From Halorussus aquaticus (GTDB taxonomy: Archaea > Halobacteriota > Halobacteria > Halobacteriales > Haladaptataceae), in the NCBI RefSeq assembly GCF_024218795.1, contig NZ_CP100400.1, forward strand, positions 2,108,001-2,172,000: 64,000 nt of DNA, read 5' to 3'. The notes below the pieces were generated by a model that did no database searches, had not been told where the DNA came from, and worked only from the letters and a program-made list of their open reading frames with translations. Positions 1 to 64,000 of this stretch are shown here, in pieces. The position numbers were made by a program, and so were the translations under genes. Numbering within the stretch: the stretch's first letter is position 1; the number at the start of each line of letters is the position of its first letter.

Positions 1-58
1 GCGGGGCCTGACGCCCGCGAAGCGTCACGCTTACCGCCCGCCGCGAGAAGCGAGTGGT

Positions 59-1081
59 ATGGAAGCGCCGTGCGTGCGCGTCGAGCGCGAGCGAGGCGAG
101 GAGACCCGGAAGCGACTGGCGGAGGCGGGTCTGCTCGCCAACGAGTTCGAAATCGAGGTCGAAGACGGCCGCCTCTACCTCCCGGTCACGGACGCCGATG
201 CAGTGCCCGAGGAGTTGGAGATCGTGACGCGAGCGGTCGGCGAACGCGATACGCCGGAGACGCCCGCCGACCTGCTCGGCTTCGAACCCACCTACGAGCG
301 ACTCGGCGACATCGTGATTCTGGACGAGGACGACCCCGCGACCGCCCGCGAGATCGCCGACGCCGTGATGGCCTCGGACCTGCCGGTCGAGACGGTCGTC
401 AACCGCGCCTCGAAGGTCAAAGGCGAACTGCGCGTTCGCGACTGGGAGGTGCTGGTCGGCGAGAGTACGGAGACCGTCCACCGCGAGTACGGGTGCGAGT
501 TCCTGCTCGACGTGGCCGAAGTGTACTTCTCGCCGCGCCTCGCCACCGAGCGCAACCGCGTCGCCGAGCAGGTCCGAGCGGGCGAGCGCGCCTTCGACAT
601 GTTCGCGGGCGTCGGTCCCTTCGTCGTCCCCTTCGCCAAGCGCGGCGCGGAAGTCGTCGGCGTGGACCTGAACGAGCGAGCGGTGGAGTACCTCCGGGAG
701 AACGCCCGCCGGAACGGCGTGGCCGACCGGGTGACCGCGATTCAGGGAGACGTGCGAGACGTCGTCTCGGGGTCGTCGGACGAGTCCGACGGTGGGGAAG
801 AGGTCGCGTCGGAGTACAGCGACTGGGCCGACCGCGTAGTGATGAACCTCCCCCACAGCGCCGACGAGTTCCTCGACACGGCGGTCGAACTCGCGGGCGA
901 CGACTGCGTGATTCACTACTACGACATCCAACACGAGGACGACCCGTTCGGACCCGGCGAGACCGCGATTCGGGCGGCGGCGGACCCAGAGTACGAGGTC
1001 GAAGTCGAGACGCGCCACGTCGTCCGGTCGTACGCGCCCCACGAACTCAACGTCTGTCTCGACGTGCGACTGTCTCGCTAA
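59..1081 (+). CDS. trm5: tRNA (guanine37-N1)-methyltransferase, Trm5 family
   Basis: Predicted to methylate N1 of G37 in tRNA using S-adenosylmethionine, which protects reading frame; cytosolic. The 340-residue protein has an N-terminal substrate-binding part and a C-terminal Rossmann methyltransferase fold. The SAM motif DMFAGVGPF starts at about residue 180, the acidic ribose-binding strand VVGVDLNERAVEYL follows, and the Trm5-type NLPH catalytic-loop motif is at residues 263-266. An insert rich in Ser, Asp and Gly lies at about 237-250, as is common in halophilic proteins. Length and motif order fit archaeal Trm5. A tRNA gene follows 65 bases downstream. The start is the first ATG of the frame; upstream context is cut by the window edge. 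TYW2-type aminocarboxypropyl transferase is a related alternative, but NLPH favours the methyltransferase. Confidence 0.9.
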   Translation: MEAPCVRVERERGEETRKRLAEAGLLANEFEIEVEDGRLYLPVTDADAVPEELEIVTRAVGERDTPETPADLLGFEPTYERLGDIVILDEDDPATAREIADAVMASDLPVETVVNRASKVKGELRVRDWEVLVGESTETVHREYGCEFLLDVAEVYFSPRLATERNRVAEQVRAGERAFDMFAGVGPFVVPFAKRGAEVVGVDLNERAVEYLRENARRNGVADRVTAIQGDVRDVVSGSSDESDGGEEVASEYSDWADRVVMNLPHSADEFLDTAVELAGDDCVIHYYDIQHEDDPFGPGETAIRAAADPEYEVEVETRHVVRSYAPHELNVCLDVRLSR

Positions 1082-1146
1082 CGTCGGGCGATTTCGGAAC
1101 GCTTAAGCCCGTTCTTGCGACTATGTTTGAGTGCGCACTGCGATGC

Positions 1147-1221
1147 GCCGGTGTAGCTCAGACTGGCTAGAGCGATTCCTTCGTAAGGAATAGGCCGAGG
1201 GTTCAAATCCCTCCACCGGCT
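1147..1221 (+). tRNA. tRNA-Thr (anticodon CGT)
   Basis: A complete cloverleaf can be drawn: acceptor stem GCCGGTG/CACCGGC, D arm GCTC/GAGC, anticodon stem ATTCC/GGAAT with loop TTCGTAA (anticodon CGT at 1182-1184, decoding ACG), T arm GAGGG/CCCTC with loop TTCAAAT, discriminator T. There is no intron and no encoded CCA. A TATA-like CGCTTAAGC lies about 45 bases upstream, suitable for archaeal transcription. Confidence 0.97.
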
Positions 1222-1270
1222 TGACTCCTGCTTCGTCTCGGTACTGACCGCAAACGATGGAGCGGTCGGT

Positions 1271-1289
1271 CCTGAGTTTTCTTCTCAGG
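1271..1289. other. small hairpin downstream of tRNA-Thr
   Basis: CCTGAG, a 7-base T-rich loop (TTTTCTT), then CTCAGG: a perfect 6-bp stem 50 bases past the tRNA. The loop T-run could contribute to archaeal transcription termination, but this is inferred from position only. Confidence 0.3.
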
Positions 1290-1385
1290 GAAGCCGTCTC
1301 GGCTCTGGATAGTACCTCCCGAATCGTGTCCCGTAGTAGCATCCCTAGAGAATCTTGAAGTGTGACTGTCGGGGAAGGTTGCTGT

Positions 1386-1853
1386 ATGGAACTCGTCGAA
1401 GCCACCGCCGAAGACCTCGACGCGCTCGTGAACCGCTGGTACGACCTCGCGAGAGCGATGGAGGGGTACGACGAACTGAATACACTCGCCGACACGGAAC
1501 TCGACGCGGTCTCCGACGACGGCTTCCGCGCCCATCTCGACGACGAGGACGTTACCGACTACCTCGTCGTCCACGACGGCGAGACCATCGGTTTCGTCAC
1601 GCTCCGCGAGGGCAATCACCCTTCCCGGCAGTATTCACGGTATCTCCGCATCGTGAATCTCACAATCGACGAAGACTACCGGAAGCAGGGCCACGGCACG
1701 GAAGTCGTCGAGCGCGTGAAAGAGATAGCCCGCGAGCGGGGTTGCGACCACCTCAAGGTCTCCTGCGAGTGGCGGAACGAGGACGCACGTCGGTTCTACC
1801 GCGACACGGGTTTCCGACCGAAGCAGGTCGACTACGCGCAACCACTAGAGTAA
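1386..1853 (+). CDS. GNAT-family N-acetyltransferase
   Basis: A 155-residue acetyl-CoA-dependent acetyltransferase of unknown acceptor; cytosolic. The GNAT core shows strand 4 (ILTIDEDYRKQGHG region, about residues 90-104) with the R/Q-x-x-G-x-G acetyl-CoA pyrophosphate loop as RKQGHG, then the helix TEVVERVKEIARERG and the late motif B segment NEDARRFYRDTGF typical of the fold. The reading frame is open from a GTG at 1362, but the ATG at 1386 begins the conserved beta strand (ELVEATAEDLDAL) and is the better start. The gene stands alone; the acceptor (protein N-terminus, small amine or antibiotic) cannot be told. Confidence 0.85.
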   Translation: MELVEATAEDLDALVNRWYDLARAMEGYDELNTLADTELDAVSDDGFRAHLDDEDVTDYLVVHDGETIGFVTLREGNHPSRQYSRYLRIVNLTIDEDYRKQGHGTEVVERVKEIARERGCDHLKVSCEWRNEDARRFYRDTGFRPKQVDYAQPLE

Positions 1854-1871
1854 GTATTCGTCTGGTCTATC

Positions 1872-1916
1872 GTTCCGCTCGCTTTCACCTGCACTGTTCC
1901 GCTCGCGTTCACTTGC
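1872..1916. repeat. tandem 21-base direct repeat
   Basis: Two copies of GTTCCGCTCGCTTTCACCTGC (1872-1892 and 1896-1916) differ at two positions and are separated by three bases. They sit between the acetyltransferase stop and the 3' end of the convergent Tat-protein gene. No coding or regulatory role is evident. Confidence 0.6.
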
Positions 1917-1974
1917 TCTCCGAAGTGTCCGTCCGCGTCGGGCGAGTAAGCCTCTAAAGAGAAGGGGGAACTGG

Positions 1975-2313
1975 TCATCCTTCGCGTTCCCTCGTGAGGA
2001 GGCCCTGATTGAACCACCGCACGTCGCCGAGGGTGCTCAGTTCGACCTTCCAGAATTTGTCCGACCCGTTGTAGCAGGGACCGCCGACGATTTCTCCCGG
2101 TTGTCCGTCGATTTCCTTGTCTAAGTCGTTGAGGTCACAACTGTACCAACCGGGGACCCTGTTCCCGTCCGTGGAGACGATGTCCCCCTCGTTCCACTCG
2201 TTGTGCGAGGCCGAGACGGTACCCGACGTCGCGAGAGTCGTGATGCCCGCCCCGAAGGCGACACCGGACGTTTTGAGGACGTTGCGTCGCGACACGCCGT
2301 TTTCGTCCGACAT
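1975..2313 (-). CDS. small Tat-exported protein, possible SH3-like fold
   Basis: A 112-residue protein with a clear twin-arginine signal: SRRNVLKTSG near residues 8-17, a hydrophobic stretch (VAFGAGITTLATSGTVSA) and an ASHN cleavage region, so it should be exported folded. The mature part of about 75 residues is rich in Gly and Trp (WNEGDIVSTDG, GPCYNGSDKFWKVEL) with two cysteines. The alternating strand pattern resembles small SH3-like secreted domains, but I cannot assign a family firmly. MSDENG at 2313 is preferred to the upstream in-frame MVAM. The 3' end converges on the acetyltransferase gene. Confidence 0.75.
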   Translation of the reverse strand: MSDENGVSRRNVLKTSGVAFGAGITTLATSGTVSASHNEWNEGDIVSTDGNRVPGWYSCDLNDLDKEIDGQPGEIVGGPCYNGSDKFWKVELSTLGDVRWFNQGLLTREREG

Positions 2314-2433
2314 AGCAACCAAATCTCACTACTGTCCAAAGCTAAATTGTTCTAATCAAAATATTCACAATCATCGTTCCAACGAGGCGCACTTCCCAAG
2401 CAGTACAGGCCGCGACGACTCGGCGGGAGTCGG

Positions 2434-3522
2434 CTACTCTCCCACGCTGGTCCCGACCGCCGACCGCTGGCTCGCGTCCTCGCGTTCGACGCCGTCGAAC
2501 TCCAGCACGTAGTCCGCGCCGAACGCCGACGCGGGCGTGTGGAACCCCGGTCCGACCTCGCCCTCGGCGACGCGCCGGGCCGACTCCACCGCGGTCTGGG
2601 CGGTCACGTCGTAGGTATCGGGCGTCCGCATTCGCGCGGTGACCCGACTCCCCTCGTCGTCCGTCACTTCGCCCCAGATGCGACTCACACTCTGGGCGCG
2701 TTCTTCGGGAGTCGGTCCCGAAACCACCGCGTCGGCGACGGCTTTCAGCGCCTTCTGGACCGGCTTCGTCCCGAGGACCGGCGCGAGCGACCGGGTCTTC
2801 GCCATCAGTGTAGCGGCGTACTCCGGGACCGTGGCGAACGTCTCGACGTTCGGAATCCCGGTGGTGTAGTAGGCCGAGGAGATATCGCCCCACGGTATCG
2901 ACACCGCGGGTTTGCGGCCCCGTCCGAAGTCGAGGTGGCGGGTCTTCCACGCCGCCGGGACCGAGCGAATCCGACCGTCCTGCCGGACCGCACCGGGTGT
3001 CGACAACCCCTCCACGATGGACTTCGCCGTGCCGGGCGAGAACGTCCCGAGTCCGTCGATCGCCAGCGAGAGGCGGGTCGCCGACGGCAACTGCTCGTGG
3101 AGGTAGGCCGCCAGACAGTCGGTCGGCACCACGTCGAACCCCACTGCCGGGAGCAGCGTCACGCCGGTCGCCTCGGCCTCCTCCTCGCGGCCCGCGATGG
3201 CCTCCAGCACGTCGATTTCGCCGGTGATGTCGAGGTAGTCGGTCCCGGCGTTCAGACACGCCGAGTAGAGCGGTTCGGCGGTCTTCGAGAACGGTCCCGC
3301 GCAGTTCAGCACCGCGGCGAACTCCTCGACCTGCGACTCGACCACCTCGGGGTGTTGCAGACTGAACACCCGGTGGTCGAGACCGAGGTCGGTCGCCTGT
3401 CGCTCTACCTTCTCGGCGGTTCGCCCGGCGAGGACTGGCGAGAGACCCTCCTCCACCGCGGTCCGCGCGACGAGCGCGCCCGTGTACCCGTACGAGCCGT
3501 AGACGAGCAGTTCGTCGGCCAT
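2434..3522 (-). CDS. saccharopine dehydrogenase-like NAD(P)-binding protein (trans-acting enoyl reductase type)
   Basis: A 362-residue cytosolic oxidoreductase. The N-terminus MADELLVYGSYGYTGALVAR is a Rossmann dinucleotide motif (GSYGYTG at about 8-14) as in the saccharopine-dehydrogenase superfamily, including mycobacterial trans-acting enoyl reductases. Later parts (YLDITGEIDVLEAIAGRE, LLPAVGFDVVPTDCLAAYL) are characteristic of that subgroup. The true enzyme of lysine metabolism is larger and differently organised, so lysine biosynthesis is unlikely; reduction of a polyketide-like or isoprenoid double bond is possible. The frame is open upstream to 3834, but the ATG at 3522 starts the conserved fold. 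The gene is preceded by the acidic membrane protein gene on the same strand, 50 bases apart. Confidence 0.82.
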   Translation of the reverse strand: MADELLVYGSYGYTGALVARTAVEEGLSPVLAGRTAEKVERQATDLGLDHRVFSLQHPEVVESQVEEFAAVLNCAGPFSKTAEPLYSACLNAGTDYLDITGEIDVLEAIAGREEEAEATGVTLLPAVGFDVVPTDCLAAYLHEQLPSATRLSLAIDGLGTFSPGTAKSIVEGLSTPGAVRQDGRIRSVPAAWKTRHLDFGRGRKPAVSIPWGDISSAYYTTGIPNVETFATVPEYAATLMAKTRSLAPVLGTKPVQKALKAVADAVVSGPTPEERAQSVSRIWGEVTDDEGSRVTARMRTPDTYDVTAQTAVESARRVAEGEVGPGFHTPASAFGADYVLEFDGVEREDASQRSAVGTSVGE

Positions 3523-3571
3523 GCCTCCGGATTGGACGGTGAAGCGTAAAACTCGCGGGGCCGACGCGTCC

Positions 3572-4315
3572 TCACTCCCCCGACGTGGTCTCGACGCGCT
3601 CGTCGGCCTCGGTCGCCGCCTCCTCGTCTTCGGCGTCGGCACTGGACGCCGTCCCCTCGTCTTCCGACACCGAGTCCGACTCAGTTTCCGCCTCGTCTCG
3701 TGACCCCGATTTGGTCTCCGTGTCGCCGTCCGACTGGAACTCGGTCTCGTCTTCGTCGCCGGTCTCGGCGGCGTCTTCGATCGGGGTGGACTCGGCCACG
3801 TCTCGCTGGTCCACGTCCTCGTCGTCCACGTCACCGGCGGCGTCGGGGGACGCGCCGACCTCCGGCGCGGTGTCGGACTCCTCGACGTCGGCGTCGGTGG
3901 TGTCCACGACGCTCTCGCCGGTGGCGTGGTCGGTGTCGCGGCCGCCCGGTTCGACGGCGTCTTCCACGTGCGGCGAGGTGTCGGCCACCTCGGAGACGTC
4001 GGTCCCCGAGCGGCGCTCGCTCGACCCGCGCGACCCGCCGGAGTCGTCCGCTCCGCCGGACCGGCGCTGGGCGAGCGCGACCCCGACCCAAAACAGGCCG
4101 CCGAGCAGTTGTCGGACGCCGCGCTTTCGGTTCCCCTTCAGGAAGGTCCGGGCCGCACGGAGCAGTGAGACGACTCCCGACGCGAGCGCGAGGTCGCCGG
4201 ACCCGGCGTGACGCGCCAGTTTCGGGCCGACCGTCTCCGCCAGCGTGCCGACTCGTCCCGCGAGGTCGTTCCCACTCCGGTCCGCCGTCTCGGAAGCGGC
4301 GTTGGAAGAACTCAT
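3572..4315 (-). CDS. acidic single-span membrane protein, haloarchaeal hypothetical
   Basis: A 247-residue protein of unknown function. Residues 1-65 form a basic/amphipathic region with two short helices (AGRVGTLAETVGPKLAR; GVVSLLRAARTFLKG), followed by one membrane-length hydrophobic segment at about 69-83. From about 90 to the end it is a low-complexity acidic tail of Asp, Glu, Ser and Thr, expected to be disordered and highly charged. The composition of the tail suits solubility in molar salt, but the tail is unusually long. The start ATG at 4315 was chosen because upstream codons read like non-coding sequence. Confidence 0.6.
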   Translation of the reverse strand: MSSSNAASETADRSGNDLAGRVGTLAETVGPKLARHAGSGDLALASGVVSLLRAARTFLKGNRKRGVRQLLGGLFWVGVALAQRRSGGADDSGGSRGSSERRSGTDVSEVADTSPHVEDAVEPGGRDTDHATGESVVDTTDADVEESDTAPEVGASPDAAGDVDDEDVDQRDVAESTPIEDAAETGDEDETEFQSDGDTETKSGSRDEAETESDSVSEDEGTASSADAEDEEAATEADERVETTSGE

Positions 4316-4606
4316 GCGCACGAATGGAGGGTATCGACGGGGAAAGGCGTGATGGCAGGCGTCGATTCCCGAATCGGAGACGGTCCGCAGACGCGTCCGC
4401 GATAGTCGCCGAGACGGTCGCATCGACGTGCCGGAGTCGGAACTCCGCCACGTATGACGCGCCGCCGGTCGGGGCGACGGTGTGAGACGCAGCGTATCCG
4501 TCGGCGGGGACTTCTCCCACGCCAACAATTAACTCCGAGGAATCCTTATACCGAGTCTGCGAGGCGCTGCTGTTCGGCCGGACTTTGCACAACTACAGGA
4601 GACAGA

Positions 4607-5563
4607 ATGGTCACCGACCGACAACTCCGACGAAGCAAGGCGATTCAGCAGCGAACCGGCAGAACCTTCCACTTCGCGACGCGGTTGCTCCCCGAGCGAG
4701 TCCGCCACCCGACCTACGTCCTCTACGCGTTCTTCCGCGTGGCCGACGAGGTCGTAGACGGCGCGACCGACCGACCCCCCGAGGAGCAACGCGACCGACT
4801 CGAACGACTCCGGGCGCAAGCGCTCGGCAGGGAAGAGACCGACGACGCCGTCCTCGCCGCCTTCCAAGAAGTGCGCGAGCGACGCGGGATTCCCGACGAG
4901 GAGGTCGAAATCTTTATCGACGCGATGCTCTCGGACGTCGAGAAGCGCCGCTGGGAGACCTACGACGAACTGGAGGCGTACATGCGCGGGTCGGCCGCGG
5001 CGGTCGGGGTGATGATGCAGTCGGTGATGGGCGTCGAAGACCCCGAGCGAGCGAAACCCCACGCGGTCGCGCTCGGCGAAGCGTTCCAGTTGACGAACTT
5101 CCTGCGCGACGTGCGCGAGGACATCGAGGACCACGACCGCATCTACCTTCCGGGCGACACCCGCGAGCGATACGGCGTCACGGAGGCCGACGTTCGGCGT
5201 TGCGACCCGACCGACGGCTTCCGGGACGCGATGGCCCACGAACTCCGGCGCACCGAGCGCAAGTACCGGAAAGGGGTCGCGGGCATCGAGTACCTCCCCG
5301 AGGACTGTCAGTTCGCGGTGCTGTACGCCGCCGTCCTCTACGCCGAACACCACCGACTCATCCGTGCGCTCGACTACGACGTGTTCTCGTCGCCGCCCGA
5401 GGTCGGGGTCGTTCGCGCGGCGTGGCTCTGGGCGAAGACGCGGTGGCACTGGCAGCGCTCGCGGGACCCGGTGACGGTGTTCCGAGCGGTGAGCGCGGTT
5501 CCCGAAGCCGAGGGCGTTCGCGCGAGTCCGGAGCATCGAGACGGGACGCCGCAGGCCGACTGA
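4607..5563 (+). CDS. crtB: phytoene/squalene synthase
   Basis: A 318-residue trans-isoprenyl diphosphate synthase that condenses two geranylgeranyl diphosphates head to head to phytoene, the first committed carotenoid step. Both aspartate-rich Mg-binding motifs are present: DEVVD at residues 47-51 and DVREDIEDHDRIYLP near 170-184. The ATG at 4607 is chosen because the conserved fold begins right after it; the frame is open upstream only through GC-rich noise. It is convergent with the crtD-lyeJ-cruF operon (42 bases between stops), so CrtB (phytoene) rather than squalene synthase is the likely role. Squalene synthase activity cannot be excluded from sequence. Confidence 0.9.
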   Translation: MVTDRQLRRSKAIQQRTGRTFHFATRLLPERVRHPTYVLYAFFRVADEVVDGATDRPPEEQRDRLERLRAQALGREETDDAVLAAFQEVRERRGIPDEEVEIFIDAMLSDVEKRRWETYDELEAYMRGSAAAVGVMMQSVMGVEDPERAKPHAVALGEAFQLTNFLRDVREDIEDHDRIYLPGDTRERYGVTEADVRRCDPTDGFRDAMAHELRRTERKYRKGVAGIEYLPEDCQFAVLYAAVLYAEHHRLIRALDYDVFSSPPEVGVVRAAWLWAKTRWHWQRSRDPVTVFRAVSAVPEAEGVRASPEHRDGTPQAD

Positions 5564-5605
5564 GTTCGGCCGAGGCGTCAGTTTTCGACCGAAGCTTCGG
5601 GACAG

Positions 5606-6460
5606 TCAGCCCTGCTCGGGGCGCTCGCGGCCGACCCCCACGAAGTCGAAGCGGTCGGCGCGGACCAGTCCCGCAGACAGGCCGACCGCCAGCGCCACCG
5701 CGACCCAGTTGCCGAAGTAGACGTTCATCGCGCCCCAGAGGACGACGAAGCTCACGAAGTCGTCGAGCGCGAACTCGCAGTCTCGAAGCCGCGCCGCCAG
5801 CGCGTCCCGGTCGAACCCCCACTCGACCAGCGCGATCGCCACCAGACCGCTCAGCACCCACCCCGCGAAGTTCGAGAGCGGAACCCCGTAGTAGACTCCG
5901 CCGCCGTCGTAGCGCCAGAAGCCGAGACCGACCGCCGCCGGGTCCAGTACGAGGTCCACGACCAGCACGACGCCGAGCGCCGCGAGCGTCCGCCGGAGCC
6001 ATCCGGCCCGCGGCAGCAGCAGGACGACGAGCAGGTAGCTGTTGACCACCAGCGGCAGGAAGAACACCGGGAGTCCGATAGGGACCCCGCCGACCATCGG
6101 TCCGAGTTCCAACTGGTAGCTGAACTCGCCGTAGGGCACGCCGTAGTGAACGCCGACGTACTCGACGGCGTAGCTGTAGGCCGCGACCGCCAGCAGGCCG
6201 AGGCCCGCCCGCCGGTCCACCAGCGGCGCGAGACCGGCCACCAGCGGGAGTCGCATCACGAGCGTTCCGAACAGCACCAGCGTCGGGTTCATCGCCAGCC
6301 ACGCCGGGAGCCACGCCTCGCGACTGGCGACGAACAGCGCGGCCCCGACGAGCGGAAACACCACCGCGATGGTGAACCGGTTCTCCCGGACGAGCGCCGA
6401 GAGGGCCGCTTCGACTCGCCGCCGGTCCCACGACGACCCGTCGGTCGGCGAACTAGCCAC
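5606..6460 (-). CDS. cruF: bisanhydrobacterioruberin hydratase (CruF-type carotenoid membrane protein)
   Basis: A 284-residue integral membrane enzyme that hydrates the psi ends of bisanhydrobacterioruberin to give the C50 carotenoid bacterioruberin. Seven to eight hydrophobic segments are visible, with the CruF-type region EYVGVHYGVPYGEFSY-(L) and a later WRYDGGGVYYGVPLSNFAGW segment that carries conserved polar residues. Its start overlaps the end of lyeJ by eight bases, giving the order crtD-lyeJ-cruF known from characterised haloarchaeal bacterioruberin clusters (Haloarcula). It is the last gene of that unit. Confidence 0.88.
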   Translation of the reverse strand: MASSPTDGSSWDRRRVEAALSALVRENRFTIAVVFPLVGAALFVASREAWLPAWLAMNPTLVLFGTLVMRLPLVAGLAPLVDRRAGLGLLAVAAYSYAVEYVGVHYGVPYGEFSYQLELGPMVGGVPIGLPVFFLPLVVNSYLLVVLLLPRAGWLRRTLAALGVVLVVDLVLDPAAVGLGFWRYDGGGVYYGVPLSNFAGWVLSGLVAIALVEWGFDRDALAARLRDCEFALDDFVSFVVLWGAMNVYFGNWVAVALAVGLSAGLVRADRFDFVGVGRERPEQG

Positions 6461-7313
6461 GCACGACCCCCCAGAGACCGCCGAGCGTCAGCGCCATCCC
6501 GACCAGCGTGTTGACCGCGGGGAACCACCAGTAGGCCCGCGAGACGCTCACGTCGGTCTCCGCGACTCCCGCCGCGAACAGGGGGTAGACCAGCAGGAGC
6601 GCCCCGGCCCGAACGTCGAGCAGACCGAAGGCCGCGGCCGCCGCCAGCCAGCAGACCGCGCAGTACGCCAGCGTCGCGCGCTCGCCGAGGACCGTCGCCG
6701 TCGTCCGAATCCCGGCCCGGCGGTCGGGGTCGATGTCGGGCACCGCCGAGAAGGTGTGCATCGCCATCGCCCAGAGCCACCCGCCCGCAAGCGCGGGCGC
6801 GGGCGGTTGCTCGCCCGCCAGCGCGACGTACGCCGCCGCGCCCGGCAGGACGTAGAGACCGTTCGAGACCGAGTCCAGCGGCGGGACGGTCTTGAGTCGG
6901 AACGGCGGGGCGCTGTAGGCGTACCCGAGGACGAGGAACCCGACGACCCAGACCGTCGCGCCGAGTGGCAGAACCGCGACGAACGCCAGCCCCGCGAGAC
7001 CGCAGGCCGCGACGACTGCGGCGACGCCGACCCCGCCCCGGAACCGGGCCTCCCGCGCCTCCTCGCCCGTCTTCTTCGGGTTCTCCGCGTCCGCGTCGGC
7101 GTCGAACGCGTCGTTGACGCCGTAGAGGTAGACGTTCGCGGGCACGAGGAAGTACGCGAACAGCGCGACGGCGCTCGGTGCGAACAGGTCCGGGACCGAC
7201 GACGCGCCGTAGGTGACCCCGACGAGGACCGGTCCCGCGAGGTAGAGCCAGAATCGCGGCCGCGAGAGCGTCAGGAGGTAGCCCAGCGCCCCGGTCGGTC
7301 GAGAGTCGAGCAT
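6453..7313 (-). CDS. lyeJ: lycopene elongase/hydratase, UbiA-family prenyltransferase
   Basis: A 286-residue polytopic prenyltransferase that adds a C5 unit from dimethylallyl diphosphate to each end of lycopene and hydrates it. The UbiA first Asp motif is NDAFDAD (residues 67-73, followed by ENPKK) and the second is DIDPDRRAG (about 191-199). About eight to nine membrane segments separate them. It lies between crtD (four bases upstream) and cruF (eight-base overlap), so the three are almost certainly translated from one message. Other UbiA enzymes act on quinones or heme, but this context decides for carotenoids. Confidence 0.9.
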   Translation of the reverse strand: MLDSRPTGALGYLLTLSRPRFWLYLAGPVLVGVTYGASSVPDLFAPSAVALFAYFLVPANVYLYGVNDAFDADADAENPKKTGEEAREARFRGGVGVAAVVAACGLAGLAFVAVLPLGATVWVVGFLVLGYAYSAPPFRLKTVPPLDSVSNGLYVLPGAAAYVALAGEQPPAPALAGGWLWAMAMHTFSAVPDIDPDRRAGIRTTATVLGERATLAYCAVCWLAAAAAFGLLDVRAGALLLVYPLFAAGVAETDVSVSRAYWWFPAVNTLVGMALTLGGLWGVVRG

Positions 7314-7317
7314 GGGG

Positions 7318-8823
7318 CTACTCGCCGTAGTCCTCCAGCAGGGCGTCGGCGGTGTGCTGGCCGCTGATGAGACACATCGGGACGCCGATGCCGGGCGTGG
7401 TGAACGACCCCGTGAAGTAGAGGCCGGGGACCTCCGAGGACCGGTGGCCGGGCCGGAGCGGGCCGGTCTGGCGGAGGGTGTGGGCGAGTCCGAGCGCGGT
7501 GCCCCGAGTGGAGTTGTAGCGGTCGGCGAAGTCCGAGACGGAGAACCGCTCCTCCACGACGATGCGGTCCCGGAGGTCCACGCCGGTGTTCTCGGCGATG
7601 TCGTCCAGCACGAACTCGCGGTAGCGCTGGCGGGTCTCGGGGTCGTCGTCGAGTCCGGGCGCGATGGGGACCAGCGCGAACAGGTTGCTGTGGCCCTCGG
7701 GCGCGACGGCGTCGTCGGTCTGACTCGGCACGCAGAGGTAGTACGCCGGGTCCTCGGGCCACGCGGGGTCCTCGAAGATGCCGTCGAAGTGGTCGTTCCA
7801 CTCGGTCGGCAGGACCAGCGAGTGGTGGGCCAGCGGGTCCACGTCGCCCTCGACGCCGAGGTAGAGCAGGAACGCCGAGGGGGCGTAGGTTCGCGACTCC
7901 CAGTAGTCGACGTCGTACTGGCGGCTCTGGGGCGGGAGCAGTTCCTGCTCGGTGTGGGCGTAGTCGGCGTCGCTGACTACGAAGTCGCTACGCAGGTATC
8001 CGTCTTCGACCTCCACGCGGAAGTTGCCCGCCGACCCGAGGATGGACTGGACCTCGCTGTCGGTCCGGTACTCGACGCCCATCTCCGCGCCCATCTCGGC
8101 GATGCCGTCCACGACGACGCCCATTCCGCCGGGAGAGTCTTCCTCGTCGTCGCGCACCGGGTAGTGGACGCCGAGGTTGAAATCGACGTGGCTCATCAGG
8201 TTGTAGAGCGCGGGCGTGTTCTTGGGCGACCCGCCGAGGAAGACGAGCGTGTACTGCATCACTTGCCGGAGTTTCGGGTGGTCGAAGTACTCCGCGACGT
8301 GGTCCTGCATCGACCCGAGGAACGTCAGTCCGCGGGCGTGCCTGAACACGTCCCAGTCCACGTAGTCGCGGAAGCGGGGACGGTCGGTGTAGACGAAGTG
8401 TTCCATCCCGATGTCGTAGGTCTCCTCGGCCTCGTCGAGGTAGGCGTCGAGGGCCGCGCCAGCGCCGTCTTCGTACTCCTCGAAGGTTGCCTTGGTCGCC
8501 TCGCGGTCGGCGGTGACTGTCATCTCGTCGCCGTCCTTGAAGAACAGTTTGTAGTGAGGGTCCAACCGCTCCAGTCCGTAGTAGTCGCTCGGCCGCCGGT
8601 CGAAGTGACCGAAGAAGCGCTCGAACACGTCGGGCATCAGATACCACGACGGACCCATATCGAATCTGAAACCGTCGCGTTCGAGGACGCTCGCCCGACC
8701 GCCCACCTGTTCGTTCTTCTCCACGACTGTCACGTCCGCGCCCGCGTCGGCGAGATAGCAGGCGGTCGAGAGACCGCCGAAGCCGCTCCCGACGACGACG
8801 ACCGAACGGTCGGCGAGTTTCAT
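7318..8823 (-). CDS. crtD: carotenoid 3,4-desaturase (CrtD), phytoene-desaturase family
   Basis: A 501-residue FAD-dependent desaturase that introduces the 3,4 double bonds after C5 elongation on the way to bisanhydrobacterioruberin. The N-terminal dinucleotide motif is GSGFGG at 12-17, followed by VVEKNEQVGGRAS; the C-terminal family signature GLYFTGSFTTPGIGVPM lies near 465-482. It is first in the crtD-lyeJ-cruF unit. A CrtI (phytoene to lycopene) assignment is the alternative since the families are close; operon position directly before lyeJ favours CrtD. The stretch to the next forward gene (about 145 bases) should hold the operon promoter. Confidence 0.85.
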   Translation of the reverse strand: MKLADRSVVVVGSGFGGLSTACYLADAGADVTVVEKNEQVGGRASVLERDGFRFDMGPSWYLMPDVFERFFGHFDRRPSDYYGLERLDPHYKLFFKDGDEMTVTADREATKATFEEYEDGAGAALDAYLDEAEETYDIGMEHFVYTDRPRFRDYVDWDVFRHARGLTFLGSMQDHVAEYFDHPKLRQVMQYTLVFLGGSPKNTPALYNLMSHVDFNLGVHYPVRDDEEDSPGGMGVVVDGIAEMGAEMGVEYRTDSEVQSILGSAGNFRVEVEDGYLRSDFVVSDADYAHTEQELLPPQSRQYDVDYWESRTYAPSAFLLYLGVEGDVDPLAHHSLVLPTEWNDHFDGIFEDPAWPEDPAYYLCVPSQTDDAVAPEGHSNLFALVPIAPGLDDDPETRQRYREFVLDDIAENTGVDLRDRIVVEERFSVSDFADRYNSTRGTALGLAHTLRQTGPLRPGHRSSEVPGLYFTGSFTTPGIGVPMCLISGQHTADALLEDYGE

Positions 8824-8970
8824 ACCGCCCTCTCGGGGCGCGAGTCACATAATTGCCGCGCCGAACCCGCGTCACGCGGTGGCCCGAGACGACTCCGACA
8901 CGGCGTCTCGGAATCCAGACCTATCACCGATGCACTTATGTAGAAACCGTTACGCTGTTGGAAACAGGAG

Positions 8971-9279
8971 ATGTATCCCGCGAAGTTCGCCCTCCTGCTG
9001 GGTGTCGGTCTGCTCGCGTTCCTGTTCGTAGTTTCGCTCTACGTGGTCTGGACTCGCATCGTCGGACTCGACCCGACGCTCGCCCAGCGGTGTGCGAACC
9101 TCCCGCGACCGGTCCGGTTCCTCGCCGCGCTGGTCTCGGGCGCGCTGCTCGGCACCGCGAGCATGGCCGCGCCCAACGTCGAGGTCGGCATCACCGGGTT
9201 GGTGCTGCTCGCGGCCAGCACGTTCGCGGCGCTGATGCTGTTCGAGTTGGCCCAGCAGTACGAACTCGTGGCGAGTTAG
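8971..9279 (+). CDS. small two- to three-span membrane protein
   Basis: A 102-residue protein with hydrophobic segments at about 5-25, 47-62 and 70-92 and short polar connectors, the last ending in QQYELVAS. No enzyme motif is visible. The Ala/Leu/Val-rich segments and lack of long charged parts indicate an inner membrane protein of unknown function. It is divergent from crtD; a separating promoter region of about 145 bases suggests independent expression. Confidence 0.6.
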   Translation: MYPAKFALLLGVGLLAFLFVVSLYVVWTRIVGLDPTLAQRCANLPRPVRFLAALVSGALLGTASMAAPNVEVGITGLVLLAASTFAALMLFELAQQYELVAS

Positions 9280-9346
9280 CGTTTTTCGAGGTGACCGGGT
9301 AGCGGGTCGCGGCGGGCGTCGTCGCCCCCGACTTCCGCCGACGCGG

Positions 9347-10342
9347 TCACTGTTCGGTCCCGACGAACCGCAACCAGTATTCGTGGTACTCGTCGCCGTA
9401 CCGGAGTATCTCGTGGCGAGTCGAGTCCGCGAGCGCGTCCTTCTCGACGTTTCCGTCGAGGTACGCGCGCTTGCCGAGTCGCTTCAGCAGCGACCGGTAC
9501 GCCGCGGAGTAGGGGTGGGACTCGCTGTACCCGCCGTTGCCCTGCGCCGCCCGGAGAATCGAGCGTTCCTCCTCGGAGAGGTCGCGGCGGTCGAACCGGC
9601 CCTCGACGAACTGTGCGCGAAGCACCGCCTCCATCTCGGCGGGCGACTCGGCGACCGGTTCGACCTCGGCGCGATACACCGGTTCGTGGAACGTCTCGCG
9701 CGACACCTCGACCGCGTAGATTCTGCCGCGGTACTCGACGTGGCTGGGTCCAGACTCGCCGAGGAGGCGACTGTCCGCCGCCGGTTTCTCGCCGCGGTAG
9801 ACGTAGCCGCCGCGCTGGACCAGACTTCGCGGAGCGCCGCCCGGGTTGCCGCGAGCGCGGGCCGCCATCTGGGCGACTTTGACGGCCCGCCGGTCGGTCC
9901 CGGGTAGGTCGTCGTGTGCGACGTGGTCGGGCACCGAATCCAGTTCCTCGGGCCGCCCGACCGAGGCGAGTCGCAGGACGGGACGGGTCGCCGTCGCCTC
10001 GCCGACGACGACGGAACCGAGTCGGTAGTAGGTCCCGTCGCGCTCGGCGTACTTGGGTTCGTCTCGCGCGAAGAAGGGTTCGCGGTACTGGCTGGTGTAC
10101 GACTCGCCGTCGAGTGCAGCCGCGAAGGCCTCCTCGTCCCAGTCGGGGCGGTTCCCCTCGAGGTCGGCGACGTACTTCTCGCGGAGCGTCGCCGACTCGT
10201 CGTGGAGGAGGAGTCTGAGTCGTCGCTCGTCGCTCCGGTCCCGAGACGAACCGCGAATCGCGTCGAGGCAACCGCTCGACCCGGCGACGCCGACGGCCAC
10301 ACCGGCCGCCAGCAGTTCCCGTCGGGAGACAGTGGAGGGCAT
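9347..10342 (-). CDS. Tat-exported lipoprotein, haloarchaeal hypothetical
   Basis: A 331-residue protein beginning with a twin-arginine signal (VSRRELLAAG) and a lipobox-like GSSGC at about 22-26, so it should be exported and lipid-anchored on the cell surface. The mature part is acidic and Arg-rich, with DEEAFAAALDGESYTSQYREPFFARDE-like and EYHEYWLRFVGTEQ (C-terminal) segments. I recognise no catalytic family. It ends 67 bases beyond the forward membrane-protein gene and its start lies 50 bases from the btuD 3' end, so it may be read with the importer. Confidence 0.7.
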   Translation of the reverse strand: MPSTVSRRELLAAGVAVGVAGSSGCLDAIRGSSRDRSDERRLRLLLHDESATLREKYVADLEGNRPDWDEEAFAAALDGESYTSQYREPFFARDEPKYAERDGTYYRLGSVVVGEATATRPVLRLASVGRPEELDSVPDHVAHDDLPGTDRRAVKVAQMAARARGNPGGAPRSLVQRGGYVYRGEKPAADSRLLGESGPSHVEYRGRIYAVEVSRETFHEPVYRAEVEPVAESPAEMEAVLRAQFVEGRFDRRDLSEEERSILRAAQGNGGYSESHPYSAAYRSLLKRLGKRAYLDGNVEKDALADSTRHEILRYGDEYHEYWLRFVGTEQ

Positions 10343-10391
10343 CGTCGCGGAGTTACGCCACTTCTGACAAGTCAGTTGTGACTTCGAACGC

Positions 10392-11669
10392 TCACTCGGT
10401 CGCCGGACCCGCGCGCTCGCTCGGCGGGTCCACCGCCTCCTCCACTGCCGGGAGGAGTTCGTCCGGGCCGACGACGCGCCCGCGCTCGCAGAGTTCCCGG
10501 TAGAGCGCGGCGGCGTCGCTCCCGGCGTAGTTGCGCTCCGCGAAGGACCGTTCCTCGACCACGACCACGGAGTCGGTCTCGCGGGCGGCCCGGAGGTTGG
10601 CGAGGTTGCCCACGCCGACCTCCACGTCAGCCAGTACAGTCACGTCGGCCTCCCGAACTCGGGACTCGACGGCGCGGCGGGCGTCGTCGCCGACCGGCGC
10701 GAACGGTTCCTCGGTCACGGCGTCGAGACCGAGTGACCGCGCAGTTTCGAGGTCGGAGTCGCCCTCGTTGAGCGCGCCGACCGACACGTCGTAGCCCGCG
10801 GCCGACAGCACGTAGAGCAGGCGCGAGACGGTGCCGCCCCCGCCGACGACGTGGACGCGGCCCTCGCGTTCGACCGGACGCTCGGGTAGGGCCGTGACGT
10901 AGGTCGAACCGGTCACGGGATGGCTGGAGACCACCGCCCGCGTGTCGAAGGCGGCTTCGAGGTGGTCTTCCGCGAGGACGGTCTCGGGGTCGCCGCTGGC
11001 TCGGATACGGCCGCCCGAGAGCAGGCGGAGTTCGTCGCAGTAGTGGGCCGCGAGGTTGAGGTCGTGGATGGCCGCCACCACGGTCTTGTCGTCCTCGTCC
11101 ACCAGTTCCCGGACGAGTTCGAGCGTCCGGACCTGATGGTTGATGTCGAGGCTGGCGGTGGGTTCGTCCAGCAGGAGCGCGGGCGTGTCCTGAGCCAGCG
11201 CCCGCGCCAGCAGGACGCGCTGTCGCTCGCCGCCCGACACCGCGGTGATGGAGCGGTCCGCGAACGCCGTGACCTCGGTGCGTTCCATCGCGGCGACCAC
11301 GCGCTCGCGGTCGGACGGACCGTCCGCCGAGTCAGCGCCGCCGCCCGAGAACCGCGACCGGTAGGGGTGGCGGCCCATCGCCACGACCTCCTCGACGGGG
11401 AAGTCGAACGAGAGCGTCGTGTCCTGCGGGACGACCGCGACCCGGCGACTCGTCTCCTTCGACGAGAGCGAGGCGACGGGGTCGCCGCCGACCCGGACTT
11501 CGCCGCGGTCGAGTTCGACGACCCCGTTGATGGTCCGGAGCAGGGTCGTCTTGCCCGCGCCGTTGGGTCCGACCAGACCGACGAACTGGCCGTCCTCGAC
11601 GGCGGTCGTCACTCCGTCGAGGATGCTGTTCTCGCCGAGTTCGACCGCGACGCCGTCTATCTCTATCAT
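10392..11669 (-). CDS. btuD: ABC transporter ATP-binding protein, BtuD/FecE type, with C-terminal extension
   Basis: ATPase of a corrinoid or iron-chelate importer, 425 residues. Walker A GPNGAGKTT is at 34-42, the Q-loop VVPQDT follows, the ABC signature is VSGGERQRV and Walker B is ALLLDEPTASLD, all within the first 250 residues. Residues about 265-425 form an extra domain starting HVVGGGGTVSRLL, with a Rossmann-like glycine pattern and alternating strand and helix; haloarchaeal BtuD proteins carry such an extension and its role is not known. The permease gene btuC is upstream but separated by 268 bases of structured sequence, which is unusual for a simple operon. Confidence 0.85.
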   Translation of the reverse strand: MIEIDGVAVELGENSILDGVTTAVEDGQFVGLVGPNGAGKTTLLRTINGVVELDRGEVRVGGDPVASLSSKETSRRVAVVPQDTTLSFDFPVEEVVAMGRHPYRSRFSGGGADSADGPSDRERVVAAMERTEVTAFADRSITAVSGGERQRVLLARALAQDTPALLLDEPTASLDINHQVRTLELVRELVDEDDKTVVAAIHDLNLAAHYCDELRLLSGGRIRASGDPETVLAEDHLEAAFDTRAVVSSHPVTGSTYVTALPERPVEREGRVHVVGGGGTVSRLLYVLSAAGYDVSVGALNEGDSDLETARSLGLDAVTEEPFAPVGDDARRAVESRVREADVTVLADVEVGVGNLANLRAARETDSVVVVEERSFAERNYAGSDAAALYRELCERGRVVGPDELLPAVEEAVDPPSERAGPATE

Positions 11670-11751
11670 GATTAGTTCTCCGCAGAAACGTTCCTCTCGG
11701 TGTTCATTCCGGCACTGAAGCAGGGTCTACAGGCTCCGTCGAGACCGTTTA

Positions 11752-11857
11752 GAAAGCCCCCGACCGGTCGCGGTCGCTGGCCGACATATCTGCGCAAACC
11801 GCACGCAGATAGGGGTTGGCCAGACGACCACGTAAACGCGACCGGTCGGCCCCTTTC
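11752..11857. other. long fold-back (inverted repeat) element between btuC and btuD
   Basis: The ends 11752-11772 and 11837-11857 are inverted copies of each other over 21 bases with three central mismatches (core CCGACCGGTCGCG against CGCGACCGGTCGG, perfect over 13). Inside, GTCG.CTGGCC pairs with GGCCAGACGAC, and ATCTGCG (11788-11794) pairs perfectly with CGCAGAT (11804-11810). Thus the 106 bases can form one extended hairpin with an 8-base bulge, a 7/5 internal loop and a 9-base apical loop. I do not see a cobalamin-riboswitch box. It may be an RNA regulatory structure, a processing site or a relic of a small mobile repeat. Confidence 0.45.
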
Positions 11858-11937
11858 AGTCCACCCGGAACGTGGTACGACGAGCCGAGCGCAACCCTGT
11901 CGGGAGTGGTAGTTTCGCCGCCGGTAGAAACGTCGGT

Positions 11938-13038
11938 TCACAGTGCGTGCACCTCCCGCTTGCGGAGCAGGTAGAGGAAGAACGGCGCGCCGAGGAACGC
12001 GGTCACGATGCCGACCGGGAGTTCCGCCGTGCCCGACCGCGCCACGGTGTCGGTGGCGACGAGGAACGTCGCGCCAGCGAGCGCCGACGTGGGGAGCAGG
12101 ATTCGGTGGTCCGGGCCGACCAGCAGTCGCATGACGTGGGGCACCACCAGTCCGACGAACCCGATGACGCCCGTGACCGCCACCGCCGCGCCCGTCATCA
12201 CGCTGGCGACCGCCAGCAGGAGGCGCTTGGTCCGCTCGACCTCCACGCCGAGCGCGTGGGCGTCCTCCTCGCCGAGCAGGAGGACGTTCAGGTCCCGGGC
12301 GTAGGCCAGCAGGACCGCGAACCCGATGACCGCGACCGGGAGGACGAGTCGCACGTCCCCCCACGACGCGAGGTGGAGGTGGCCCATCAGCCAGAACACC
12401 GCCCGCTCCATGCTCTCGCCGGTCTGGAGGAGCAGGAACGAGACCACCGCGCCGAGGAACGTCTGGACCGCCACGCCCGCTAGCAGGAGAGTGGCGACCG
12501 GCGTCCGGCCGTCCTCGGTGGCGAGCGCGTAGACCCCGAACGCGGCCGCGATAGCGCCGACGAAGGCGGCGGTCGGGAGCGAGACGGGGACCGCCAACGG
12601 GAGCGCGATGGTCGCCACCGCGCCCACCGCGGCGCCCGACGAGACTCCGATTATCGAGGGGTCGGCCATCGGGTTCCGGAAGAACCCCTGCATCACCACG
12701 CCCGCCGTCGAGAGCGCCAGTCCGACGACCGCCCCGAGCGCGATTCGGGGCAGGCGGAGCGTCATCACGATGGTCCGGGCGGTGTCGGGGACGGCGAAGT
12801 CGAATATCGACGCGAACTCGACCGTCGGCGCGGGCGTCGTGACGGCGAGTCCCGCGATTCGGAGCGTCCGGTCGGCGACGCCGACCCCCGCGGGCACCGC
12901 GAGCGCGTTCAGCAACACCTTCGCCACCACGAGGTAGTCGATGGGCACCGGGCCGATTGCCGCGCTCGCCACGACGACGACCGCCAGCGCGGCGGCTAAT
13001 CCCGACGACCAGCCGACGACTCGTGCACCCTGCCGCAT
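11938..13038 (-). CDS. btuC: ABC transporter permease, BtuC/FecCD family
   Basis: A 366-residue membrane permease of the FecCD/BtuC type that forms the translocation channel for corrinoids or Fe-chelates. About ten hydrophobic segments are visible, with the family stretch [32 protein letters not shown] (about 105-135) and the later coupling region and [12 protein letters not shown]. The frame is open far upstream (to 13587), but the start at 13038 ([10 protein letters not shown]) gives the normal length and leaves a 61-base divergent spacer to btuF. The transporter partners are btuF (divergent) and btuD (downstream). B12 versus siderophore cannot be decided from the permease alone. Confidence 0.88.
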
Positions 13039-13052
13039 CACCTGAAAGCCAG

Positions 13053-13080
13053 TTTGCTTTAGGTAAATACTTATTGGACA
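13053..13080. promoter_or_regulatory. AT-rich divergent promoter between btuC and btuF
   Basis: The 61-base spacer contains TTTAGGTAAATACTTATT, the only AT-rich stretch nearby, placed about 25-40 bases before each start. It can serve as TATA for both directions. TTAGGT also matches half of the palindrome bound by haloarchaeal DtxR-type metal regulators, but the second half is poor. Confidence 0.5.
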
Positions 13081-13099
13081 CGGTCGGAGTGGGGAACGC

Positions 13100-14260
13100 A
13101 TGAGACAGAAGGCCACGAGCGTATTTGCGGTACTGTTGTTGCTCGCGGCGGGCGTCGCCCCGGTGGGTGCGACGGCCGTAACCGGGACCGACGCCGACGT
13201 CGGGACCGAGGTCCGAGCGAGCGCGGCGCAGGCGGACTGTTCGTTCCCCGTCAACGCGACGGACGCGACGGGAACCGAAGTGACTGTCGAGCAGAAGCCC
13301 GAGCGAGTCGTCACGCTCTCGCCGAGCGCGGCCCAGACGATGTGGGAGATCGGCGGTAAGGAGCAGGTCGTGGGCGTCTCGCAGTACGCCTCGTATCTCG
13401 AGGGAGCGGACTCGCGCACCAACGTCTCGGGCGCTGGACAGACGCAGGTCAACGTCGAGAAGGTCGTCTCGACGGAACCCGACCTCGTCCTCGCACCGAA
13501 CGTCATCTCGAACGAGACGGTCCAGCGACTCCGCGAGACCGGACTGACCGTCTTCCGGTTCGGATTCGCCACCTCGGTCGAGGACATCTACGCCAAGACC
13601 CGACTGACGGGGCAACTCACCGGGAACTGCGAAGCGGCTAACGAGACGGTCGCGTCGATGAAAGACCGAATCGAGACCGTCCGGCAGGCGGTCGAGAACT
13701 CCGAGCGACCGCGCGTGTTCGTCTCGGTGGGCGGCGGGTACACCGCCGGTGCGGGCACCTTCATCGGCAACATGGTCGAACTCGCCGGGGGAACGAACAT
13801 CGCCGCCGAGGCGAACATCTCGGGCTACGGCCAGATAAGCGAGGAGGTCATCGTCAAGCAGAACCCCGAGTGGATCGTTCAGATCGGCCAGTACGGCGTC
13901 TACCCGAAGACCGACGCCTACAACGGCACCGCGGCGGTGAAGAACGATCAGGTCATCACGGTCACTAACGAGAACGTCAGCCAGCCAGCACCGCGCGTCG
14001 TCAACGCCGTGGTGCAGATGGCGAAGGCGTTCCACCCCGAGGCGTACGCGGAGGCCAACGCCACGACGACGACCGAGGCGACCGAAACGACGCAGATGAC
14101 GACTGACGCGCCCGAGACGACCACCGACGAGGGTGCGATGCAGGCGGAGACGACGACGGCGACCGCGACGGACGGGTCGTCGGGGAGCATCCCCGGATTC
14201 GGCGTCCCCGCGACGCTCGCGGCGCTCGCCGGTGCGGCCCTGCTCGCGCGTCGTCCCTGA
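13100..14260 (+). CDS. btuF: corrinoid/siderophore-binding protein with PGF-CTERM anchor, BtuF type
   Basis: The 386-residue extracytoplasmic substrate-binding protein of the btuFCD importer. A secretion signal covers residues 1-25, followed by an N-terminal lobe ([19 protein letters not shown], about 60-78) and second lobe joined by a helix as in cluster A-II binding proteins. A Thr/Glu-rich linker (about 320-355) leads to the archaeosortase signal: [19 protein letters not shown] then RRP, which is a PGF-CTERM tripartite tail. Many NxT/NxS sequons (NATDAT, NVS, NETV, NIS, NGT) suggest N-glycosylation. It is divergent from btuC. Confidence 0.87.
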
Positions 14261-14321
14261 ACACGCTGTTCCGTTCGCTGTTTTCCTAAGGTGTTTAACG
14301 GCCGGGGAGAGACGTTGACGT

Positions 14322-14603
14322 ATGGTCGAGAAAGTGCTGTGGCCTGCGTACTTCGACGCGGCGAAGAGTCGCAACGAGGGACGCCGGGTGGCCGCCGAGA
14401 TGGCCGTCGAGGAGCCGACGGTGGACGAGATCGCTCAGGCAGTCCAGCAGGTAGGCTACGACGCGATAATCGAACGCGACAAGGCCTACTCACGCGAGAA
14501 CTGGAACGAGCGGGGTCGCGTGCTGGTCCAGAACGCCGACGACTCGACGAAGAACGATCTGATTCAGGCGGTCGCGGCGTACGTCGCGGCGCTCCGAGAC
14601 TGA
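14322..14603 (+). CDS. srp19: signal recognition particle protein SRP19
   Basis: A 93-residue RNA-binding subunit of the archaeal SRP that clamps helices 6 and 8 of 7S RNA before SRP54 loading. The fold signature is the N-terminal [19 protein letters not shown] (family motif YxDxxxSRxxGR) and the later strand RGRVLVQ. Length is normal. The stop codon overlaps the ATG of the gar1 gene by TGA/ATG sharing, so they are co-translated. Confidence 0.93.
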
Positions 14604-14830
14604 TGGAGGCGCTCGGCGAAGTCGTCCGGACGGCGCAGGGACTCGCGGTCGTCCGGTGTCCCGACGACGAACCCCCGAACGTCGGCACGCAGGCCATCGA
14701 CGAGCAGTTGAACGAGGTCGGTCGCGTGGTGGACGTCTTCGGTCCGGTCTCGCGGCCCTACGCCGCGGTCTCGCCCGACGACGGAGTCGCGCTCGCGCCG
14801 CTCCTCGGGAAGAAACTCTACGCGCGATAA
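14603..14830 (+). CDS. gar1: H/ACA ribonucleoprotein subunit Gar1
   Basis: A 75-residue six-strand beta-barrel protein, the Gar1 subunit that binds Cbf5 in H/ACA pseudouridylation complexes. Visible Gar1 signatures are LGEVVRTAQGLAVVR at the start, VGRVVDVFGPVSRPYAAV (the conserved G.V.DVFGP motif, about 39-57) and LLGKKLYAR at the C-terminus. The start ATG at 14603 overlaps the srp19 stop (ATGA), giving a conserved archaeal pair that links SRP and RNA modification genes. Confidence 0.9.
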   Translation: MEALGEVVRTAQGLAVVRCPDDEPPNVGTQAIDEQLNEVGRVVDVFGPVSRPYAAVSPDDGVALAPLLGKKLYAR

Positions 14831-14858
14831 ACCGCGAACCCGCGCTCGATTCGGTTCC

Positions 14859-15179
14859 CTATTGCTCGCATCGACGCCAGTTCTCGGCGTCGCGGAGGCG
14901 CGACCGCTTCGCGTCCACGTCGTCCTTCGTCGCTCCGAAGAAGCGTTCGCGTCCGACCGGCGTCCGAACGCCGAGGACGACGGTGTGGTCGGTCGCGTCG
15001 TAGACGGCGAGCGTCCGCCCCGACGTGACGTGTTCCCACTCGGACAGCAGCGTCGCGTCCGAGACGACCTGCGACCCCAACTCCCAACTGAGTCGCGTCA
15101 CGGTCGTCAGGTCGAACGGAACCGCGTCGGGTAGCCGGGGTCCCCGTGCGGTGGTTGCGGTCCTGCCGTGACTTGCCAT
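14859..15179 (-). CDS. small haloarchaeal protein of unknown function
   Basis: A 106-residue soluble protein with alternating strand character (FDLTTVTRLSWELGS, TLAVYDATDHTVVLGVRTPVGRERFFG) ending in a basic helix (KDDVDAKRSRLRDAENWRRCEQ). No catalytic motif or zinc site is visible. Codon use is like its neighbours, and no competing reading of this region is plausible. It faces gar1 convergently. Confidence 0.55.
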   Translation of the reverse strand: MASHGRTATTARGPRLPDAVPFDLTTVTRLSWELGSQVVSDATLLSEWEHVTSGRTLAVYDATDHTVVLGVRTPVGRERFFGATKDDVDAKRSRLRDAENWRRCEQ

Positions 15180-15228
15180 GACACAACGAGGTCACCGGCG
15201 ACCTATAGAAGCGTCGAAATAAAGCGGG

Positions 15229-18042
15229 CTATCCCGCTGTCGCCGCCGTCGCGTTCTCCGTCGGGAACTCGACGACCGCGGGGTCGGTGACTATCTCGCC
15301 GTCGGGGTCGAGATACAGCGTATCGACCTGCCCGCCGGACTCGACGAATCCGAACGTGCGGTCGCCGTCGGTGTCGCGGTGGGCCGCGGCGAACACCACC
15401 TGCTGGCCGGACAGCGACTCGTTGACCGGCACGGGCACGTCCTCGTACTCGCCGGGAGCGAGGTACTCCGAGACGCCGACGAGGTTCCCGCTCCGGTCGT
15501 AGACCGCGACGAACCCGCCCTCGGGCAGGTCTGCGGTCGCAACGGTGACCTGCCCGTCGGCCGTCTGGTTGGTGAGGTTGACGGCCGCCGAGTCGCCGAT
15601 TACTGTGGTCGTCGTGGTCGTGGTAGTCGTCGGCTGTTCGGTTGTCGTGGTCGTCTGTGCCGTCGTGGTTGTCGTGGTCGGCTGAGTCGTGGTAGTAGTT
15701 GTTGCGGTCGTCGTGGTTGTCGTGGTTCGTTCTGTAGTCGTGGTCGTCTGGGTGGTGGTTGTCGTCGGTTGCTCGGTGGTTGTGGTGGTCTCAGTCGTCG
15801 TTGTCGGTTGTTCGGTCGTAGTGGTCGTGGGCTGTTCGGTCGTAGTGGTCGTGGGCTGTTCGGTCGTAGTGGTCGTGGGCTGTTCGGTCGTCGTAGTCGT
15901 CTGTGGCGTCGTCGTAGGCTGTTCAGTCGTCGTGGTCGTATCCGCCTGAATCTCGGGTTGAGCGGTCGTGGTGGTGGTCCGAGTCGTGGTCGTCGGTCGC
16001 TCGGTCGTCGTCGTGGTCGTCGGAGTCCCGGTAGTAGTCGTTTCGGTCGTCGTGGTGGTCGGCGTCGCAGTGGTCGTCTGGGTCGTCGTGTCCGGTTGCT
16101 GGGTGGTCGTCGTGGTCGTCGTCGGTTGCTCAGTGGTGGTCGTGGTCCCTGTAGCGGTCGTCGTGGTCGTATCGGGAACCGTCGTGACGACCGGAGTCGT
16201 CGTCGGTCCGGGCGCGGTCGTCGTCTCCGTCGTCGTGGTCTCCGGTTCCGGAGCGGTCTCGACGACCTCCGTCGCGACCGCTGCGGCCGTCTCGCGGAGT
16301 TGCGCGGGGTCGGCCTCCGGTGACTCCGCGACGACCTGCGTCGCCTCTTCGGCACCCTCGGCTGCGGCCGTCGCGATGGTCTGCGGGGCGGTCACGTCGG
16401 CTTCCACCGCGGCCGCGGCCGCGCCGACCGCTGCGCCCTGCGCGACGGCGAGCGTCTGGGCCGGGTCGAGCGCCTCTATCTCGCCGAGTTGCTCGACGGT
16501 CCCGGCCGAGGCACCGTTCGCGGCCGCCTGAATCTGGACGACGCTCGCGGTTTGGCTCTGGGAGACGGCCCCCGTGGCGGCTCCCTGCGCGGCGACCTGT
16601 ATCTGGGTCACGTCCACCTGCTGGCGCTGGCTGGCGACGACCGCACCGTCGGCCGCCCCCTGCGCGGCGGCCTGAATCTGGGTGACGCTGGCGTCCTGCG
16701 ACTGGACGAGTGACCCGTACGCCGCGCCCCGACACGCGGCCTGCACCTGCTGGACGTTCACGCTCTGGACCTGCGTCACGCCGCCCTTGGCCGCGCCGAG
16801 CGCGGCGGCCTGCACCTGTCGGACCGAGACCGACTGGCGCTGGACGGTGGCCGCGAGCGACCCGGCGGCCGCGCCCTGCGCGGCGACCTGAATCTGGACG
16901 ACGTTGACTATCTGGACCTGTATCACGGTCACTTGGAGGAGCGCGCCGCGGGCCGCACCGAGCGCGGCGGCCTGCACCTGCTGGACGGACACCTGCTGAA
17001 TCTGGGTGAGTATCGCGCCCTGCGCGGCACCCTCGGCCGCCAACTGAATCTGCTCGACGGTGACGCGCTGGGTCTGGCTGACCGCCCCGGTCGCCGCGCC
17101 CCTGCACCCGGCCTCGACCTTCTCAGCGGGCGCTTCCTTCGGTTCTTTCACGCCGCCCTTGGCCGCGCCGAGCGCCGCGACCTGTATCTGTTTCACGTCG
17201 GCGCGCTGGACTTGCACCAGCGCCCCGGACGCGGAGCCTCGGGCCGCCGCCTGAAGTTGCGACACCTCGACGCGCTGGCGCTGGGCGAGCGACCCGTACG
17301 CCGCGCCCTGTGCGGCCTCCTGAACTTTGCCGACCGCGTCGACGTCTCGGCGAACCGCCGAGCGCGACGCGCCTTCGGCCGCCGCCTGCGAGGCGAACTG
17401 AATCTGGGAGACGCTGGCCTGCTGGCGCTGGGCCACCGCGCCGTGGGCCGCGCCGTAGGACGCGCCCTGAATCTGGGCGACGTTCGCCTCCTGCGTCTGT
17501 ACCAGCGCACCGCCGGTCCCTCCCCGGACCGCGGCCCGGATGGGGGCGACGGTGGGGCCGCGCTCGGCCGCCTGCGACTGGAAGTGCAAGAGCGCGCCGT
17601 GGGCCGCACCGCGCGCGGCGACCAGCAGTTGCGCGACGTTCACGTCGGCCTCGCGCTGGGACGCCGCGACCGCCCCGCGAACCGCCGCCTCCCGTCGCTC
17701 GGGCGTCACGGTCGCGCCCTGTATCTCGGCGAGTTGCGCGCCCTGACGCGCCCCGAGCGCGGCCGCTTCTCGCGGCGTGAGGTTCCCCACGTCCTGACGC
17801 GAGAGCGGACCCTCGACCACGTCGAACTCGGGACGGTCTGTTACTGTCTGGGGGAGCGTCTGCGGTGCGTCGAGTGGTTCGGACCCGCTGGTTCGTGAGG
17901 CGTCAGTCCGCGAGTCGTCGGTCGCCGCTTCGTCGCCGAGACGGTCGGCGTCGGCCGGGCCGCCCACGGCGGGCGGGGCGAACCCGGCGGCGAGCAGCGA
18001 GACGACGACGATCAGTACCGTGAAGCGTCGGAGCGATGGCAT
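15229..18042 (-). CDS. secreted Gln/Ala/Gly repeat protein with Thr-rich stalk and DUF7282 domain
   Basis: A 937-residue exported protein of unknown function. Residues 1-25 are a Sec signal. Residues about 95-517 contain some 18 degenerate repeats with a 23-residue period: QIQ(V/A)AA.GAA.GA followed by a short strand-like spacer VxQxQxAxV; lengths vary from 23 to 28. Residues about 597-814 are low-complexity TTTTEQPTTTT, a likely O-glycosylated extended stalk. Residues about 815-937 are a beta-rich domain matching haloarchaeal DUF7282 (PEGGFVAVYDRSG, GVSEYL, DTDGDRTFGFVESGG). No C-terminal membrane anchor is seen, so it is secreted or held by other means. The start MPSLRRF at 18042 begins the signal peptide; upstream codons lack one. 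Confidence 0.8.
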   Translation of the reverse strand: MPSLRRFTVLIVVVSLLAAGFAPPAVGGPADADRLGDEAATDDSRTDASRTSGSEPLDAPQTLPQTVTDRPEFDVVEGPLSRQDVGNLTPREAAALGARQGAQLAEIQGATVTPERREAAVRGAVAASQREADVNVAQLLVAARGAAHGALLHFQSQAAERGPTVAPIRAAVRGGTGGALVQTQEANVAQIQGASYGAAHGAVAQRQQASVSQIQFASQAAAEGASRSAVRRDVDAVGKVQEAAQGAAYGSLAQRQRVEVSQLQAAARGSASGALVQVQRADVKQIQVAALGAAKGGVKEPKEAPAEKVEAGCRGAATGAVSQTQRVTVEQIQLAAEGAAQGAILTQIQQVSVQQVQAAALGAARGALLQVTVIQVQIVNVVQIQVAAQGAAAGSLAATVQRQSVSVRQVQAAALGAAKGGVTQVQSVNVQQVQAACRGAAYGSLVQSQDASVTQIQAAAQGAADGAVVASQRQQVDVTQIQVAAQGAATGAVSQSQTASVVQIQAAANGASAGTVEQLGEIEALDPAQTLAVAQGAAVGAAAAAVEADVTAPQTIATAAAEGAEEATQVVAESPEADPAQLRETAAAVATEVVETAPEPETTTTETTTAPGPTTTPVVTTVPDTTTTTATGTTTTTEQPTTTTTTTQQPDTTTQTTTATPTTTTTETTTTGTPTTTTTTERPTTTTRTTTTTAQPEIQADTTTTTEQPTTTPQTTTTTEQPTTTTTEQPTTTTTEQPTTTTTEQPTTTTETTTTTEQPTTTTTQTTTTTERTTTTTTTATTTTTTQPTTTTTTAQTTTTTEQPTTTTTTTTTVIGDSAAVNLTNQTADGQVTVATADLPEGGFVAVYDRSGNLVGVSEYLAPGEYEDVPVPVNESLSGQQVVFAAAHRDTDGDRTFGFVESGGQVDTLYLDPDGEIVTDPAVVEFPTENATAATAG
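15809..15900. repeat. perfect 24-base tandem repeats inside the Thr-rich stalk
   Basis: Three exact 24-base units (15809-15832, 15833-15856, 15857-15880) are followed by a partial fourth. Each unit encodes eight residues of TTTTTEQP type. Being in frame and exact, they suggest recent expansion by slippage and probable length variation among strains. Confidence 0.8.
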
Positions 18043-18218
18043 AGGCTGTCCACAGTCGGTTCGGGTTTGAATCCCGGGAACGGTTACGCTCCGTTCGCAC
18101 GCCCCGAGCGGCGGCAACGAGCCGTGTCGGGGCGACAACGAGCAGTACCGACCGGTATCGGTCCGTTACCCCGCGCGAATCCGCAACCACAAAGGCGCGC
18201 GGGTTCGACCGTCCCGGC

Positions 18219-19238
18219 ATGGAGAATCGAACGCGCGTGTTCGCGGCCGTCGGGTTGACCGTCACGATGTTCCTTCTGGTCCAACTCGGCGCGCTAGTGC
18301 TGGTCGAGCCGTTCCAGCAGGCGGGGTATCAGCAGGTCGAGAACCCCTCCGACCCGACGAACAGTCTGGTCTACGTCGGGGCGGTGCTGGTCATGACCGG
18401 CATCATGCTCGCCATCATCAAACTCGACGTGCAGTGGCTGCTCCGCGGGGCGCTCATCTTCACGAGCGGTCTGCTCTCGTGGTACGTCTTCTCGGTCGTG
18501 GTTCCGGCGTGGCTCGTCGTCTCGGTCGGCGGCGCGCCGGTCAACGTGGTCGCGCTGGCGGCCGCGGGCGCGGTCGCGCTGGCGCTGGCGGTCCACCCCG
18601 AGTGGTACGTCATCGACGCCGCGGGCGTCCTGATGGGCGCGGGCGCGGCCGGACTGTTCGGCATCAGTTTCGGCCTGCTCCCAGCCATCCTCCTGCTGAC
18701 CGTGCTGGCGGTCTACGACGCCATCAGCGTCTACGGCACCGAACACATGCTGACGCTGGCCTCGGGCGTGATGGACCTCAAGATTCCGGTCATCCTCGTG
18801 ATTCCGCTCTCGGCGTCCTACTCGTTCCTCGACGACGACGGCGGGGCCGGGGCGGGGGAGACCGGTGGAGAGAGCGAAGCCAGCGCCGCGGACGGCGGGC
18901 GAACGGAGGAGGAGACTGCGGCCGAGGCCGACCGCCCGGAGATGGACGAGCGCGACGTCTTCTTCATCGGGCTGGGCGACGCCGTGATGCCCTCGGTGAT
19001 GGTCGCCAGCGCGGCGTTCTTCGCGCCGCCGGAACCGCTGGTCTCGGGCATCGCGCTGAACCTGCCCGCGCTGACATCGATGGTCGGCACGATTGCGGGT
19101 CTGCTCGTCCTCCTCTGGATGGTCCTGAAGGGGCGGGCGCACGCCGGGCTTCCCCTACTGAACGGCGGCGCTATCGGCGGCTATCTGGTCGGCGCGCTGG
19201 CCAGCGGGATGACTTTGATGCAGGCGCTGGGACTGTAG
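18219..19238 (+). CDS. presenilin-type (A22) intramembrane aspartyl protease
   Basis: A 339-residue polytopic protein of the archaeal presenilin/SPP homologue family, which cleaves transmembrane segments of other proteins. The catalytic motifs are YD at 166-167 (LAVYDAISVYG) and GLGD at 251-254 (FFIGLGDAVMP), with the C-terminal P-L motif (GLPLLNGG) near 312. About nine hydrophobic segments surround them. The loop between the aspartates (about 205-245) is acidic and Gly/Ser-rich, a halophilic variant. It is divergent from the repeat-protein gene, separated by about 175 bases, but no functional link is shown. Confidence 0.88.
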   Translation: MENRTRVFAAVGLTVTMFLLVQLGALVLVEPFQQAGYQQVENPSDPTNSLVYVGAVLVMTGIMLAIIKLDVQWLLRGALIFTSGLLSWYVFSVVVPAWLVVSVGGAPVNVVALAAAGAVALALAVHPEWYVIDAAGVLMGAGAAGLFGISFGLLPAILLLTVLAVYDAISVYGTEHMLTLASGVMDLKIPVILVIPLSASYSFLDDDGGAGAGETGGESEASAADGGRTEEETAAEADRPEMDERDVFFIGLGDAVMPSVMVASAAFFAPPEPLVSGIALNLPALTSMVGTIAGLLVLLWMVLKGRAHAGLPLLNGGAIGGYLVGALASGMTLMQALGL

Positions 19239-19278
19239 ACCGGACTGCGCGTTTCGATGCAGTTCACTCTTTCTGACC

Positions 19279-19554
19279 TCAGAACCGCTCGCTCACCGGC
19301 GGAATCACGCCCAGTGTCACTGCGCCGAGGTAGAGGACGAGGGCGGTGACGAGACCTCCGAACACCGTCACGGCCGGCCCTCCCGTCCGCGTCATCGTTC
19401 CGACACCGGCCAAGACGATTACGAGCGCGACGCCGACCAGCAACAGCGTCCCGATAACACCGAGGATGGCATCCTCGACGGCCTCGCGAACGACGCCGTA
19501 GAGCGCCGCCTCGTCGAACTCGGCGGGCGTACCGTCGTCCGATGTCGAATCCAT
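19279..19554 (-). CDS. small two-span membrane protein
   Basis: A 91-residue protein with an acidic N-terminus (STSDDGTPAEFDEAAL), an amphipathic helix, then two hydrophobic spans (about 32-54 and 62-84) ending in VIPPVSERF. Function unknown. The start at 19554 gives a proper charged N-terminus; the longer open frame upstream reads as spacer. It is convergent with the presenilin gene. Confidence 0.6.
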   Translation of the reverse strand: MDSTSDDGTPAEFDEAALYGVVREAVEDAILGVIGTLLLVGVALVIVLAGVGTMTRTGGPAVTVFGGLVTALVLYLGAVTLGVIPPVSERF

Positions 19555-19652
19555 ACAGCGGGTTCGAATCTCCGGGCCGGAAAAGATGTCGCTATCCGAA
19601 GGTGTCTGGCGGGCCTCGAAACCCTCGGTGAGGTATGCCATCACAAATGATT

Positions 19653-19690
19653 TGCGAGCCTCTCGCAGACTCGTATGCGAAACAACATAC
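19653..19690. promoter_or_regulatory. pair of inverted repeats in divergent spacer
   Basis: TGCGAG-CCT-CTCGCA (19653-19667) and GTATG-8-CATAC (19673-19690) lie between the membrane-protein gene and the small peptide ORF, just upstream of a TATA-like ATTTTATAC. They look like candidate operators; the regulator is unknown. Confidence 0.35.
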
Positions 19691-19743
19691 TCAAGAGTGA
19701 GTGAACATTTTATACGTGTATGCAATGGCAGCACCCCCGAAAC

Positions 19744-19827
19744 ATGTCCGACGCAGAGCGCAAGAAGAACGAGACCAAGGCCGGAACCGACTCGTCGTTC
19801 ATCGCGGCGATGATGATCGCGGCCTGA
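19744..19827 (+). CDS. candidate 27-residue peptide
   Basis: A very short open frame, MSDAERKKNETK then AGTDSSFIAAMMIAA, ends in TGA. A TATA-like box (TTTTATAC, 19708-19715) lies 26-36 bases before the ATG, as expected for a near-leaderless archaeal message, and the region between the two neighbouring genes is otherwise unexplained. An in-frame ATG at 19720 would add eight residues but sits only five bases after the TATA-like box. A charged N-terminus and a short hydrophobic end are visible. Whether it is translated is unproven. Confidence 0.35.
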   Translation: MSDAERKKNETKAGTDSSFIAAMMIAA

Positions 19828-19930
19828 GACAGTAGCCTCGCCCCCACGACCACCAGTTTCTATTACTTCCCGACGATTTCGCGGGCGACGTATCGAGAGG
19901 TCCGCGGACGACCTTCTACGGACTCTCCGA

Positions 19931-20929
19931 CTACTTCCCCGTGAGCGCCTCGCTCGCGGGCGCGAACGATATTTCGGACCCGAGACCCTCCGATTTCGCT
20001 CGCTCGTAGAGCATGTGGGCCGCGGCGACCGTCTCGATGCCCGTCCCGCCGCTGTCGAAGACCGTGATTTCGTCGTCGGACTCCCGGCCCGGCGCGTTCC
20101 CGGCGACGATGTCGCCGAGTTCGGCGTGGACGTGGTCTTCCGAAATCGCGCCCTCTTCGAGCGCCGCGATGAACGACCCGGCGTCCTGCTGGACGCGCTC
20201 GCGGAGGTCCGGGACGTAGGTGGCGCGCTCGACGGTCGTCGTGTCGAGTTCGCGCTTGTTGGGGTGGTACTGGCCCATCGCGGTGACGTGCGTGCCGTCG
20301 GCGAGGAGGTCGCCGTCGAAGACGGGGTCGCTCGCGGTGGTGGCCGTGATCACGATGTCGGCCTCCTCGACCGCGGCGGCGCTGGAGGCGACTGCGGCGA
20401 CCGAGGGGTCGAGTCGCTCGTTCATCTCCGCGGCGAACGACTCGCGGGACTCCTTGGTCGGCGAGTAGACCCAGACGCTTTCGAGGTCCCGGACGGTCGT
20501 CACCGCGCGGAGTTGCCCGCGGGCCTGCGAGCCAGCGCCGATGAGCGCGAGGGTCTCGGCGTCGTCGCGGGCCAACACGTCGGTCCCGACCGCGCCCGCC
20601 GCACCGGTCTTGAACGGGTTCATGCTCGCGCCGTCCAGCAGGGCGAGCGGTTCGCCCGACTCGGCGTCGAACAGCGGCGACACGAACCACGCGTCCTCTT
20701 CGCCGAACCCGGCGGCGTACATGTACCCGCCCATCGCGCCGGTCTCGGGCAGGACGGCCGAGTAGTCGGTGAGCATCCCCGGCGGGTCTTCGTTGGTGAG
20801 TTTCGCGCGGGGTCTCGCGGGTGCGCCCTCGCCGCGCTGTCGGTAGCCTTCGCGGACAGCCTCGACGTACTCGGCGGGCGAAGCGAGTCCGGAAACCTCG
20901 TCGCTCGTCAGAAACAGTGCGTCCGTCAT
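19931..20929 (-). CDS. ornithine cyclodeaminase / alanine dehydrogenase family enzyme
   Basis: A 332-residue NAD(P)-dependent enzyme of the ornithine cyclodeaminase/mu-crystallin superfamily. Substrate-pocket motif FKTGAAGAVGTD (about 105-116), the dinucleotide loop LIGAGSQARGQLRAV (about 126-140) and the late YHPNKRELD segment are visible. Members include archaeal L-alanine dehydrogenase, ornithine cyclodeaminase, ketimine reductases and others, and the substrate cannot be told here. The frame is open further upstream, but MTDALFLTSDEV at 20929 is the conserved N-terminus. Confidence 0.85.
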   Translation of the reverse strand: MTDALFLTSDEVSGLASPAEYVEAVREGYRQRGEGAPARPRAKLTNEDPPGMLTDYSAVLPETGAMGGYMYAAGFGEEDAWFVSPLFDAESGEPLALLDGASMNPFKTGAAGAVGTDVLARDDAETLALIGAGSQARGQLRAVTTVRDLESVWVYSPTKESRESFAAEMNERLDPSVAAVASSAAAVEEADIVITATTASDPVFDGDLLADGTHVTAMGQYHPNKRELDTTTVERATYVPDLRERVQQDAGSFIAALEEGAISEDHVHAELGDIVAGNAPGRESDDEITVFDSGGTGIETVAAAHMLYERAKSEGLGSEISFAPASEALTGK

Positions 20930-21168
20930 GGCCGTGACAACACAGTCCAGCCTGAAAACGGTTGAGGTAGCCCTCGTACGTGCCATAAAGTTCGGGGGAC
21001 GATACCGAGAACCGCGTCGGACGTATCGGTGGGGAACGGCCGACTGCTACCGAACTGACGACGCCGAATCGGTGGGAAACTCGACCGCTCGCTAAAAGCG
21101 ACTACTGGACGGAGAATCGCGCGTCCGACACGAGAAAAGAGCGGGTGGACAACCCCAACCGGAATCGG

Positions 21169-21402
21169 TCAGTCGGCCGGTTCGAAGGACGCCGAGGACG
21201 ACGCGTCCACAGTCTCCGTCGGGGACTGGGTATCGTCGACGGGACTGTTGACGAAGAGCGCGTGTCCGATGAGCGCCACGGGAATACTGGCGGCGAGCGG
21301 CACGGCGGCGGTTATCGAGACGCCGAGAACGCTCAGCGCACCGGTTACGCCGATCAACGAAAGCGGAATGAGTCCCAGGATGAGGTCGTAGTACCCAGTC
21401 AT
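21169..21402 (-). CDS. small membrane protein
   Basis: A 77-residue protein with two hydrophobic spans (about 6-26 and 30-52) and a polar Ser/Thr/Glu-rich C-terminus (NSPVDDTQSPTETVD). A TATA-like ATTATATAC lies about 26-38 bases upstream of its start in the minus direction, the clearest promoter in this stretch. Function unknown; similar small membrane proteins are frequent in haloarchaea. Confidence 0.6.
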   Translation of the reverse strand: MTGYYDLILGLIPLSLIGVTGALSVLGVSITAAVPLAASIPVALIGHALFVNSPVDDTQSPTETVDASSSASFEPAD

Positions 21403-21906
21403 AATCTATCACAGAATATGCGGTATGGGTATATAATTCTTTCCCGTAGTTGAACGAGGCGTTTCTGATAGGCGAATCCTATCTACTCCGTGGGTTTCTC
21501 ATAACTTATGGATACGCTACGAGACTGTTTTCCACCGTTGAATGCTGAACGTAGCAGTACGGGAGTTCTCAGAGCACCACGGAAAATTTCTCTCAGTAAT
21601 CCAATCGCGGCGGAGAACTCGACGGCGAAACCTCAGAACCGAGTCGGAGTGCGATGCACGGTACAGCGTGAAATCTAGGGAGTGATAGCCCCGAAAGCCA
21701 CCGACCGGTCGCAGTCACGGTGCCCAGACTCGGAATCCGAATCGAAATCCGAATGTTCGAACTCCGGATACTCGTTCAGTGCGGAACGCCTCGTCGGTCG
21801 GACACTCGAAGGCTGCGCAGAAAATATAGCGAGACGAGCTAATCTGGCGAGTACCGCAACGCCGCAGGCTGCCGCCAGAGTCTTCCCCCTTCGAACCACC
21901 CCGTCG
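21403..21906. other. about 500 bases without a convincing gene
   Basis: The stretch is less GC-rich than its surroundings. It holds the promoter of the small membrane protein, a perfect hairpin GATAGG-CGAAT-CCTATC (21467-21483), and a 24-base sequence (21693-21716) that matches 22 of 24 positions of the btuC-btuD element. A repeated AATCCGAA motif also occurs (about 21736-21755). Open frames on both strands read as low-quality peptide sequence, so I leave it unannotated. Confidence 0.5.
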
Positions 21907-23196
21907 CTACGCAGCCGGGTCCCGAAGTAGCAACGCGGCCAGCCCCGCCAGCACTGCGAGCGCACCGCCGAGTGCGAACGCCGTGGGCCAGTCGGTCTGG
22001 GTCACGAGCCATCCGGTCAGGCCGCCGCCGAAGATGCCGCCCCACATCTTGCCGGAGTACAGCAGAGCGTAGTTGGCCGAGGAGTGGCGCTGACCGTAGT
22101 AGTCGCCGACGACGCTCGGGAAGAGGGTGTACTGGGGACTCCAGAAGAACGTCGCGAGGACGACCGCGGCGAGGAATCCGAGCGCGGTGTTGGTCACGCC
22201 GAACCAGACCACCGCGAACAGGCCCAGCCCGCAGAGCGTGAACGAAATCGCCATCGCCCGCTCGCGGTCCACCCGGTCGGAGAGGTCGCCGACGACGAGG
22301 CGGCCGACGCCGCCCGCGATGGGGAGGACCGTCGCTCCGGCGGTCGCGGTCAGGGCGTTCAACCCCACGTTCTGGGCGAACGAGACCACCTTGGCGGTCA
22401 GCATCAGTCCCGCCCCGCTGACGAAGACGAACATGACGTACATCAGCCAGAACTGCCACGTCCGGAGCATCTCCCGTGACGTGTACTGCCCTTCGGTGGC
22501 GCGGGTCGATTCCGAACCGGCCTCGGTCTCGCCATCGGCGGCCTCGGACTCGTCGTCGGTAGCGACGTCCCCGCCGACCCACCCCGTCGGCGGGTCCCGG
22601 AGGACCAGCGCACCGACGAGGATGCCGACGCCGATGAGGATACCCATGTTCCGCAGCACGTCGGAGTAGCCCGTGACGGTCGCGTTCGCCCGGACGTAGG
22701 GGACGACGAGCGCGCTCCCCCCGGCGAACGCCATCGTGCCGAGACCCGTGGTGAGACCCCGCCGGTCGGGGAACCACTTCAGCGCGGTGTTGACCGCGAC
22801 GGTGTAGACGATGCCGACGCCGACCGCACCGACCGAGTAGAGGACGTAGAGGTGCCAGAGTTCGGTCGCGTAGGCCAGTCCGAGGTAGCCGCCGCCCGCC
22901 AGCACGCCCGCGAGCAGCGTCAGGCCGCGCGGCCCGTGGCGGTCCCGGTACCACCCGACCGGGAACTGCGACCCGGCCTGAAAGATGACGAACAGGGTGA
23001 ACACGAACCCGAGCGCGGTCGGGTCGAGTTCGAGCGACCGAGCGATGGGCGACTCGATGGACGACCAGACGTACTGGTACGGACTGATGAGTCCCATCAT
23101 CACCGCGGCGGCCGCGACCTGCCACCACCGCGAGAACCCCAGCACGTCCCGCGCCCGAGCGGCGTAGTCGGTGTCGGACTGCGACGACGCTGTCAT
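21907..23196 (-). CDS. MFS transporter, oxalate/formate antiporter-like
   Basis: A 429-residue, 12-segment major-facilitator permease. The N-terminal half shows GWYRDRHGPRG, the MFS loop 2-3 motif (G-x-x-x-D-R), followed by the OFA-subfamily type TVAVNTALKWFPDRRGLTTGLG (about 128-150). A soluble acidic loop (about 205-235) joins the halves, and the second half has GDLSDRVDRERAM (about 308-320). Substrates of OFA members are small monocarboxylates or dicarboxylates; the actual one is unknown. The gene stands alone. Confidence 0.83.
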   Translation of the reverse strand: MTASSQSDTDYAARARDVLGFSRWWQVAAAAVMMGLISPYQYVWSSIESPIARSLELDPTALGFVFTLFVIFQAGSQFPVGWYRDRHGPRGLTLLAGVLAGGGYLGLAYATELWHLYVLYSVGAVGVGIVYTVAVNTALKWFPDRRGLTTGLGTMAFAGGSALVVPYVRANATVTGYSDVLRNMGILIGVGILVGALVLRDPPTGWVGGDVATDDESEAADGETEAGSESTRATEGQYTSREMLRTWQFWLMYVMFVFVSGAGLMLTAKVVSFAQNVGLNALTATAGATVLPIAGGVGRLVVGDLSDRVDRERAMAISFTLCGLGLFAVVWFGVTNTALGFLAAVVLATFFWSPQYTLFPSVVGDYYGQRHSSANYALLYSGKMWGGIFGGGLTGWLVTQTDWPTAFALGGALAVLAGLAALLLRDPAA

Positions 23197-23292
23197 TGGT
23201 TGGTCGTTACGGGCCGCTCCAATCAGCGTTGTGCTTTCGGCAGTCTCTCGCGATTCCCAACGCAGTCACTGTCGGTCGGTGACGCCGGACGT

Positions 23293-23949
23293 TCAGTGCC
23301 GCGCGAAGGGTCGCCAGTCGGTGTCTTCGCCGACGCCTCGTACTCGGAGTTCCGACTGGCCGTCGTCGCCCTCCCGGACCTCTATCTGCCCGTCGAACAA
23401 CTGCTTGAGGGTGCTGGTCGTCTGTTGGTCGTGGGCCGTCGAGTCGATGACGAAGATGCCGAGCGCGTCGGCGCTCTGGACTCGGCCCGTGAAGACGTGG
23501 AGAAACCGGAACACTGTCTGGAGGTTCGAGTACATCAACAGCGTCGAGAGCGAGTGCAGCAGGATGCGGTTTCGCTTGACGCCGCCGTCCTTGTAGAACG
23601 CCTGCAGGAACTCCGAGAGCTGAATCCCGATGCCCGTCATGTCCTTGGGCGAGGAGGCGTACGTGATTTCGTCGCTCTGAGAGGGACTCATCCCCTGCTG
23701 TTTGGAGACGCAGTCCACGATGCCGAGCGGACCGGTCTCGTCGCGGCCGAGTAGCTCACGGAGGCTCTCGCGGACGTCCTCGCCGCCATCCTTCGTCGTG
23801 ACGACGATAGAACCGTCCCCGTGACGGCTACCGTGCGCGAGAATCTCCAGAGCGAGAGTTCGTTTGCCCGTCATCGGTGGTCCGGTCACCAGGAGATTCG
23901 TCCCCGGTTCGACCTCGACCCCCGGACAGACCTCACCCAGTCCATACAT
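23293..23949 (-). CDS. RecA/KaiC-like protein with degenerate ATP site
   Basis: A 218-residue haloarchaeal RecA-superfamily protein. The P-loop region reads GPPMTGKRT (23-31), in which Arg stands where Walker A normally has Ser/Thr, and the Walker B strand reads LLHSLSTLLMYS (about 128-139), with His in place of Asp. Other conserved parts are FLHVFTGR and IFVIDSTAHDQQT. These substitutions suggest binding or regulatory rather than strong ATPase activity. Haloarchaeal members often sit near signal transduction genes and may act as KaiC-like signalling partners; here the neighbours give no proof. An AT-rich promoter precedes it. Confidence 0.72.
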   Translation of the reverse strand: MYGLGEVCPGVEVEPGTNLLVTGPPMTGKRTLALEILAHGSRHGDGSIVVTTKDGGEDVRESLRELLGRDETGPLGIVDCVSKQQGMSPSQSDEITYASSPKDMTGIGIQLSEFLQAFYKDGGVKRNRILLHSLSTLLMYSNLQTVFRFLHVFTGRVQSADALGIFVIDSTAHDQQTTSTLKQLFDGQIEVREGDDGQSELRVRGVGEDTDWRPFARH

Positions 23950-24017
23950 GGCAATTTCTCTCGGTGAAGTTGCGACCGGAGCGGAGCCTCGACCGATCTC
24001 GGCCCCGGTGTCGTCTG

Positions 24018-24060
24018 GCAGTAAAATATCCTGTTCCGCTTATATTCTTTTTGATTACTA
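24018..24060 (-). promoter_or_regulatory. AT-rich promoter region upstream of KaiC-like gene
   Basis: The segment read on the minus strand contains AAAAAGAATATAAGCGG followed by a second AT tract (ATATTTTAC). It is the only AT-rich block between the two minus-strand genes and lies about 75-110 bases upstream of the start at 23949. Confidence 0.45.
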
Positions 24061-24096
24061 TCGCGGCCTCGGCAGACGCTCGGTCGAGTCGGACCC

Positions 24097-25212
24097 TCAC
24101 GCGCTCAGACCCTCGATTCTGTCGAGCGACTGCTGGCGGATGTACTCGATAGCGATGCGGGTCAGGTGGTCGTCGGCGGCGGCGCAGTCGTCGGCGCGGT
24201 CGAGGTACGCCTCGACGATACGTCTGATTCGGGCCACTCCCGTCGCCCGGTCCTCGGCGACGTTCAACTCCGCGGTGACCGGCGTGAGCTGCGTCCCCCT
24301 GTCCTCGGGGTAGTCGTCGGTGTCGTCGAGTCCGATCTGTGCGCCGAGGACCATCAGCACGATGGCTCGTTTGAACCCCTCGCCCAACTCCACGCCGAGG
24401 TCGGCCTCGTACATGTTGAGCATGTCCTCGTAGAGGACGCCGACGCGGGCGTACTGAGTCGCGAAGTACGGGAGGTCGGTGGCCTCCTCGAAGAGGTCCG
24501 CGTCGGCGTCGGCGAACTTGTACTCCTCGCGGATGGCATCGACGACCGCCTCGCGCTCCTCGGACCCGGCGGCCGAGTCGTGGAACCGGTCGAGGAGTCG
24601 TCGGAACGCCTCGTCCTCGTCCTGATGGCGTTCCGAGAGTTCGACCGCGTGTTCGTAGGACGCTCGGACGGCGTCGGGGGTATCGTCGGCGTCGAACCAC
24701 GCTTCGACGCCCTCCTGCAAGCTCTGCTGTGCGAGTTCGGCGACGCGCTCGCGCGGCCGGAGGTTCGTCTCGAAGTCCTCGTACTCGTCGTCGTTGATGG
24801 CGTCGCGCATGTCGCCGTCGAGCAGCGCCCGGACGACGTTTCGGGTGGTCTCTCGGCCGCGGGCCACGAACTCGCGGTCCACGTCTCGACCGAGGCGCAC
24901 GAGGGGGACGTCTCCCGCCTCGACGTGGATGCGGCCGAGCGTCAACATCGCGGGCAGGACGAGACGCGTGTCGTAGTCGAACTGGGCCTGCTCGTCGGCC
25001 GCCCCGGGTGCCGGGTCGAGTTCGCCCGCCTCGCGTGCGTGCTGGAGGTCGCGCTCGACGCTCAGGAACAGCCGTTCGGTCATGGACTCGATTTCGGACT
25101 CGACCTCGTTGCGGAGCAACACCATGACGACCACGCGGGGGTCGTAGGTCTCGGCGAGGTGAGTCGCCAGCGCTCTCGCCGCCGCCGGAACTCGTGACCG
25201 AACGCTACCCAT
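24097..25212 (-). CDS. large helical protein, haloarchaeal hypothetical
   Basis: A 371-residue soluble protein, almost entirely predicted alpha-helical and very acidic, with no transmembrane segment or known catalytic motif that I can recognise. Notable parts are ETYDPRVVVMVLLRNEVESEI (about 20-40), FVARGRETTRNVVRAL, VLYEDMLNMYEADLGVELGE (about 275-295) and a C-terminal helix ending RIEGLSA. The start at 25212 (MGSVRSRV) leaves a 166-base divergent spacer with the GGGP-synthase-like gene, so the two may share regulation and a pathway. A lipid or membrane-adapter role would be speculation. Confidence 0.65.
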   Translation of the reverse strand: MGSVRSRVPAAARALATHLAETYDPRVVVMVLLRNEVESEIESMTERLFLSVERDLQHAREAGELDPAPGAADEQAQFDYDTRLVLPAMLTLGRIHVEAGDVPLVRLGRDVDREFVARGRETTRNVVRALLDGDMRDAINDDEYEDFETNLRPRERVAELAQQSLQEGVEAWFDADDTPDAVRASYEHAVELSERHQDEDEAFRRLLDRFHDSAAGSEEREAVVDAIREEYKFADADADLFEEATDLPYFATQYARVGVLYEDMLNMYEADLGVELGEGFKRAIVLMVLGAQIGLDDTDDYPEDRGTQLTPVTAELNVAEDRATGVARIRRIVEAYLDRADDCAAADDHLTRIAIEYIRQQSLDRIEGLSA

Positions 25213-25378
25213 GTGGTCGGAGAGTCGCCCGCCGCGGTATATCAGGGTTGTGGAACTGTCGTCGGGGAGTCCTCCGCTTTCGGGTCGTCTCCGATGCTGC
25301 GGAGCGATTCCGGTACCTGTCACTCTCCGCGCACGGAAGCGAGTTCTTTATCTGGGTGACGCCGGGTTATGGGCCTGT

Positions 25379-26671
25379 ATGACGAGTTTCGACGGCGTCG
25401 CGCGCCGACTCGGCCGCGTCGCCCGCGGGGTTACGTTGGCCGCTCGAACCGTGGTCCCCGTGGACACGAATCCGGTTCCGGCGGACTGGAGTCACGTCAC
25501 CAAAGTGGACCCGGAGGACGCCAAGAAACTCCCGCTGCTGTACCCCCTCTACCTGCGGCACACGAGCGCGGTGTCGGTCGGCGGGTCGGCCGACGTGACC
25601 CCCCGCAACACCGAGGAGACGTTCGAACTGCTCGGTCCCGCTTCGGTGCCGGTCTTCCACGAACCCAGCGGTCCCCGCCACGTCACGCTCCGGACCCGCG
25701 AGCAGGCCGACCTGCTCGCCATCCCCGAGGTGCTGAACGGCGACTCGGAGGCGCTGGTCGGTCAGTTAGGCGAGGCCACCGAGTACGTCCGCGAGGAGAT
25801 GGTGCCCGACCTGCTCGCCGACCGGACCCCGTGGCTCCCCGACTTCGCTGTCGAGGCGCTCGCCGACTTCGCCACCTCGTGGCTGCTCGCCGACGCCATC
25901 TTCGAGGCCTACGTCATCCAGAACCCAGACAGCGCCGCGGCCCGCGAGGCGAACGTTACCGAGACCGACCTGCTCACGCCCCGCGAATCCAAACAGCGAG
26001 CCATGGCCGCCGAGCGCCACCTCGGGAGCGAACTCGTCTACCTCGAATACTCGGGCACCTACGGCGGCGACGACGCCGCGGAGACGTTGGCAACCATCTC
26101 CGAGGGGCTGACGTGGTCGCGGCTCTGGTACGGCGGTGGAATCGACTCCCGCGAACGCGCCACCGCGATGCTCGACGCCGGCGCGGACGCAATCGTCGTC
26201 GGCGACGCCTTCCACCGCGTGGCCGACGAGGAGGCCGAACTCTGCGAGCGGGCGGCCGAAGACCTCGGTCCGGCAGCCTCCGCGTCCGCGGTCCGAGAGT
26301 GGGTCGGCGAGAACGTCGCCGTCGCCGACTCTCACGCCGCGGCTTACCTCGCCACGATTCCGTCCGTTCTGCACCCCGAACGAGTGGCCGAACGCTACCT
26401 GACCGCGACGGTTCGAACGTGGCTCCGCCTGCGCGAACTGGTGGAAGACGGGGCGAGCGTCCGGGCGAGTTCCACGGGGCAGTCGGAGAACGGTCTGGAC
26501 CTCGGGCGGACGCTCGGCGACGACGCGAGCGACGAACTCGGGTCGGACGACGCCGAACTGGTCCGACGCTGTCTGCTCGCACTCGTCGCCGACCGGAGCG
26601 ACGCCGACGGTCTCTCGTCTCTCGACGACGTACCGACCGACCACTTCGCACTCTCTGGGTCCTCCCTGTAG
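25379..26671 (+). CDS. GGGP synthase/PcrB-family prenyltransferase with C-terminal extension
   Basis: A 430-residue protein with a TIM-barrel prenyltransferase domain at about 30-300. Motifs of geranylgeranylglyceryl phosphate synthases are seen: HVTKVDPED (39-47, Mg-binding Asp), VSVGGSADVT (65-74), YLEYSGTYGG (about 220-229), LWYGGGIDS (about 248-256) and ADAIVVGDAF (about 270-279). This family joins sn-glycerol-1-phosphate to an isoprenyl diphosphate, the first ether bond of archaeal lipids. About 130 extra residues, mostly helical and acidic, follow the barrel; typical members are about 230-260 residues. It could therefore be a paralogue with an altered substrate. The start at 25379 is the first ATG before the conserved region. 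Confidence 0.8.
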   Translation: MTSFDGVARRLGRVARGVTLAARTVVPVDTNPVPADWSHVTKVDPEDAKKLPLLYPLYLRHTSAVSVGGSADVTPRNTEETFELLGPASVPVFHEPSGPRHVTLRTREQADLLAIPEVLNGDSEALVGQLGEATEYVREEMVPDLLADRTPWLPDFAVEALADFATSWLLADAIFEAYVIQNPDSAAAREANVTETDLLTPRESKQRAMAAERHLGSELVYLEYSGTYGGDDAAETLATISEGLTWSRLWYGGGIDSRERATAMLDAGADAIVVGDAFHRVADEEAELCERAAEDLGPAASASAVREWVGENVAVADSHAAAYLATIPSVLHPERVAERYLTATVRTWLRLRELVEDGASVRASSTGQSENGLDLGRTLGDDASDELGSDDAELVRRCLLALVADRSDADGLSSLDDVPTDHFALSGSSL

Positions 26672-26812
26672 TGGCCAGTAGACGCTCGTCGTCACTCTGA
26701 ACGACGTTACAACCGCTTCAGCAGGCAGTCTTACTCCCCGTTAACCGTCGAACGAATGAAAAGCGTCTTAACGCAGTTCGTCTAACCAGATGTTCGTGGC
26801 GGTACACTACGC

Positions 26813-26986
26813 ATGAGTCTCGCCCGGAAACTCGCACGTGTGGTCTGTGCCACAGACCCCGGTCCCGAGGAGACCTACGAGTGCAAGACCTGCGGGGCGA
26901 CGTTCTCGCTCGACCGACAGACGTGCCCCGACTGCGGCGGTTGCACCATCGACCGCACCGACTGGGACGTCGTCGTCTCGGGGTGA
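26813..26986 (+). CDS. 57-residue zinc-ribbon protein
   Basis: A short gene: MSLARKLARVVCATDPGPEE, then CKTCG (28-32) and CPDCG (42-46), then a short acidic end (TDWDVVVSG). The two CxxC knuckles in a small domain form a rubredoxin-like zinc ribbon; a third CGGC overlaps the second knuckle. Codon usage is strongly GC3 biased like the neighbours and the stop is followed by the tRNA gene. Such small zinc-finger proteins are common in haloarchaea and some affect motility or stress, but the target here is unknown. Confidence 0.7.
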   Translation: MSLARKLARVVCATDPGPEETYECKTCGATFSLDRQTCPDCGGCTIDRTDWDVVVSG

Positions 26987-27059
26987 GGGTTCGGTACGCC
27001 AGCACACGCCCGGTCGAAACCGCGGCGTTTAAAATGGACGGGGCAGTAGGATAAGGTGC

Positions 27060-27134
27060 GGGCGCTTAGCTCAGTCTGGACAGAGTACTTGGCTTCGGAC
27101 CAAGCTGTCGCGGGTTCAAATCCTGCAGCGCCCA
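27060..27134 (+). tRNA. tRNA-Arg (anticodon TCG)
   Basis: Cloverleaf: acceptor GGGCGCT/AGCGCCC, D arm GCTC/GAGT (one G-U pair), anticodon stem CTTGG/CCAAG with loop CTTCGGA (anticodon TCG, decoding CGA), T arm GCGGG/CCTGC with loop TTCAAAT, discriminator A. There is no intron and no encoded CCA. A promoter-like CGTTTAAAAT stretch lies about 30 bases upstream. Confidence 0.96.
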
Positions 27135-27348
27135 TACATTCTCGCAGAGATAATCACCCGATACTATTAGACTATCAGACGGATACGATTCTACTGTCGT
27201 TCGATCGGTTACCGACAGGTGAATTCCACCGGAGTTCGCGTACGTCCAAACTGGCCAGCACCGAGAGAATCAATGCGGATTGACGGTCAGTTCTCTTCTT
27301 GCACCAGAATACAGGGGTGTATTCGGCGAACGCCTACTTCGGACTCGG

Positions 27349-28746
27349 TTATTTTGTCGGTTCGACGTTGTGGTTCAGTCGGAACAGGTTCTCGGGATCC
27401 CACTCGTTTTTGACTTCGACTAACCGGTCGTAGTTTTCACGGTAGGCCGCCCGCTGGTCACCGACCTCCTCGGGGACGAAGTTGGCGTAGACGCCCCCTG
27501 TCGCGTGGGGAGTCATCGCTTCGTGCATATCGCGTGCCCAGGCGATACACTCTTCGTCCTGTTCGGAATCTTCCCACTGAGTATGCAGGTTCATTATGTA
27601 CTCCGCGTCGCGGTGGGGATAGGCCGTCGCATCGACTGGCAGGTCGTTGATTGCGCCGCCAAGATGGGGAATGGCAATCTCGGTCTCCGGGGTGGGGATC
27701 GTTTTGCCGTACTCTACGAACGTCTCTATCATGCCGTCAGTCATCTCGTCGAAGTTGTGGGATTTCCAGTAGTGCCGATTTCCAGCGGGGGCCAGACCGT
27801 CGAACGCCTGTTGCCAGCCCGCGTACGGGTGCGGGCCGACTGCGTCGGCGATGGGTTCGCCGATGTCGCGCACGGACCGGAGCACCTGCTCTCCCTCGTC
27901 CATCTCGCCGGCGTAGAACGTTGCCAGAATGACGACTTTCCGGCCGTGCCACTCCTCGGGGACGAACGGAAGCGGTGGCGCGTGCCGGATGACACACCAG
28001 ACCGTCGCATCGTTGGGCGCACTGGCGGCGAATTCGCGGAACCCCGAAAGGACCGCTCTGGCGTCGTCGAACGGATGGACGATCGGACCGGACAGCACGG
28101 TCGGACCGACCTCGTGCAGTTGGAACTCGAAGGAGGTGACGACGCCGAAGTTGCCGCCGCCGCCTTTGAGTCCCCAGAAGAGGTCGTCGTTTTCGTCCTC
28201 GCTCGCGTGGACGAGTTCGCCTCGAGCGGTGACGACGTCGGCCGAAATCAGGTTATCGACGGTCAGTCCGTGCTTCCGCGAGAGCCAGCCCCACCCACCG
28301 CCGAGTGTCAGTCCGGCGATACCGGTCGTCGAGTTGTAGCCGACGGGCGTGGCAAGTCCGAACGCCTGCGTCTCGTGGTCCAGTTCCCTGAGCACGACGC
28401 CCGGTTCGACGCGGGCCGTCTCCGCGTCCGGATCGACCCGCACCGAGTTCATCGGCGACAGGTCGATCACGAGCGCGTCGTCTTCGACGGCCCTGCCAGC
28501 GATGTTGTGGCCGCCGCCCTTCACCGAGATGGGGACGTCGTGCTCTTTTGCGAACGTCACTGCGCTGATGACGTCTGCAGGGCCAGCGCACTGTACGATA
28601 AGCGCCGGGTGTTTGTCTATCATCCCGTTCCAGACGGAGCGTGCCTCGTCGTAGCCCTCGTCGTCCGGTCGAACGAGGGTTCCGCGTAGGGTTCCTGCGA
28701 GTCCGTCAACAGCTTCGTTGTCCGATACGGGTGTTTCTTCTGACAT
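27349..28746 (-). CDS. FAD-binding oxidoreductase, berberine-bridge type
   Basis: A 465-residue flavoenzyme of the FAD_binding_4 plus BBE families. VKGGGHNIAGRA is at about 75-86; the His at 80 is the usual covalent flavin site. GYNSTTGIAGLTLGGGWGW (about 140-158) is the second FAD-binding part, and the C-terminal BBE segment (YRENYDRLVEVKNEWDPENL) ends the protein. Members oxidise sugars or alcohols, phenolics or polyketides using oxygen. Here the substrate is unknown and no pathway genes adjoin. The gene follows tRNA-Arg by about 215 bases in an area with more varied composition. Confidence 0.88.
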   Translation of the reverse strand: MSEETPVSDNEAVDGLAGTLRGTLVRPDDEGYDEARSVWNGMIDKHPALIVQCAGPADVISAVTFAKEHDVPISVKGGGHNIAGRAVEDDALVIDLSPMNSVRVDPDAETARVEPGVVLRELDHETQAFGLATPVGYNSTTGIAGLTLGGGWGWLSRKHGLTVDNLISADVVTARGELVHASEDENDDLFWGLKGGGGNFGVVTSFEFQLHEVGPTVLSGPIVHPFDDARAVLSGFREFAASAPNDATVWCVIRHAPPLPFVPEEWHGRKVVILATFYAGEMDEGEQVLRSVRDIGEPIADAVGPHPYAGWQQAFDGLAPAGNRHYWKSHNFDEMTDGMIETFVEYGKTIPTPETEIAIPHLGGAINDLPVDATAYPHRDAEYIMNLHTQWEDSEQDEECIAWARDMHEAMTPHATGGVYANFVPEEVGDQRAAYRENYDRLVEVKNEWDPENLFRLNHNVEPTK

Positions 28747-29004
28747 TTCTGATCCTGTCTAGGGATACGTGGTTAGACTACGTGAATGAGTGACAATTTC
28801 ACTCCGAGATGGTGTTACGAGTAACTGAGTGACACACGAGGAAATCACGGTGCTGAATGCAGGGTGGGTATTCAGCACGGGCCTGCGAATCCATCTAGAT
28901 TGCGGAGACGCGGAGGAAGTGCTCTCAACATCGTAGTACGACCCAGATAGACGGAAAGAGAGACTCGTGGCTCGTGTACCAGTTCTCTGCGGATACCCAT
29001 CGCG

Positions 29005-30465
29005 TCACTGCGCATCGTCGGCGACGAACTCGACGTCTCTGAACTCGAATCGGGCACCGCCTTCGGTACTTTCCGTGATAGAGAAGTCCCATCCGTACGC
29101 ATCAGCGAGTTCGGCGACGAACGTCAACCCCAACCCGGTCCCGCCCTCGTCGGACGTGTACCCCGCTTCCACCACCGCTGTTCGTTCGGACTCGTCGATT
29201 CCCGGCCCCGTGTCCTCAACGTAGAACCCATCGTCGAGTGTTCCGACTCGAACGGTAACCGACCCCTCGCTGTGTTCGACCGCGTTCCGGAACAGATTCT
29301 CCAGCACCTGTTGGAGATGCGCCGGATTCACCCGGAGGGTCTGGTTCGTCGCGACCTCGACTTCGGCCTTCCCGGTGTCGGTGTTCCCCCACGCCTCCGC
29401 GACGACCTTCGTCAGGTCGACTGCCTCTCGGTCACCGACTTCGTTCTCGTTCCGGGCCAGCACCAACAGGACGTCGATGAGTTCGTCTATCCGTCGGAGG
29501 GCGTCCGCTATTTGACCGATGGGCGCGTCGTCGTCCTCGTCGTCGACGAAATCGAGATATATCTGGGCTATCTGGAGCGGGTTACGGAGTTCGTGCGCCA
29601 GCATACTGGCAAATCGGTCGAGGCGTTCGTTCTGCTGTTTGAGTTCCCGTTCGATATCCTTGCGAGTGGAGATGTCGCGGAACGTCCCGACGAAGTAGTG
29701 TTCGCCGTCGTAGGTGAACTCGTTGAGCGAGATGGCCAGCGGCACCTCGTGGCCGTCTTTGTGCAACCCCGGCAGTTCGACGTACGTCCAGTCGATGTGC
29801 TTCTCGCCCGTTTGGAGGTAGCGTTGGAGGGCTTCGGCGTGAACGTCGCGGAGTCGTTCCGGAATGATCTGCATCTTCGAACCGCCGACGAGTTCCTCGG
29901 ACGGATAGCCGAGGATGCGTTCGACGGCAGGGTTCGCGTACCGGATGACGCTGTCGTTGTCGAGCATGATGATGCCGTCGGCGGACGCCTCCGCGAGTGC
30001 GTCGAACGCCTGACGGTGTTCGCCCGTCGCCTGAATCTCGGCGGCGGTGTCGGGCGATTCGACTTCGCGGACGACGCCGACAGTCCCGCAGAACTCGCCG
30101 TCCCGCCAGAGTCCGCTGAAGCAGACCTTGCACGGAACAGTGTCCCCGGTTCGTGTGACGACCGGAATAGAGAGATGAACCGCGTCCTGTGTCCCGTCGA
30201 GAATCTGGTCGCGTATGGCAGTCTCAGCCCGGACGACGTCCTCGACGTCGAGGAATCGGGAGATGTGTTCGCCCAAAACGGTGTCCCGGTCGTACCCGGT
30301 CAGGTCGATCAAGGCATCGTTCACGGCGACGAGATACCCTTCGCGGTCGAGGGAGTAGATTCCGTACGGGACTGCGTCGAGGAGGGTCTCGGCTGGAGTA
30401 CCGACGTTCGGGGGTGGGACCGCGTCCTCGGACTTCTCTGCGGGGTCAGTCGGCGGGTCTCCCAT
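29005..30465 (-). CDS. PAS-PAS sensor histidine kinase
   Basis: A 486-residue cytosolic two-component sensor without membrane spans. Two PAS domains (about 30-140 and 155-275) precede a HisKA dimerisation helix with phospho-acceptor in MLAHELRNPLQIAQ (His about 291) and an HATPase_c domain (N box LENLFRNAVEHS; G1 DTGPGID; G2 GGTGLGL). A PAC segment (FVGTFRDISTRKD) follows the second PAS. The start at 30465 lies just before the first PAS; the frame is open upstream without a domain. No response regulator is near. The kinase core is closely similar to that of the forward kinase starting at 33278. Confidence 0.92.
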   Translation of the reverse strand: MGDPPTDPAEKSEDAVPPPNVGTPAETLLDAVPYGIYSLDREGYLVAVNDALIDLTGYDRDTVLGEHISRFLDVEDVVRAETAIRDQILDGTQDAVHLSIPVVTRTGDTVPCKVCFSGLWRDGEFCGTVGVVREVESPDTAAEIQATGEHRQAFDALAEASADGIIMLDNDSVIRYANPAVERILGYPSEELVGGSKMQIIPERLRDVHAEALQRYLQTGEKHIDWTYVELPGLHKDGHEVPLAISLNEFTYDGEHYFVGTFRDISTRKDIERELKQQNERLDRFASMLAHELRNPLQIAQIYLDFVDDEDDDAPIGQIADALRRIDELIDVLLVLARNENEVGDREAVDLTKVVAEAWGNTDTGKAEVEVATNQTLRVNPAHLQQVLENLFRNAVEHSEGSVTVRVGTLDDGFYVEDTGPGIDESERTAVVEAGYTSDEGGTGLGLTFVAELADAYGWDFSITESTEGGARFEFRDVEFVADDAQ

Positions 30466-30610
30466 GAGAAATGGATTGCCGTCACAAGATGATAAGACCA
30501 CGGGTCGAGGTTCGACTGTGGGACAAGACCGCGGGACCATCTCCGAGGTTCACGCTCTGCCCTGATCGACTGGTGAGGAATCGATATCACGACTGGTGTT
30601 CGATTGGCGG

Positions 30611-31021
30611 TTACTCGCAGTCGGACACGCGGAAGGAGACCGTCGGTCCGGATCCGTCGTCGTGTACCGGGAGCAGAACCTCGGGGCAGCGTTCGGTTAT
30701 CTCGTTCAGAGACCTCCGTTGTCACTCGGTCCGCTCCAACAGTTTGTACGAGAGTGCGTAATCGTGTTCGTCCGTCGGGAGGCCGTCGAACACGCCGGAG
30801 GTAGCGTCGTGTTCGCCGTGGCGTGTCGGGAGCGAACGAGTTCGGTCGTACACGCTGTCTCCCCCTGCGTAAAGGCGAACCCTGACCTGATACGCTTCGG
30901 CGGTGTGATTGGAGACCGCTATCCGTTTACTCTCGACCGGGTCACTCAGCAGTGACGTGCATCCGGCCACGCCAACCACCCCACCGGTCCCGAGAGAAGA
31001 GAGCCACGACCTCCGGCGCAT
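30611..31021 (-). pseudogene. Tat lipoprotein gene interrupted by an in-frame TGA
   Basis: From 31021 the frame encodes a twin-Arg-like start (MRRRSWLSSLG), a lipobox VAGC at 18-21 and a beta-rich mature part (IAVSNHTAEAYQVRVRLYAGG), stopping at TGA 30722-30724 after 99 residues. Beyond this stop the same frame stays open for 36 more codons (Q RRSLNEITERCPEVLLP... VSFRVSDCE), ending in TAA at 30611. The tail has plausible protein sequence with the two cysteines typical of the C-terminal strand in this lipoprotein type. A point nonsense mutation (or sequence error) is the simplest reading; haloarchaea are not known to use selenocysteine. Confidence 0.5.
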
Positions 31022-31111
31022 GGTGTAGCCTTCGATTCACGACAGGTAGCTCTTTCTAGCCGAGCGTGGCCCGGAGACGGACAGCCACGGCCAGAATCGA
31101 GTCCGGAGTAC

Positions 31112-31132
31112 CTCCGAGCTATCGACTCGGAG
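31112..31132 (-). terminator. hairpin after SDR gene
   Basis: CTCCGAG-CTATCGA-CTCGGAG forms a perfect 7-bp stem that begins 4 bases past the stop of the SDR gene in the minus direction. No U-run follows, so intrinsic termination is only a possibility; it may protect the transcript 3' end. Confidence 0.35.
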
Positions 31133-31136
31133 TCGC

Positions 31137-31898
31137 TCACCCGCTCTCGTAGCCCCCGTCCACGACCATCCCGTGCCCGGTCACGTACGACGCGTGCTCG
31201 GAGAGGAGGAAGGCGACGCAGTCCGCGACTTCTTCGGGGTCGCCCAGTCGCTTGAGCGGGTACTGGTCGGCCATCTGCTCGCGCGCCCGGTCGGGATTAT
31301 CTCGGCCCTCGAAGTACGTGTCGGTCAACGGCGTATCGACGAAGCCCGGGCACACGGCGTTCACCCGGACGCCGTGTGGCCCGGCCTCCTGTGCGGCAGC
31401 TCGCGTGAAGTTCAGTACGGCACCTTTCGTTAGCGAGTACACCGACTGGCCGGGAAGCCCGAGTTTCCCCGCGATGGAGGACATGTTGACGATGGAGCCG
31501 TGTCCCTGCTCCTTCAAGAGCGGCAAGGCGGCGTGACAGCAGTTCCAGACGCCGTTGATGTTGACGTCCATCACGAAGTCACGGACGCTCTCCTCGACGT
31601 CCTCGATGGACTTGCCGGGGTGGCCCACCCCCGCGTTGTTGAAGAGTCCGTCCAGCCCGTACTCTTCGTGGGCGGCTTCGATTACACTCACTACCTGTTC
31701 GGGTTCGGTCACGTCGAGTTCGTGAGCCTCCGCCTCGCCGCCGTCTTCCCGGATGGTCTCTGCGACCTCCTCGGCACCGCCGGTGTTCACGTCGGTGACG
31801 ACTACCCTCGCGCCGTATTCGCCGCACCGTTTCGCAGTCGCCGCGCCGATTCCGGACGCGGCACCCGTAACGAGCACTGTTTTGCCATCGAGTCGCAT
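31137..31898 (-). CDS. short-chain dehydrogenase/reductase (SDR)
   Basis: A 253-residue classical SDR. The cofactor loop is VTGAASGIGAA (10-20), with Asp near 37 in VVTDVN, suggesting NAD(H) preference. NNAG lies near 87-90, catalytic Ser in NMSSIAG and the YxxxK pair in YSLTKG (about 151-155). The C-terminal PGFVDTPL and YVTGHGMVVDGGYESG segments match glucose-1-dehydrogenase/3-oxoacyl-ACP-reductase-like members. The substrate is undetermined. It is transcribed alone toward the lipoprotein remnant. Confidence 0.88.
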   Translation of the reverse strand: MRLDGKTVLVTGAASGIGAATAKRCGEYGARVVVTDVNTGGAEEVAETIREDGGEAEAHELDVTEPEQVVSVIEAAHEEYGLDGLFNNAGVGHPGKSIEDVEESVRDFVMDVNINGVWNCCHAALPLLKEQGHGSIVNMSSIAGKLGLPGQSVYSLTKGAVLNFTRAAAQEAGPHGVRVNAVCPGFVDTPLTDTYFEGRDNPDRAREQMADQYPLKRLGDPEEVADCVAFLLSEHASYVTGHGMVVDGGYESG

Positions 31899-32037
31899 GC
31901 CTTACCTACGCGCTCCTGTCGTATAACGTTACAACTTGCAGCGATAGTTCGACCGACCTTCGACGGAGAACTGTACGGTTGGCCGAGGACAGAGCGTGCG
32001 TCGTCGTCGCACACCGATTCGCGCGCTTACCGCCTCT

Positions 32038-33075
32038 CTACCCGTCCTCGGAACACGGTCCCCTCGAATCGCCGTGGTCGAGATGGTCTCGCAGCGCCGA
32101 CTCGCTTCCCACGTGAATCGTGTGGGCGTTGTCGGGATTCCCCGGCGGTTCGTGACAGACCGTATACGACCCCTGCTCTTCCTCTTCTTTCTCACCCTTG
32201 TTTTCTTCTTCCTCCTGTTTCTCACCCTGCTCGTCTTCTTCCTCCTGTTTCCCACCCTCGTTCTTCTTCTCTTCTTCCTTTTCCCCACCCTCGCTCTGCT
32301 TCCCGCTCTCTTTCTGCCCGCCTCCGCTCTGCTCGCAACTCCCTGTCGTGATTCGTATCGGTTCGCTCATGTCGAGCGAGATGTGCTCGGGGTCGTCCGG
32401 GAACCCGGAGAGGAACTCCCAGTCGGTGACCGTGCCCTTGTAGTACTCGTCGTAGAGGGTGGCGTCCTCGTTGAACGCCGGGTCGATAACGACCTCGAAG
32501 TCGTCGCCCAGACCGCGGAACGCGCCGCCGTCCGCGCCGCCGCCTCCCCACGTCCAGTCGATGCGGTGGTCGGTTCCATCGACGTGCCACCTGTCGTAGT
32601 TCTCTCGTTCCCCGCTGTTGGGGTCGCGGTAGAGGTCGTCCTTGACGACCCAGTCACCGTCCTCGGGAAGTCCAGTGGCTTCGAACGTCACCGAACCGCT
32701 TCCCGAGTCTCCGGAGGCCCCGTGGACCACCACGAGACTCAGCCCTTTGGGACCCTGATAGAGGAAGGCGAAACTCGTCTGACTGCGCTGGAAGTCCAGC
32801 GTGCCCGCCGACGCGTAGGGTGCGGTATCCCCGACGGACGCGCCGTTGGCGTCGCTGATGTACTTCTCCGGAAGTTGGTAGTCGTAGAACGTCTCCACGG
32901 GCAACTGGCGGCGCATCGGCCGGACCGGGACGCACGTATCGCCCTGCACGAGGACGTATTCGGACTCTGCCCGGCCCGTCGCCGTCGCCCCGGGCCCGAG
33001 CAATCCCCCGGCGAACCCGGTTCCGATGGCAGACAGCACGGTCCGCCGCGTCGGCGTCGATTTTCGCTTACTCAT
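32038..33075 (-). CDS. Tat-secreted protein with Glu/Lys linker and CHEPPGN module
   Basis: A 345-residue exported protein. A Tat signal (TRRTVLSAIGTGFAGG) covers about 1-35. The globular part (about 40-245) is beta-rich, Trp/Gly-rich and acidic (GTLDFQRSQTSFAFLYQGPKG, WTWGGGGADGG, LSGFPDDPEH), of no family I recognise. Residues about 250-300 are a low-complexity Gly/Gln/Glu/Lys linker. The end is a compact module YTVCHEPPGNPDNAHTIHV ... HLDHGDSRGPC, a pattern known from many secreted bacterial proteins where it caps otherwise unrelated architectures. The start at 33075 avoids an upstream MLQPS; both are in frame. Confidence 0.75.
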   Translation of the reverse strand: MSKRKSTPTRRTVLSAIGTGFAGGLLGPGATATGRAESEYVLVQGDTCVPVRPMRRQLPVETFYDYQLPEKYISDANGASVGDTAPYASAGTLDFQRSQTSFAFLYQGPKGLSLVVVHGASGDSGSGSVTFEATGLPEDGDWVVKDDLYRDPNSGERENYDRWHVDGTDHRIDWTWGGGGADGGAFRGLGDDFEVVIDPAFNEDATLYDEYYKGTVTDWEFLSGFPDDPEHISLDMSEPIRITTGSCEQSGGGQKESGKQSEGGEKEEEKKNEGGKQEEEDEQGEKQEEEENKGEKEEEEQGSYTVCHEPPGNPDNAHTIHVGSESALRDHLDHGDSRGPCSEDG

Positions 33076-33184
33076 AGACGGCTGTAGCATCGGCCGCGCT
33101 CCGCTTTGTTATCCGGTACTTACGGCCAGTTCGTTCCGTTTCGTTCCGAGAGAATCACGTCCGTCGCGCGTACTGATTCGTTCA

Positions 33185-33277
33185 CCCGATTAATCAAAAA
33201 GAGAGACAGAATCAAATGCTGGTGGTGTTTTCTGTTATCGGACGCTAGCTTGTCTTGATGTCGCTAGCCCCTTAATC
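33185..33277 (+). promoter_or_regulatory. AT-rich promoter with repeated CGCTAGC before kinase gene
   Basis: CCGATTAATCAAAAAG (about 33187-33202) supplies a TATA/BRE-like stretch for the forward kinase or for the divergent secreted-protein gene. Two CGCTAGC heptamers at 33243-33249 and 33262-33268, 19 bases apart on centre and containing the palindrome GCTAGC, lie just before the start codon and could be an operator. Confidence 0.35.
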
Positions 33278-34795
33278 ATGACTACGACAGACCCGTCGAG
33301 CGACTCTGAGAGGAGTACCACGGACTCGGACCGGTCTCTCTCGGACACCGTGGGAGGGGAGGTCGTAGCGCGAATCACCGACGGCGTCTTTGCGGTCGAC
33401 GAGGAGTGGCGATTCACCTATCTGAACGAGCAGGCCGAACGCGTTCTTCGCTGCACCGACGAGGAACTACTCGGGACGACCATCTGGGAGGCGTTCCCGC
33501 AGACGGTCGGGTCGGCGTTCGAGCAGAAGTACGGCCACGCGATGGAGACCCAAGAACCGGTCTGGTTCGAGGGGTTCTACGAACCGCTAGAGACGTGGTT
33601 CGAGGTGTGTGCGTACCCCTCCGAAACGGGCTTGTCGGTGTACTTTCGCGACGTCACGGGGTGTGTCCGCCAGCAGGCGGAAATCGGAGCGCACGAACAC
33701 GCTCTGCGTCGCGTCTACGAGATTATCGCGGACCCTGACCGGCCGTTTCCCCAGCAAATCGACGCGCTCCTGAAAGTAGTCCGAGAGGTTGTCGGGACGG
33801 ACTACGCGACGCTGTCGCACGCACGGGGCGGGGAGTACGTGTTCGAGACGGTCGACGCGCCCGACGACGCCGACCTCCGAGCGGGCGATACGGTACCGGT
33901 GACGGCGACGGTTTGTGAGCGCGTCGTCGAGACTGGACGGACGCTCGTCCTCGAAGATGTCGAGGCGGACGCGCCGGAACTGGCCGACCGAGGATACGAC
34001 GGCGCGTGGGACATCTCCTGTTACCTCGGCGCGCCGGTGTACGTCGGTGACGAGGTGTACGGCACGGTCTGCTTCTACGGCGACGAACCGCGGACCGGGC
34101 AGTTCTCCGACTGGGAAGTGACGTTCGTCGACCTCCTCGCTGACTGGGTCAGTTCCGAACTCGAACGTCAGCGCGAGACCGAGCGCCTCGACTCGTTCGC
34201 GGGCATGCTCGCCCACGAACTCCGCAACCCGTTACAGATAGCGCAACTGTATCAGTCGCAGGCCGCCGCCGGTGACGAGTCTGCCGCCGAGGAAGTGACG
34301 ACCGCGCTCGACCGCATCGAAGAGCTAATCGACCTCATGCTCGTCACTGCCCGAGGGGCGGACTCGGTAATCGACTGGGAGTCGGTCGAATTAGCCGACG
34401 CCGCCACGGAGGTGTGGGCGGAGGTGGGAGTAGACGAGGCGGACCTCGTCGTCGATACTGACCGGACCGTCGAGGCCGACCCGGTTCACCTCCACCACTT
34501 CCTCGAGAATCTCTTCACGAACGCCGTGGAACACGGGGGCCGGGACGTGACCGTCCGGGTCGATACGCTCGAAGACGGCTTCTACGTCGCGGACGACGGA
34601 CCGGGCATCCCCGAACCCGAGCGCAGCAGAGTGTTCGAGGCGGGATTCACCACCGAGAACGGCGGTATCGGTCTCGGACTCTCCTTCGTCGCCCATCTGG
34701 CCGACACCTACGACTGGGAGCGGCGGGTGACCGAGAGCGACGCTGGCGGTGCGCGCTTCGAGTTCACCGGTGTCGAGAGGAGAAGCGAGCAGTGA
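33278..34795 (+). CDS. PAS-GAF sensor histidine kinase
   Basis: A 505-residue cytosolic kinase: a Ser/Asp-rich N-terminus, PAS (about 25-125), GAF (about 145-300; SCYLGAPVYVGDEVYGTVCFYG is typical), HisKA with phospho-His at 313 in MLAHELRNPLQIAQLY, and HATPase_c (LENLFTNAVEHGG, DDGPGIPEP, GGIGLGL). The kinase core is a close paralogue of the PAS-PAS kinase at 29005-30465, whereas sensory parts differ. No receiver gene is nearby; haloarchaeal kinases of this type often signal through distant HalX/HalOD1 regulators. The start follows an AT-rich leader. Confidence 0.92.
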   Translation: MTTTDPSSDSERSTTDSDRSLSDTVGGEVVARITDGVFAVDEEWRFTYLNEQAERVLRCTDEELLGTTIWEAFPQTVGSAFEQKYGHAMETQEPVWFEGFYEPLETWFEVCAYPSETGLSVYFRDVTGCVRQQAEIGAHEHALRRVYEIIADPDRPFPQQIDALLKVVREVVGTDYATLSHARGGEYVFETVDAPDDADLRAGDTVPVTATVCERVVETGRTLVLEDVEADAPELADRGYDGAWDISCYLGAPVYVGDEVYGTVCFYGDEPRTGQFSDWEVTFVDLLADWVSSELERQRETERLDSFAGMLAHELRNPLQIAQLYQSQAAAGDESAAEEVTTALDRIEELIDLMLVTARGADSVIDWESVELADAATEVWAEVGVDEADLVVDTDRTVEADPVHLHHFLENLFTNAVEHGGRDVTVRVDTLEDGFYVADDGPGIPEPERSRVFEAGFTTENGGIGLGLSFVAHLADTYDWERRVTESDAGGARFEFTGVERRSEQ

Positions 34796-34840
34796 GTGTC
34801 GGAGATACCGACACGGACCGATTCCGGAGTTAGGCTTGCC

Positions 34841-36157
34841 CTACGTCTGCGGTCCGAGGTAGCCCCAAGCGTGGAGACGGTCGCCCTCCCCGTCTGTCCA
34901 CCGCTCCCCGATGTCGTCGCGGTAGTAGAGGTTCGGGATGACGATGTCGTCGATACGCTCGTAGCATCGGTCCCGGGCCTCCTGCATCGTCTCTCCCTTC
35001 CCCGTCACGACGAGGGGCATCCCGTTGTCGCCCGCGACCCGCCACTGCCCCTCGACGTTCTTGGCGTCCTCGATGTGAATCCCCTCTCTGCTCTCCGTCT
35101 CGAAGACGACCGCGGCGTTGCGCGAACTCTCGTCGTACGTCTCCTCGTCGTCGAACGGGAACGGCGGGAGGACGATTCGAACGCCGATTTGGTAACCGGC
35201 GTGGACCGCTAACTCGGGGTCGTCGCCGTGTGCGAGGTCGTAGAAGAACCGGCCGGTCGATGACTCGAACGACTCCTCCTGTAGGGCGATGGTCGGGTAG
35301 CCGAACCGCGGGGTGAACTCCAGCGGATAGATGCCCGTCTCGTTGACGATGCAGTTGATGTCGATGCTCCCGACGTACCCCTCCTCGGCGAGCCAGCCGT
35401 CGAGTTTGCCCAGCGTCTCCTCGAACAGTTCGTTGTGACCGGCCCAGAACATCGCCGTCCCCATCTCGCCGGTCGACGGGCCGATGTTTCCGGGGAACAG
35501 CTTCTTGTGTTCGAAGTTGAAGTTCACTCGGTCGACGAACTGTTCGCCGTCGAAGAACCCGCAGACGGCGACTTCGACGCCGTCGACCTTCCGCTGGAGT
35601 TGGAACCCCTTCATGCGGTGGCCCCACGCCTTCTCGTAGGCTCTCAGCACGTCGATTACGTCGCTGCCGTCGTCCTCGGTCCCGACGTAGAGGAGGCGCT
35701 TGACGTTCTGGACCTCGCCGAGCGGTTTGATGACGTAGGCGGCGGGGTTCTGCTGGACGTGTTCGATTCCCTCGCCGAAATCGTGGAACACCTGATGCTC
35801 GATGGTGTTCACCCCGTGGTCTTCCAGCACGTCCATCGCGTATCCGCGGTCCTCTTCGAGGCGGTCCGTGTTCGGCGTGCCGCCGACGACGGCTTTCCCC
35901 CGTTCGCGGAGTTCTTGAGCGAGTTTCCCGGTTCCGACGTCGGAACCCACCCAGATGTCGTCGAAGACGACGACGTCGGCCCACTCGACCTCCGCCCGCC
36001 AGTCGTCCGTCTTCGGGACGAACCCGTCCCCGATTTCGCGGTCGCTCTCGGACTCGATGTAGTACTTGACGTCGTGACCTTCGCGGTGGACTTGCCACGC
36101 GAGGTCGGTAATCAGTGCGGCGTCGGCGGAGACGAAGAGGAAACGCTTGGAGTTCAT
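34841..36157 (-). CDS. ATP-grasp ligase, PurD-like
   Basis: A 438-residue ATP-grasp protein annotated in relatives as phosphoribosylamine-glycine ligase. An N-terminal pre-ATP-grasp Rossmann part (RFLFVSADAALITDLAWQV) leads to the ATP-binding domain (AYVIKPLGE about 143-151; FQLQRKVDGVEVAVCGFFDG about 192-211) and Mg-ligand segment with YPLEFTPRFGYPT (about 305-317). The C-terminal part contains VTGKGETMQEARDRCYERIDD, matching PurD C-terminal domains. However, the N-terminus deviates from housekeeping PurD, so a paralogue making another amide bond is plausible; it is not near other purine genes. The start ATG 36157 follows the short untranslated lead. Confidence 0.75.
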   Translation of the reverse strand: MNSKRFLFVSADAALITDLAWQVHREGHDVKYYIESESDREIGDGFVPKTDDWRAEVEWADVVVFDDIWVGSDVGTGKLAQELRERGKAVVGGTPNTDRLEEDRGYAMDVLEDHGVNTIEHQVFHDFGEGIEHVQQNPAAYVIKPLGEVQNVKRLLYVGTEDDGSDVIDVLRAYEKAWGHRMKGFQLQRKVDGVEVAVCGFFDGEQFVDRVNFNFEHKKLFPGNIGPSTGEMGTAMFWAGHNELFEETLGKLDGWLAEEGYVGSIDINCIVNETGIYPLEFTPRFGYPTIALQEESFESSTGRFFYDLAHGDDPELAVHAGYQIGVRIVLPPFPFDDEETYDESSRNAAVVFETESREGIHIEDAKNVEGQWRVAGDNGMPLVVTGKGETMQEARDRCYERIDDIVIPNLYYRDDIGERWTDGEGDRLHAWGYLGPQT

Positions 36158-36337
36158 TGGTCCATAGTGCGTACGCACAACCACGGCACTTCAATCACCG
36201 TGTTGATGGATTCGCCCGGTCGAGGGTTCGTCGGAGGCGACCTCGTCGGGGAGGGGACGGAATACGGTCCGGCGAGACCGCTCGGGGCCATCACGCCTAA
36301 CAGAATCAGTGCCGAGAAATCGTGTCGGGGGAAACGT

Positions 36338-36619
36338 ATGTCCGACGAAAGCCAGACCACGACAGACCACGACGAGATTCGAGAGTGGGTCGAAGAGCGC
36401 GACGGCCGACCGGCCTACGTGGAGGACACCGAGGACGGCGACAGCGGACTCCTCCGAATCGACTTCCCGGACGAGGAGGACGACGAGAATCTCGACGACA
36501 TCTCGTGGGACGAGTTCTTCGAGACGTTCGAGGAGAACGACCTCGCGTTCCTGTATCAGGACGAGACCGACGACGGCGACACCAGTTACTTCAGCAAGTT
36601 CGTGAGTCGGGAGGACTGA
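36338..36619 (+). CDS. small acidic protein of a bacterial-type family
   Basis: A 93-residue very acidic protein: DHDEIREWVEERDGRPAYV, then LLRIDFPDEED, then ISWDEFFETFEENDLAFLYQDE. The order D-H-x-x-I-R-x-W-x-E-x-R-x-G-R-P, R-I-D-F-P, I-S-W-D-E-F-F matches a small bacterial family sometimes mislabelled as a branching enzyme fragment; its role is unknown. No zinc or catalytic motif is present. It is monocistronic; the spacer back to the PurD-like gene holds its promoter. Confidence 0.8.
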   Translation: MSDESQTTTDHDEIREWVEERDGRPAYVEDTEDGDSGLLRIDFPDEEDDENLDDISWDEFFETFEENDLAFLYQDETDDGDTSYFSKFVSRED

Positions 36620-36753
36620 GACGGCGTGGCCACGCGTGACAGAACGACGGCCCGCACCGAAGGCGTCGAGACCGACTCGACGCAACCGCCGGAGTCCTAT
36701 CCGTGGGGCGTGTGAGCGCCTCGTACAACCACGACTCCGTCAAAAATCGCGGC

Positions 36754-37353
36754 TCAGACGCTCTGCCCGTCACGAACGCCCTCGACCTCGGCGACCGACA
36801 TCGCGTAGTGTCTGGCGTCGCCGGGCACGTCCACTTCCATCTCTACCCGCTCCTGTCCCCCGCCGGGGACGGCGAACTCCGGTCCCCGGAGGGTCTCTAT
36901 CTCGTCGCCGTCGTCGCCGTAGAACCCGACGAACGCGACCACTTCGGCGTCGTCGCCGGTGTTGGCCACGGTCGCGGTCATCGTCACCTGCCCGACCGGA
37001 AGTTCCTCGTGGGTGTCGTCGATGTCGTGCTGGCGGACGTCGGTCTCCACCACCGCGAGGTTCTCGTCGGTCTCCTCGACCGAGTCTCGGTAGATGTGGA
37101 GTCGGTTCCGGGCGGCCTGCAGTGCGCGGACGGCCTCGTCGTCGTCGCGCTGGTTCAGTCGCTCCTCGACCCGGAGCAGTTGGTTGTCCACCTCGTCCAC
37201 GATGCCCTGCCGGTCGGCGGCGTCGCGGTCCTCGAAGGCGTCGAGTCGGTCCAGCACCGTCTCTATCTCCTCGGCGACGGCGTCGACCTCGCCGGTCGCC
37301 TCCAGCGCGCGGTACAGGTCGTCGCGGATGTCGAGAATTGCCGGTAGTGACAC
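36754..37353 (-). CDS. haloarchaeal protein with coiled-coil and beta-sandwich halves
   Basis: A 199-residue protein. Residues about 1-95 form a charged helical or coiled-coil region (LDIRDDLYRALEATGEVDAV..., QLLRVEERLNQRDDDEAV). Residues about 100-195 are a beta-sandwich-like part (GQVTMTATVANTGDDAEVVAFVGFYGDDGDE...; VPGGGQERVEMEVDVPGDA) resembling CARDB/FN3-like domains. No signal peptide is seen. A GTG at 37353 is taken as start because VSLPAILDIRDDL begins the ordered part and a GGTGGGG-like ribosome site precedes it; a longer open frame upstream is noise. Function unknown. Confidence 0.55.
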   Translation of the reverse strand: MSLPAILDIRDDLYRALEATGEVDAVAEEIETVLDRLDAFEDRDAADRQGIVDEVDNQLLRVEERLNQRDDDEAVRALQAARNRLHIYRDSVEETDENLAVVETDVRQHDIDDTHEELPVGQVTMTATVANTGDDAEVVAFVGFYGDDGDEIETLRGPEFAVPGGGQERVEMEVDVPGDARHYAMSVAEVEGVRDGQSV

Positions 37354-37521
37354 GGTCCCCACCTGTCGGTACCTACCGGACACTGTGGGAAGTGTTCTCC
37401 GGCCGCGCGAAGTGGAGTGGAGTAGCGTGAAGTGGAGCGTTCCCAGTCGCGCGGCGACGGACTCCGCGACTCGCTGTCGGCGGGCACAACAGGTTTCCGG
37501 AGAGTCGTCGTACCGCCGCCG

Positions 37522-38457
37522 ATGTTCGTCAGCGTCGTCCTCCCGACGTACCACCGGGCGGCGGTCCTCGGCGACGCCGTCGAGAGCGTCCTCGGCCAGT
37601 CCTACGACGACCTCGAACTCCTCGTCGTGGACGACGGCGACGACGACGCCACGCCGGAACTGGTCTCGTCGTTCGACGACGACCGACTCCGGTACGTCCG
37701 CCGCGACGAGTCCGTCCGCCGCGACGCGATGTCGGGCGTGTCTTCGGCCAGAAACGAGGGCGTCCGGCGGACCGACGGTGACCTCGTCGCCTTCGTCGAT
37801 TCCGACGACCGCTGGCACCCCGACAAACTCCGGCGACAGGTCCGCATCCTCCGGGAGGCGGGCACTGCGGGCGACGGGCCGTCGAGCGACGACTGGGGTG
37901 TCGTCTACGCGCCCGTCACCAAGCGCGACGGCGAACCCCGGACCCGCGAGTGTGCGTCGGGCGACGTGCGCGAGGCGGTCCGCACCATGTCGGTGCCGAC
38001 CTACACCTCGACTCTACTGGTCCGCCGGGCGGCGTTCGAGCAGGTCGGCGGGTTCGACGAGCGACTAGGCTGTTTCGAAGACTGGGACCTCTGCCTGCGA
38101 CTCGCCCGGGACTGGCGGTTCGAGTGCGTGGACGCGCCGCTAGTGCTGAAGGGCACCGAGGCCGGGAACGTCTCGGCCGACCCTGACCGCCTCGCGCGGT
38201 CGGTCCGGCGACTCTTCGCGGTCCACGACCTGCCCGCGGAGGCCCGCGCTCGACTCCTCGCGGACGCCGGGAAGACGTACTGCGAGGCGGGTCGTCTCGC
38301 CGAGGGGCGACCCTACCTCCGGCGCGCGCTCGAACTCGACTTCCGGCCGAACGCGGCGGCGGCGCTCGCGCTCTCGCTGTCGGCGTCGCCGCGGGCGTTC
38401 GACGCCGGGATGGGCGCGGTCTACGGCGTCGAGCAGTTGCTCGCCAGTCGAGGGTGA
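37522..38457 (+). CDS. glycosyltransferase family 2
   Basis: A 311-residue GT-A fold transferase that begins a surface-glycan gene cluster. FVSVVLPTYHRAAVLGDAVE is the nucleotide-binding N-terminus, followed by LELLVVDDGDDDATPE and the metal-binding motif VAFVDSDDRWHPDKL (about 91-105). A catalytic ED pair appears in CFEDWDLCLRLARDWRFECV. The C-terminal third is helical, TPR-like in spacing. The start at 37522 directly precedes the fold; the frame is open earlier without sense. The phosphatase-superfamily gene follows 83 bases on. Confidence 0.85.
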   Translation: MFVSVVLPTYHRAAVLGDAVESVLGQSYDDLELLVVDDGDDDATPELVSSFDDDRLRYVRRDESVRRDAMSGVSSARNEGVRRTDGDLVAFVDSDDRWHPDKLRRQVRILREAGTAGDGPSSDDWGVVYAPVTKRDGEPRTRECASGDVREAVRTMSVPTYTSTLLVRRAAFEQVGGFDERLGCFEDWDLCLRLARDWRFECVDAPLVLKGTEAGNVSADPDRLARSVRRLFAVHDLPAEARARLLADAGKTYCEAGRLAEGRPYLRRALELDFRPNAAAALALSLSASPRAFDAGMGAVYGVEQLLASRG

Positions 38458-38540
38458 GAGAGGACGTTCGGAGACCACGGGACGAGTGGCCCTCCGGACG
38501 GCCCACAGCGTTACGGCGGACGCCGCCGTCCCACGAGTCC

Positions 38541-40091
38541 ATGGGGGAGCGGAAGCCGAACGTCCTGCTTCTAGTCATCGACGCCTGTCGCTTCGACTAC
38601 CTCCGGGGGCCGAAGGCCGAGACGCCGAACTGCGACGCGCTCGCCGACGAGGGGACCGACTTCCGGCGAGCGGTCAGCGCCGCGCCGTGGACCCTCCCGA
38701 GCGTGACGAGTCTGCTGACCGGGAAGTACCCGCACGAACACGGGGCCGACTCGCGCGGGTTCGAGATGGACCGGGGCCGGACCGTCACCGCCGACCTCCG
38801 GGAGGCGGGCTATCGGTGCCTCCACCTCTCGCCGAAGACGTGGATAGGGGACTGGCTCCCGCAGGGCCGGGAGTTCCACCATGTCTCGGAGTTCACCGGC
38901 CCGGACCACCGCCACTTCGACGGCGGCGCTGACGTTCGCCGCCTCTCGGCGGGCGTGGCCCGCGGTCCGGAGTGGTACGCGACCGTCGTCCGGCGCGCAC
39001 TCGAATCCGAGAACCCGGCGCTCAGCCTCGCCAACGCCGCGATGTACAAGTATCGCGAGGCCACCGAGGACGCGTGGCTCGACGACGTGCGGGCCAGCGA
39101 GCGCGCCGCGCGAATCGCCGACGAGTGGTTCGCCGAGTTCGGTACCGCCGACGGCCCGTTCTTCGCGTACGCCCACCTGATGGACCCGCACCTGCCGTTC
39201 TACGTGCCCGAGGAGTTCCGGTCCCCGGTCCGGCCGCCCGACTGCGCCACCTACGACGAGGAACTCGACTACCTCGACGACCTGATGGACGACCTCTGGG
39301 CGATTCGCCTCGGCGAGCGCCGCCTCTCGGCGGCCGAACTCGACTACCTCCGGCGGCGGTACGCCGACGAGGTGGCGTACGCCGACGCCGTCGTCGGCCG
39401 GATGCTGGACGCCCTCGACGAGCGCGGACTCGCCGACGACACCTTGGTCGTGGTGACCGCCGACCACGGCGAACACCTCGGCGAGGGCGACGACCGGACC
39501 CTGCTCGACCACCAGACTTCGGTCGGGTTCCCGCTCCTGCGCGTTCCGCTGGTCGCGCGCTACCCCGGCGAGTTCGAGGGCGGTGAGCGCCGCGACGACC
39601 TCGTCCAGACGACTCACGTCGCCGAGACGATTCGGGCGCTCGCGGGACTGGAACACGACCGTGCGCGCTCCCTGCTGGCCGCGGACCGAGAGCGCTCGGC
39701 GAGCGAGGAGCGCGCCGAACGCCGACCGAAAGCGGCCGTCGCGGAGTACGCCGGGGTGGTCCGCTCGCATCCGCCCGACGGGGTGACCGACGAGCGCCTC
39801 TTCCGGACCCGGCGGACCGCCATCGCTGGCGACTGGAAACTCGACTCGGTCGGCGGCGAGTACCGCGCTCGCCGCGTCGATTGGGCCGCCAACGAGAGCG
39901 AGACCGTCTCGCTCGACGCCGTCCCCGACGCCGTGCGGGAGCGACTGACCGAAGCGATTCGGTCCGGAAGCGACGGTGTCGGAGGGGACCGCGACGACCC
40001 GAGCGACCGAGGCGAGCGCGACCGGAACGAGACCGACCCCTCGGTCCCCGACGACGTGGAAGCGAACCTCCGGGAACTCGGGTATCTCTGA
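38541..40091 (+). CDS. alkaline phosphatase-superfamily (sulfatase-like) enzyme, Thr nucleophile type
   Basis: A 516-residue protein with metal ligands of the alkaline phosphatase/sulfatase superfamily: LLLVIDACRFDYLR (about 10-23, first Asp pair), WTLPSVTSLLTGKYPHEHG (about 52-70) and VVTADHGEHLGEG (about 309-321). At the position of the sulfatase formylglycine (C-x-P-S-R) it has T-L-P-S-V, so both the modified Cys and its Arg are absent; Thr is the nucleophile in phosphoethanolamine and lipoteichoic acid synthases. A phosphodiester or phosphotransfer role is thus likelier than sulfate removal. The C-terminus VEANLRELGYL is a family ending. It overlaps the next GT gene by one base. Confidence 0.82.
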   Translation: MGERKPNVLLLVIDACRFDYLRGPKAETPNCDALADEGTDFRRAVSAAPWTLPSVTSLLTGKYPHEHGADSRGFEMDRGRTVTADLREAGYRCLHLSPKTWIGDWLPQGREFHHVSEFTGPDHRHFDGGADVRRLSAGVARGPEWYATVVRRALESENPALSLANAAMYKYREATEDAWLDDVRASERAARIADEWFAEFGTADGPFFAYAHLMDPHLPFYVPEEFRSPVRPPDCATYDEELDYLDDLMDDLWAIRLGERRLSAAELDYLRRRYADEVAYADAVVGRMLDALDERGLADDTLVVVTADHGEHLGEGDDRTLLDHQTSVGFPLLRVPLVARYPGEFEGGERRDDLVQTTHVAETIRALAGLEHDRARSLLAADRERSASEERAERRPKAAVAEYAGVVRSHPPDGVTDERLFRTRRTAIAGDWKLDSVGGEYRARRVDWAANESETVSLDAVPDAVRERLTEAIRSGSDGVGGDRDDPSDRGERDRNETDPSVPDDVEANLRELGYL

Positions 40092-41485
40092 TGCGCATCG
40101 CCGTGCTCTCGGACGGCTATCCGCCGTGGGACCGCGGCGGCGCGCAGCGAATCGCCGCCCAACTCGCGGAGGGCTACGACGACCGCGGCCACGAAGTCGC
40201 GGTCCTCACCGCGGTCGAGCGTCGGGCCGACGCCGGGCGGGCGACCGCGAACGGAGTCGCGGTGCGCAAACTCTGGTCGCCGAAACCCCGGTCGGTCCTG
40301 CCGTACCTCACGCTCCACAACCCCTTCGTCGTCCGGAGAATCGGGCGAGTCCTCGACGCGTTCGACCCCGACGCGGTCCACGCGCACAACGTCCACTACC
40401 TCTCGAACGCCGGTCTCCGGGCGGCCGCCCGGCGCGCGCCCGTGGTCGAGACGTACCACGACGCCGGGACGGTCTCCTACGGCGAACTGACGGGCTACCT
40501 CGACGACCCGCCCGCGGGCGACCGGCCGATTCCGGCCGAGGAGTACCGCGTCAGTCCGCGGCGACAGGCCCGACGCGAGGGGCTTCGGTACAACCCTCTT
40601 CGAAATCCAGCGAACCGGCGGACCCGCCGCCGTCACGTCGAGCGCGGCGTGGCGGTCAGCGACGCGCTCCGGACCGCGCTCCGGGCGAACGGCGTCCCCT
40701 GTCACGAGACGATTCGGAACGGCGTGGACGCCGCGGCGGTCGCGGAGGCGGGCGACCCGGCGGCGTTCCGGGCCGACCACGGACTCGGCGACGCGCCGGT
40801 CGCGCTGTTCGGCGGTCGGACCGGCTACAACAAGGGCGGCGCGCACCTCTCGCGGGCGTTCGCCGAAGTCGTCGCGGACGTGCCAGAGGCGCGACTCGTG
40901 GTGACCGGCGACGACGACTACGTCTCGCGGATGCGCGAGATAGCGGCGGAGGCTGGCGACTGGCCGGACGCGGGTGTAGCGACTGACCAGACGGGTGCGG
41001 AGACGCGAATGGCTGGCCGGACGGGCGGGGAGACGCGGACGACCGACCGAACCGACGCCGCGGCCGACCGAATCGTGACGACGGGGTGGCTCGACCGGGA
41101 CGAACTGTGCGGGGCGCTCCGGGCCGCGACGGTGGTCGTCACGCCCTCGGTCCACCTCGACCCGTTTCCGACGCTGAATCTGGAGGCGTTCGCGGCCGGG
41201 ACCCCGGTCGTGACCTCGCGGTTCGGCGGCGCGGACGAACTCGTGGCCGACGGCGAGGACGGGTTCGTCGTGAACCCCTTCGCGGTGTCGGCGCTCGCGG
41301 ACGCCCTCCGGCGACTGCTCGCCGACCGGGAGACCGCGGCCCGATTCGGCGCGCGCGGTCGGCGGAAAGTGCGCCGGGAGTTCACGGTCGGGCGGCAGGT
41401 CGAGTCGTACCTCCGAGTCCTCCGGTCGGCGGCGGGTCGCGACCCGGACTCGCGGACCGAGACGACGGTGAGCGTCCGCGACTGA
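40091..41485 (+). CDS. glycosyltransferase family 4
   Basis: A 464-residue GT-B transferase. The N-terminal domain starts RIAVLSDGYPPWDRGGAQR (GGAQ loop), and the C-terminal nucleotide-sugar domain has a FGGRTGYNKGG strand (about 238-248, RT..KG motif), LVVTGDDDYV and the E-x7-E type motif in PFPTLNLEAFAAGTPVVTSRFGGADELV (about 358-386). An insert of about 40 Thr/Arg/Asp residues (about 298-325) lies between them. It is translationally coupled (TGATG) to the phosphatase-superfamily gene upstream. The donor and acceptor are not known. Confidence 0.86.
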   Translation: MRIAVLSDGYPPWDRGGAQRIAAQLAEGYDDRGHEVAVLTAVERRADAGRATANGVAVRKLWSPKPRSVLPYLTLHNPFVVRRIGRVLDAFDPDAVHAHNVHYLSNAGLRAAARRAPVVETYHDAGTVSYGELTGYLDDPPAGDRPIPAEEYRVSPRRQARREGLRYNPLRNPANRRTRRRHVERGVAVSDALRTALRANGVPCHETIRNGVDAAAVAEAGDPAAFRADHGLGDAPVALFGGRTGYNKGGAHLSRAFAEVVADVPEARLVVTGDDDYVSRMREIAAEAGDWPDAGVATDQTGAETRMAGRTGGETRTTDRTDAAADRIVTTGWLDRDELCGALRAATVVVTPSVHLDPFPTLNLEAFAAGTPVVTSRFGGADELVADGEDGFVVNPFAVSALADALRRLLADRETAARFGARGRRKVRREFTVGRQVESYLRVLRSAAGRDPDSRTETTVSVRD

Positions 41486-41850
41486 CCCACATCACACTCT
41501 CCGGTTCGTCGGGTAGTGACCTCGTCGTCGGGGGAGCGAGGCGGTCGGGAGCCTCGGCACCGTCCTCCTGTAGCCTCGTCGTCGTATCATCACTCCTACC
41601 CCCGTTCAGTTTCGACGTGAGACGCGCCGACATCCGACCGCGCGATGGGCGAGTCCCGCACCTCGGCCAGCGTGTTTATCGGGATTCGTGTCGTACCGAT
41701 AGAACGGATTTATCAGAGGAGGTCCGCCGACGGAGTAAAGTTCGCGGACGACGCCGCGAGGGAATCAAACGGGGGAACGATGTACGGAACACTCGCACTC
41801 GACCGAGGGAACAGCGCGAACGACAGGCCGTCCGGAGGAGGTGGTTCGAC
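41486..41850. other. 365-base spacer before inositol-phosphate synthase
   Basis: No convincing gene lies here; the open frames on both strands have poor composition. An AT-richer part with TGTTTATCGGG and CGGATTTATCAGAGG (about 41670-41720) may act as promoter, and GGAGGAGG (41834-41841) is a clear ribosome-binding site for the GTG start at 41851. This suggests the downstream arm has its own promoter although it continues the same direction. Confidence 0.45.
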
Positions 41851-43155
41851 GTGACCGACATCGGCGTCTGGCTCGTCGGCGCACGCGGGAACATCGCCAC
41901 CACGGCGATGGTCGGAGCGCGCGCGGTGGCCCGCGGCGAGACCGACGAGACGGGTCTCGTGACGGCGCGGGAACCGTACGCCGACCTCGACCTCCCCTCG
42001 GTGGCGTCGTTCGACTTCGGGGGCCACGACGTTCGGGAGGGGAGCGTCCTCGCGTCGGCCCGGCGTCTCGCCGAGCGAAGCGGGACGCCCGACCAGTCGG
42101 TCGTGGACGCGGTGACCGACGACCTGCGGGCGATAGACGACCGCGTCCGGCGCGGGACCGCGCTCAACTGCGGCGAGCGAATCGCGGAGCTCGCCGACGT
42201 CGAACCGCTGGAGACCGACCGGGGCGCGGCCGAGGTGGTCGAACAGTTGCGCGAGGACCTCCGGACCTTCCGGCGCGAACGCGGCCTCGACACCGTCGTG
42301 GTCGTCAACGTGGCTTCGACCGAACCGGAGGTGTCGGACCCCGAGCGATTCGACACCCGCGACGCCGTGGCGTCCGCAGTCGAGTCGGGCGAGACCGACC
42401 TCCCGGCGAGTTCGCTCTACGCCTACGCCGCGTTCGCGGAGGGGTGTCCGTACGCCAACTTCACGCCGAGCGCGGGGGCCTCCGTGGAGGGCCTCCGCGA
42501 GATGGCCCGCGAGGAGGGCGTCCCCCACGCGGGCGACGACGGCAAGACCGGCGAGTCGCTGACGAAGGCGGCGCTCGCGCCGATGTTCGCGGGGCGCAAC
42601 CTCCGGGTGCTGTCGTGGGAGGGCCACAACATCCTCGGGAACACCGACGGCGCGGTCCTCGAAGACGAGCGCAACAAGGCCGGAAAGCTGGCCAGTAAGG
42701 GCGACATCTTGGAGGGAATCCTGCCGGACATCGGGCACAACCGGGTCCGCATCGACTACACGCCGTCGCTGGGCGACTGGAAGACCGCGTGGGACTACGT
42801 CCACTTCGAGGGCTTTCTCGACACCGAGATGACGATGCAGTTCACGTGGGAAGGGTCGGACTCGGCGCTGGCCGCGCCCCTCGTCCTCGACATCGCGCGC
42901 CTGCTGGCCCACGCCGACGAGCGCGGGGAGGCGGGCGTCCAGCGCCACCTCGCGTCGTTCTTCAAGGCCCCGCTCGGCGTCGAGGAACACGACCTCTCCC
43001 GGCAGTTCGAGATGCTCGACGACTACGTCCGGGAGTGTCTCGCCGACCGGAAGCGCGGCGACGCCGAGACCGACCGTGGCAACGGTGCGACCGAGGACGG
43101 CGACGCTGGCGGCGGACCGGCGACCCCGGAAGCCGCTCCCGAGACGACCGACTGA
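41851..43155 (+). CDS. ino1: myo-inositol-1-phosphate synthase
   Basis: A 434-residue NAD-dependent enzyme that converts glucose-6-phosphate to 1L-myo-inositol-1-phosphate. The dinucleotide loop is VWLVGARGNIATTAM (about 6-20); the family segments YANFTPSAGASVEGL, KTGESLTKAALAPMF, WEGHNILGNTDGAVLEDERNKAGK and VRIDYTPSLGDWKTAWD carry catalytic Lys/Asn residues. The GTG start at 41851 is fixed by the strong GGAGGAGG ribosome site. It sits between glycosyltransferase genes, so inositol phosphate here may feed archaetidylinositol lipids or an inositol-bearing glycan. The C-terminus has a Gly/Ala/Asp-rich halophilic extension. Confidence 0.92.
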   Translation: MTDIGVWLVGARGNIATTAMVGARAVARGETDETGLVTAREPYADLDLPSVASFDFGGHDVREGSVLASARRLAERSGTPDQSVVDAVTDDLRAIDDRVRRGTALNCGERIAELADVEPLETDRGAAEVVEQLREDLRTFRRERGLDTVVVVNVASTEPEVSDPERFDTRDAVASAVESGETDLPASSLYAYAAFAEGCPYANFTPSAGASVEGLREMAREEGVPHAGDDGKTGESLTKAALAPMFAGRNLRVLSWEGHNILGNTDGAVLEDERNKAGKLASKGDILEGILPDIGHNRVRIDYTPSLGDWKTAWDYVHFEGFLDTEMTMQFTWEGSDSALAAPLVLDIARLLAHADERGEAGVQRHLASFFKAPLGVEEHDLSRQFEMLDDYVRECLADRKRGDAETDRGNGATEDGDAGGGPATPEAAPETTD

Positions 43156-43157
43156 CG

Positions 43158-44447
43158 ATGCGCGTCCTGCAGGTCGCCCACGCCCTGCCGCCCGCGACCT
43201 ACGGCGGCACCGAACTCTACACCCGCGACCTCGCCGCGGCGCTCGCCGAGCAGGGTCACGAGGTCGCTGTCGCCGCACCTCGCGGCGCGGACGAGTCGTC
43301 CGGAAGCGACTCGCTCCGCGAATCCGACTGCGAGAGGCCCGACGCGGAGACGTTCGACTTGCCCGACTCCGGCGGTGAGACCGCGCCCGCGGTCGGCGGG
43401 CGACCGCTCGACGCGGTGGTGCGCCCTGCCGTGGACGACCGGTTCCGTGGCGTCCTCGCGGACTGGGACCCGGACGTGGTCCACCTCCAGCACTTCAAGC
43501 ACCTCTCGGCGACCCTCCCGGCCATTTGCGAGGCCCGCGGGGTCGCCTGCGTCGCCACGCTCCACGACTTCTGGCCCATCTGTCACCGCGAACAGCTCTA
43601 CCGACCGGAGGAGCGACCCTGCTCCGGTCCCGAATCGGTCGAGAAGTGCGCCGACTGCTACCGGCGGGCCGCGGTCGGGGACGGGCGCGCGACCGACGGC
43701 GGGACTGCGGGACGCGCAACCGGCGACCCCGCGGTCGATGCGGTGGCGCGCCGGGACGATGCGCTCCGGGACGCCCTCTCTGCGACCGACCGACTCGTCG
43801 CGCCCTCGCGGTTCCTCCGCGAGACGTTCGTCGCGTTCGGCGCGTCCCCGGAGCGCGTCGAACAGTGCCGGAACGGGATTCGGGTCGAGCGCTTCGAGGA
43901 CACCGGCTTCGACCCCGACAGCCGACTCCGGGTCGGCTACGCGGGTCGCGTCACCGAGCGAAAGGGCGTCCACCTGCTCGCGGCGGCCGCGGGCGAAGTC
44001 GAGGGGGCGGACCTCCACGTCTTCGGTCGGTTCGACCCCGAGTCGGACGACTACCACGCCCGACTGGCGGCACTGGCCGACGGTGAGACGACGTTCCACG
44101 GGTGGTACGCAGACCGGGCGACGCCCTACCGCGAGATGGACGTGCTGGTCCTCCCCTCGGTCTGGTACGAGAACAGTCCCCTCGTGATTCAGGAGGCGTT
44201 CGCTTCGGGCGTTCCGGTGGTGACCGCCGACGTGGGCGGGATGGCCGAACTGGTCCGGGACGGCGAGGACGGCCTGACCGTCCCGGTCGGCGACGCCGAC
44301 GGACTCCGGGACGCGCTCTCGCGACTCGCCCGGAACCCGGACCTCGTGGCCGACCTGCGTGAGGGCGTGACCGAACCGAAGCGCCTCCGCGACCACGCCG
44401 GAGAAATCGCCGACCTGTACGCCGAGTGCGTCGGCGCGGGGGAGTAG
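43158..44447 (+). CDS. glycosyltransferase family 4
   Basis: A 429-residue GT-B transferase: MRVLQVAHALPPATYGGTELY at the N-terminus (GGTE loop), VVHLQHFKHLSATLP, and HDFWPICHREQLYRPEERPCSGPESVEKCADC, a Cys-containing loop (about 138-170) found in one GT4 subgroup. The C-terminal domain shows RVGYAGRVTERKGVHLL (about 259-275) and VLPSVWYENSPLVIQEAFASGVPVV with the E-x7-E motif. Begins two bases after the ino1 stop, so is likely expressed with it. A GT acting on inositol phosphate (as in mycothiol or PIM pathways) is one possibility; no proof. Confidence 0.87.
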   Translation: MRVLQVAHALPPATYGGTELYTRDLAAALAEQGHEVAVAAPRGADESSGSDSLRESDCERPDAETFDLPDSGGETAPAVGGRPLDAVVRPAVDDRFRGVLADWDPDVVHLQHFKHLSATLPAICEARGVACVATLHDFWPICHREQLYRPEERPCSGPESVEKCADCYRRAAVGDGRATDGGTAGRATGDPAVDAVARRDDALRDALSATDRLVAPSRFLRETFVAFGASPERVEQCRNGIRVERFEDTGFDPDSRLRVGYAGRVTERKGVHLLAAAAGEVEGADLHVFGRFDPESDDYHARLAALADGETTFHGWYADRATPYREMDVLVLPSVWYENSPLVIQEAFASGVPVVTADVGGMAELVRDGEDGLTVPVGDADGLRDALSRLARNPDLVADLREGVTEPKRLRDHAGEIADLYAECVGAGE

Positions 44448-44448
44448 C

Positions 44449-45684
44449 GTGGCGACCGTCCTCGTCCTCGCGCGCGAGACGCCCTACCCCCCGAACGCGG
44501 GCGACCGGGTCGTCACGCACGGGTTCGTCCGCGGACTGGCCGAGCGCGGCCACGCGGTCCACGTCGTCGCCTACGGGGACGAGTCCGACCGCGGGCGCGC
44601 CGAGTCGCTGGCGGACCACGCGGCGTCGGTTCGGCTCGTCGCCCGCGCGAAGAGCGACCTGCCGCCGCGACTCCGAAAGCTCCGGAACTACGCGACCGGC
44701 CGGTCGGACGTGATGGCGATGTTCGGGTCGCCGTCGATGGTCGCGGCGGCCCGAAACGGGATTCGTTCCCTCGCGCCCGACGCCGTCCTCGCCCAGCACC
44801 CGTACATTGGACAGGTCTTCCGGGATTCTGGGGTCCGGCGCGCAGCGGACGAGGCGGACGCGACGCTCGTCACGAACGCGCACGTCGTGGAGTTCGCGGT
44901 CCACCGCCGGTACCGCACTCTCGCCTCGGACCTCGAAACGCGGGCCGAACTGTCGCTGGAAACCCCGCAACTCCGCCGGGAGGAACTCGCGGTCTACGAG
45001 GCCTCCGACCGGGTGCTGGTGCTGGGGTCGGAGGACCGCGCCGAACTGGTCGAAGCGGGCGTCTCGACGCCGATAGCGACTCAACACGTCGCGCTCGACC
45101 CCGCCGAGTACGAGGTCCGTGACCGGCGGGCGGCCCGCGACGACTCGGACGCCGCGGACCTGCTGTTCTTCGGGTCGTACGGGTGGTTCCCGAACGAGGA
45201 CGCGGTCACGACGTTCGCGGCGTCGGCGTGGCCCCGGATTCGGGCCGAGCGCCCCGACGCCCGCTTCGTCGTCGCGGGCCGGGACGCGCCCGACTCGGTG
45301 CGGGAACTGGCCGCGAGACCCGGCGTCGAGTTCGTCGGCGAGATACCCGACCTCGGGCGGGCGGTCCGAGACGCCGCCGCGGTGGTCGCGCCGCTCCGAA
45401 TCGGCGGAGGGACGCGGCTCAAAGTGCTGGAGTCGATGGCGTGGGGCGCGCCGGTCGTCGCGACCGCTGCGGGGTTCGAGGGCGTGGACGCCCGGCCGGG
45501 CGCTGAGGTCGCGGTGGCGGACGACTGGACGGGGTTCGCGGCGAGGGCGGTCGAACTACTCGACTCGCCCGAGCGCCGGGCGCGACTCGGCCGGAACGCC
45601 CGGCGTCGAATCGAGCAGGTCTACGCGCTAGACGGGGCGGACGCGGAACTGGAGGCGAACCTCGGACTGCCGAGCGGGACCTGA
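44449..45684 (+). CDS. glycosyltransferase family 4, sugar-transferase-like
   Basis: A 411-residue GT-B transferase beginning at GTG one base after the previous stop: ATVLVLARETPYPPNAGDRV, a pattern of bacterial PelF/TuaH-type GT4 proteins. The C-terminal domain has DLLFFGSYGWFPNEDAV (about 239-255), PDARFVVAGRDAPDSV and the nucleotide-binding VVAPLRIGGGTRLKVLESMAWGAPVVAT (about 310-337). It is the last forward gene of the arm and converges on the HalOD1 gene. Confidence 0.86.
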   Translation: MATVLVLARETPYPPNAGDRVVTHGFVRGLAERGHAVHVVAYGDESDRGRAESLADHAASVRLVARAKSDLPPRLRKLRNYATGRSDVMAMFGSPSMVAAARNGIRSLAPDAVLAQHPYIGQVFRDSGVRRAADEADATLVTNAHVVEFAVHRRYRTLASDLETRAELSLETPQLRREELAVYEASDRVLVLGSEDRAELVEAGVSTPIATQHVALDPAEYEVRDRRAARDDSDAADLLFFGSYGWFPNEDAVTTFAASAWPRIRAERPDARFVVAGRDAPDSVRELAARPGVEFVGEIPDLGRAVRDAAAVVAPLRIGGGTRLKVLESMAWGAPVVATAAGFEGVDARPGAEVAVADDWTGFAARAVELLDSPERRARLGRNARRRIEQVYALDGADAELEANLGLPSGT

Positions 45685-45709
45685 TTCCGTCTCGGGGTCG
45701 CGCCCCGCG

Positions 45710-46006
45710 TCACCCGATTTCGTAGACGGCGACGCGCCCGCTGCTCTCGGCGCGGACCTCGTAGTCGCGGACCGCGAACGTGACCGACCAGTCTTCGCCG
45801 GACGAGGAGTGACGGTACAGGGCGTCCAGCGCCTCCGGGTCGAGGTAGTCGTAGAGTTCGAAGTCGAGGTCGGTCGGTTCGACGCCTTCCGCACCGGCGA
45901 GGGCCGCGAAGACGGTTCGGCTCAGGGGTTCGGACGCGGCGGGCGGGTGGTGTCGTTCGGCGACGGGCATCGAGTCGGGTTCTCGTGGAGGTGTCGTGAT
46001 TGCCAC
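45710..46006 (-). CDS. HalOD1 output-domain protein
   Basis: A 98-residue protein whose last 70 residues match HalOD1, a domain otherwise found fused to receiver or PAS modules in haloarchaeal signalling: LSRTVFAALAGAEGVEPTDL, LYDYLDPEALDALYR and a strand pair ending SSGRVAVYEIG. Here it stands alone, with a short Pro/His-rich N-terminus. Its molecular output is not defined. It could be a diffusible partner for the sensor kinases of the window, but that is conjecture. Confidence 0.78.
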   Translation of the reverse strand: MAITTPPREPDSMPVAERHHPPAASEPLSRTVFAALAGAEGVEPTDLDFELYDYLDPEALDALYRHSSSGEDWSVTFAVRDYEVRAESSGRVAVYEIG

Positions 46007-46118
46007 GTCGGTAGAAGGGGAGATTCGGACAAAAAACCCTATCAGACGACCGTCAGACGGACGTGAGACGGAGTTCTCCGGATTCGAAATCGCTCGGTGG
46101 CCTCGCGTCGTCGCGCAC

Positions 46119-47261
46119 TCAATCGGTCGCCGCGTCGTCGCGCACTCGCTCCGCCGCGGCGTCCTCGCCCGCGGTGTCTGCGGGGTCCGCGGCGTCCTCG
46201 CGCACCTGCTCCATCAGTTCGAGGACCCACCGACTGTGCGCCAGCGGAACCGGCGGTTGGTCGCCGCGTTCGAGGGCCTTCGCGGCCTCGTTGAACAGGT
46301 AGTAGTGTCCGTCCACGCTGTCCTCGCGGTGGTAGTCCAGCGCCTCCTCCGCGCGGTCCAGACCGTACTCCCGGAGGGTGTCGGCGACCCCGCGGACGAC
46401 GCTCCGGCCCGTGGTCGCGCTCCGGCCGAGTTGCTCGCTCAGGAGGTGGAACGGTCCCTCGTCGGCGTCGTGGGCGTCGATGGTGTTGGTCGGCACGTCC
46501 ACCGTCGCGGACCGCTCGGTGCCGAGGACTCGGAGTTCGTCGTTCGGCGCGGACCCGCCGACGAACGTGACCGAGCAGAGCGCGTCGTCGTCGGTGGTCC
46601 ACTGGAGCGTCGTCCCGTCGTAATCGAACCCGTCGTAGTCGCGGACCGCGCGGGTCTGGACGTCCACGCTCTCGGCGTCGCGAGGCACGCCGCCGAGCGC
46701 GAGCGTCAGGTAGAGCGAGTGGGGCATCCCCTCCTCCACGTCGCCGCCGGGGAGGTCGTAGACCCACTCGCCGCGGTAGGTGTCGTCCGGGCGGCCCTCC
46801 CCGGAGAAGGTGGCCTCGACGGCGCGAACCTCGCCGAACTCGCCCGCGGCGAGGGACCGCCGGAGGTCGCGCACCACGGGGTAGAACAGCCAGTTGTGGA
46901 CGACCGAGACCGGGACCTCCCTCTCCGCGGCGAGGGCCCGCAGGTCGTCGAGTTCCTCGCGCGTGGTCGTCGCGGGTTTCTGGACCGTCACCGGAATCCC
47001 GCGCTCGACCGCCGCGCTGGCGAGGTCGAAGTGGCTCTGGACCGGCGTGGCGACGTGGACCCAGTCGAGGGCCTCCGCCGCGAACATCGCCTCGGCGTCC
47101 GCGTAGGCCCGCCCGCCGTACTCCCCGACCGCCTCCCGGACGGCCGACTCGTCGCGGTCGCAGACCGCCGCGAGTTCGGTCCGGGGGTTGCGACTCACCG
47201 CCGGGAGGTGGTTGTTCCGGGAGACGATGCCCGCGCCGACGATTCCTGTTCGCAAGGCCAT
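46119..47261 (-). CDS. Gfo/Idh/MocA-family oxidoreductase
   Basis: A 380-residue NAD(P)-dependent sugar oxidoreductase. The dinucleotide motif is GIVGAGIVSRNNHLPAV (about 6-22), the EKP-like signature reads VQKPATT (about 94-100), and the C-terminal alpha/beta domain has WVYDLPGGDVEEGMPHSLYL with the catalytic Asp/His dyad (GDVEEGMPH, about 173-181). Members oxidise or epimerise nucleotide sugars, inositol or deoxy sugars. Because an inositol-phosphate synthase gene lies 3 kb away, a dehydrogenase of inositol or of a UDP-sugar for the surface glycan is plausible. The Ala/Asp-rich C-terminus is halophile-typical. Confidence 0.85.
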   Translation of the reverse strand: MALRTGIVGAGIVSRNNHLPAVSRNPRTELAAVCDRDESAVREAVGEYGGRAYADAEAMFAAEALDWVHVATPVQSHFDLASAAVERGIPVTVQKPATTTREELDDLRALAAEREVPVSVVHNWLFYPVVRDLRRSLAAGEFGEVRAVEATFSGEGRPDDTYRGEWVYDLPGGDVEEGMPHSLYLTLALGGVPRDAESVDVQTRAVRDYDGFDYDGTTLQWTTDDDALCSVTFVGGSAPNDELRVLGTERSATVDVPTNTIDAHDADEGPFHLLSEQLGRSATTGRSVVRGVADTLREYGLDRAEEALDYHREDSVDGHYYLFNEAAKALERGDQPPVPLAHSRWVLELMEQVREDAADPADTAGEDAAAERVRDDAATD

Positions 47262-47314
47262 GACCGACGGAGGAACGACGGAGACGAGGAAAGGGATTGT
47301 GGCCTCCGACCGTC

Positions 47315-47869
47315 TCACCCGTCGGTACTGACGCCCGGACCGGTTCTGATGTCGATACCGGGAAGCTGTGTCGCGGTGAGACCGAGAAACTCGCCCGGAC
47401 ACTCCTGAATCCCGTTGACGATGTACGGGGTCCCGAGGTCCACCGGGGTGTCCTGTTCGTCCACGAATATTCTCTCGCGTTCGACCAACTGCTCGGCGCG
47501 AACTTCGGGGTTCGCCCCGAAGAAGCCACCGAGTTCGCCGACGTCCGCGAAGTTGACGACGGCGTCGGCCAGCGGCTCCCACTCGACGAGGATGCCCTCC
47601 CAGACGGTCAGTCGTTCCGGCGGCCAGTTCGAGAACCCGCAGGTATCGACTTCGCTCACGTCGGGGTCGTCGTCGGTTCGGTCCGTCAGCAGGACTATCT
47701 TGCGGCGTATCTCGTCGCCGAGGCGTTCGGGATACCGCAGCGCCATCCGGCGGGTGTACCGCGAGCGCTCGGGTTCGTCCTGTGCGGCCCAGCCTGCTAC
47801 TCCGATGGGAGCGACTGCGCTCTTCCTGAGGAAACTCCGTCTACCGACTCGGGAATCGTTAGAATCCAT
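47315..47869 (-). CDS. Tat-exported hypothetical protein
   Basis: A 184-residue protein starting with a twin-arginine signal (VGRRSFLRKSAVAPIGVAG). The mature part holds RTDDDPDVSEVDTCGFSNWPPERLTVWEGILVEWEPL and CPGEFLGLTATQLPGID, with two cysteines, and is otherwise acidic; no known family. It lies between the Gfo/Idh and glycosyltransferase genes on the same strand, so it may act at the surface on the same glycan. Confidence 0.6.
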   Translation of the reverse strand: MDSNDSRVGRRSFLRKSAVAPIGVAGWAAQDEPERSRYTRRMALRYPERLGDEIRRKIVLLTDRTDDDPDVSEVDTCGFSNWPPERLTVWEGILVEWEPLADAVVNFADVGELGGFFGANPEVRAEQLVERERIFVDEQDTPVDLGTPYIVNGIQECPGEFLGLTATQLPGIDIRTGPGVSTDG

Positions 47870-47945
47870 GCCCTCACCGCGCTAGGACACGCCTCGAACG
47901 TCCGTAGTCCTTTCCGCCACGCGAGGTCACGCTCGTCGCGTGACC

Positions 47946-49079
47946 TCACCCGAGCGCCTCGGCCACGACCCGCCGAATCTCGCGCTGGAACCGCTCGCGG
48001 CCGTACTCGCGCTCGATTTCGGCCGCGTCCCGCCGGAGGTCGTTCGCGGTCTCGGGGTCCGACAGCACGCGGTCGATTCGCTCGACGGCCTCCGGCACCG
48101 TGTCGTAGGTCAGGCGGTCGCTCCCGACGATTTCGCGCTGGCCGCCGTTGTCCGGGACGAAGGGGACGGTGCCGCCCGCGACGAGTTCGGCGACCGCCAT
48201 CCCGAAGTGCTCGTGGCGCTTGCCGTGGAGTCCGTAGCGGTGCCGACAGACGATTTCGACCAGTTCCTCGCGGGAGCACTCCCCCTCGACGCTGACGTAG
48301 TCGCGTTCGCTGGCGGCGCGCTTCACCTCGCGGGCGTACTCGTCGTCGTACCCCGGCCCGACGAGGTGGAGGTGGACGTCGTGACCGCGCTCCCTGACCC
48401 GGTCGATTATCTCGACGTTGTCGAGGACGTTCTTGTACCGGGCGAGGCGACCGATGGTGACGAACCCCGGTTCGCGCTCGCTCCACGGTCGGTCCCCGCG
48501 CTCGGCGAACCCCCGGGTGTCCACCGGCGGGTGGACCACCTCGGGGCGCGCGCCGTAGGCGTCCTGCACCACGTCGGCCATCCACTCGGAGTTCGAGAGG
48601 ACCCTACTCGACCGGATTCGCTCGGGGTCGAACCCGCCGACGCGCCAACTGAACCGGTCGTAGGCGTGGTCGGCGAAGGCGTCCTCGCCGACGCGCTTGG
48701 AGACGACGAGGCGCGCGAACCGCGGAGTGTGGACGTACTGCACCAGCGGTTCCGCGACGCTGAGTTCGTTGTCGGTCCCGACCGCGAGGTCGAACCGGTC
48801 GCGCTCGCGGGCGACGAACCGGTTCAGGAGCGCGTTCCGGAGGTTGTACCGCGGGTTGTCCAACCAATCGAGGAACGCTTCGACGTACGCGGGCGTCCGG
48901 ACTCGCACGTCCCGAACCTCGGTCTGAAAGTAGTCGTTCAGTTCCTGGAGGTCGGGGTCGGTCAGGGTGAGCAGAGTCAGGTCGTGGTCGTCCTGCAAGG
49001 CTTCGAGGACGTTCATGCAGACGCCCTCGCCGCCGCCCTTCGCCATCAGGTCCGTGTGCGCGACTGCTATCCGTGCCAT
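47946..49079 (-). CDS. glycosyltransferase family 4
   Basis: A 377-residue GT-B transferase. MARIAVAHTDLMAKGGGEGVCM (GGGEGV loop) begins the N-terminal domain, and SNSEWMADVVQDAYGARPEVVHPPVD bridges to the C-terminal domain with FVTIGRLARYKNVLDNVEII and GLHGKRHEHFGMAVAELVAGGTVPFV (E-x7-E type, about 292-317). This start at 49079 is preferred to an earlier in-frame ATG because it opens the conserved fold. A family of similar proteins resembles Alg11/mannosyl-type transferases. The phosphatase-superfamily gene lies immediately upstream on the same strand. Confidence 0.86.
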   Translation of the reverse strand: MARIAVAHTDLMAKGGGEGVCMNVLEALQDDHDLTLLTLTDPDLQELNDYFQTEVRDVRVRTPAYVEAFLDWLDNPRYNLRNALLNRFVARERDRFDLAVGTDNELSVAEPLVQYVHTPRFARLVVSKRVGEDAFADHAYDRFSWRVGGFDPERIRSSRVLSNSEWMADVVQDAYGARPEVVHPPVDTRGFAERGDRPWSEREPGFVTIGRLARYKNVLDNVEIIDRVRERGHDVHLHLVGPGYDDEYAREVKRAASERDYVSVEGECSREELVEIVCRHRYGLHGKRHEHFGMAVAELVAGGTVPFVPDNGGQREIVGSDRLTYDTVPEAVERIDRVLSDPETANDLRRDAAEIEREYGRERFQREIRRVVAEALG

Positions 49080-49210
49080 AGTCGTGTCGTCGTCCCCGTT
49101 CGACAGCCTCCGTCTCGGAGCGATGCCACGGGAATCACGCTCCGGCGGAAAGTAAGCGTGTGGGCCGGTCAGGAGGAAATCGCTCGGGAATAACCCACCG
49201 TCCTCAGTCG

Positions 49211-50716
49211 TCACCGATACCCCAAGTCGGCCAGTCGGCGCTCGACCGACCGGCTCGGAGAGTCCTCGTTCTCTCGGCGGGGCGAAGTCCTACTATCGCT
49301 CTCGCCCGGGAACGCGGGCAACGCGTCGCGGAGGTTGGACTCGACATCGGGCGGGAGTTCGACTGACTCCCCGTCGGGTACCGAGAACCCCTCCGCGTAG
49401 TCGTCGCCCCGGGACGCGATGAGTTTGTACCCGCGAGCGTAGGCGGCCTTCTTCTCGTAGCCGTAGCGCGCGCTCTCGACCAGCACGGTCCGGTCCTCGG
49501 GGACGCCGCTCAGTAAGGAGTCGCCGTCGGCCTCTTGGTCCGCTTCGGGGTCCCGGTCGAGTCCCGCGGCGTCGGCCAGCGTCGGGGCCACGTCCACCAG
49601 CGAGACCGGAGTTTGGTCGGACGACGAACGCTCCGCCTCGAAGGTCGCGGACGCGTCGAGACCCGAGACCCGGAGCGGGACCCGAGTCAGAACCTCGTAG
49701 GGCGCGCCGCCGTGGCCGACGCAGTAGGCCGGGCGGGAGTCGGCGAAGCGCCGGGCGGCGTGGTCGGCGCGCTCCCAGAACCCCTCGCCGTGGTCGCCGA
49801 CGACGACGAGTGCGACGTCGCCGGAGAGCAGGTCGGAGATACGGCGGTGGTAGGCCGCGAGGCGGTTGTCCACGTACTCGACCGCGGCCCGGTAGAGACG
49901 GCGGCGATGCTCGCGGTAGCGTTCCGCGGCGGGCGTGGTCTCGGTCACCGCCTCGTAGCGCCACTCGCGAATCCCCGGAATCGAGGCGTCCACGTCGTGG
50001 GCTTCCCAGTAGTCGGCGGGCGGGGCCACGGGTTCGTGGAGGTCCGCGAGGTGGAGATACGAGAGCGTTCGGCGGTCGCGCCGGGGTTCGAGCCATGGGA
50101 GGTGGTCGGCCAGCACTCGGTCGGCCGAGGCGTCCTCGCGGAGTCGGTGCGTCGAAAACCGGCCCGAGAGCGCGAGGAACGGGACGAGCATGCCGAACCC
50201 GGCGTAGGTGTCGTACCCCGCCCCGGCGAACCGCCCGGCGACCCCCGTCTCGTCGCTGGTCGGCGGGAGACCGATGACGTCGGCGACCGAATCCTCGAAG
50301 TCGTCGGTCCGCCGGACTGCGCCGTGGTTGTGGGGGTACTGCCCGGTCAACATGGACGTGACCGACGGGACGGTCCACGTCGCCGGGGCGATTGCGGTTC
50401 CTCCGACCAGCGAGTCGAGGAAGGGCGTCGGTGCGCCCAGCGAGTCAGACTCCGAGTCGGCCGCCGCCCCGGACCGTGAGTCGTCCGCCGACTCCGCAGG
50501 TGTTTTCTCCACTGCGTCGGCGCGGAGGGCGTCCACGACGACCACGACCACGTGGTCCGGGGCGTCGCCGGTCGGGCGCTCGGTCGGGAGCGACTGGGAT
50601 TGAAATCGGCGGTCGGCGCGTCGTTCCCGGTATCGGTCGGCCAGTCGGGGGTCGGCGTCGAGACCCGTCTCGGCGAGGCGGTCGAGGGCCGCGAGCGCGT
50701 CCGTTTGCCACGCCAT
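49211..50716 (-). CDS. alkaline phosphatase-superfamily (sulfatase-like) enzyme, second copy
   Basis: A 501-residue enzyme with VVVVVVDALRADAVE (about 56-70), WTVPSVTSMLTGQYPHNHG (about 110-128) and VVVGDHGEGFWERADHAARR (about 325-344) metal and nucleophile motifs. As in the copy at 38541, the sulfatase Cys position is Thr (T-V-P-S-V) and the Arg is absent. An acidic Ser/Asp insertion (about 75-95) separates the first motif from the second. The C-terminus VERRLADLGYR matches the first copy. It is divergent from a GT2 gene, which suggests they work on the same glycan. Confidence 0.82.
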   Translation of the reverse strand: MAWQTDALAALDRLAETGLDADPRLADRYRERRADRRFQSQSLPTERPTGDAPDHVVVVVVDALRADAVEKTPAESADDSRSGAAADSESDSLGAPTPFLDSLVGGTAIAPATWTVPSVTSMLTGQYPHNHGAVRRTDDFEDSVADVIGLPPTSDETGVAGRFAGAGYDTYAGFGMLVPFLALSGRFSTHRLREDASADRVLADHLPWLEPRRDRRTLSYLHLADLHEPVAPPADYWEAHDVDASIPGIREWRYEAVTETTPAAERYREHRRRLYRAAVEYVDNRLAAYHRRISDLLSGDVALVVVGDHGEGFWERADHAARRFADSRPAYCVGHGGAPYEVLTRVPLRVSGLDASATFEAERSSSDQTPVSLVDVAPTLADAAGLDRDPEADQEADGDSLLSGVPEDRTVLVESARYGYEKKAAYARGYKLIASRGDDYAEGFSVPDGESVELPPDVESNLRDALPAFPGESDSRTSPRRENEDSPSRSVERRLADLGYR

Positions 50717-50803
50717 ACTCCGAGGAGAGACGACGGAAACCGCCAAAGTAGTGGTGGCACAGCGGTTTAGTCGCTCTCGGTCGAACGCACTCCGGGGAGT
50801 TCG

Positions 50804-51721
50804 ATGGAGGGGGACGAGGAGACCGTCTCGGTCGTCGTGCCGACCTACTACCGCAACGACCGACTCCGGGCGGCGCTCGACAGCGTCGCCGACCAGACGT
50901 ACCGCCCGGTCGAGGTCGTCGTCGTGGACGGGTCCGGCGAGGCCCGCGCTCGCACGGTGGTCGAGACCTTCGACGCCGAGAATCCGGACCTCCACTGCAC
51001 CTACGTCGCGCAGGACCGCGACGAGGGACCGCAGGCCGCCAGAAGTCTGGGCGCGGAGCGAGCGACCGGCGGATACGTCCAGTTTCTGGACGACGACGAC
51101 CGACTCCTGCCCGAGAAGTTCGAGGCGCAAGTGCCGCGACTCGACGCCGACGACGGCGCAGGGGTCGTCTACTGCGGACTCCGGGACGAGGAGTGGGGCG
51201 AGATTCGGCCCGACGACCCCGTTCGGGGCGACGCGCTCGAACGCGCGCTCCGACTCGACACCTTTCCGGCCATCCCCTCCACGATGCTCGTGGACGCCGA
51301 CGTGTTGGCGGGGATGCTCCCGCTGGGCAACCGCCACGGCGCGGACGACTCCGGGATGAAAATCGAACTCGCGCGCCGGACGGACTTCGACTACGTGGAC
51401 CGCGTGCTGGTCGAACGCGGCAAGCCCGAGAACCCGCTCTCGTCGTCGTGGGCGCACGTCGAAGGCCGGAAACGCCTCGTGGAGAAGTACGCCGACCTCT
51501 ACGACCGGTTTCCGGCGGAGGTTCGCCGGACCGCGGTCCGCCAGACCTACTACCGACAGGGCCGCAAGCACTTGGAGGAGAACTACTGGTCGCCCGCCGC
51601 CGTGGCTTCGCTCGCTCGCGCGGCCTACCACACGCCCGAGGACCGCCCGGAGTACGTCGCGGACGCCGTCGCCTCGGTGTTCGGGAGACCCGGGATTCGG
51701 ATGGCCGACCGACTGAAATAG
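50804..51721 (+). CDS. glycosyltransferase family 2
   Basis: A 305-residue GT-A transferase: VSVVVPTYYRNDRLRAALDS (about 8-27), then VEVVVVDGSGEARAR and the DDDDRLLPEKFE metal-binding motif (about 94-105); GMKIELARRTDFDYVDRVLV provides the catalytic base region. The C-terminal helices are typical of surface-glycan GT2 proteins. The divergent spacer (87 bases) with the phosphatase-superfamily gene contains CGGTTTAGTCG as a TATA candidate. The reverse Htr gene follows convergently. Confidence 0.84.
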   Translation: MEGDEETVSVVVPTYYRNDRLRAALDSVADQTYRPVEVVVVDGSGEARARTVVETFDAENPDLHCTYVAQDRDEGPQAARSLGAERATGGYVQFLDDDDRLLPEKFEAQVPRLDADDGAGVVYCGLRDEEWGEIRPDDPVRGDALERALRLDTFPAIPSTMLVDADVLAGMLPLGNRHGADDSGMKIELARRTDFDYVDRVLVERGKPENPLSSSWAHVEGRKRLVEKYADLYDRFPAEVRRTAVRQTYYRQGRKHLEENYWSPAAVASLARAAYHTPEDRPEYVADAVASVFGRPGIRMADRLK

Positions 51722-51775
51722 CGGCTCGGTGCGACGGGCGTCGTGTGAGATAGGTCCGAAAGTCAGCGTCCGAGT

Positions 51776-54412
51776 CTACGTCGAGTCCGGCGACTCGATC
51801 GGTCGTTCGTCCCCGTCGTCACCGACCCCGTCGCCGCTTCCTTCCCGTTCCGGGTCTGACTCACCGTCCTCGTCTGCGTCGCCGCTTCCGTCTTCGCCGC
51901 CGGTATCCCCCGCGCCGTCCTCTCCTGCGTTGCCGTCGTCACCCGCATCGTCGTCACCCGCATCGTCGATTCCGTCGAGGACCGCCTCCGGGTCGTCGGG
52001 GTCCGCGGGGAGCGAGAGTCCCTCCACGGACTCGCTCGGCAGGTCGGTCTCGTCGGCGAGCGACCGCTCGGCGCTGGCGTCGGTCTCGAAGCGGTCGAGG
52101 GCCGCCGAGAGGCGTTCGGCCTGCTCGGTCAGGTCGTTGGCCGAGCGCGAGACCGCGGTGAGCGCCGCGGTCTGCTCCTCGGCGGCCGCCGCGACGTTCG
52201 ACGCCTCCGCGGTCGTCGCCTCGCTGACTCCGGCCACCTCGTCGAACATCGTGACCACTTCCTCGGTGGTGTCGGCCTGCTCCTCGGTCGCCTCGCTGAT
52301 GCTCTGGATGCCGGTGTTGGTCTCTTCGGCGTAGTCTGCGATCTCTTCGAGCGCCTCGACGGCGCGGGATATCGAGTCGGTGTGTTCGGATATCTGGTCG
52401 CTCGCCGACTGGACCTCCTCGCCGGTGCGCTCGGTCTGGGTCTTGATTCGGTCGAGTCGCCGTTCGATGTCCTCGGCCGCGATTTTGGCCTCCTCCGCGA
52501 GGTCCTTTATCTTGTTCGCCACCGCCGCGAACCCCTCGGGGTTGCCCCCGCCGGTGCTGGACCGCGACACCTCGATGCTGGCGTTCAGCGCGAGCATGTT
52601 CGTCTGGGTGGCAATCTCGCGGATGAACTCGATGAGTTCGTCCACCTCCGTCACTTCGTCTTCGAGTCGCTCTATCTGGGCGACCGCCTCGTCGGACTCG
52701 GTCTCTATCCGGTCGAGGCCCCGAATCGCGTCCCGCGCGGCCTCGCGGCCCTCGCGGCCGGTCTCGGCGGTCTCGGCCGCCAGTTCGGCGACCTGATTCG
52801 AGGAGGCGGCTATCTCCTCGGTCGTCGCCGACAGGCCGCCGAGTTCGTCCGCGACGGTCTGCAACTGCTCGTTCTGGCTGTCGGCGCCCGCCGAAATCTC
52901 CTGAATCGAGTCGGTGACCTGCTCGCTCGCCGAGTACACCTCCTCGGAGGAGGCGGTCACGACCTCGCTGGCGGTGGCGACCTCGTCGGCGAACGCGTTG
53001 AGGTCGGCCATCGTCGCCTCGATGTCGGCCATCATCTCGTTGAACGCCTCGGCGATGGCCGTCATCGCCTCGTTGTCGCTCTCGGGGTCCAACCGCCGGG
53101 TGAGGTCGCCGTCGGCGCACTCCGCCATCACGCCGTGGTACTCGTCGGCCTTGCGTTCGAGGTGGCGGTTGAGTCGCTCGGTGGTCTCTATCTGGTCGCG
53201 CAACTCGTCGCGCATGCTGGCGAACGCGGCGTAGAGTCGGCCGAACTCGTCCCCGCGCTGGGTTTCGAGGCTCACGTCGAGTTCGCCCTGCTCCATCCGC
53301 TCACTCCGCTCGCGGAGGTCGGCCAGCGGTCGGACCGTCCGACGCCCGAGGACCAGACCGACGCCCAGCAGCGAGAGCAGAGTCGCGCCGACGAGCAGGC
53401 CGATGTCCCGGCCGACCGCCGTGCTCAGCGCGTACGCCTCCTGCTTGCGAATCACCGTCGCCGCGACCCAGTCGGTGCCCTCGACGGGCGAGTAGGCCAG
53501 CACGTAGTCCCCGCGCTCCTGCACCGCGACCGGCGAGGTCCCGGAGTCGTCGGTGGTCTCGGCGGTCGCGGACCCGTCACCGTTCGTTTCCGAGAGGCCG
53601 CCGGTCCCGGCCAGCACGGCCGAGGAGGAGACGTCGGTCGCACCGCTCTTCAGCACGGTCTCGCCGTCCGCGTCCACTATCAGCGTCGTCTGGTTCGTCG
53701 CCGGTTGGTGGAGTTGGCGAACCCTGTCGTCGATGCCACCGGCCACGACCAGATACGTGCCGTCGGCACCCGCGACGGGACTGGCGACCGCCACGAACTC
53801 GTGGTCGTCCGTGTCCCTCGGCGAGTTCTCGTCGGTCCGCGTCGCCTTCGAGACGTAGGCGTGGGAGGTCCACACGTCGTCCTCGCTCTCGAACGACGAC
53901 GCGACCGACGCGTTCGACCACGGCACCTCCACGCGGTCGAGCGACCGGCCTTCGACGTTCTGCTCCGTACTGGCGGTGACGACGCCGCGCTCGGCGTCCA
54001 CCAGATACATCGCCCGCACCCCGTTCGACGACCGGTTCGCGGCCGCCTCCAGTCGCCGCCGTTGCTCGGTCCGGTTGCCCGTCGCGAGCGACCGCTGGGC
54101 AGACAGCGTCCGAGTCTGCGTTCGGAGTCCCGCTATCCGGTCGCTCAGGGCGTCGGCCTGTAGCGTCACCGTGGACTCGACCTGCGCCGTCGCCTCGTCG
54201 CGGGCCGCGTTCCTCGCGTCCACGTACGTCGTCGCCCCGGCCGCGCCGACGACGAGAATTATCAGCGTCATCGAGAGGGTGAACTTGACCGCGTAGCGCC
54301 GCCGAACCGCCGCTGGCGTCACCGCGGCGACGAACCGACTCCACAGCGAGCGACCGCCCGAGTTCGGGGATTTCGGGTCGGGTGTCGCCCCGCTGTTACG
54401 TTCATCGTCCAT
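51776..54412 (-). CDS. halobacterial transducer protein (methyl-accepting), Cache-HAMP-MA
   Basis: An 878-residue membrane chemoreceptor. TM1 is about 44-64, then a dCache-like extracellular domain (about 65-335; GVRAMYLVDAERGVVTAST, DGTYLVVAGGIDD), TM2 about 337-357, HAMP (about 360-412; VRPLADLRERSERMEQGEL) and a second HAMP-like unit (DLTRRLDPESDNEAM). The cytoplasmic coiled coil turns at IREIATQTNMLALNASIEVSR (about 595-615), the CheA/CheW tip. After about 790 comes a tail of Asp, Gly, Glu and Ser ending PIESPDST, much longer than usual. Ligand unknown. An AT-rich promoter precedes the start. Confidence 0.93.
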   Translation of the reverse strand: MDDERNSGATPDPKSPNSGGRSLWSRFVAAVTPAAVRRRYAVKFTLSMTLIILVVGAAGATTYVDARNAARDEATAQVESTVTLQADALSDRIAGLRTQTRTLSAQRSLATGNRTEQRRRLEAAANRSSNGVRAMYLVDAERGVVTASTEQNVEGRSLDRVEVPWSNASVASSFESEDDVWTSHAYVSKATRTDENSPRDTDDHEFVAVASPVAGADGTYLVVAGGIDDRVRQLHQPATNQTTLIVDADGETVLKSGATDVSSSAVLAGTGGLSETNGDGSATAETTDDSGTSPVAVQERGDYVLAYSPVEGTDWVAATVIRKQEAYALSTAVGRDIGLLVGATLLSLLGVGLVLGRRTVRPLADLRERSERMEQGELDVSLETQRGDEFGRLYAAFASMRDELRDQIETTERLNRHLERKADEYHGVMAECADGDLTRRLDPESDNEAMTAIAEAFNEMMADIEATMADLNAFADEVATASEVVTASSEEVYSASEQVTDSIQEISAGADSQNEQLQTVADELGGLSATTEEIAASSNQVAELAAETAETGREGREAARDAIRGLDRIETESDEAVAQIERLEDEVTEVDELIEFIREIATQTNMLALNASIEVSRSSTGGGNPEGFAAVANKIKDLAEEAKIAAEDIERRLDRIKTQTERTGEEVQSASDQISEHTDSISRAVEALEEIADYAEETNTGIQSISEATEEQADTTEEVVTMFDEVAGVSEATTAEASNVAAAAEEQTAALTAVSRSANDLTEQAERLSAALDRFETDASAERSLADETDLPSESVEGLSLPADPDDPEAVLDGIDDAGDDDAGDDGNAGEDGAGDTGGEDGSGDADEDGESDPEREGSGDGVGDDGDERPIESPDST

Positions 54413-54821
54413 GTACGTGTTCGTCTTTCCGATAGTCCCTGTATAAATCTAATTGCCGCTTAATTATCTAAAATTTCGAGAGGGTAGTCGGCGGGTCGTC
54501 CGTCTGTCGGTTCCTGACGGCGACTTCCGCGTCTCCGTCACGCGGCAGTCTCGGAATAATTCGTTCTCCGCGCGCCGACGGACGTCCCTGTCAGCAGGGC
54601 GTCAGTAGCGACTCTAGGTCGTATTCCTGATAGCTCCTCGTCTCACGTCTTCGCACGCAGTTGTAACTGTCCTCGGGACCGATTGCGCGGCCAACGCCGT
54701 ATTAACTCCTCCCAACGCCGGAGTCCGTCCCCCAGACGAGGAGGTACGGACCTCACCGAACGCTGGCGACCCGCTCGCCGGAACACGGTCTCTTTAGACG
54801 GTCGGCGTTCAACTCGGGCAC
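54413..54821. other. 409-base spacer between Htr and aminotransferase genes
   Basis: The part next to htr (54425-54475) is AT-rich (TATAAATCTAATTGCC, TTAATTATCTAAAATTTC on the plus strand) and provides its promoter in the minus direction. A second AT-richer motif CGTATTAACTCC (about 54698-54709) may serve the forward gene. No further gene or RNA is recognisable. Confidence 0.5.
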
Positions 54822-55910
54822 ATGGACGACCGCGACGAACTGCTGATGACGCCCGGGCCGACCGCCGTCCCGCCGGACGTGCGCGAGGCGATGAGTCGCC
54901 AGCTAATCAACCCCGACGTGGAGGCCGAGTTCTCGTCGGTCTACCGCGGTCTGCTGGAGAAACTGGCGACCGTCTACGACACCGACGACGACGTCCTCGT
55001 GCTGAGCGGCGAGGGGATGCTCGGACTGGAGGCCAGCGTCGCCTCGCTGGTCGAACCCGGCGACGAGGTGCTGTGTCTAGCGAACGGCATCTTCGGCGAG
55101 GGGTTCGCGGACTTCGTGGAGATGCACGGCGGGGAGGCCGTGGTCCACGACGTGCCGTCCGATTCCGGGTTCGACGCCGACGAAGTGGCGGACATCGTCG
55201 AGGACCGCGACTTCGCCGCCGCGACGATGGTCCACTGCGAGACGCCGACCGGCGTCCTGAACGACCTCGACGAGGTGCTGGCGACGTTGCAGGACGCGGG
55301 CGTTCTGACCGTCGTCGACGCCGTCTCGTCGCTCGGCGGGACTCCGGTCCCCACCGACCGCATCGACGTGTGTCTGGGGGCGTCACAGAAGTGTCTGAGT
55401 TCCCCGCCGGGACTGACGACGCTGTCGGTCAGCGACCGGGCGTGGGCGACGGTCGAGGAGACCGAGCAGGACACCTTCTACACCAGTCTCGCGCCGTGGC
55501 AGGACGTGGAACTGCCCGAGGACGAACCGCCCCACCTGCCGTACACGCACGCGATTTCGAACCTCTACGCGCTGGAGGCGTCGCTGGACCGACTGCTCGA
55601 CGAGGGCGTCGAGAACGTCTACGACCGCCACGAGGAGGTCGCTCGCCAGTGCCGCGAGCGCGGTCGGGACCTCGGACTCGAACCGTTCGCCGAATCGGAA
55701 TCACTCTGTTCGCCGACCGTGACTGCGTTCCGAACCGAAGGGCGGGCGAAAGAGTTCCAGCACCGCCTCGAAACCGACCACGATATCGTGGTCGCGACCG
55801 GTCTCGGCGAGTTGGCGGACGACGTACTCCGGGTCGGTCACATGGGCTACAACGCCGACGCAGAGCGCGTCGAGCGCACGATGGACGCGCTCGCCGACGT
55901 TCTCGACTGA
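54822..55910 (+). CDS. class V aminotransferase (serine-pyruvate / alanine-glyoxylate type)
   Basis: A 362-residue PLP enzyme of the SPT/AGT group. LLMTPGPTAVPPDVREAM is the family N-terminus, the PLP ring stacking and binding part lies in VVDAVSSLGGTPV (about 165-177), and the Schiff-base Lys is K190 in GASQKCLSSPPGL. The C-terminal RVGHMGYNADAERVERTM matches archaeal members. Substrates may be serine, alanine, glyoxylate or phosphonates; context is silent. The start at 54822 follows a short leader with no competing ATG. Confidence 0.9.
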   Translation: MDDRDELLMTPGPTAVPPDVREAMSRQLINPDVEAEFSSVYRGLLEKLATVYDTDDDVLVLSGEGMLGLEASVASLVEPGDEVLCLANGIFGEGFADFVEMHGGEAVVHDVPSDSGFDADEVADIVEDRDFAAATMVHCETPTGVLNDLDEVLATLQDAGVLTVVDAVSSLGGTPVPTDRIDVCLGASQKCLSSPPGLTTLSVSDRAWATVEETEQDTFYTSLAPWQDVELPEDEPPHLPYTHAISNLYALEASLDRLLDEGVENVYDRHEEVARQCRERGRDLGLEPFAESESLCSPTVTAFRTEGRAKEFQHRLETDHDIVVATGLGELADDVLRVGHMGYNADAERVERTMDALADVLD

Positions 55911-55956
55911 GCGCAATCTCGACTGAGCGCGAGTTCGTCGCTCGTCGTTCGCGCGT

Positions 55957-56691
55957 TCAGACGAACAGCAGGACGGCCGCGTAGACTGCCGCCCCGCCGC
56001 CGAACGCCCAGAAGTTGCTCTGGCGCTCCTCGGGGAGTTCCTCCTTGACGACGTTGAGGATGACGCTGCCAGCGAGGAGCGCGAACAGGGCCGACACCGC
56101 CGCCGCCGTGACCGTGGTCGCTATCCCGACGACGGTCCCCGCGAGGACGCCACCGGCGAGCAGCCACCGACCCGTGTCGTCGTAGGCGTCGTGGTGGTGG
56201 TTGCGGAGTCCGTGGTCGTTCACGGCGAAGTGCAGCGCCATGGCGACGACGAAGAGCGCGAGACTCGCCGGTCCGCCCTCGGTTCGGTGGACGAGCAGAT
56301 AGCCGACGAGGACGTTGTACGCCGTGAACGACCCGACGTGAACCCAGAAGACGCCCGCAGAGGTTTCGGTCCGCTCACCGCCGACGGTCTCGGGACTCCG
56401 GGACTGCTGGGCGAGGCGTTCCAGTCCGTAGAACGCCGCGAACCCCGCCAGCGCGAGGAGGTAGACGTGACGTTCGAGGAACGCGAACGCCGTCTCCTCG
56501 AACGCCCGCTGGTGCTCGCCCAACTCCGGGAGGACGTGGACGAACACGTAGGCCACCGAGACGCCGCCCGCCCACGAGAGCCAGTAGCTCCGTGGGACGG
56601 CCCGGAAGTGGAGGCGACCGGCGAACAGGTGGACGACCGCCAGCGCCGCGCTGAGCGACCCGACCAGTATCGAGGAGAGTACCTCGGCCAC
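55957..56691 (-). CDS. ZIP-like membrane protein
   Basis: A 244-residue protein with seven to eight hydrophobic segments. Its pattern recalls ZIP divalent-metal transporters: VFVHVLPELGEHQ near TM2-3, ALHFAVNDHGLRNHHHD (His-rich loop; about 155-171) and a C-terminal LLAGSVILNVVKEELPEE (about 205-222), the ZIP TM5-like H/E segment. The level of similarity is moderate, so it could be a distant ZIP relative without transport activity. It is transcribed away from the ribosomal operon and converges on the aminotransferase. Confidence 0.6.
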   Translation of the reverse strand: MAEVLSSILVGSLSAALAVVHLFAGRLHFRAVPRSYWLSWAGGVSVAYVFVHVLPELGEHQRAFEETAFAFLERHVYLLALAGFAAFYGLERLAQQSRSPETVGGERTETSAGVFWVHVGSFTAYNVLVGYLLVHRTEGGPASLALFVVAMALHFAVNDHGLRNHHHDAYDDTGRWLLAGGVLAGTVVGIATTVTAAAVSALFALLAGSVILNVVKEELPEERQSNFWAFGGGAAVYAAVLLFV

Positions 56692-56739
56692 ACGCTGTCT
56701 TCGGTGACGGCGTGGTAACGAGTTACGGCCCGATTCGCC

Positions 56740-56846
56740 ACTGCTTCGACGGGTTTAAGTTCCAGATGACCCTTCTTCCGGAACGAGACAGGCCTAGCCT
56801 GTTTCACTGACCCGTAGGAGCGTCCTGCGTACTACGGAGGTGAACA
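56740..56846 (+). promoter_or_regulatory. promoter and structured leader of the uL1 operon
   Basis: GTTTAAGTT (about 56753-56761) provides the TATA-like element. The leader then contains a 9-bp hairpin GAGACAGGC-CTA-GCCTGTTTC (56785-56805, one G-U) and a second hairpin CCGTAG...CTACGG (56812-56837) whose right arm abuts the GGAGGTGA ribosome site (56836-56843). Haloarchaeal and methanogen L1 autoregulate by binding their own message; these elements could be that target. Confidence 0.6.
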
Positions 56847-57485
56847 ATGGCAGATCAGGAGATAGAGCAAGCAGTCTCTCGCGCACTCGAGGACTCCCCA
56901 GAGCGGAACTTCCGCGAAACGGTAGACCTCGCGATTAACTTGCGCGACCTCGATTTGAACGAGCCGTCGAACCGTGTAGACGAAAGTGTCGTCCTTCCTG
57001 CCGGAACCGGACAGGAGACGAAAATCGTCGTGTTCGCGGAGGGCGAGACCGCCCTGCGCGCAGAAGACGTCGCCGACGAAGTCTTCGATGGAGACGACCT
57101 CGAAGACCTCGGTGACGACGACGACGAAGCGAAGGACCTCGCCGACGAGACCGACTTCTTCATCGCGGAAGCGTCGCTGATGCAAGACATCGGTCGGTAC
57201 CTCGGTACCATCCTCGGCCCGCGAGGGAAGATGCCCGAACCGCTCCAGCCCGACGACGACGTCGTCGAGACCGTCAATCGGATGAAGAACGTGGTTCAGC
57301 TTCGGAGCGGCGACCGGCGAACCTTCCACACCCGCGTCGGCGCGGAGGACATGAGCGCGGAGGAGATTTCCGACAACATCGACGTCATTCTCCGACGCCT
57401 CGAAGCGAACTTGGAGAAGGGTCCACTCAACATCGACACCATCTACGTGAAGACGACGATGGGCCCCTCCGTGGAGGTAGCCTAA
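56847..57485 (+). CDS. rpl1: large-subunit ribosomal protein uL1 (L1)
   Basis: A 212-residue ribosomal protein of the L1 stalk. [21 protein letters not shown] and [24 protein letters not shown] at the N-terminus, [20 protein letters not shown] (about 115-134), the L1 signature, and [15 protein letters not shown] at the end are visible. It starts the uL1-uL10-P1 operon with a strong ribosome site. The protein probably represses its own operon through the leader. The following gene starts two bases after the stop. Confidence 0.98.
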
Positions 57486-57486
57486 G

Positions 57487-58533
57487 ATGTCAGCCGAAGC
57501 CGAACGCAAGACGGAGACCATACCCCAGTGGAAGCAAGAGGAGGTCGACGACATCGTGGACCTGCTCGAAGGGTACAGCAGCGTCGGCATCGTCAAGGTT
57601 GCGGGCATTCCGTCCAAGCAGTTGCAGACGATGCGCCGCAACCTTCACGGGAGCGCCGAACTCCGCATCAGCCGGAACACGCTCGTCAACCGCGCCCTCG
57701 ACGAAGTGAACGAGGGTATCGAAGAGCTGAAGCAGTACGTCTCCGGCGAAGTCGGACTCATCGGCACGAACGACAACCCCTTCGGACTGTACAAACAGCT
57801 CGAAGCGTCGAAGAGTCCGGCCCCGATCAGCGCGGGCGAAGTCGCGCCCAACGACATCCTCATCCCCGAGGGTGACACGGGCGTCGACCCGGGTCCGTTC
57901 GTGGGCGAACTCCAGAGCATCGGCGCGTCGGCGCGCATCATGGAAGGGTCCATCCACGTCACCGAGGACAGCGTCGTCGCCGAGGAAGGCGACGAGGTGT
58001 CCGAGGAACTGGCCAACGTCCTCGCGGAACTCGGCATGGAGCCGAAGGAAGTGGGACTGGACCTCCAAGGCGTGTTCTCCGACGGCGTCCTCTTCGAGGC
58101 CGACGAACTGGCCATCGACGTCGAGGAGTACCGCGCGGACATCGAGTCCGCCGCGGCCCGCGCTCGGAACCTCTCGGTCAACGCGACCTACCCGACTGCC
58201 CAGACCGCGCCGACGCTCGTCCAGAAGGCCGAGGGCGAGGCCAAGAGCCTCGGCCTGCAGGCCGAAATCGAGAGTCCGGACGTCGTGCCGGACCTCGTGA
58301 GCAAGGCCGACGGACAGCTTCGCGCGCTCGCTGCGCAGATTGACGACGAGGAGGCCCTGCCCGAGGAACTCTCCGACGTGGAGGCTCCCGCCGCAGGCGC
58401 CGCCGACGAAGAATCGACTGACGAAGACACCGAATCCGAACCCGAGGACGAGGCCGACGCCGAAGAAGACGAAGCCGACGACGACGATGACGACGAAGGC
58501 GACGGTGACGCTCTCGGTGCGATGTTCGGATAA
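57487..58533 (+). CDS. rpl10: large-subunit ribosomal protein uL10 (P0)
   Basis: A 348-residue stalk base protein. [24 protein letters not shown] (about 13-36) starts the rRNA-binding domain, followed by [27 protein letters not shown]; a helical spine binds P1 dimers ([20 protein letters not shown]... region) and the acidic Glu/Asp tail ends in the archaeal stalk motif DALGAMFG, which binds translation GTPases. It is second in the operon and flanked by 24 bases to the P1 gene. Confidence 0.98.
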
Positions 58534-58557
58534 CCAACTTCCCAAAAACTACTACCC

Positions 58558-58902
58558 ATGGAATACGTTTACGCTGCACTCATCCTGAACGAATCGGGCA
58601 AAGAGATCAACGAAGACAACCTCACCAACGTGCTCGACGCTGCTGGCGTCGACGTCGAGGAATCCCGCGTCAAGGCGCTCGTCGCCGCGCTGGAGGACGT
58701 CGACATCGACGACGCCGTCGAGCAGGCCGCGGCCGTGCCCGCCGGCGGTGCCGCCGCGGGTGGCGCTGCCGCAGAGGGCGGTGCCGAGGAAGCCGAGGAA
58801 GAGGAAGCCGCCGAGGAAGAAGAGGAAGCCGCCGAGGAAGACGAGGGCGACGACGAGGACGACGAGGCCAGCGGCGAGGGTCTCGGCGAACTCTTCGGGT
58901 AA
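58558..58902 (+). CDS. rpl12: acidic ribosomal stalk protein P1 (archaeal L12)
   Basis: A 114-residue stalk protein: [22 protein letters not shown] at the N-terminal dimerisation domain, [20 protein letters not shown], an Ala/Gly hinge ([14 protein letters not shown]), then an acidic tail of Glu/Ala ending GLGELFG, the EF-binding motif shared with uL10. Last gene of the operon. Confidence 0.98.
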
Positions 58903-58917
58903 GCCGTCTCGACTTCT

Positions 58918-58946
58918 CGGAACTCGATTTCACGGAACTCGATTTC
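58918..58946. repeat. tandem 15-base repeat after the P1 gene
   Basis: CGGAACTCGATTTCA (58918-58932) is followed by a second CGGAACTCGATTTC (58933-58946) and a T-rich GATTTCTTTCG. This is the best candidate for the end of the ribosomal operon transcript. Confidence 0.5.
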
Positions 58947-59041
58947 TTTCGCGCTCAGTTCGGGTAGCGGTAGCCATGGAAGCGGTCGCGACGCCCCCGA
59001 CGGTGGGTCACCCGCGAGCGACGAGTACGGACGAACGGCAC

Positions 59042-59287
59042 TCACCCGCGAATCGCGTCGCTGAGGCGAAACGCGCCGTAGAACAGGAGACCGCCGACCG
59101 CCGTCAGTGCGAGGGCGTCGACGACCAACGGGAGTTCTGGGACGTATTCGCTCACCGTCTCCGCACCCCTCAGGACGAGGACGATGACGGCGATAGCGCC
59201 GACGAAGGCGAACGGGATTGCGACGACGCGACTGATGGACCCGCTGGCCTGTATGTCCTCGCCGGGGGCACCGCTGTCTCCGGGCAT
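59042..59287 (-). CDS. small membrane protein
   Basis: An 81-residue protein with a polar N-terminus (PGDSGAPGEDIQASGSISR) and two hydrophobic segments (about 20-40 and 52-72) ending SDAIRG. MPGDSG at 59287 is taken as the start since the earlier frame lacks coding character. No function can be assigned. It is convergent to the ribosomal operon. Confidence 0.6.
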   Translation of the reverse strand: MPGDSGAPGEDIQASGSISRVVAIPFAFVGAIAVIVLVLRGAETVSEYVPELPLVVDALALTAVGGLLFYGAFRLSDAIRG

Positions 59288-59444
59288 ACTTCGGGTGTAC
59301 CCCGTCACTGTCACGTAAATTTTCGGTTGGAGCAGTTGTCGGCGGCCACTCCAGATGACTGATACTGCCGTCCGTACTGGCTGTGAGCGGGCGGGCCTCT
59401 CGCCCACGAACGTTTAAATCCGAAACCGGGACGAAAGTGCCTCG

Positions 59445-60686
59445 ATGGAGACGCTCGGCGTTCGACTCGCGTTCGGTCCGGTGGCGTCGGCCACGGCGCT
59501 GGCGTTCGTCTTCGGTGGCGTCGCGCTCGGGACGGTCAGCGGACTCACGCCCGGCCTGCACGTCAACAACCTCGCGCTGCTGCTGGCGTCGGTCGCGCCC
59601 GCGGTTCCCGGTCCGCCGAGACTCGTCGGCGCGGCGATGCTCGCGGCGGGCGTCGTCCACTCGTTCCTCGACGCGGTGCCCGCCCTCGCACTCGGAGTCC
59701 CGGACGCCGCGATGGCCGCCACCGCGTTACCCGGCCACCGCCTCGTGATTGCGGGACGGGGTCGGGAGGCGGTGCGACTCTCGGCGCTCGGGAGCGGGTT
59801 GGCCGTCGCGTTCGCGGTCCCCCTCGCGGTTCCCGTCACGCACGGCATGACGGTCGCCTACCCGGTCGTGCGCGCCCACCTCCCGGTCGTTCTCGGCGTC
59901 GTCGTCGCCGTCCTCCTGCTCACTGAGGGATCGGTTCGAGCGTTCGTCGGCGGCGTGGCGGCCTTCCTCGGAAGCGCGACGCTCGGTCACGCCACGCTGG
60001 ATTTGTCCCCCGCCGCGCCGCTCGACGCCGGCGGAATGCTCACGCCGCTGTTCGCTGGTCTGTTCGGCGCCCCGGTCCTGCTGGAGGCCGCCTCCGGGTC
60101 GGGCGTCCCCGAACAGGACGACGCCACCGTCGCGACGTCGCGGCGAACCGTCGCGGTGACCGCGCTTGCCGGGAGCGTCGCCGGTGCGGTCGTGGGCTAC
60201 CTGCCGGGCGTCTCGGCCGCCGTCGCCGCGGTGTTGGCGCTCGCAGTCCTCCCCGGTTCCACCGAGGCCCGCGGGTTCGTGGTGGCGACCAGCGGCGTCA
60301 ACACCGCCAACACCGTCTTCGCGCTCTTCGCCTTGGCGGCGCTCGGCACGCCGAGAACGGGGGTCATGGTGGCGCTCCGAGAAGCGAACGCTCCGGTGAA
60401 CCTCCCGCTCCTGCTCGCCACCGCCGGAATCGCGGGCGTCGCGGGGTTCCTGCTCGTCCTCGGCGTCGGCGACCGCTACCTCCGGACGGTGGGTGCCCTC
60501 GACCAACTCCGACTCTCGACGGGAGTCCTCGTTCTGCTGGCGGGACTCAGTTGGTCGTTCGCCGGTCTCCTCGGCGTCGTCGTCCTCGGAGTGGCGACGC
60601 TCGTGGGACTCGTCCCGGCGAGGTACGGCGCGCGCCGAGTCCACCTGATGGGGGTGTTACTCGGCCCGCTAATCGTCGGCACGTGA
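59445..60686 (+). CDS. TctA-like (DUF112) membrane permease
   Basis: A 413-residue, about 11-12-segment protein. The family signature of tripartite-tricarboxylate TctA permeases appears as ALGTVSGLTPGLHVNN at the N-terminus (about 25-40) and again as VVGYLPGVSAAVAAVLALAV in the second half (about 245-265), showing the internal duplication of the fold (G-x-x-P-G repeats). No TctB or TctC gene is adjacent. Archaeal members often stand alone and may be exporters or channels of unknown substrate. Normal TctA is about 500 residues, so this is a short form. Confidence 0.8.
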   Translation: METLGVRLAFGPVASATALAFVFGGVALGTVSGLTPGLHVNNLALLLASVAPAVPGPPRLVGAAMLAAGVVHSFLDAVPALALGVPDAAMAATALPGHRLVIAGRGREAVRLSALGSGLAVAFAVPLAVPVTHGMTVAYPVVRAHLPVVLGVVVAVLLLTEGSVRAFVGGVAAFLGSATLGHATLDLSPAAPLDAGGMLTPLFAGLFGAPVLLEAASGSGVPEQDDATVATSRRTVAVTALAGSVAGAVVGYLPGVSAAVAAVLALAVLPGSTEARGFVVATSGVNTANTVFALFALAALGTPRTGVMVALREANAPVNLPLLLATAGIAGVAGFLLVLGVGDRYLRTVGALDQLRLSTGVLVLLAGLSWSFAGLLGVVVLGVATLVGLVPARYGARRVHLMGVLLGPLIVGT

Positions 60687-60699
60687 GCGCTATCGGAGT

Positions 60700-61194
60700 T
60701 CAGCGGACGCCGGTCTCCAGAAGCCGTTTGGTCCGGCGGTGGCGGTCCCGGAACATCGGCTCGAATCCGAGCCAACCGAGCGACCCGAGCAGGTCCCGGA
60801 CCACCGGGAGTTCGTACTGCACTCGGTCCCTGACGAGGGTCTCGGCGTCGCTAACCGCGTAGAAGGAGTGGGTGTGTCGCCACGTCGGGAACGGGCCGCC
60901 CTCCATCACGTCCTCGAAGACGGCGGTGCCGTCGCCCTCCTCTCGGCGGGTGATGCGCGACGTCCATCGCTGACGGGGTCCGACGTCGAACGGCCTGAGT
61001 GACATCCGAACCTCCGTTCCGGGGTCTAGCACAGCGGTGGCGTCACGCTCGCTGCCGTCCCGTCCGCGGACGTCCTCGACCCGGAGGTGCATCCAGTCGG
61101 GCGTGAGCGCCTCCAGTCCGCCGACTCGGGAGTGGAACTCCCACACCTCGTCGAGGGGCGCGACGACTCGGACCTCGCGCTGATAGGTGGCCAT
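60700..61194 (-). CDS. SRPBCC-fold ligand-binding protein
   Basis: A 164-residue START/SRPBCC protein: MATYQREVRVVAPLDEVWEFHSRVGGLEALTPDWM is the standard family opening (strand, two helices), followed by strands (RMSLRPFDVGPRQRWTSRITR; DVMEGGPFPTWRHTHSFYAV) and the long C-terminal helix (MFRDRHRRTKRLLETG). These helix-grip proteins bind hydrophobic ligands. The start at 61194 begins the strand; a longer frame upstream is noise. The downstream neighbour is the TctA-like gene, convergently placed. Confidence 0.83.
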   Translation of the reverse strand: MATYQREVRVVAPLDEVWEFHSRVGGLEALTPDWMHLRVEDVRGRDGSERDATAVLDPGTEVRMSLRPFDVGPRQRWTSRITRREEGDGTAVFEDVMEGGPFPTWRHTHSFYAVSDAETLVRDRVQYELPVVRDLLGSLGWLGFEPMFRDRHRRTKRLLETGVR

Positions 61195-61265
61195 CGCACG
61201 TGTGTAGGGACTGCGGGAACCCAATCCTTGTGGTCTCCGGTGGGGCGAGAGGCGACTCGCGGGCG

Positions 61266-61451
61266 TCAGTTCCGAGTCAACAGGACGAAGACGCTCGTCA
61301 GCACGGCACCGACGCCGACGGCTATCGCGGTCAGGTACGCCCCCCGAAGGTAACCGTAGACCGCGGTAGCAGTCAGCGCGACGGCGAACACGAGCAGCGG
61401 TGACGCCGCCGAGCGAATCCGGCGGCCGAGTCGGCCCCACCGGGGCGTCAT
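61266..61451 (-). CDS. small two-span membrane protein coupled to ABC genes
   Basis: A 61-residue protein: basic N-terminus (TPRWGRLGRRIRS), then two hydrophobic segments (about 14-33 and 37-57) ending LLTRN. Its ATG overlaps the stop of the ATPase gene by ATGA (61448-61451), so it is translated from the ABC operon message and may be a transporter accessory or regulatory peptide. No homologous family recognised. Confidence 0.6.
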   Translation of the reverse strand: MTPRWGRLGRRIRSAASPLLVFAVALTATAVYGYLRGAYLTAIAVGVGAVLTSVFVLLTRN

Positions 61452-62575
61452 CGCTCGGTCGCGACCGGGTCGGCCGCGTCGGACGTCTGCTCGGAGAAGG
61501 TCAGTGACTCGCCGGTCCCGGGGTCGAAGTAGTGGAGTTTCGACCGGTCGAACGCGACCCGAACCTCCTCGCCGACGCTCACGTCCACGTCGGGTTCGAC
61601 CGAGGCGTGTATCGTCCGGTCCTCGCCGACTGTCAACTCGAGGACGGTCTTCTCGCCCTGCGGTTCGACCACTTCCACCGTCGCGGGGTAGCCTTCCTCG
61701 GCGACGCCGACGTTCTCCGGTCGGACGCCGAGGACGAGTCGTTCGCCGACGCGGTGTTCGACCTTCGACCGGTGGGCCTCGGACACGTCGTGTTCGAATG
61801 TGCCGTAATCGACCACCAGTCCGGCGTCGCCCCGGCGCAGGTCGCCTTCGAGGAAGTTCATCGAAGGACTCCCGAGGAAGTCAGCGACGAACATGTTCCG
61901 GGGATTCGCGTAGACGAACGTCGGCGGCCCGACCTGCTGAATCTCTCCGGCGTCCATGACGGCGATTTGGTCCGCGAGCGTCATCGCCTCGATCTGGTCG
62001 TGGGTGACGTACACCGTCGTGGTGTCGAGTTCGTCGTGGAGTTTGTTGAGTTCGGCGCGCATCTGGACTCGGAGTTTGGCGTCCAGATTCGAGAGGGGTT
62101 CGTCCATCAGGAACACGTCGGGGTCGCGGACGATGGCGCGGCCGAGGGCCACGCGCTGTTGCTGGCCGCCCGACAGTTCCGAGGGCCTGCGGTCGAGCAG
62201 TTCCCCTATCTGGAGGAGTTCGGCCGCCTCGGCCACGCGCTCCTCGATGACTTCCTCGTCGGTCCCCTGCTGTTCGAGACCGAAGCGCATGTTCTCCTCG
62301 ACGGTCTTGTGGGGGTAGAGCGCGTAGTTCTGGAACACCATCGCGATGTCCCGCTCGTAGGCGCGCCTGTCGTTGACCACCTCGCCGCCGATAGAGACGA
62401 GACCGTCGGTGGCGCGTTCGAGACCGGCGACGAGTCGCAGCGTCGTCGTCTTGCCGCATCCCGACGGGCCGACGAGGACCGTGAAGCTCTCGTCGGGGAT
62501 GTCGAGCGAGACGTGATCGACCGCGACCACGTCCTCGAACTCCTTGACCAGTTCGTCGAGCGTTACTTCGGCCAT
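61448..62575 (-). CDS. sugar ABC transporter ATP-binding protein, UgpC/MsmK/MalK type
   Basis: A 375-residue ATPase. Walker A GPSGCGKTT is at 36-44, Q-loop MVFQNYALYPHKTV near 80-93, ABC signature LSGGQQQR near 134-141, Walker B DVFLMDEPLSNLD. The C-terminal part (about 240-355) is the TOBE-type regulatory domain of MalK relatives (GDAGLVVDYG, LVLGVRPENVGVAEEG). It energises the two permeases encoded upstream in the same strand. The substrate is a sugar, glycerol phosphate or polyol. Confidence 0.9.
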   Translation of the reverse strand: MAEVTLDELVKEFEDVVAVDHVSLDIPDESFTVLVGPSGCGKTTTLRLVAGLERATDGLVSIGGEVVNDRRAYERDIAMVFQNYALYPHKTVEENMRFGLEQQGTDEEVIEERVAEAAELLQIGELLDRRPSELSGGQQQRVALGRAIVRDPDVFLMDEPLSNLDAKLRVQMRAELNKLHDELDTTTVYVTHDQIEAMTLADQIAVMDAGEIQQVGPPTFVYANPRNMFVADFLGSPSMNFLEGDLRRGDAGLVVDYGTFEHDVSEAHRSKVEHRVGERLVLGVRPENVGVAEEGYPATVEVVEPQGEKTVLELTVGEDRTIHASVEPDVDVSVGEEVRVAFDRSKLHYFDPGTGESLTFSEQTSDAADPVATER

Positions 62576-62585
62576 GTGTTTTCCC

Positions 62586-63506
62586 TCATTCCTTGACAGC
62601 TCCTTGAGTCAGTCCGCTGACGATGTACCGCTGGAAGAAGAGGCCGAACAGGATGCCCGGCAGGGCCGCAATCATCCCGCCCGCGGCCAGATGCGCCCAA
62701 TCGACGAAGTCGTCGGCGACGAACAGCGAGACGGCGATTGGGAGCGTCTGGGCCTGCTCGGACGAGGTGAGGACGAGCGCGAAGACGAACTCGTTCCACG
62801 AGAAGATGAACGCCAGAATCGCGGTCGCCGCGATGCCGGGCTTGGCGACCGGGAGGATGATCTTCACGAACCCCTCCCACGTCGAACAGCCGTCTACCTG
62901 TGCCTGCTCGTCCAGACTCCGGGGGACCCCGTCGAAGTAGTTCTTCATTATCCACACCGCGAACGGGAGATTGAAGAACGTGTACGTCAGGACGAGCGCG
63001 ATTCTCGTGTCGTAGAGACTGCCTGTGAGACCGCCGACGAGCGGCGGCTGAGACATTATCTGGAAGAACGGGACGATGAGCGCGATGGGCGGAATCATCC
63101 GCGCGCCGACGATGGAGAGGAGCAACGCCTTGTTGCCGAGGAAGTCGTACCGCGAGAACGTGTAGCCAGAGACTGTCCCGAGCGAGACGACGATGACTGT
63201 CGTGACGCTCGCTACCACGAGACTGTTGAAGGTGTACAGCTCGAACGGCCGATTGGCGAAGATTTCGACGTAGTTCGACACCGTCGGCTCGGCCGGGAAG
63301 AACGTCACGGGGAGGCTAACCACCGCCGACGTCGGCTTCAAGCTGGTGACGAAGATGTAGTAGATGGGGAACCACACCACGAACACGTACAGGCCGAGCA
63401 GGCCGTAGGCGACGAGTCGCTCGCGGACGACGCTCGGCCACTCGTTCTCCGTGTCGAGTCCGAAACTGTCCCGCAATCGGTCCAGATACGATGTTTTCGT
63501 ACTCAT
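62586..63506 (-). CDS. carbohydrate ABC transporter permease, MalG type
   Basis: A 306-residue inner membrane permease with six segments: the first near 33-53 (GLLGLYVFVVWFPIYYIFV), then the binding-protein-dependent transport fold and the EAA loop IDG-like EQAQVDGCSTWEGFVKIILPVAKPG (about 207-231), which contacts the ATPase. The start is placed at 63506, overlapping the stop of the upstream permease (ATGA). A cytoplasmic N-terminal stretch (STKTSYLDRLRDSFGLD) precedes TM1. Confidence 0.9.
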   Translation of the reverse strand: MSTKTSYLDRLRDSFGLDTENEWPSVVRERLVAYGLLGLYVFVVWFPIYYIFVTSLKPTSAVVSLPVTFFPAEPTVSNYVEIFANRPFELYTFNSLVVASVTTVIVVSLGTVSGYTFSRYDFLGNKALLLSIVGARMIPPIALIVPFFQIMSQPPLVGGLTGSLYDTRIALVLTYTFFNLPFAVWIMKNYFDGVPRSLDEQAQVDGCSTWEGFVKIILPVAKPGIAATAILAFIFSWNEFVFALVLTSSEQAQTLPIAVSLFVADDFVDWAHLAAGGMIAALPGILFGLFFQRYIVSGLTQGAVKE

Positions 63507-64000
63507 GTTTCGTAGGGTGACCCACCGAAGACACTGTACAGCACGGCCACGATGGCGAACGTGACCGCCAGCAGCACGACGCCGAGCGCCGCGCCCTCCC
63601 CGGGCGTGTTGAACACCATCGCGGTGCGGTAGAGCCACGAGGCCCAGACCTCGGTCTCCTTGCCGGGACCGCCCTGCGTCATGACCCAGACGAGGTCGAG
63701 CGCGCGGATGTCGAAGATGATGCGGATGGTGAGCGCGACCAGAATCGAGGGCTTGAGGAACGGGTAGGTGACGTTCCAGAAGCGCGACCAGCGACTCGCG
63801 CCGTCCACTTCCGCGGCGTCGTACAACTGCTCCGGGACGTTCTGGAGGCCCGCGAGCAGGATGATGATGATGAACGGCGTGAACACCCACACGTCCGCGA
63901 TTATCAGCGCCATCATCGCCAGCGTCCCGTCCGACAGGAACGCGATGCGGTCGGCGATCAGGCCCAGTCTCACGAGCACGGCGTTGATAGCGCCGTACTG
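63503..64000 (-). CDS. carbohydrate ABC transporter permease, MalF type (partial)
   Basis: The C-terminal part of a permease; the start lies beyond the right edge, and the last visible upstream residues read QYGAINAVLVRLGL, normal for MalF-like proteins. The EAA loop is present as EQLYDAAEVDGASRWSRFWNVTYPFLKPS, and the LDLVWVMTQGGPGKETEVWASWLYRTAM segment is diagnostic for the family. A GTG near 63979 would begin internally and is not the real start. With the MalG-type permease and ATPase it forms one importer; the substrate-binding protein gene should lie further right. Confidence 0.9.
   Translation of the reverse strand, partial: QYGAINAVLVRLGLIADRIAFLSDGTLAMMALIIADVWVFTPFIIIILLAGLQNVPEQLYDAAEVDGASRWSRFWNVTYPFLKPSILVALTIRIIFDIRALDLVWVMTQGGPGKETEVWASWLYRTAMVFNTPGEGAALGVVLLAVTFAIVAVLYSVFGGSPYET

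Follow-up and report, generated by a model that had tools for sequence, protein, structure and literature searches.

The gene at 15229-18042 (minus strand, ATG at 18042) of the window, by which is meant the whole 64,000-nucleotide stretch of Halorussus aquaticus DNA that was analysed, encodes a secreted protein of 937 residues with orthologues in Halorussus and beyond. The locus raises the question of what a long tandem array of 23-residue units does in an exported archaeal protein, and whether the array is a folded domain, a fibre-forming element, a receptor or simply a spacer. To our knowledge, archaeal matrix proteins are largely unidentified.

The domain order in the 937-residue protein is signal peptide, repeats, threonine-rich stalk and DUF7282. 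Read directly from the sequence, residues ~1-27 (MPSLRRFTVLIVVVSLLAAGFAPPAVG; 17962-18042, minus strand) form a Sec-like signal peptide. The repeat domain occupies residues 86-575 (16318-17787, minus strand) and consists of 18 recognisable units and two degenerate N-terminal units. It is followed by a Thr/Glu/Pro/Gln-rich stalk, residues ~596-815 (15598-16257, minus strand), which differs strongly among near-identical orthologues and whose coding sequence contains a 24-bp tandem array (15809-15900, 3.8 copies, 97% matches). Residues 819-924 (15271-15588, minus strand) belong to DUF7282 (PF23951), with a profile match above the curated cut-off (E=1e-26, 93.8 bits compared to a cut-off of 27). 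The first-pass annotation, which had described a secreted protein with a Thr stalk, a C-terminal DUF7282 domain and 24-base tandem units in the stalk DNA, was correct on each of these points. The family combines an export signal (by reading) with extracellular partner domains, the sequence marks of a surface or matrix protein.

The 18 units were located at residues 128-564 (cores 136-564), with the two more degenerate units at ~88-127. The consensus of the unit is L-x-Q-x-Q-x-V-x-V-x-Q-I-Q-x-A-A-x-G-A-A-x-G-A, and the core spacing is 29,23,23,26,23,23,23,23,24,28,26,23,23,25,23,26,23, in agreement with the initial description of about 18 units, mostly of 23 residues, with a Q-x-Q start and a GAA.GA segment. 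The 23-residue periodicity far exceeds chance. The self-identity at a lag of 23 was 0.28, compared to 0.128 +/- 0.015 in shuffled sequences (maximum 0.178, 2000 shuffles), and strict 15-residue cores occurred 13 times in the real sequence and not once in 2000 shuffles. Conservation at unit positions 1-11 alternates with a period of 2 (power 0.76, p=0.002), a pattern typical of an extended stretch that buries one of its two faces, here L1, Q3, Q5, V7, V9 and Q11. In the GAA.GA part, the hydropathy tends to a helical periodicity (p=0.07 here, p=0.009 in the Haladaptatus dialect described below) and the variable positions, 10, 14, 17 and 21, line one exposed helix stripe. An odd/even (46-residue) super-repeat is not claimed, as two alignments disagreed (p=0.014 to 0.09 in one, no signal in the other).

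The repeat domain is nearly neutral (6.7% acidic and 6.5% basic residues, -0.002 charge per residue), while the remainder of the protein is acidic (-0.105 charge per residue). The direction of this contrast is kept in the relatives examined, and the Haladaptatus domain is slightly basic. An acidic surface is a normal need of secreted haloarchaeal proteins, among which neutral charge is unusual. The neutral charge fits either a compact scaffold made largely of Ala, Gly and Gln or an exterior that meets acidic partners.

The first-pass annotation knew of no named family with this repeat, and no clear match to a known domain appeared in the libraries searched. A known family for the repeats was ruled out by searches of Pfam, NCBIfam, PHROGs and PDB sequences, none of which gave a match to the repeat domain, and the unit has no description in the family libraries or literature searched. 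The repeat-domain model also had no match in a viral fold library at E<=0.001. DUF7282 matched solved structures only at E>0.05.

Three known architectures invite comparison. Alpha-solenoids (TPR, HEAT, ARM, TAL; reviewed in PMC11514114) have units of about 34-42 residues with two or more helices. The present array resembles them in that tandem helical units are predicted to form an elongated scaffold, but where a helix-turn-helix of about 30-42 residues would be expected, its unit has only 23 residues, with a GxxxG zipper, a single predicted helix and an extended segment. No alpha-solenoid profile (TPR/HEAT/ARM/ANK/TAL) in Pfam or NCBIfam matched the 937-residue protein or 35 members of the family. 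Foldseek with the whole-domain model returned weak matches to TALE and designed helical repeats; the best query-normalised TM-score among the PDB matches listed was 0.21, too low for a structural match, although the value was obtained with a provisional model and for a class of fold in which long solenoids of differing curvature score low. Leucine-rich repeats are alpha/beta solenoids with units of 20-29 residues. The likeness lies in the unit length, in the pairing of one extended with one helical segment and in a polar residue that follows the extended part and is conserved, but the present units have no leucine pattern (LxQxQxVxVxQIQ compared to LxxLxLxxN) and no strands in the model. No leucine-rich repeat profile in Pfam matched the repeat domain, and no such structure was among the fold matches listed. 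The glycine-zipper domains of Pfam (Gly-zipper_YMGG and kin) share the Ala/Gly helices rich in GxxxG; they are short membrane-associated hairpins, whereas the present array is long and extracellular, and only one of the 35 members was matched, at E=0.039. Surface proteins of a solenoid-like kind are already known; the 23-residue unit, judged by its sequence, appears to be novel.

An AlphaFold2 model of the 544-residue domain, made with 35 relatives, had a pLDDT of 88.8 and a pTM of 0.85, with one helix per unit on positions 9-23 and no formal strands. When a 7-unit fragment was modelled with the same sequences, the pLDDT was 36 and the pTM 0.22. Because the fragment was not confidently folded, we regard the overall fold as provisional: the units may pack properly only in the complete domain, or else the confident model cannot be relied on for tertiary detail. 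Helices in the repeat domain are likely according to the model, from which their predicted tertiary packing also derives. The glycine-zipper helix suggested at the outset for the GAA.GA segment is supported in outline by its predicted helicity, as is the strand-like nature of the V.Q.Q spacer by the period-2 conservation. The earlier concern that structure prediction might show only disorder was not borne out, since the whole-domain model is not disordered, though the fragment leaves the tertiary fold provisional. It is possible, although we consider it somewhat doubtful, that the unit represents a new class of solenoid, in which a glycine-zipper helix would be paired with an extended, Gln-bearing return segment, buried Gln ladders would replace the leucine core, and the whole would fold in saturated brine without the usual acidic surface.

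The profile search of haloarchaea that had been proposed as a check established that the repeats define a real family, found in 120 of the 392 Halobacteriales genomes searched. The matches span five families, and 78 of the positive genomes are Natrialbaceae. An independent profile built from the Haladaptatus dialect was positive in almost as many genomes (118 of 392), and a protein search with the repeat domain as query yielded 27 of 59 relatives. Relatives were found in Halorussus, Haladaptatus, Halomicrococcus, Natrinema, Natrialba, Natronorubrum, Halovivax, Halosimplex, Halorientalis, Halobaculum and Halorarius. None was found outside the order among 295 genomes drawn from the phylum, nor in phages or viral contigs, and the only two plasmids with the repeat were both haloarchaeal. 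Most genomes that carry the repeat domain have a single copy. The repeat-domain tree groups the sequences by host family, which suggests that descent has been mostly vertical.

The comparison of repeat number among orthologues revealed that unit number and spacing are nearly fixed. An array that opens with the spacing 23,23,23,26 recurs in almost every locus across families, and 17-19 units were detected in every orthologue of this type from Halorussus and Haladaptatus, 13-15 in Natrialbaceae, with two conserved longer gaps, and 9-11 in TSP3-fused proteins. The units share 60% identity with their positional counterparts in orthologues, compared to 47% with other units, and the best match was in the same place in 14 of 16 cases. 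The repeats thus read as an old array of nearly fixed register. Relative to the nearest orthologue, which is 98% identical, the repeat domain has a dN of 0.009 and a dS of 0.144 (dN/dS ~0.06) and is under strong purifying selection, while DUF7282 evolves more rapidly (dN 0.049, dS 0.115). In the stalk, this relative differs by many indels. The C-terminal part is swapped among lineages, where 1-3 copies of DUF7282, TSP3_bac, CARDB, CAP, beta-helix/NosD or no recognised domain may be present. Since the repeats are nearly fixed and under purifying selection while the stalk is free to vary and the C-terminus is exchanged, the repeat domain is the conserved core of the protein and DUF7282 is optional. 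The view of DUF7282 as a defining cap consequently has to be abandoned, and the strain-level length variation that had been expected holds for the stalk, which differs in length between close relatives, but not for the repeat array. A single-copy extracellular domain under such selection and without a library match probably has a specific role in the envelope or matrix.

Among haloarchaeal surface proteins with DUF7282, the 937-residue protein is alike in carrying one such domain and differs in its repeat domain, which is absent from the other such proteins that were read; conversely, DUF7282 is missing from many relatives of the repeat domain. The H. aquaticus genome has 13 DUF7282 matches, several adjoining Thr-rich stalks, and a DxDxD-like loop in the domain (HRDTDGD..FGF) hints at calcium binding. 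Several relatives in Halorussus, Halorarius, Halorientalis and Halobaculum end in a transmembrane anchor, a TM segment with a basic tail. The sister Halorussus orthologues (L040-L045) have the TM segment, but the 937-residue protein and its 98% relative do not, and no remnant of a lost anchor was seen in another frame downstream of the stop (15229 end). The retention of this particular protein at the surface is therefore putative.

The secreted anatomy, the TM anchors in relatives and the fusion to extracellular modules lead us to favour, with a probability of roughly 45%, an exported surface or matrix protein in which the repeat domain is a rigid scaffold or binding rod on a flexible Thr stalk, with exchangeable C-terminal modules and a conserved surface that faces a partner. 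The literature searched contains neither proteomic evidence that places the repeat protein at the surface or within the matrix nor genetic evidence on it. According to this proposal, the active part would be the N-terminal domain, in which about 18-20 units of 23 residues follow one another in tandem. Every unit would contribute one short helix (positions 9-23), close-packed through G18, G22 and alanines, and an extended Gln/Val segment (positions 1-8), and together these would make up a scaffold that is long, rigid, solenoid-like and almost without charge. The stalk, whose threonines are probably O-glycosylated, would keep the scaffold apart from the C-terminal modules, here DUF7282, which may tie the protein to the envelope or matrix. 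The scaffold could then offer a partner a conserved face whose register is fixed. This partner, perhaps a glycan, a protein of the envelope or a second molecule of the same kind, would have kept the order of the units unchanged.

A second dialect of the repeat was found in Haladaptatus, which also has proteins with units NQNVNINVIQNAALGAAQGAVQGAV, a 21-26 residue spacing and Pro/Glu/Thr tails. In these proteins (L057-L062, for example L057:8581-10908), an invariant Asn occupies alternating positions. Strong matches to the NQNVNINVIQNAALGAAQGAVQGAV dialect came only from the genus Haladaptatus, and some copies start with Tat-like instead of Sec-like signals. One copy (L059, G026:C7:35161-36477) is interrupted by a TAA stop, so it is probably a broken paralogue. 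The gaps in the Natrialbaceae proteins (L080-L103), which follow the sixth unit, are 31 and 39 residues long and have QEQRVEVEQHQRVTIKQIQ-like alternating segments that replace the regular spacers.

The main rival to the scaffold is that the repeats self-assemble as an extracellular, possibly amyloid-like fibre, with the Q.Q.V.V or NQNVNINV segments stacking between molecules as matrix fibrils. The extended, alternating Gln/Asn-rich segments, the extreme NQNVNINVIQN dialect of Haladaptatus and the neutrality of a domain exposed to molar salt are all consistent with such a fibre. In addition, the biofilm matrix of Haloferax volcanii gives amyloid-type staining with Congo red and thioflavin T, although HVO_1403 was the only candidate gene named (PMC4180959). 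However, AlphaFold2 gave a helical model of the whole domain with high global confidence, no curli or other amyloid repeat model was among the Pfam matches of the 937-residue protein and 35 members, and the fixed register with its unit-specific conservation suggests that the units fold together as one domain and are not exchangeable building blocks of a fibril. We therefore consider the fibre unlikely.

The repeat gene is divergent from a gene on the plus strand (18219-19238) for an intramembrane protease of the presenilin/signal-peptide-peptidase type (PF06550), and the protein could be a substrate or partner of this enzyme, for example by being released from the membrane. The divergent pair is kept across Halorussus and recurs in a different family, in Halobaculum saliterrae (L107:2154-4422), and the TM segment of the sister-species orthologues would suit such cleavage. 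Against this, the 937-residue protein and its 98% relative have no TM segment to cleave, no such neighbour occurs in the Haladaptatus and Natrialbaceae loci, and divergent neighbour genes are often unrelated, which makes the relationship improbable.

Still less probable is that the repeat domain is a receptor that captures the ligand of a vitamin importer encoded next to it, which would be B12 in Halorussus and biotin in Natrialbaceae. The Halorussus orthologues adjoin btuF/btuC (11938-14260 here), and one Natrialbaceae gene is divergent from a BioY-like gene (L082:3547-4263) in a locus whose two flanks are common to ~20 Natrialbaceae loci. However, BtuF, BtuC and BioY were assigned by reading, not by profile, the vitamins and gene orientations differ between the lineages, the Halorussus importer has its own BtuF, and no importer of this kind lies beside the Haladaptatus, Halosimplex, Halorientalis or Halobaculum genes in the loci examined. 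The vitamin-importer neighbours are possibly a coincidence.

That the repeats serve only as a passive spacer of low complexity, lengthening the molecule, as their tandem nature and Ala/Gly/Gln-rich composition might suggest, is scarcely credible in view of the strong purifying selection, the fixed unit number and the unit-specific conservation, the variation expected of a spacer being shown by the stalk and not by the repeats.

The 23-residue repeat is a possible design scaffold, and, as a natural module that is neutral in charge yet functions at molar salt concentrations, it would be useful for testing the solubility of halophilic proteins. The smallest member seen is a stand-alone protein of 227 residues with 7 units and a Tat-like signal, from one genome of the genus Halorussus (L056:7986-8669), and it offers a natural minimal construct for structure work.
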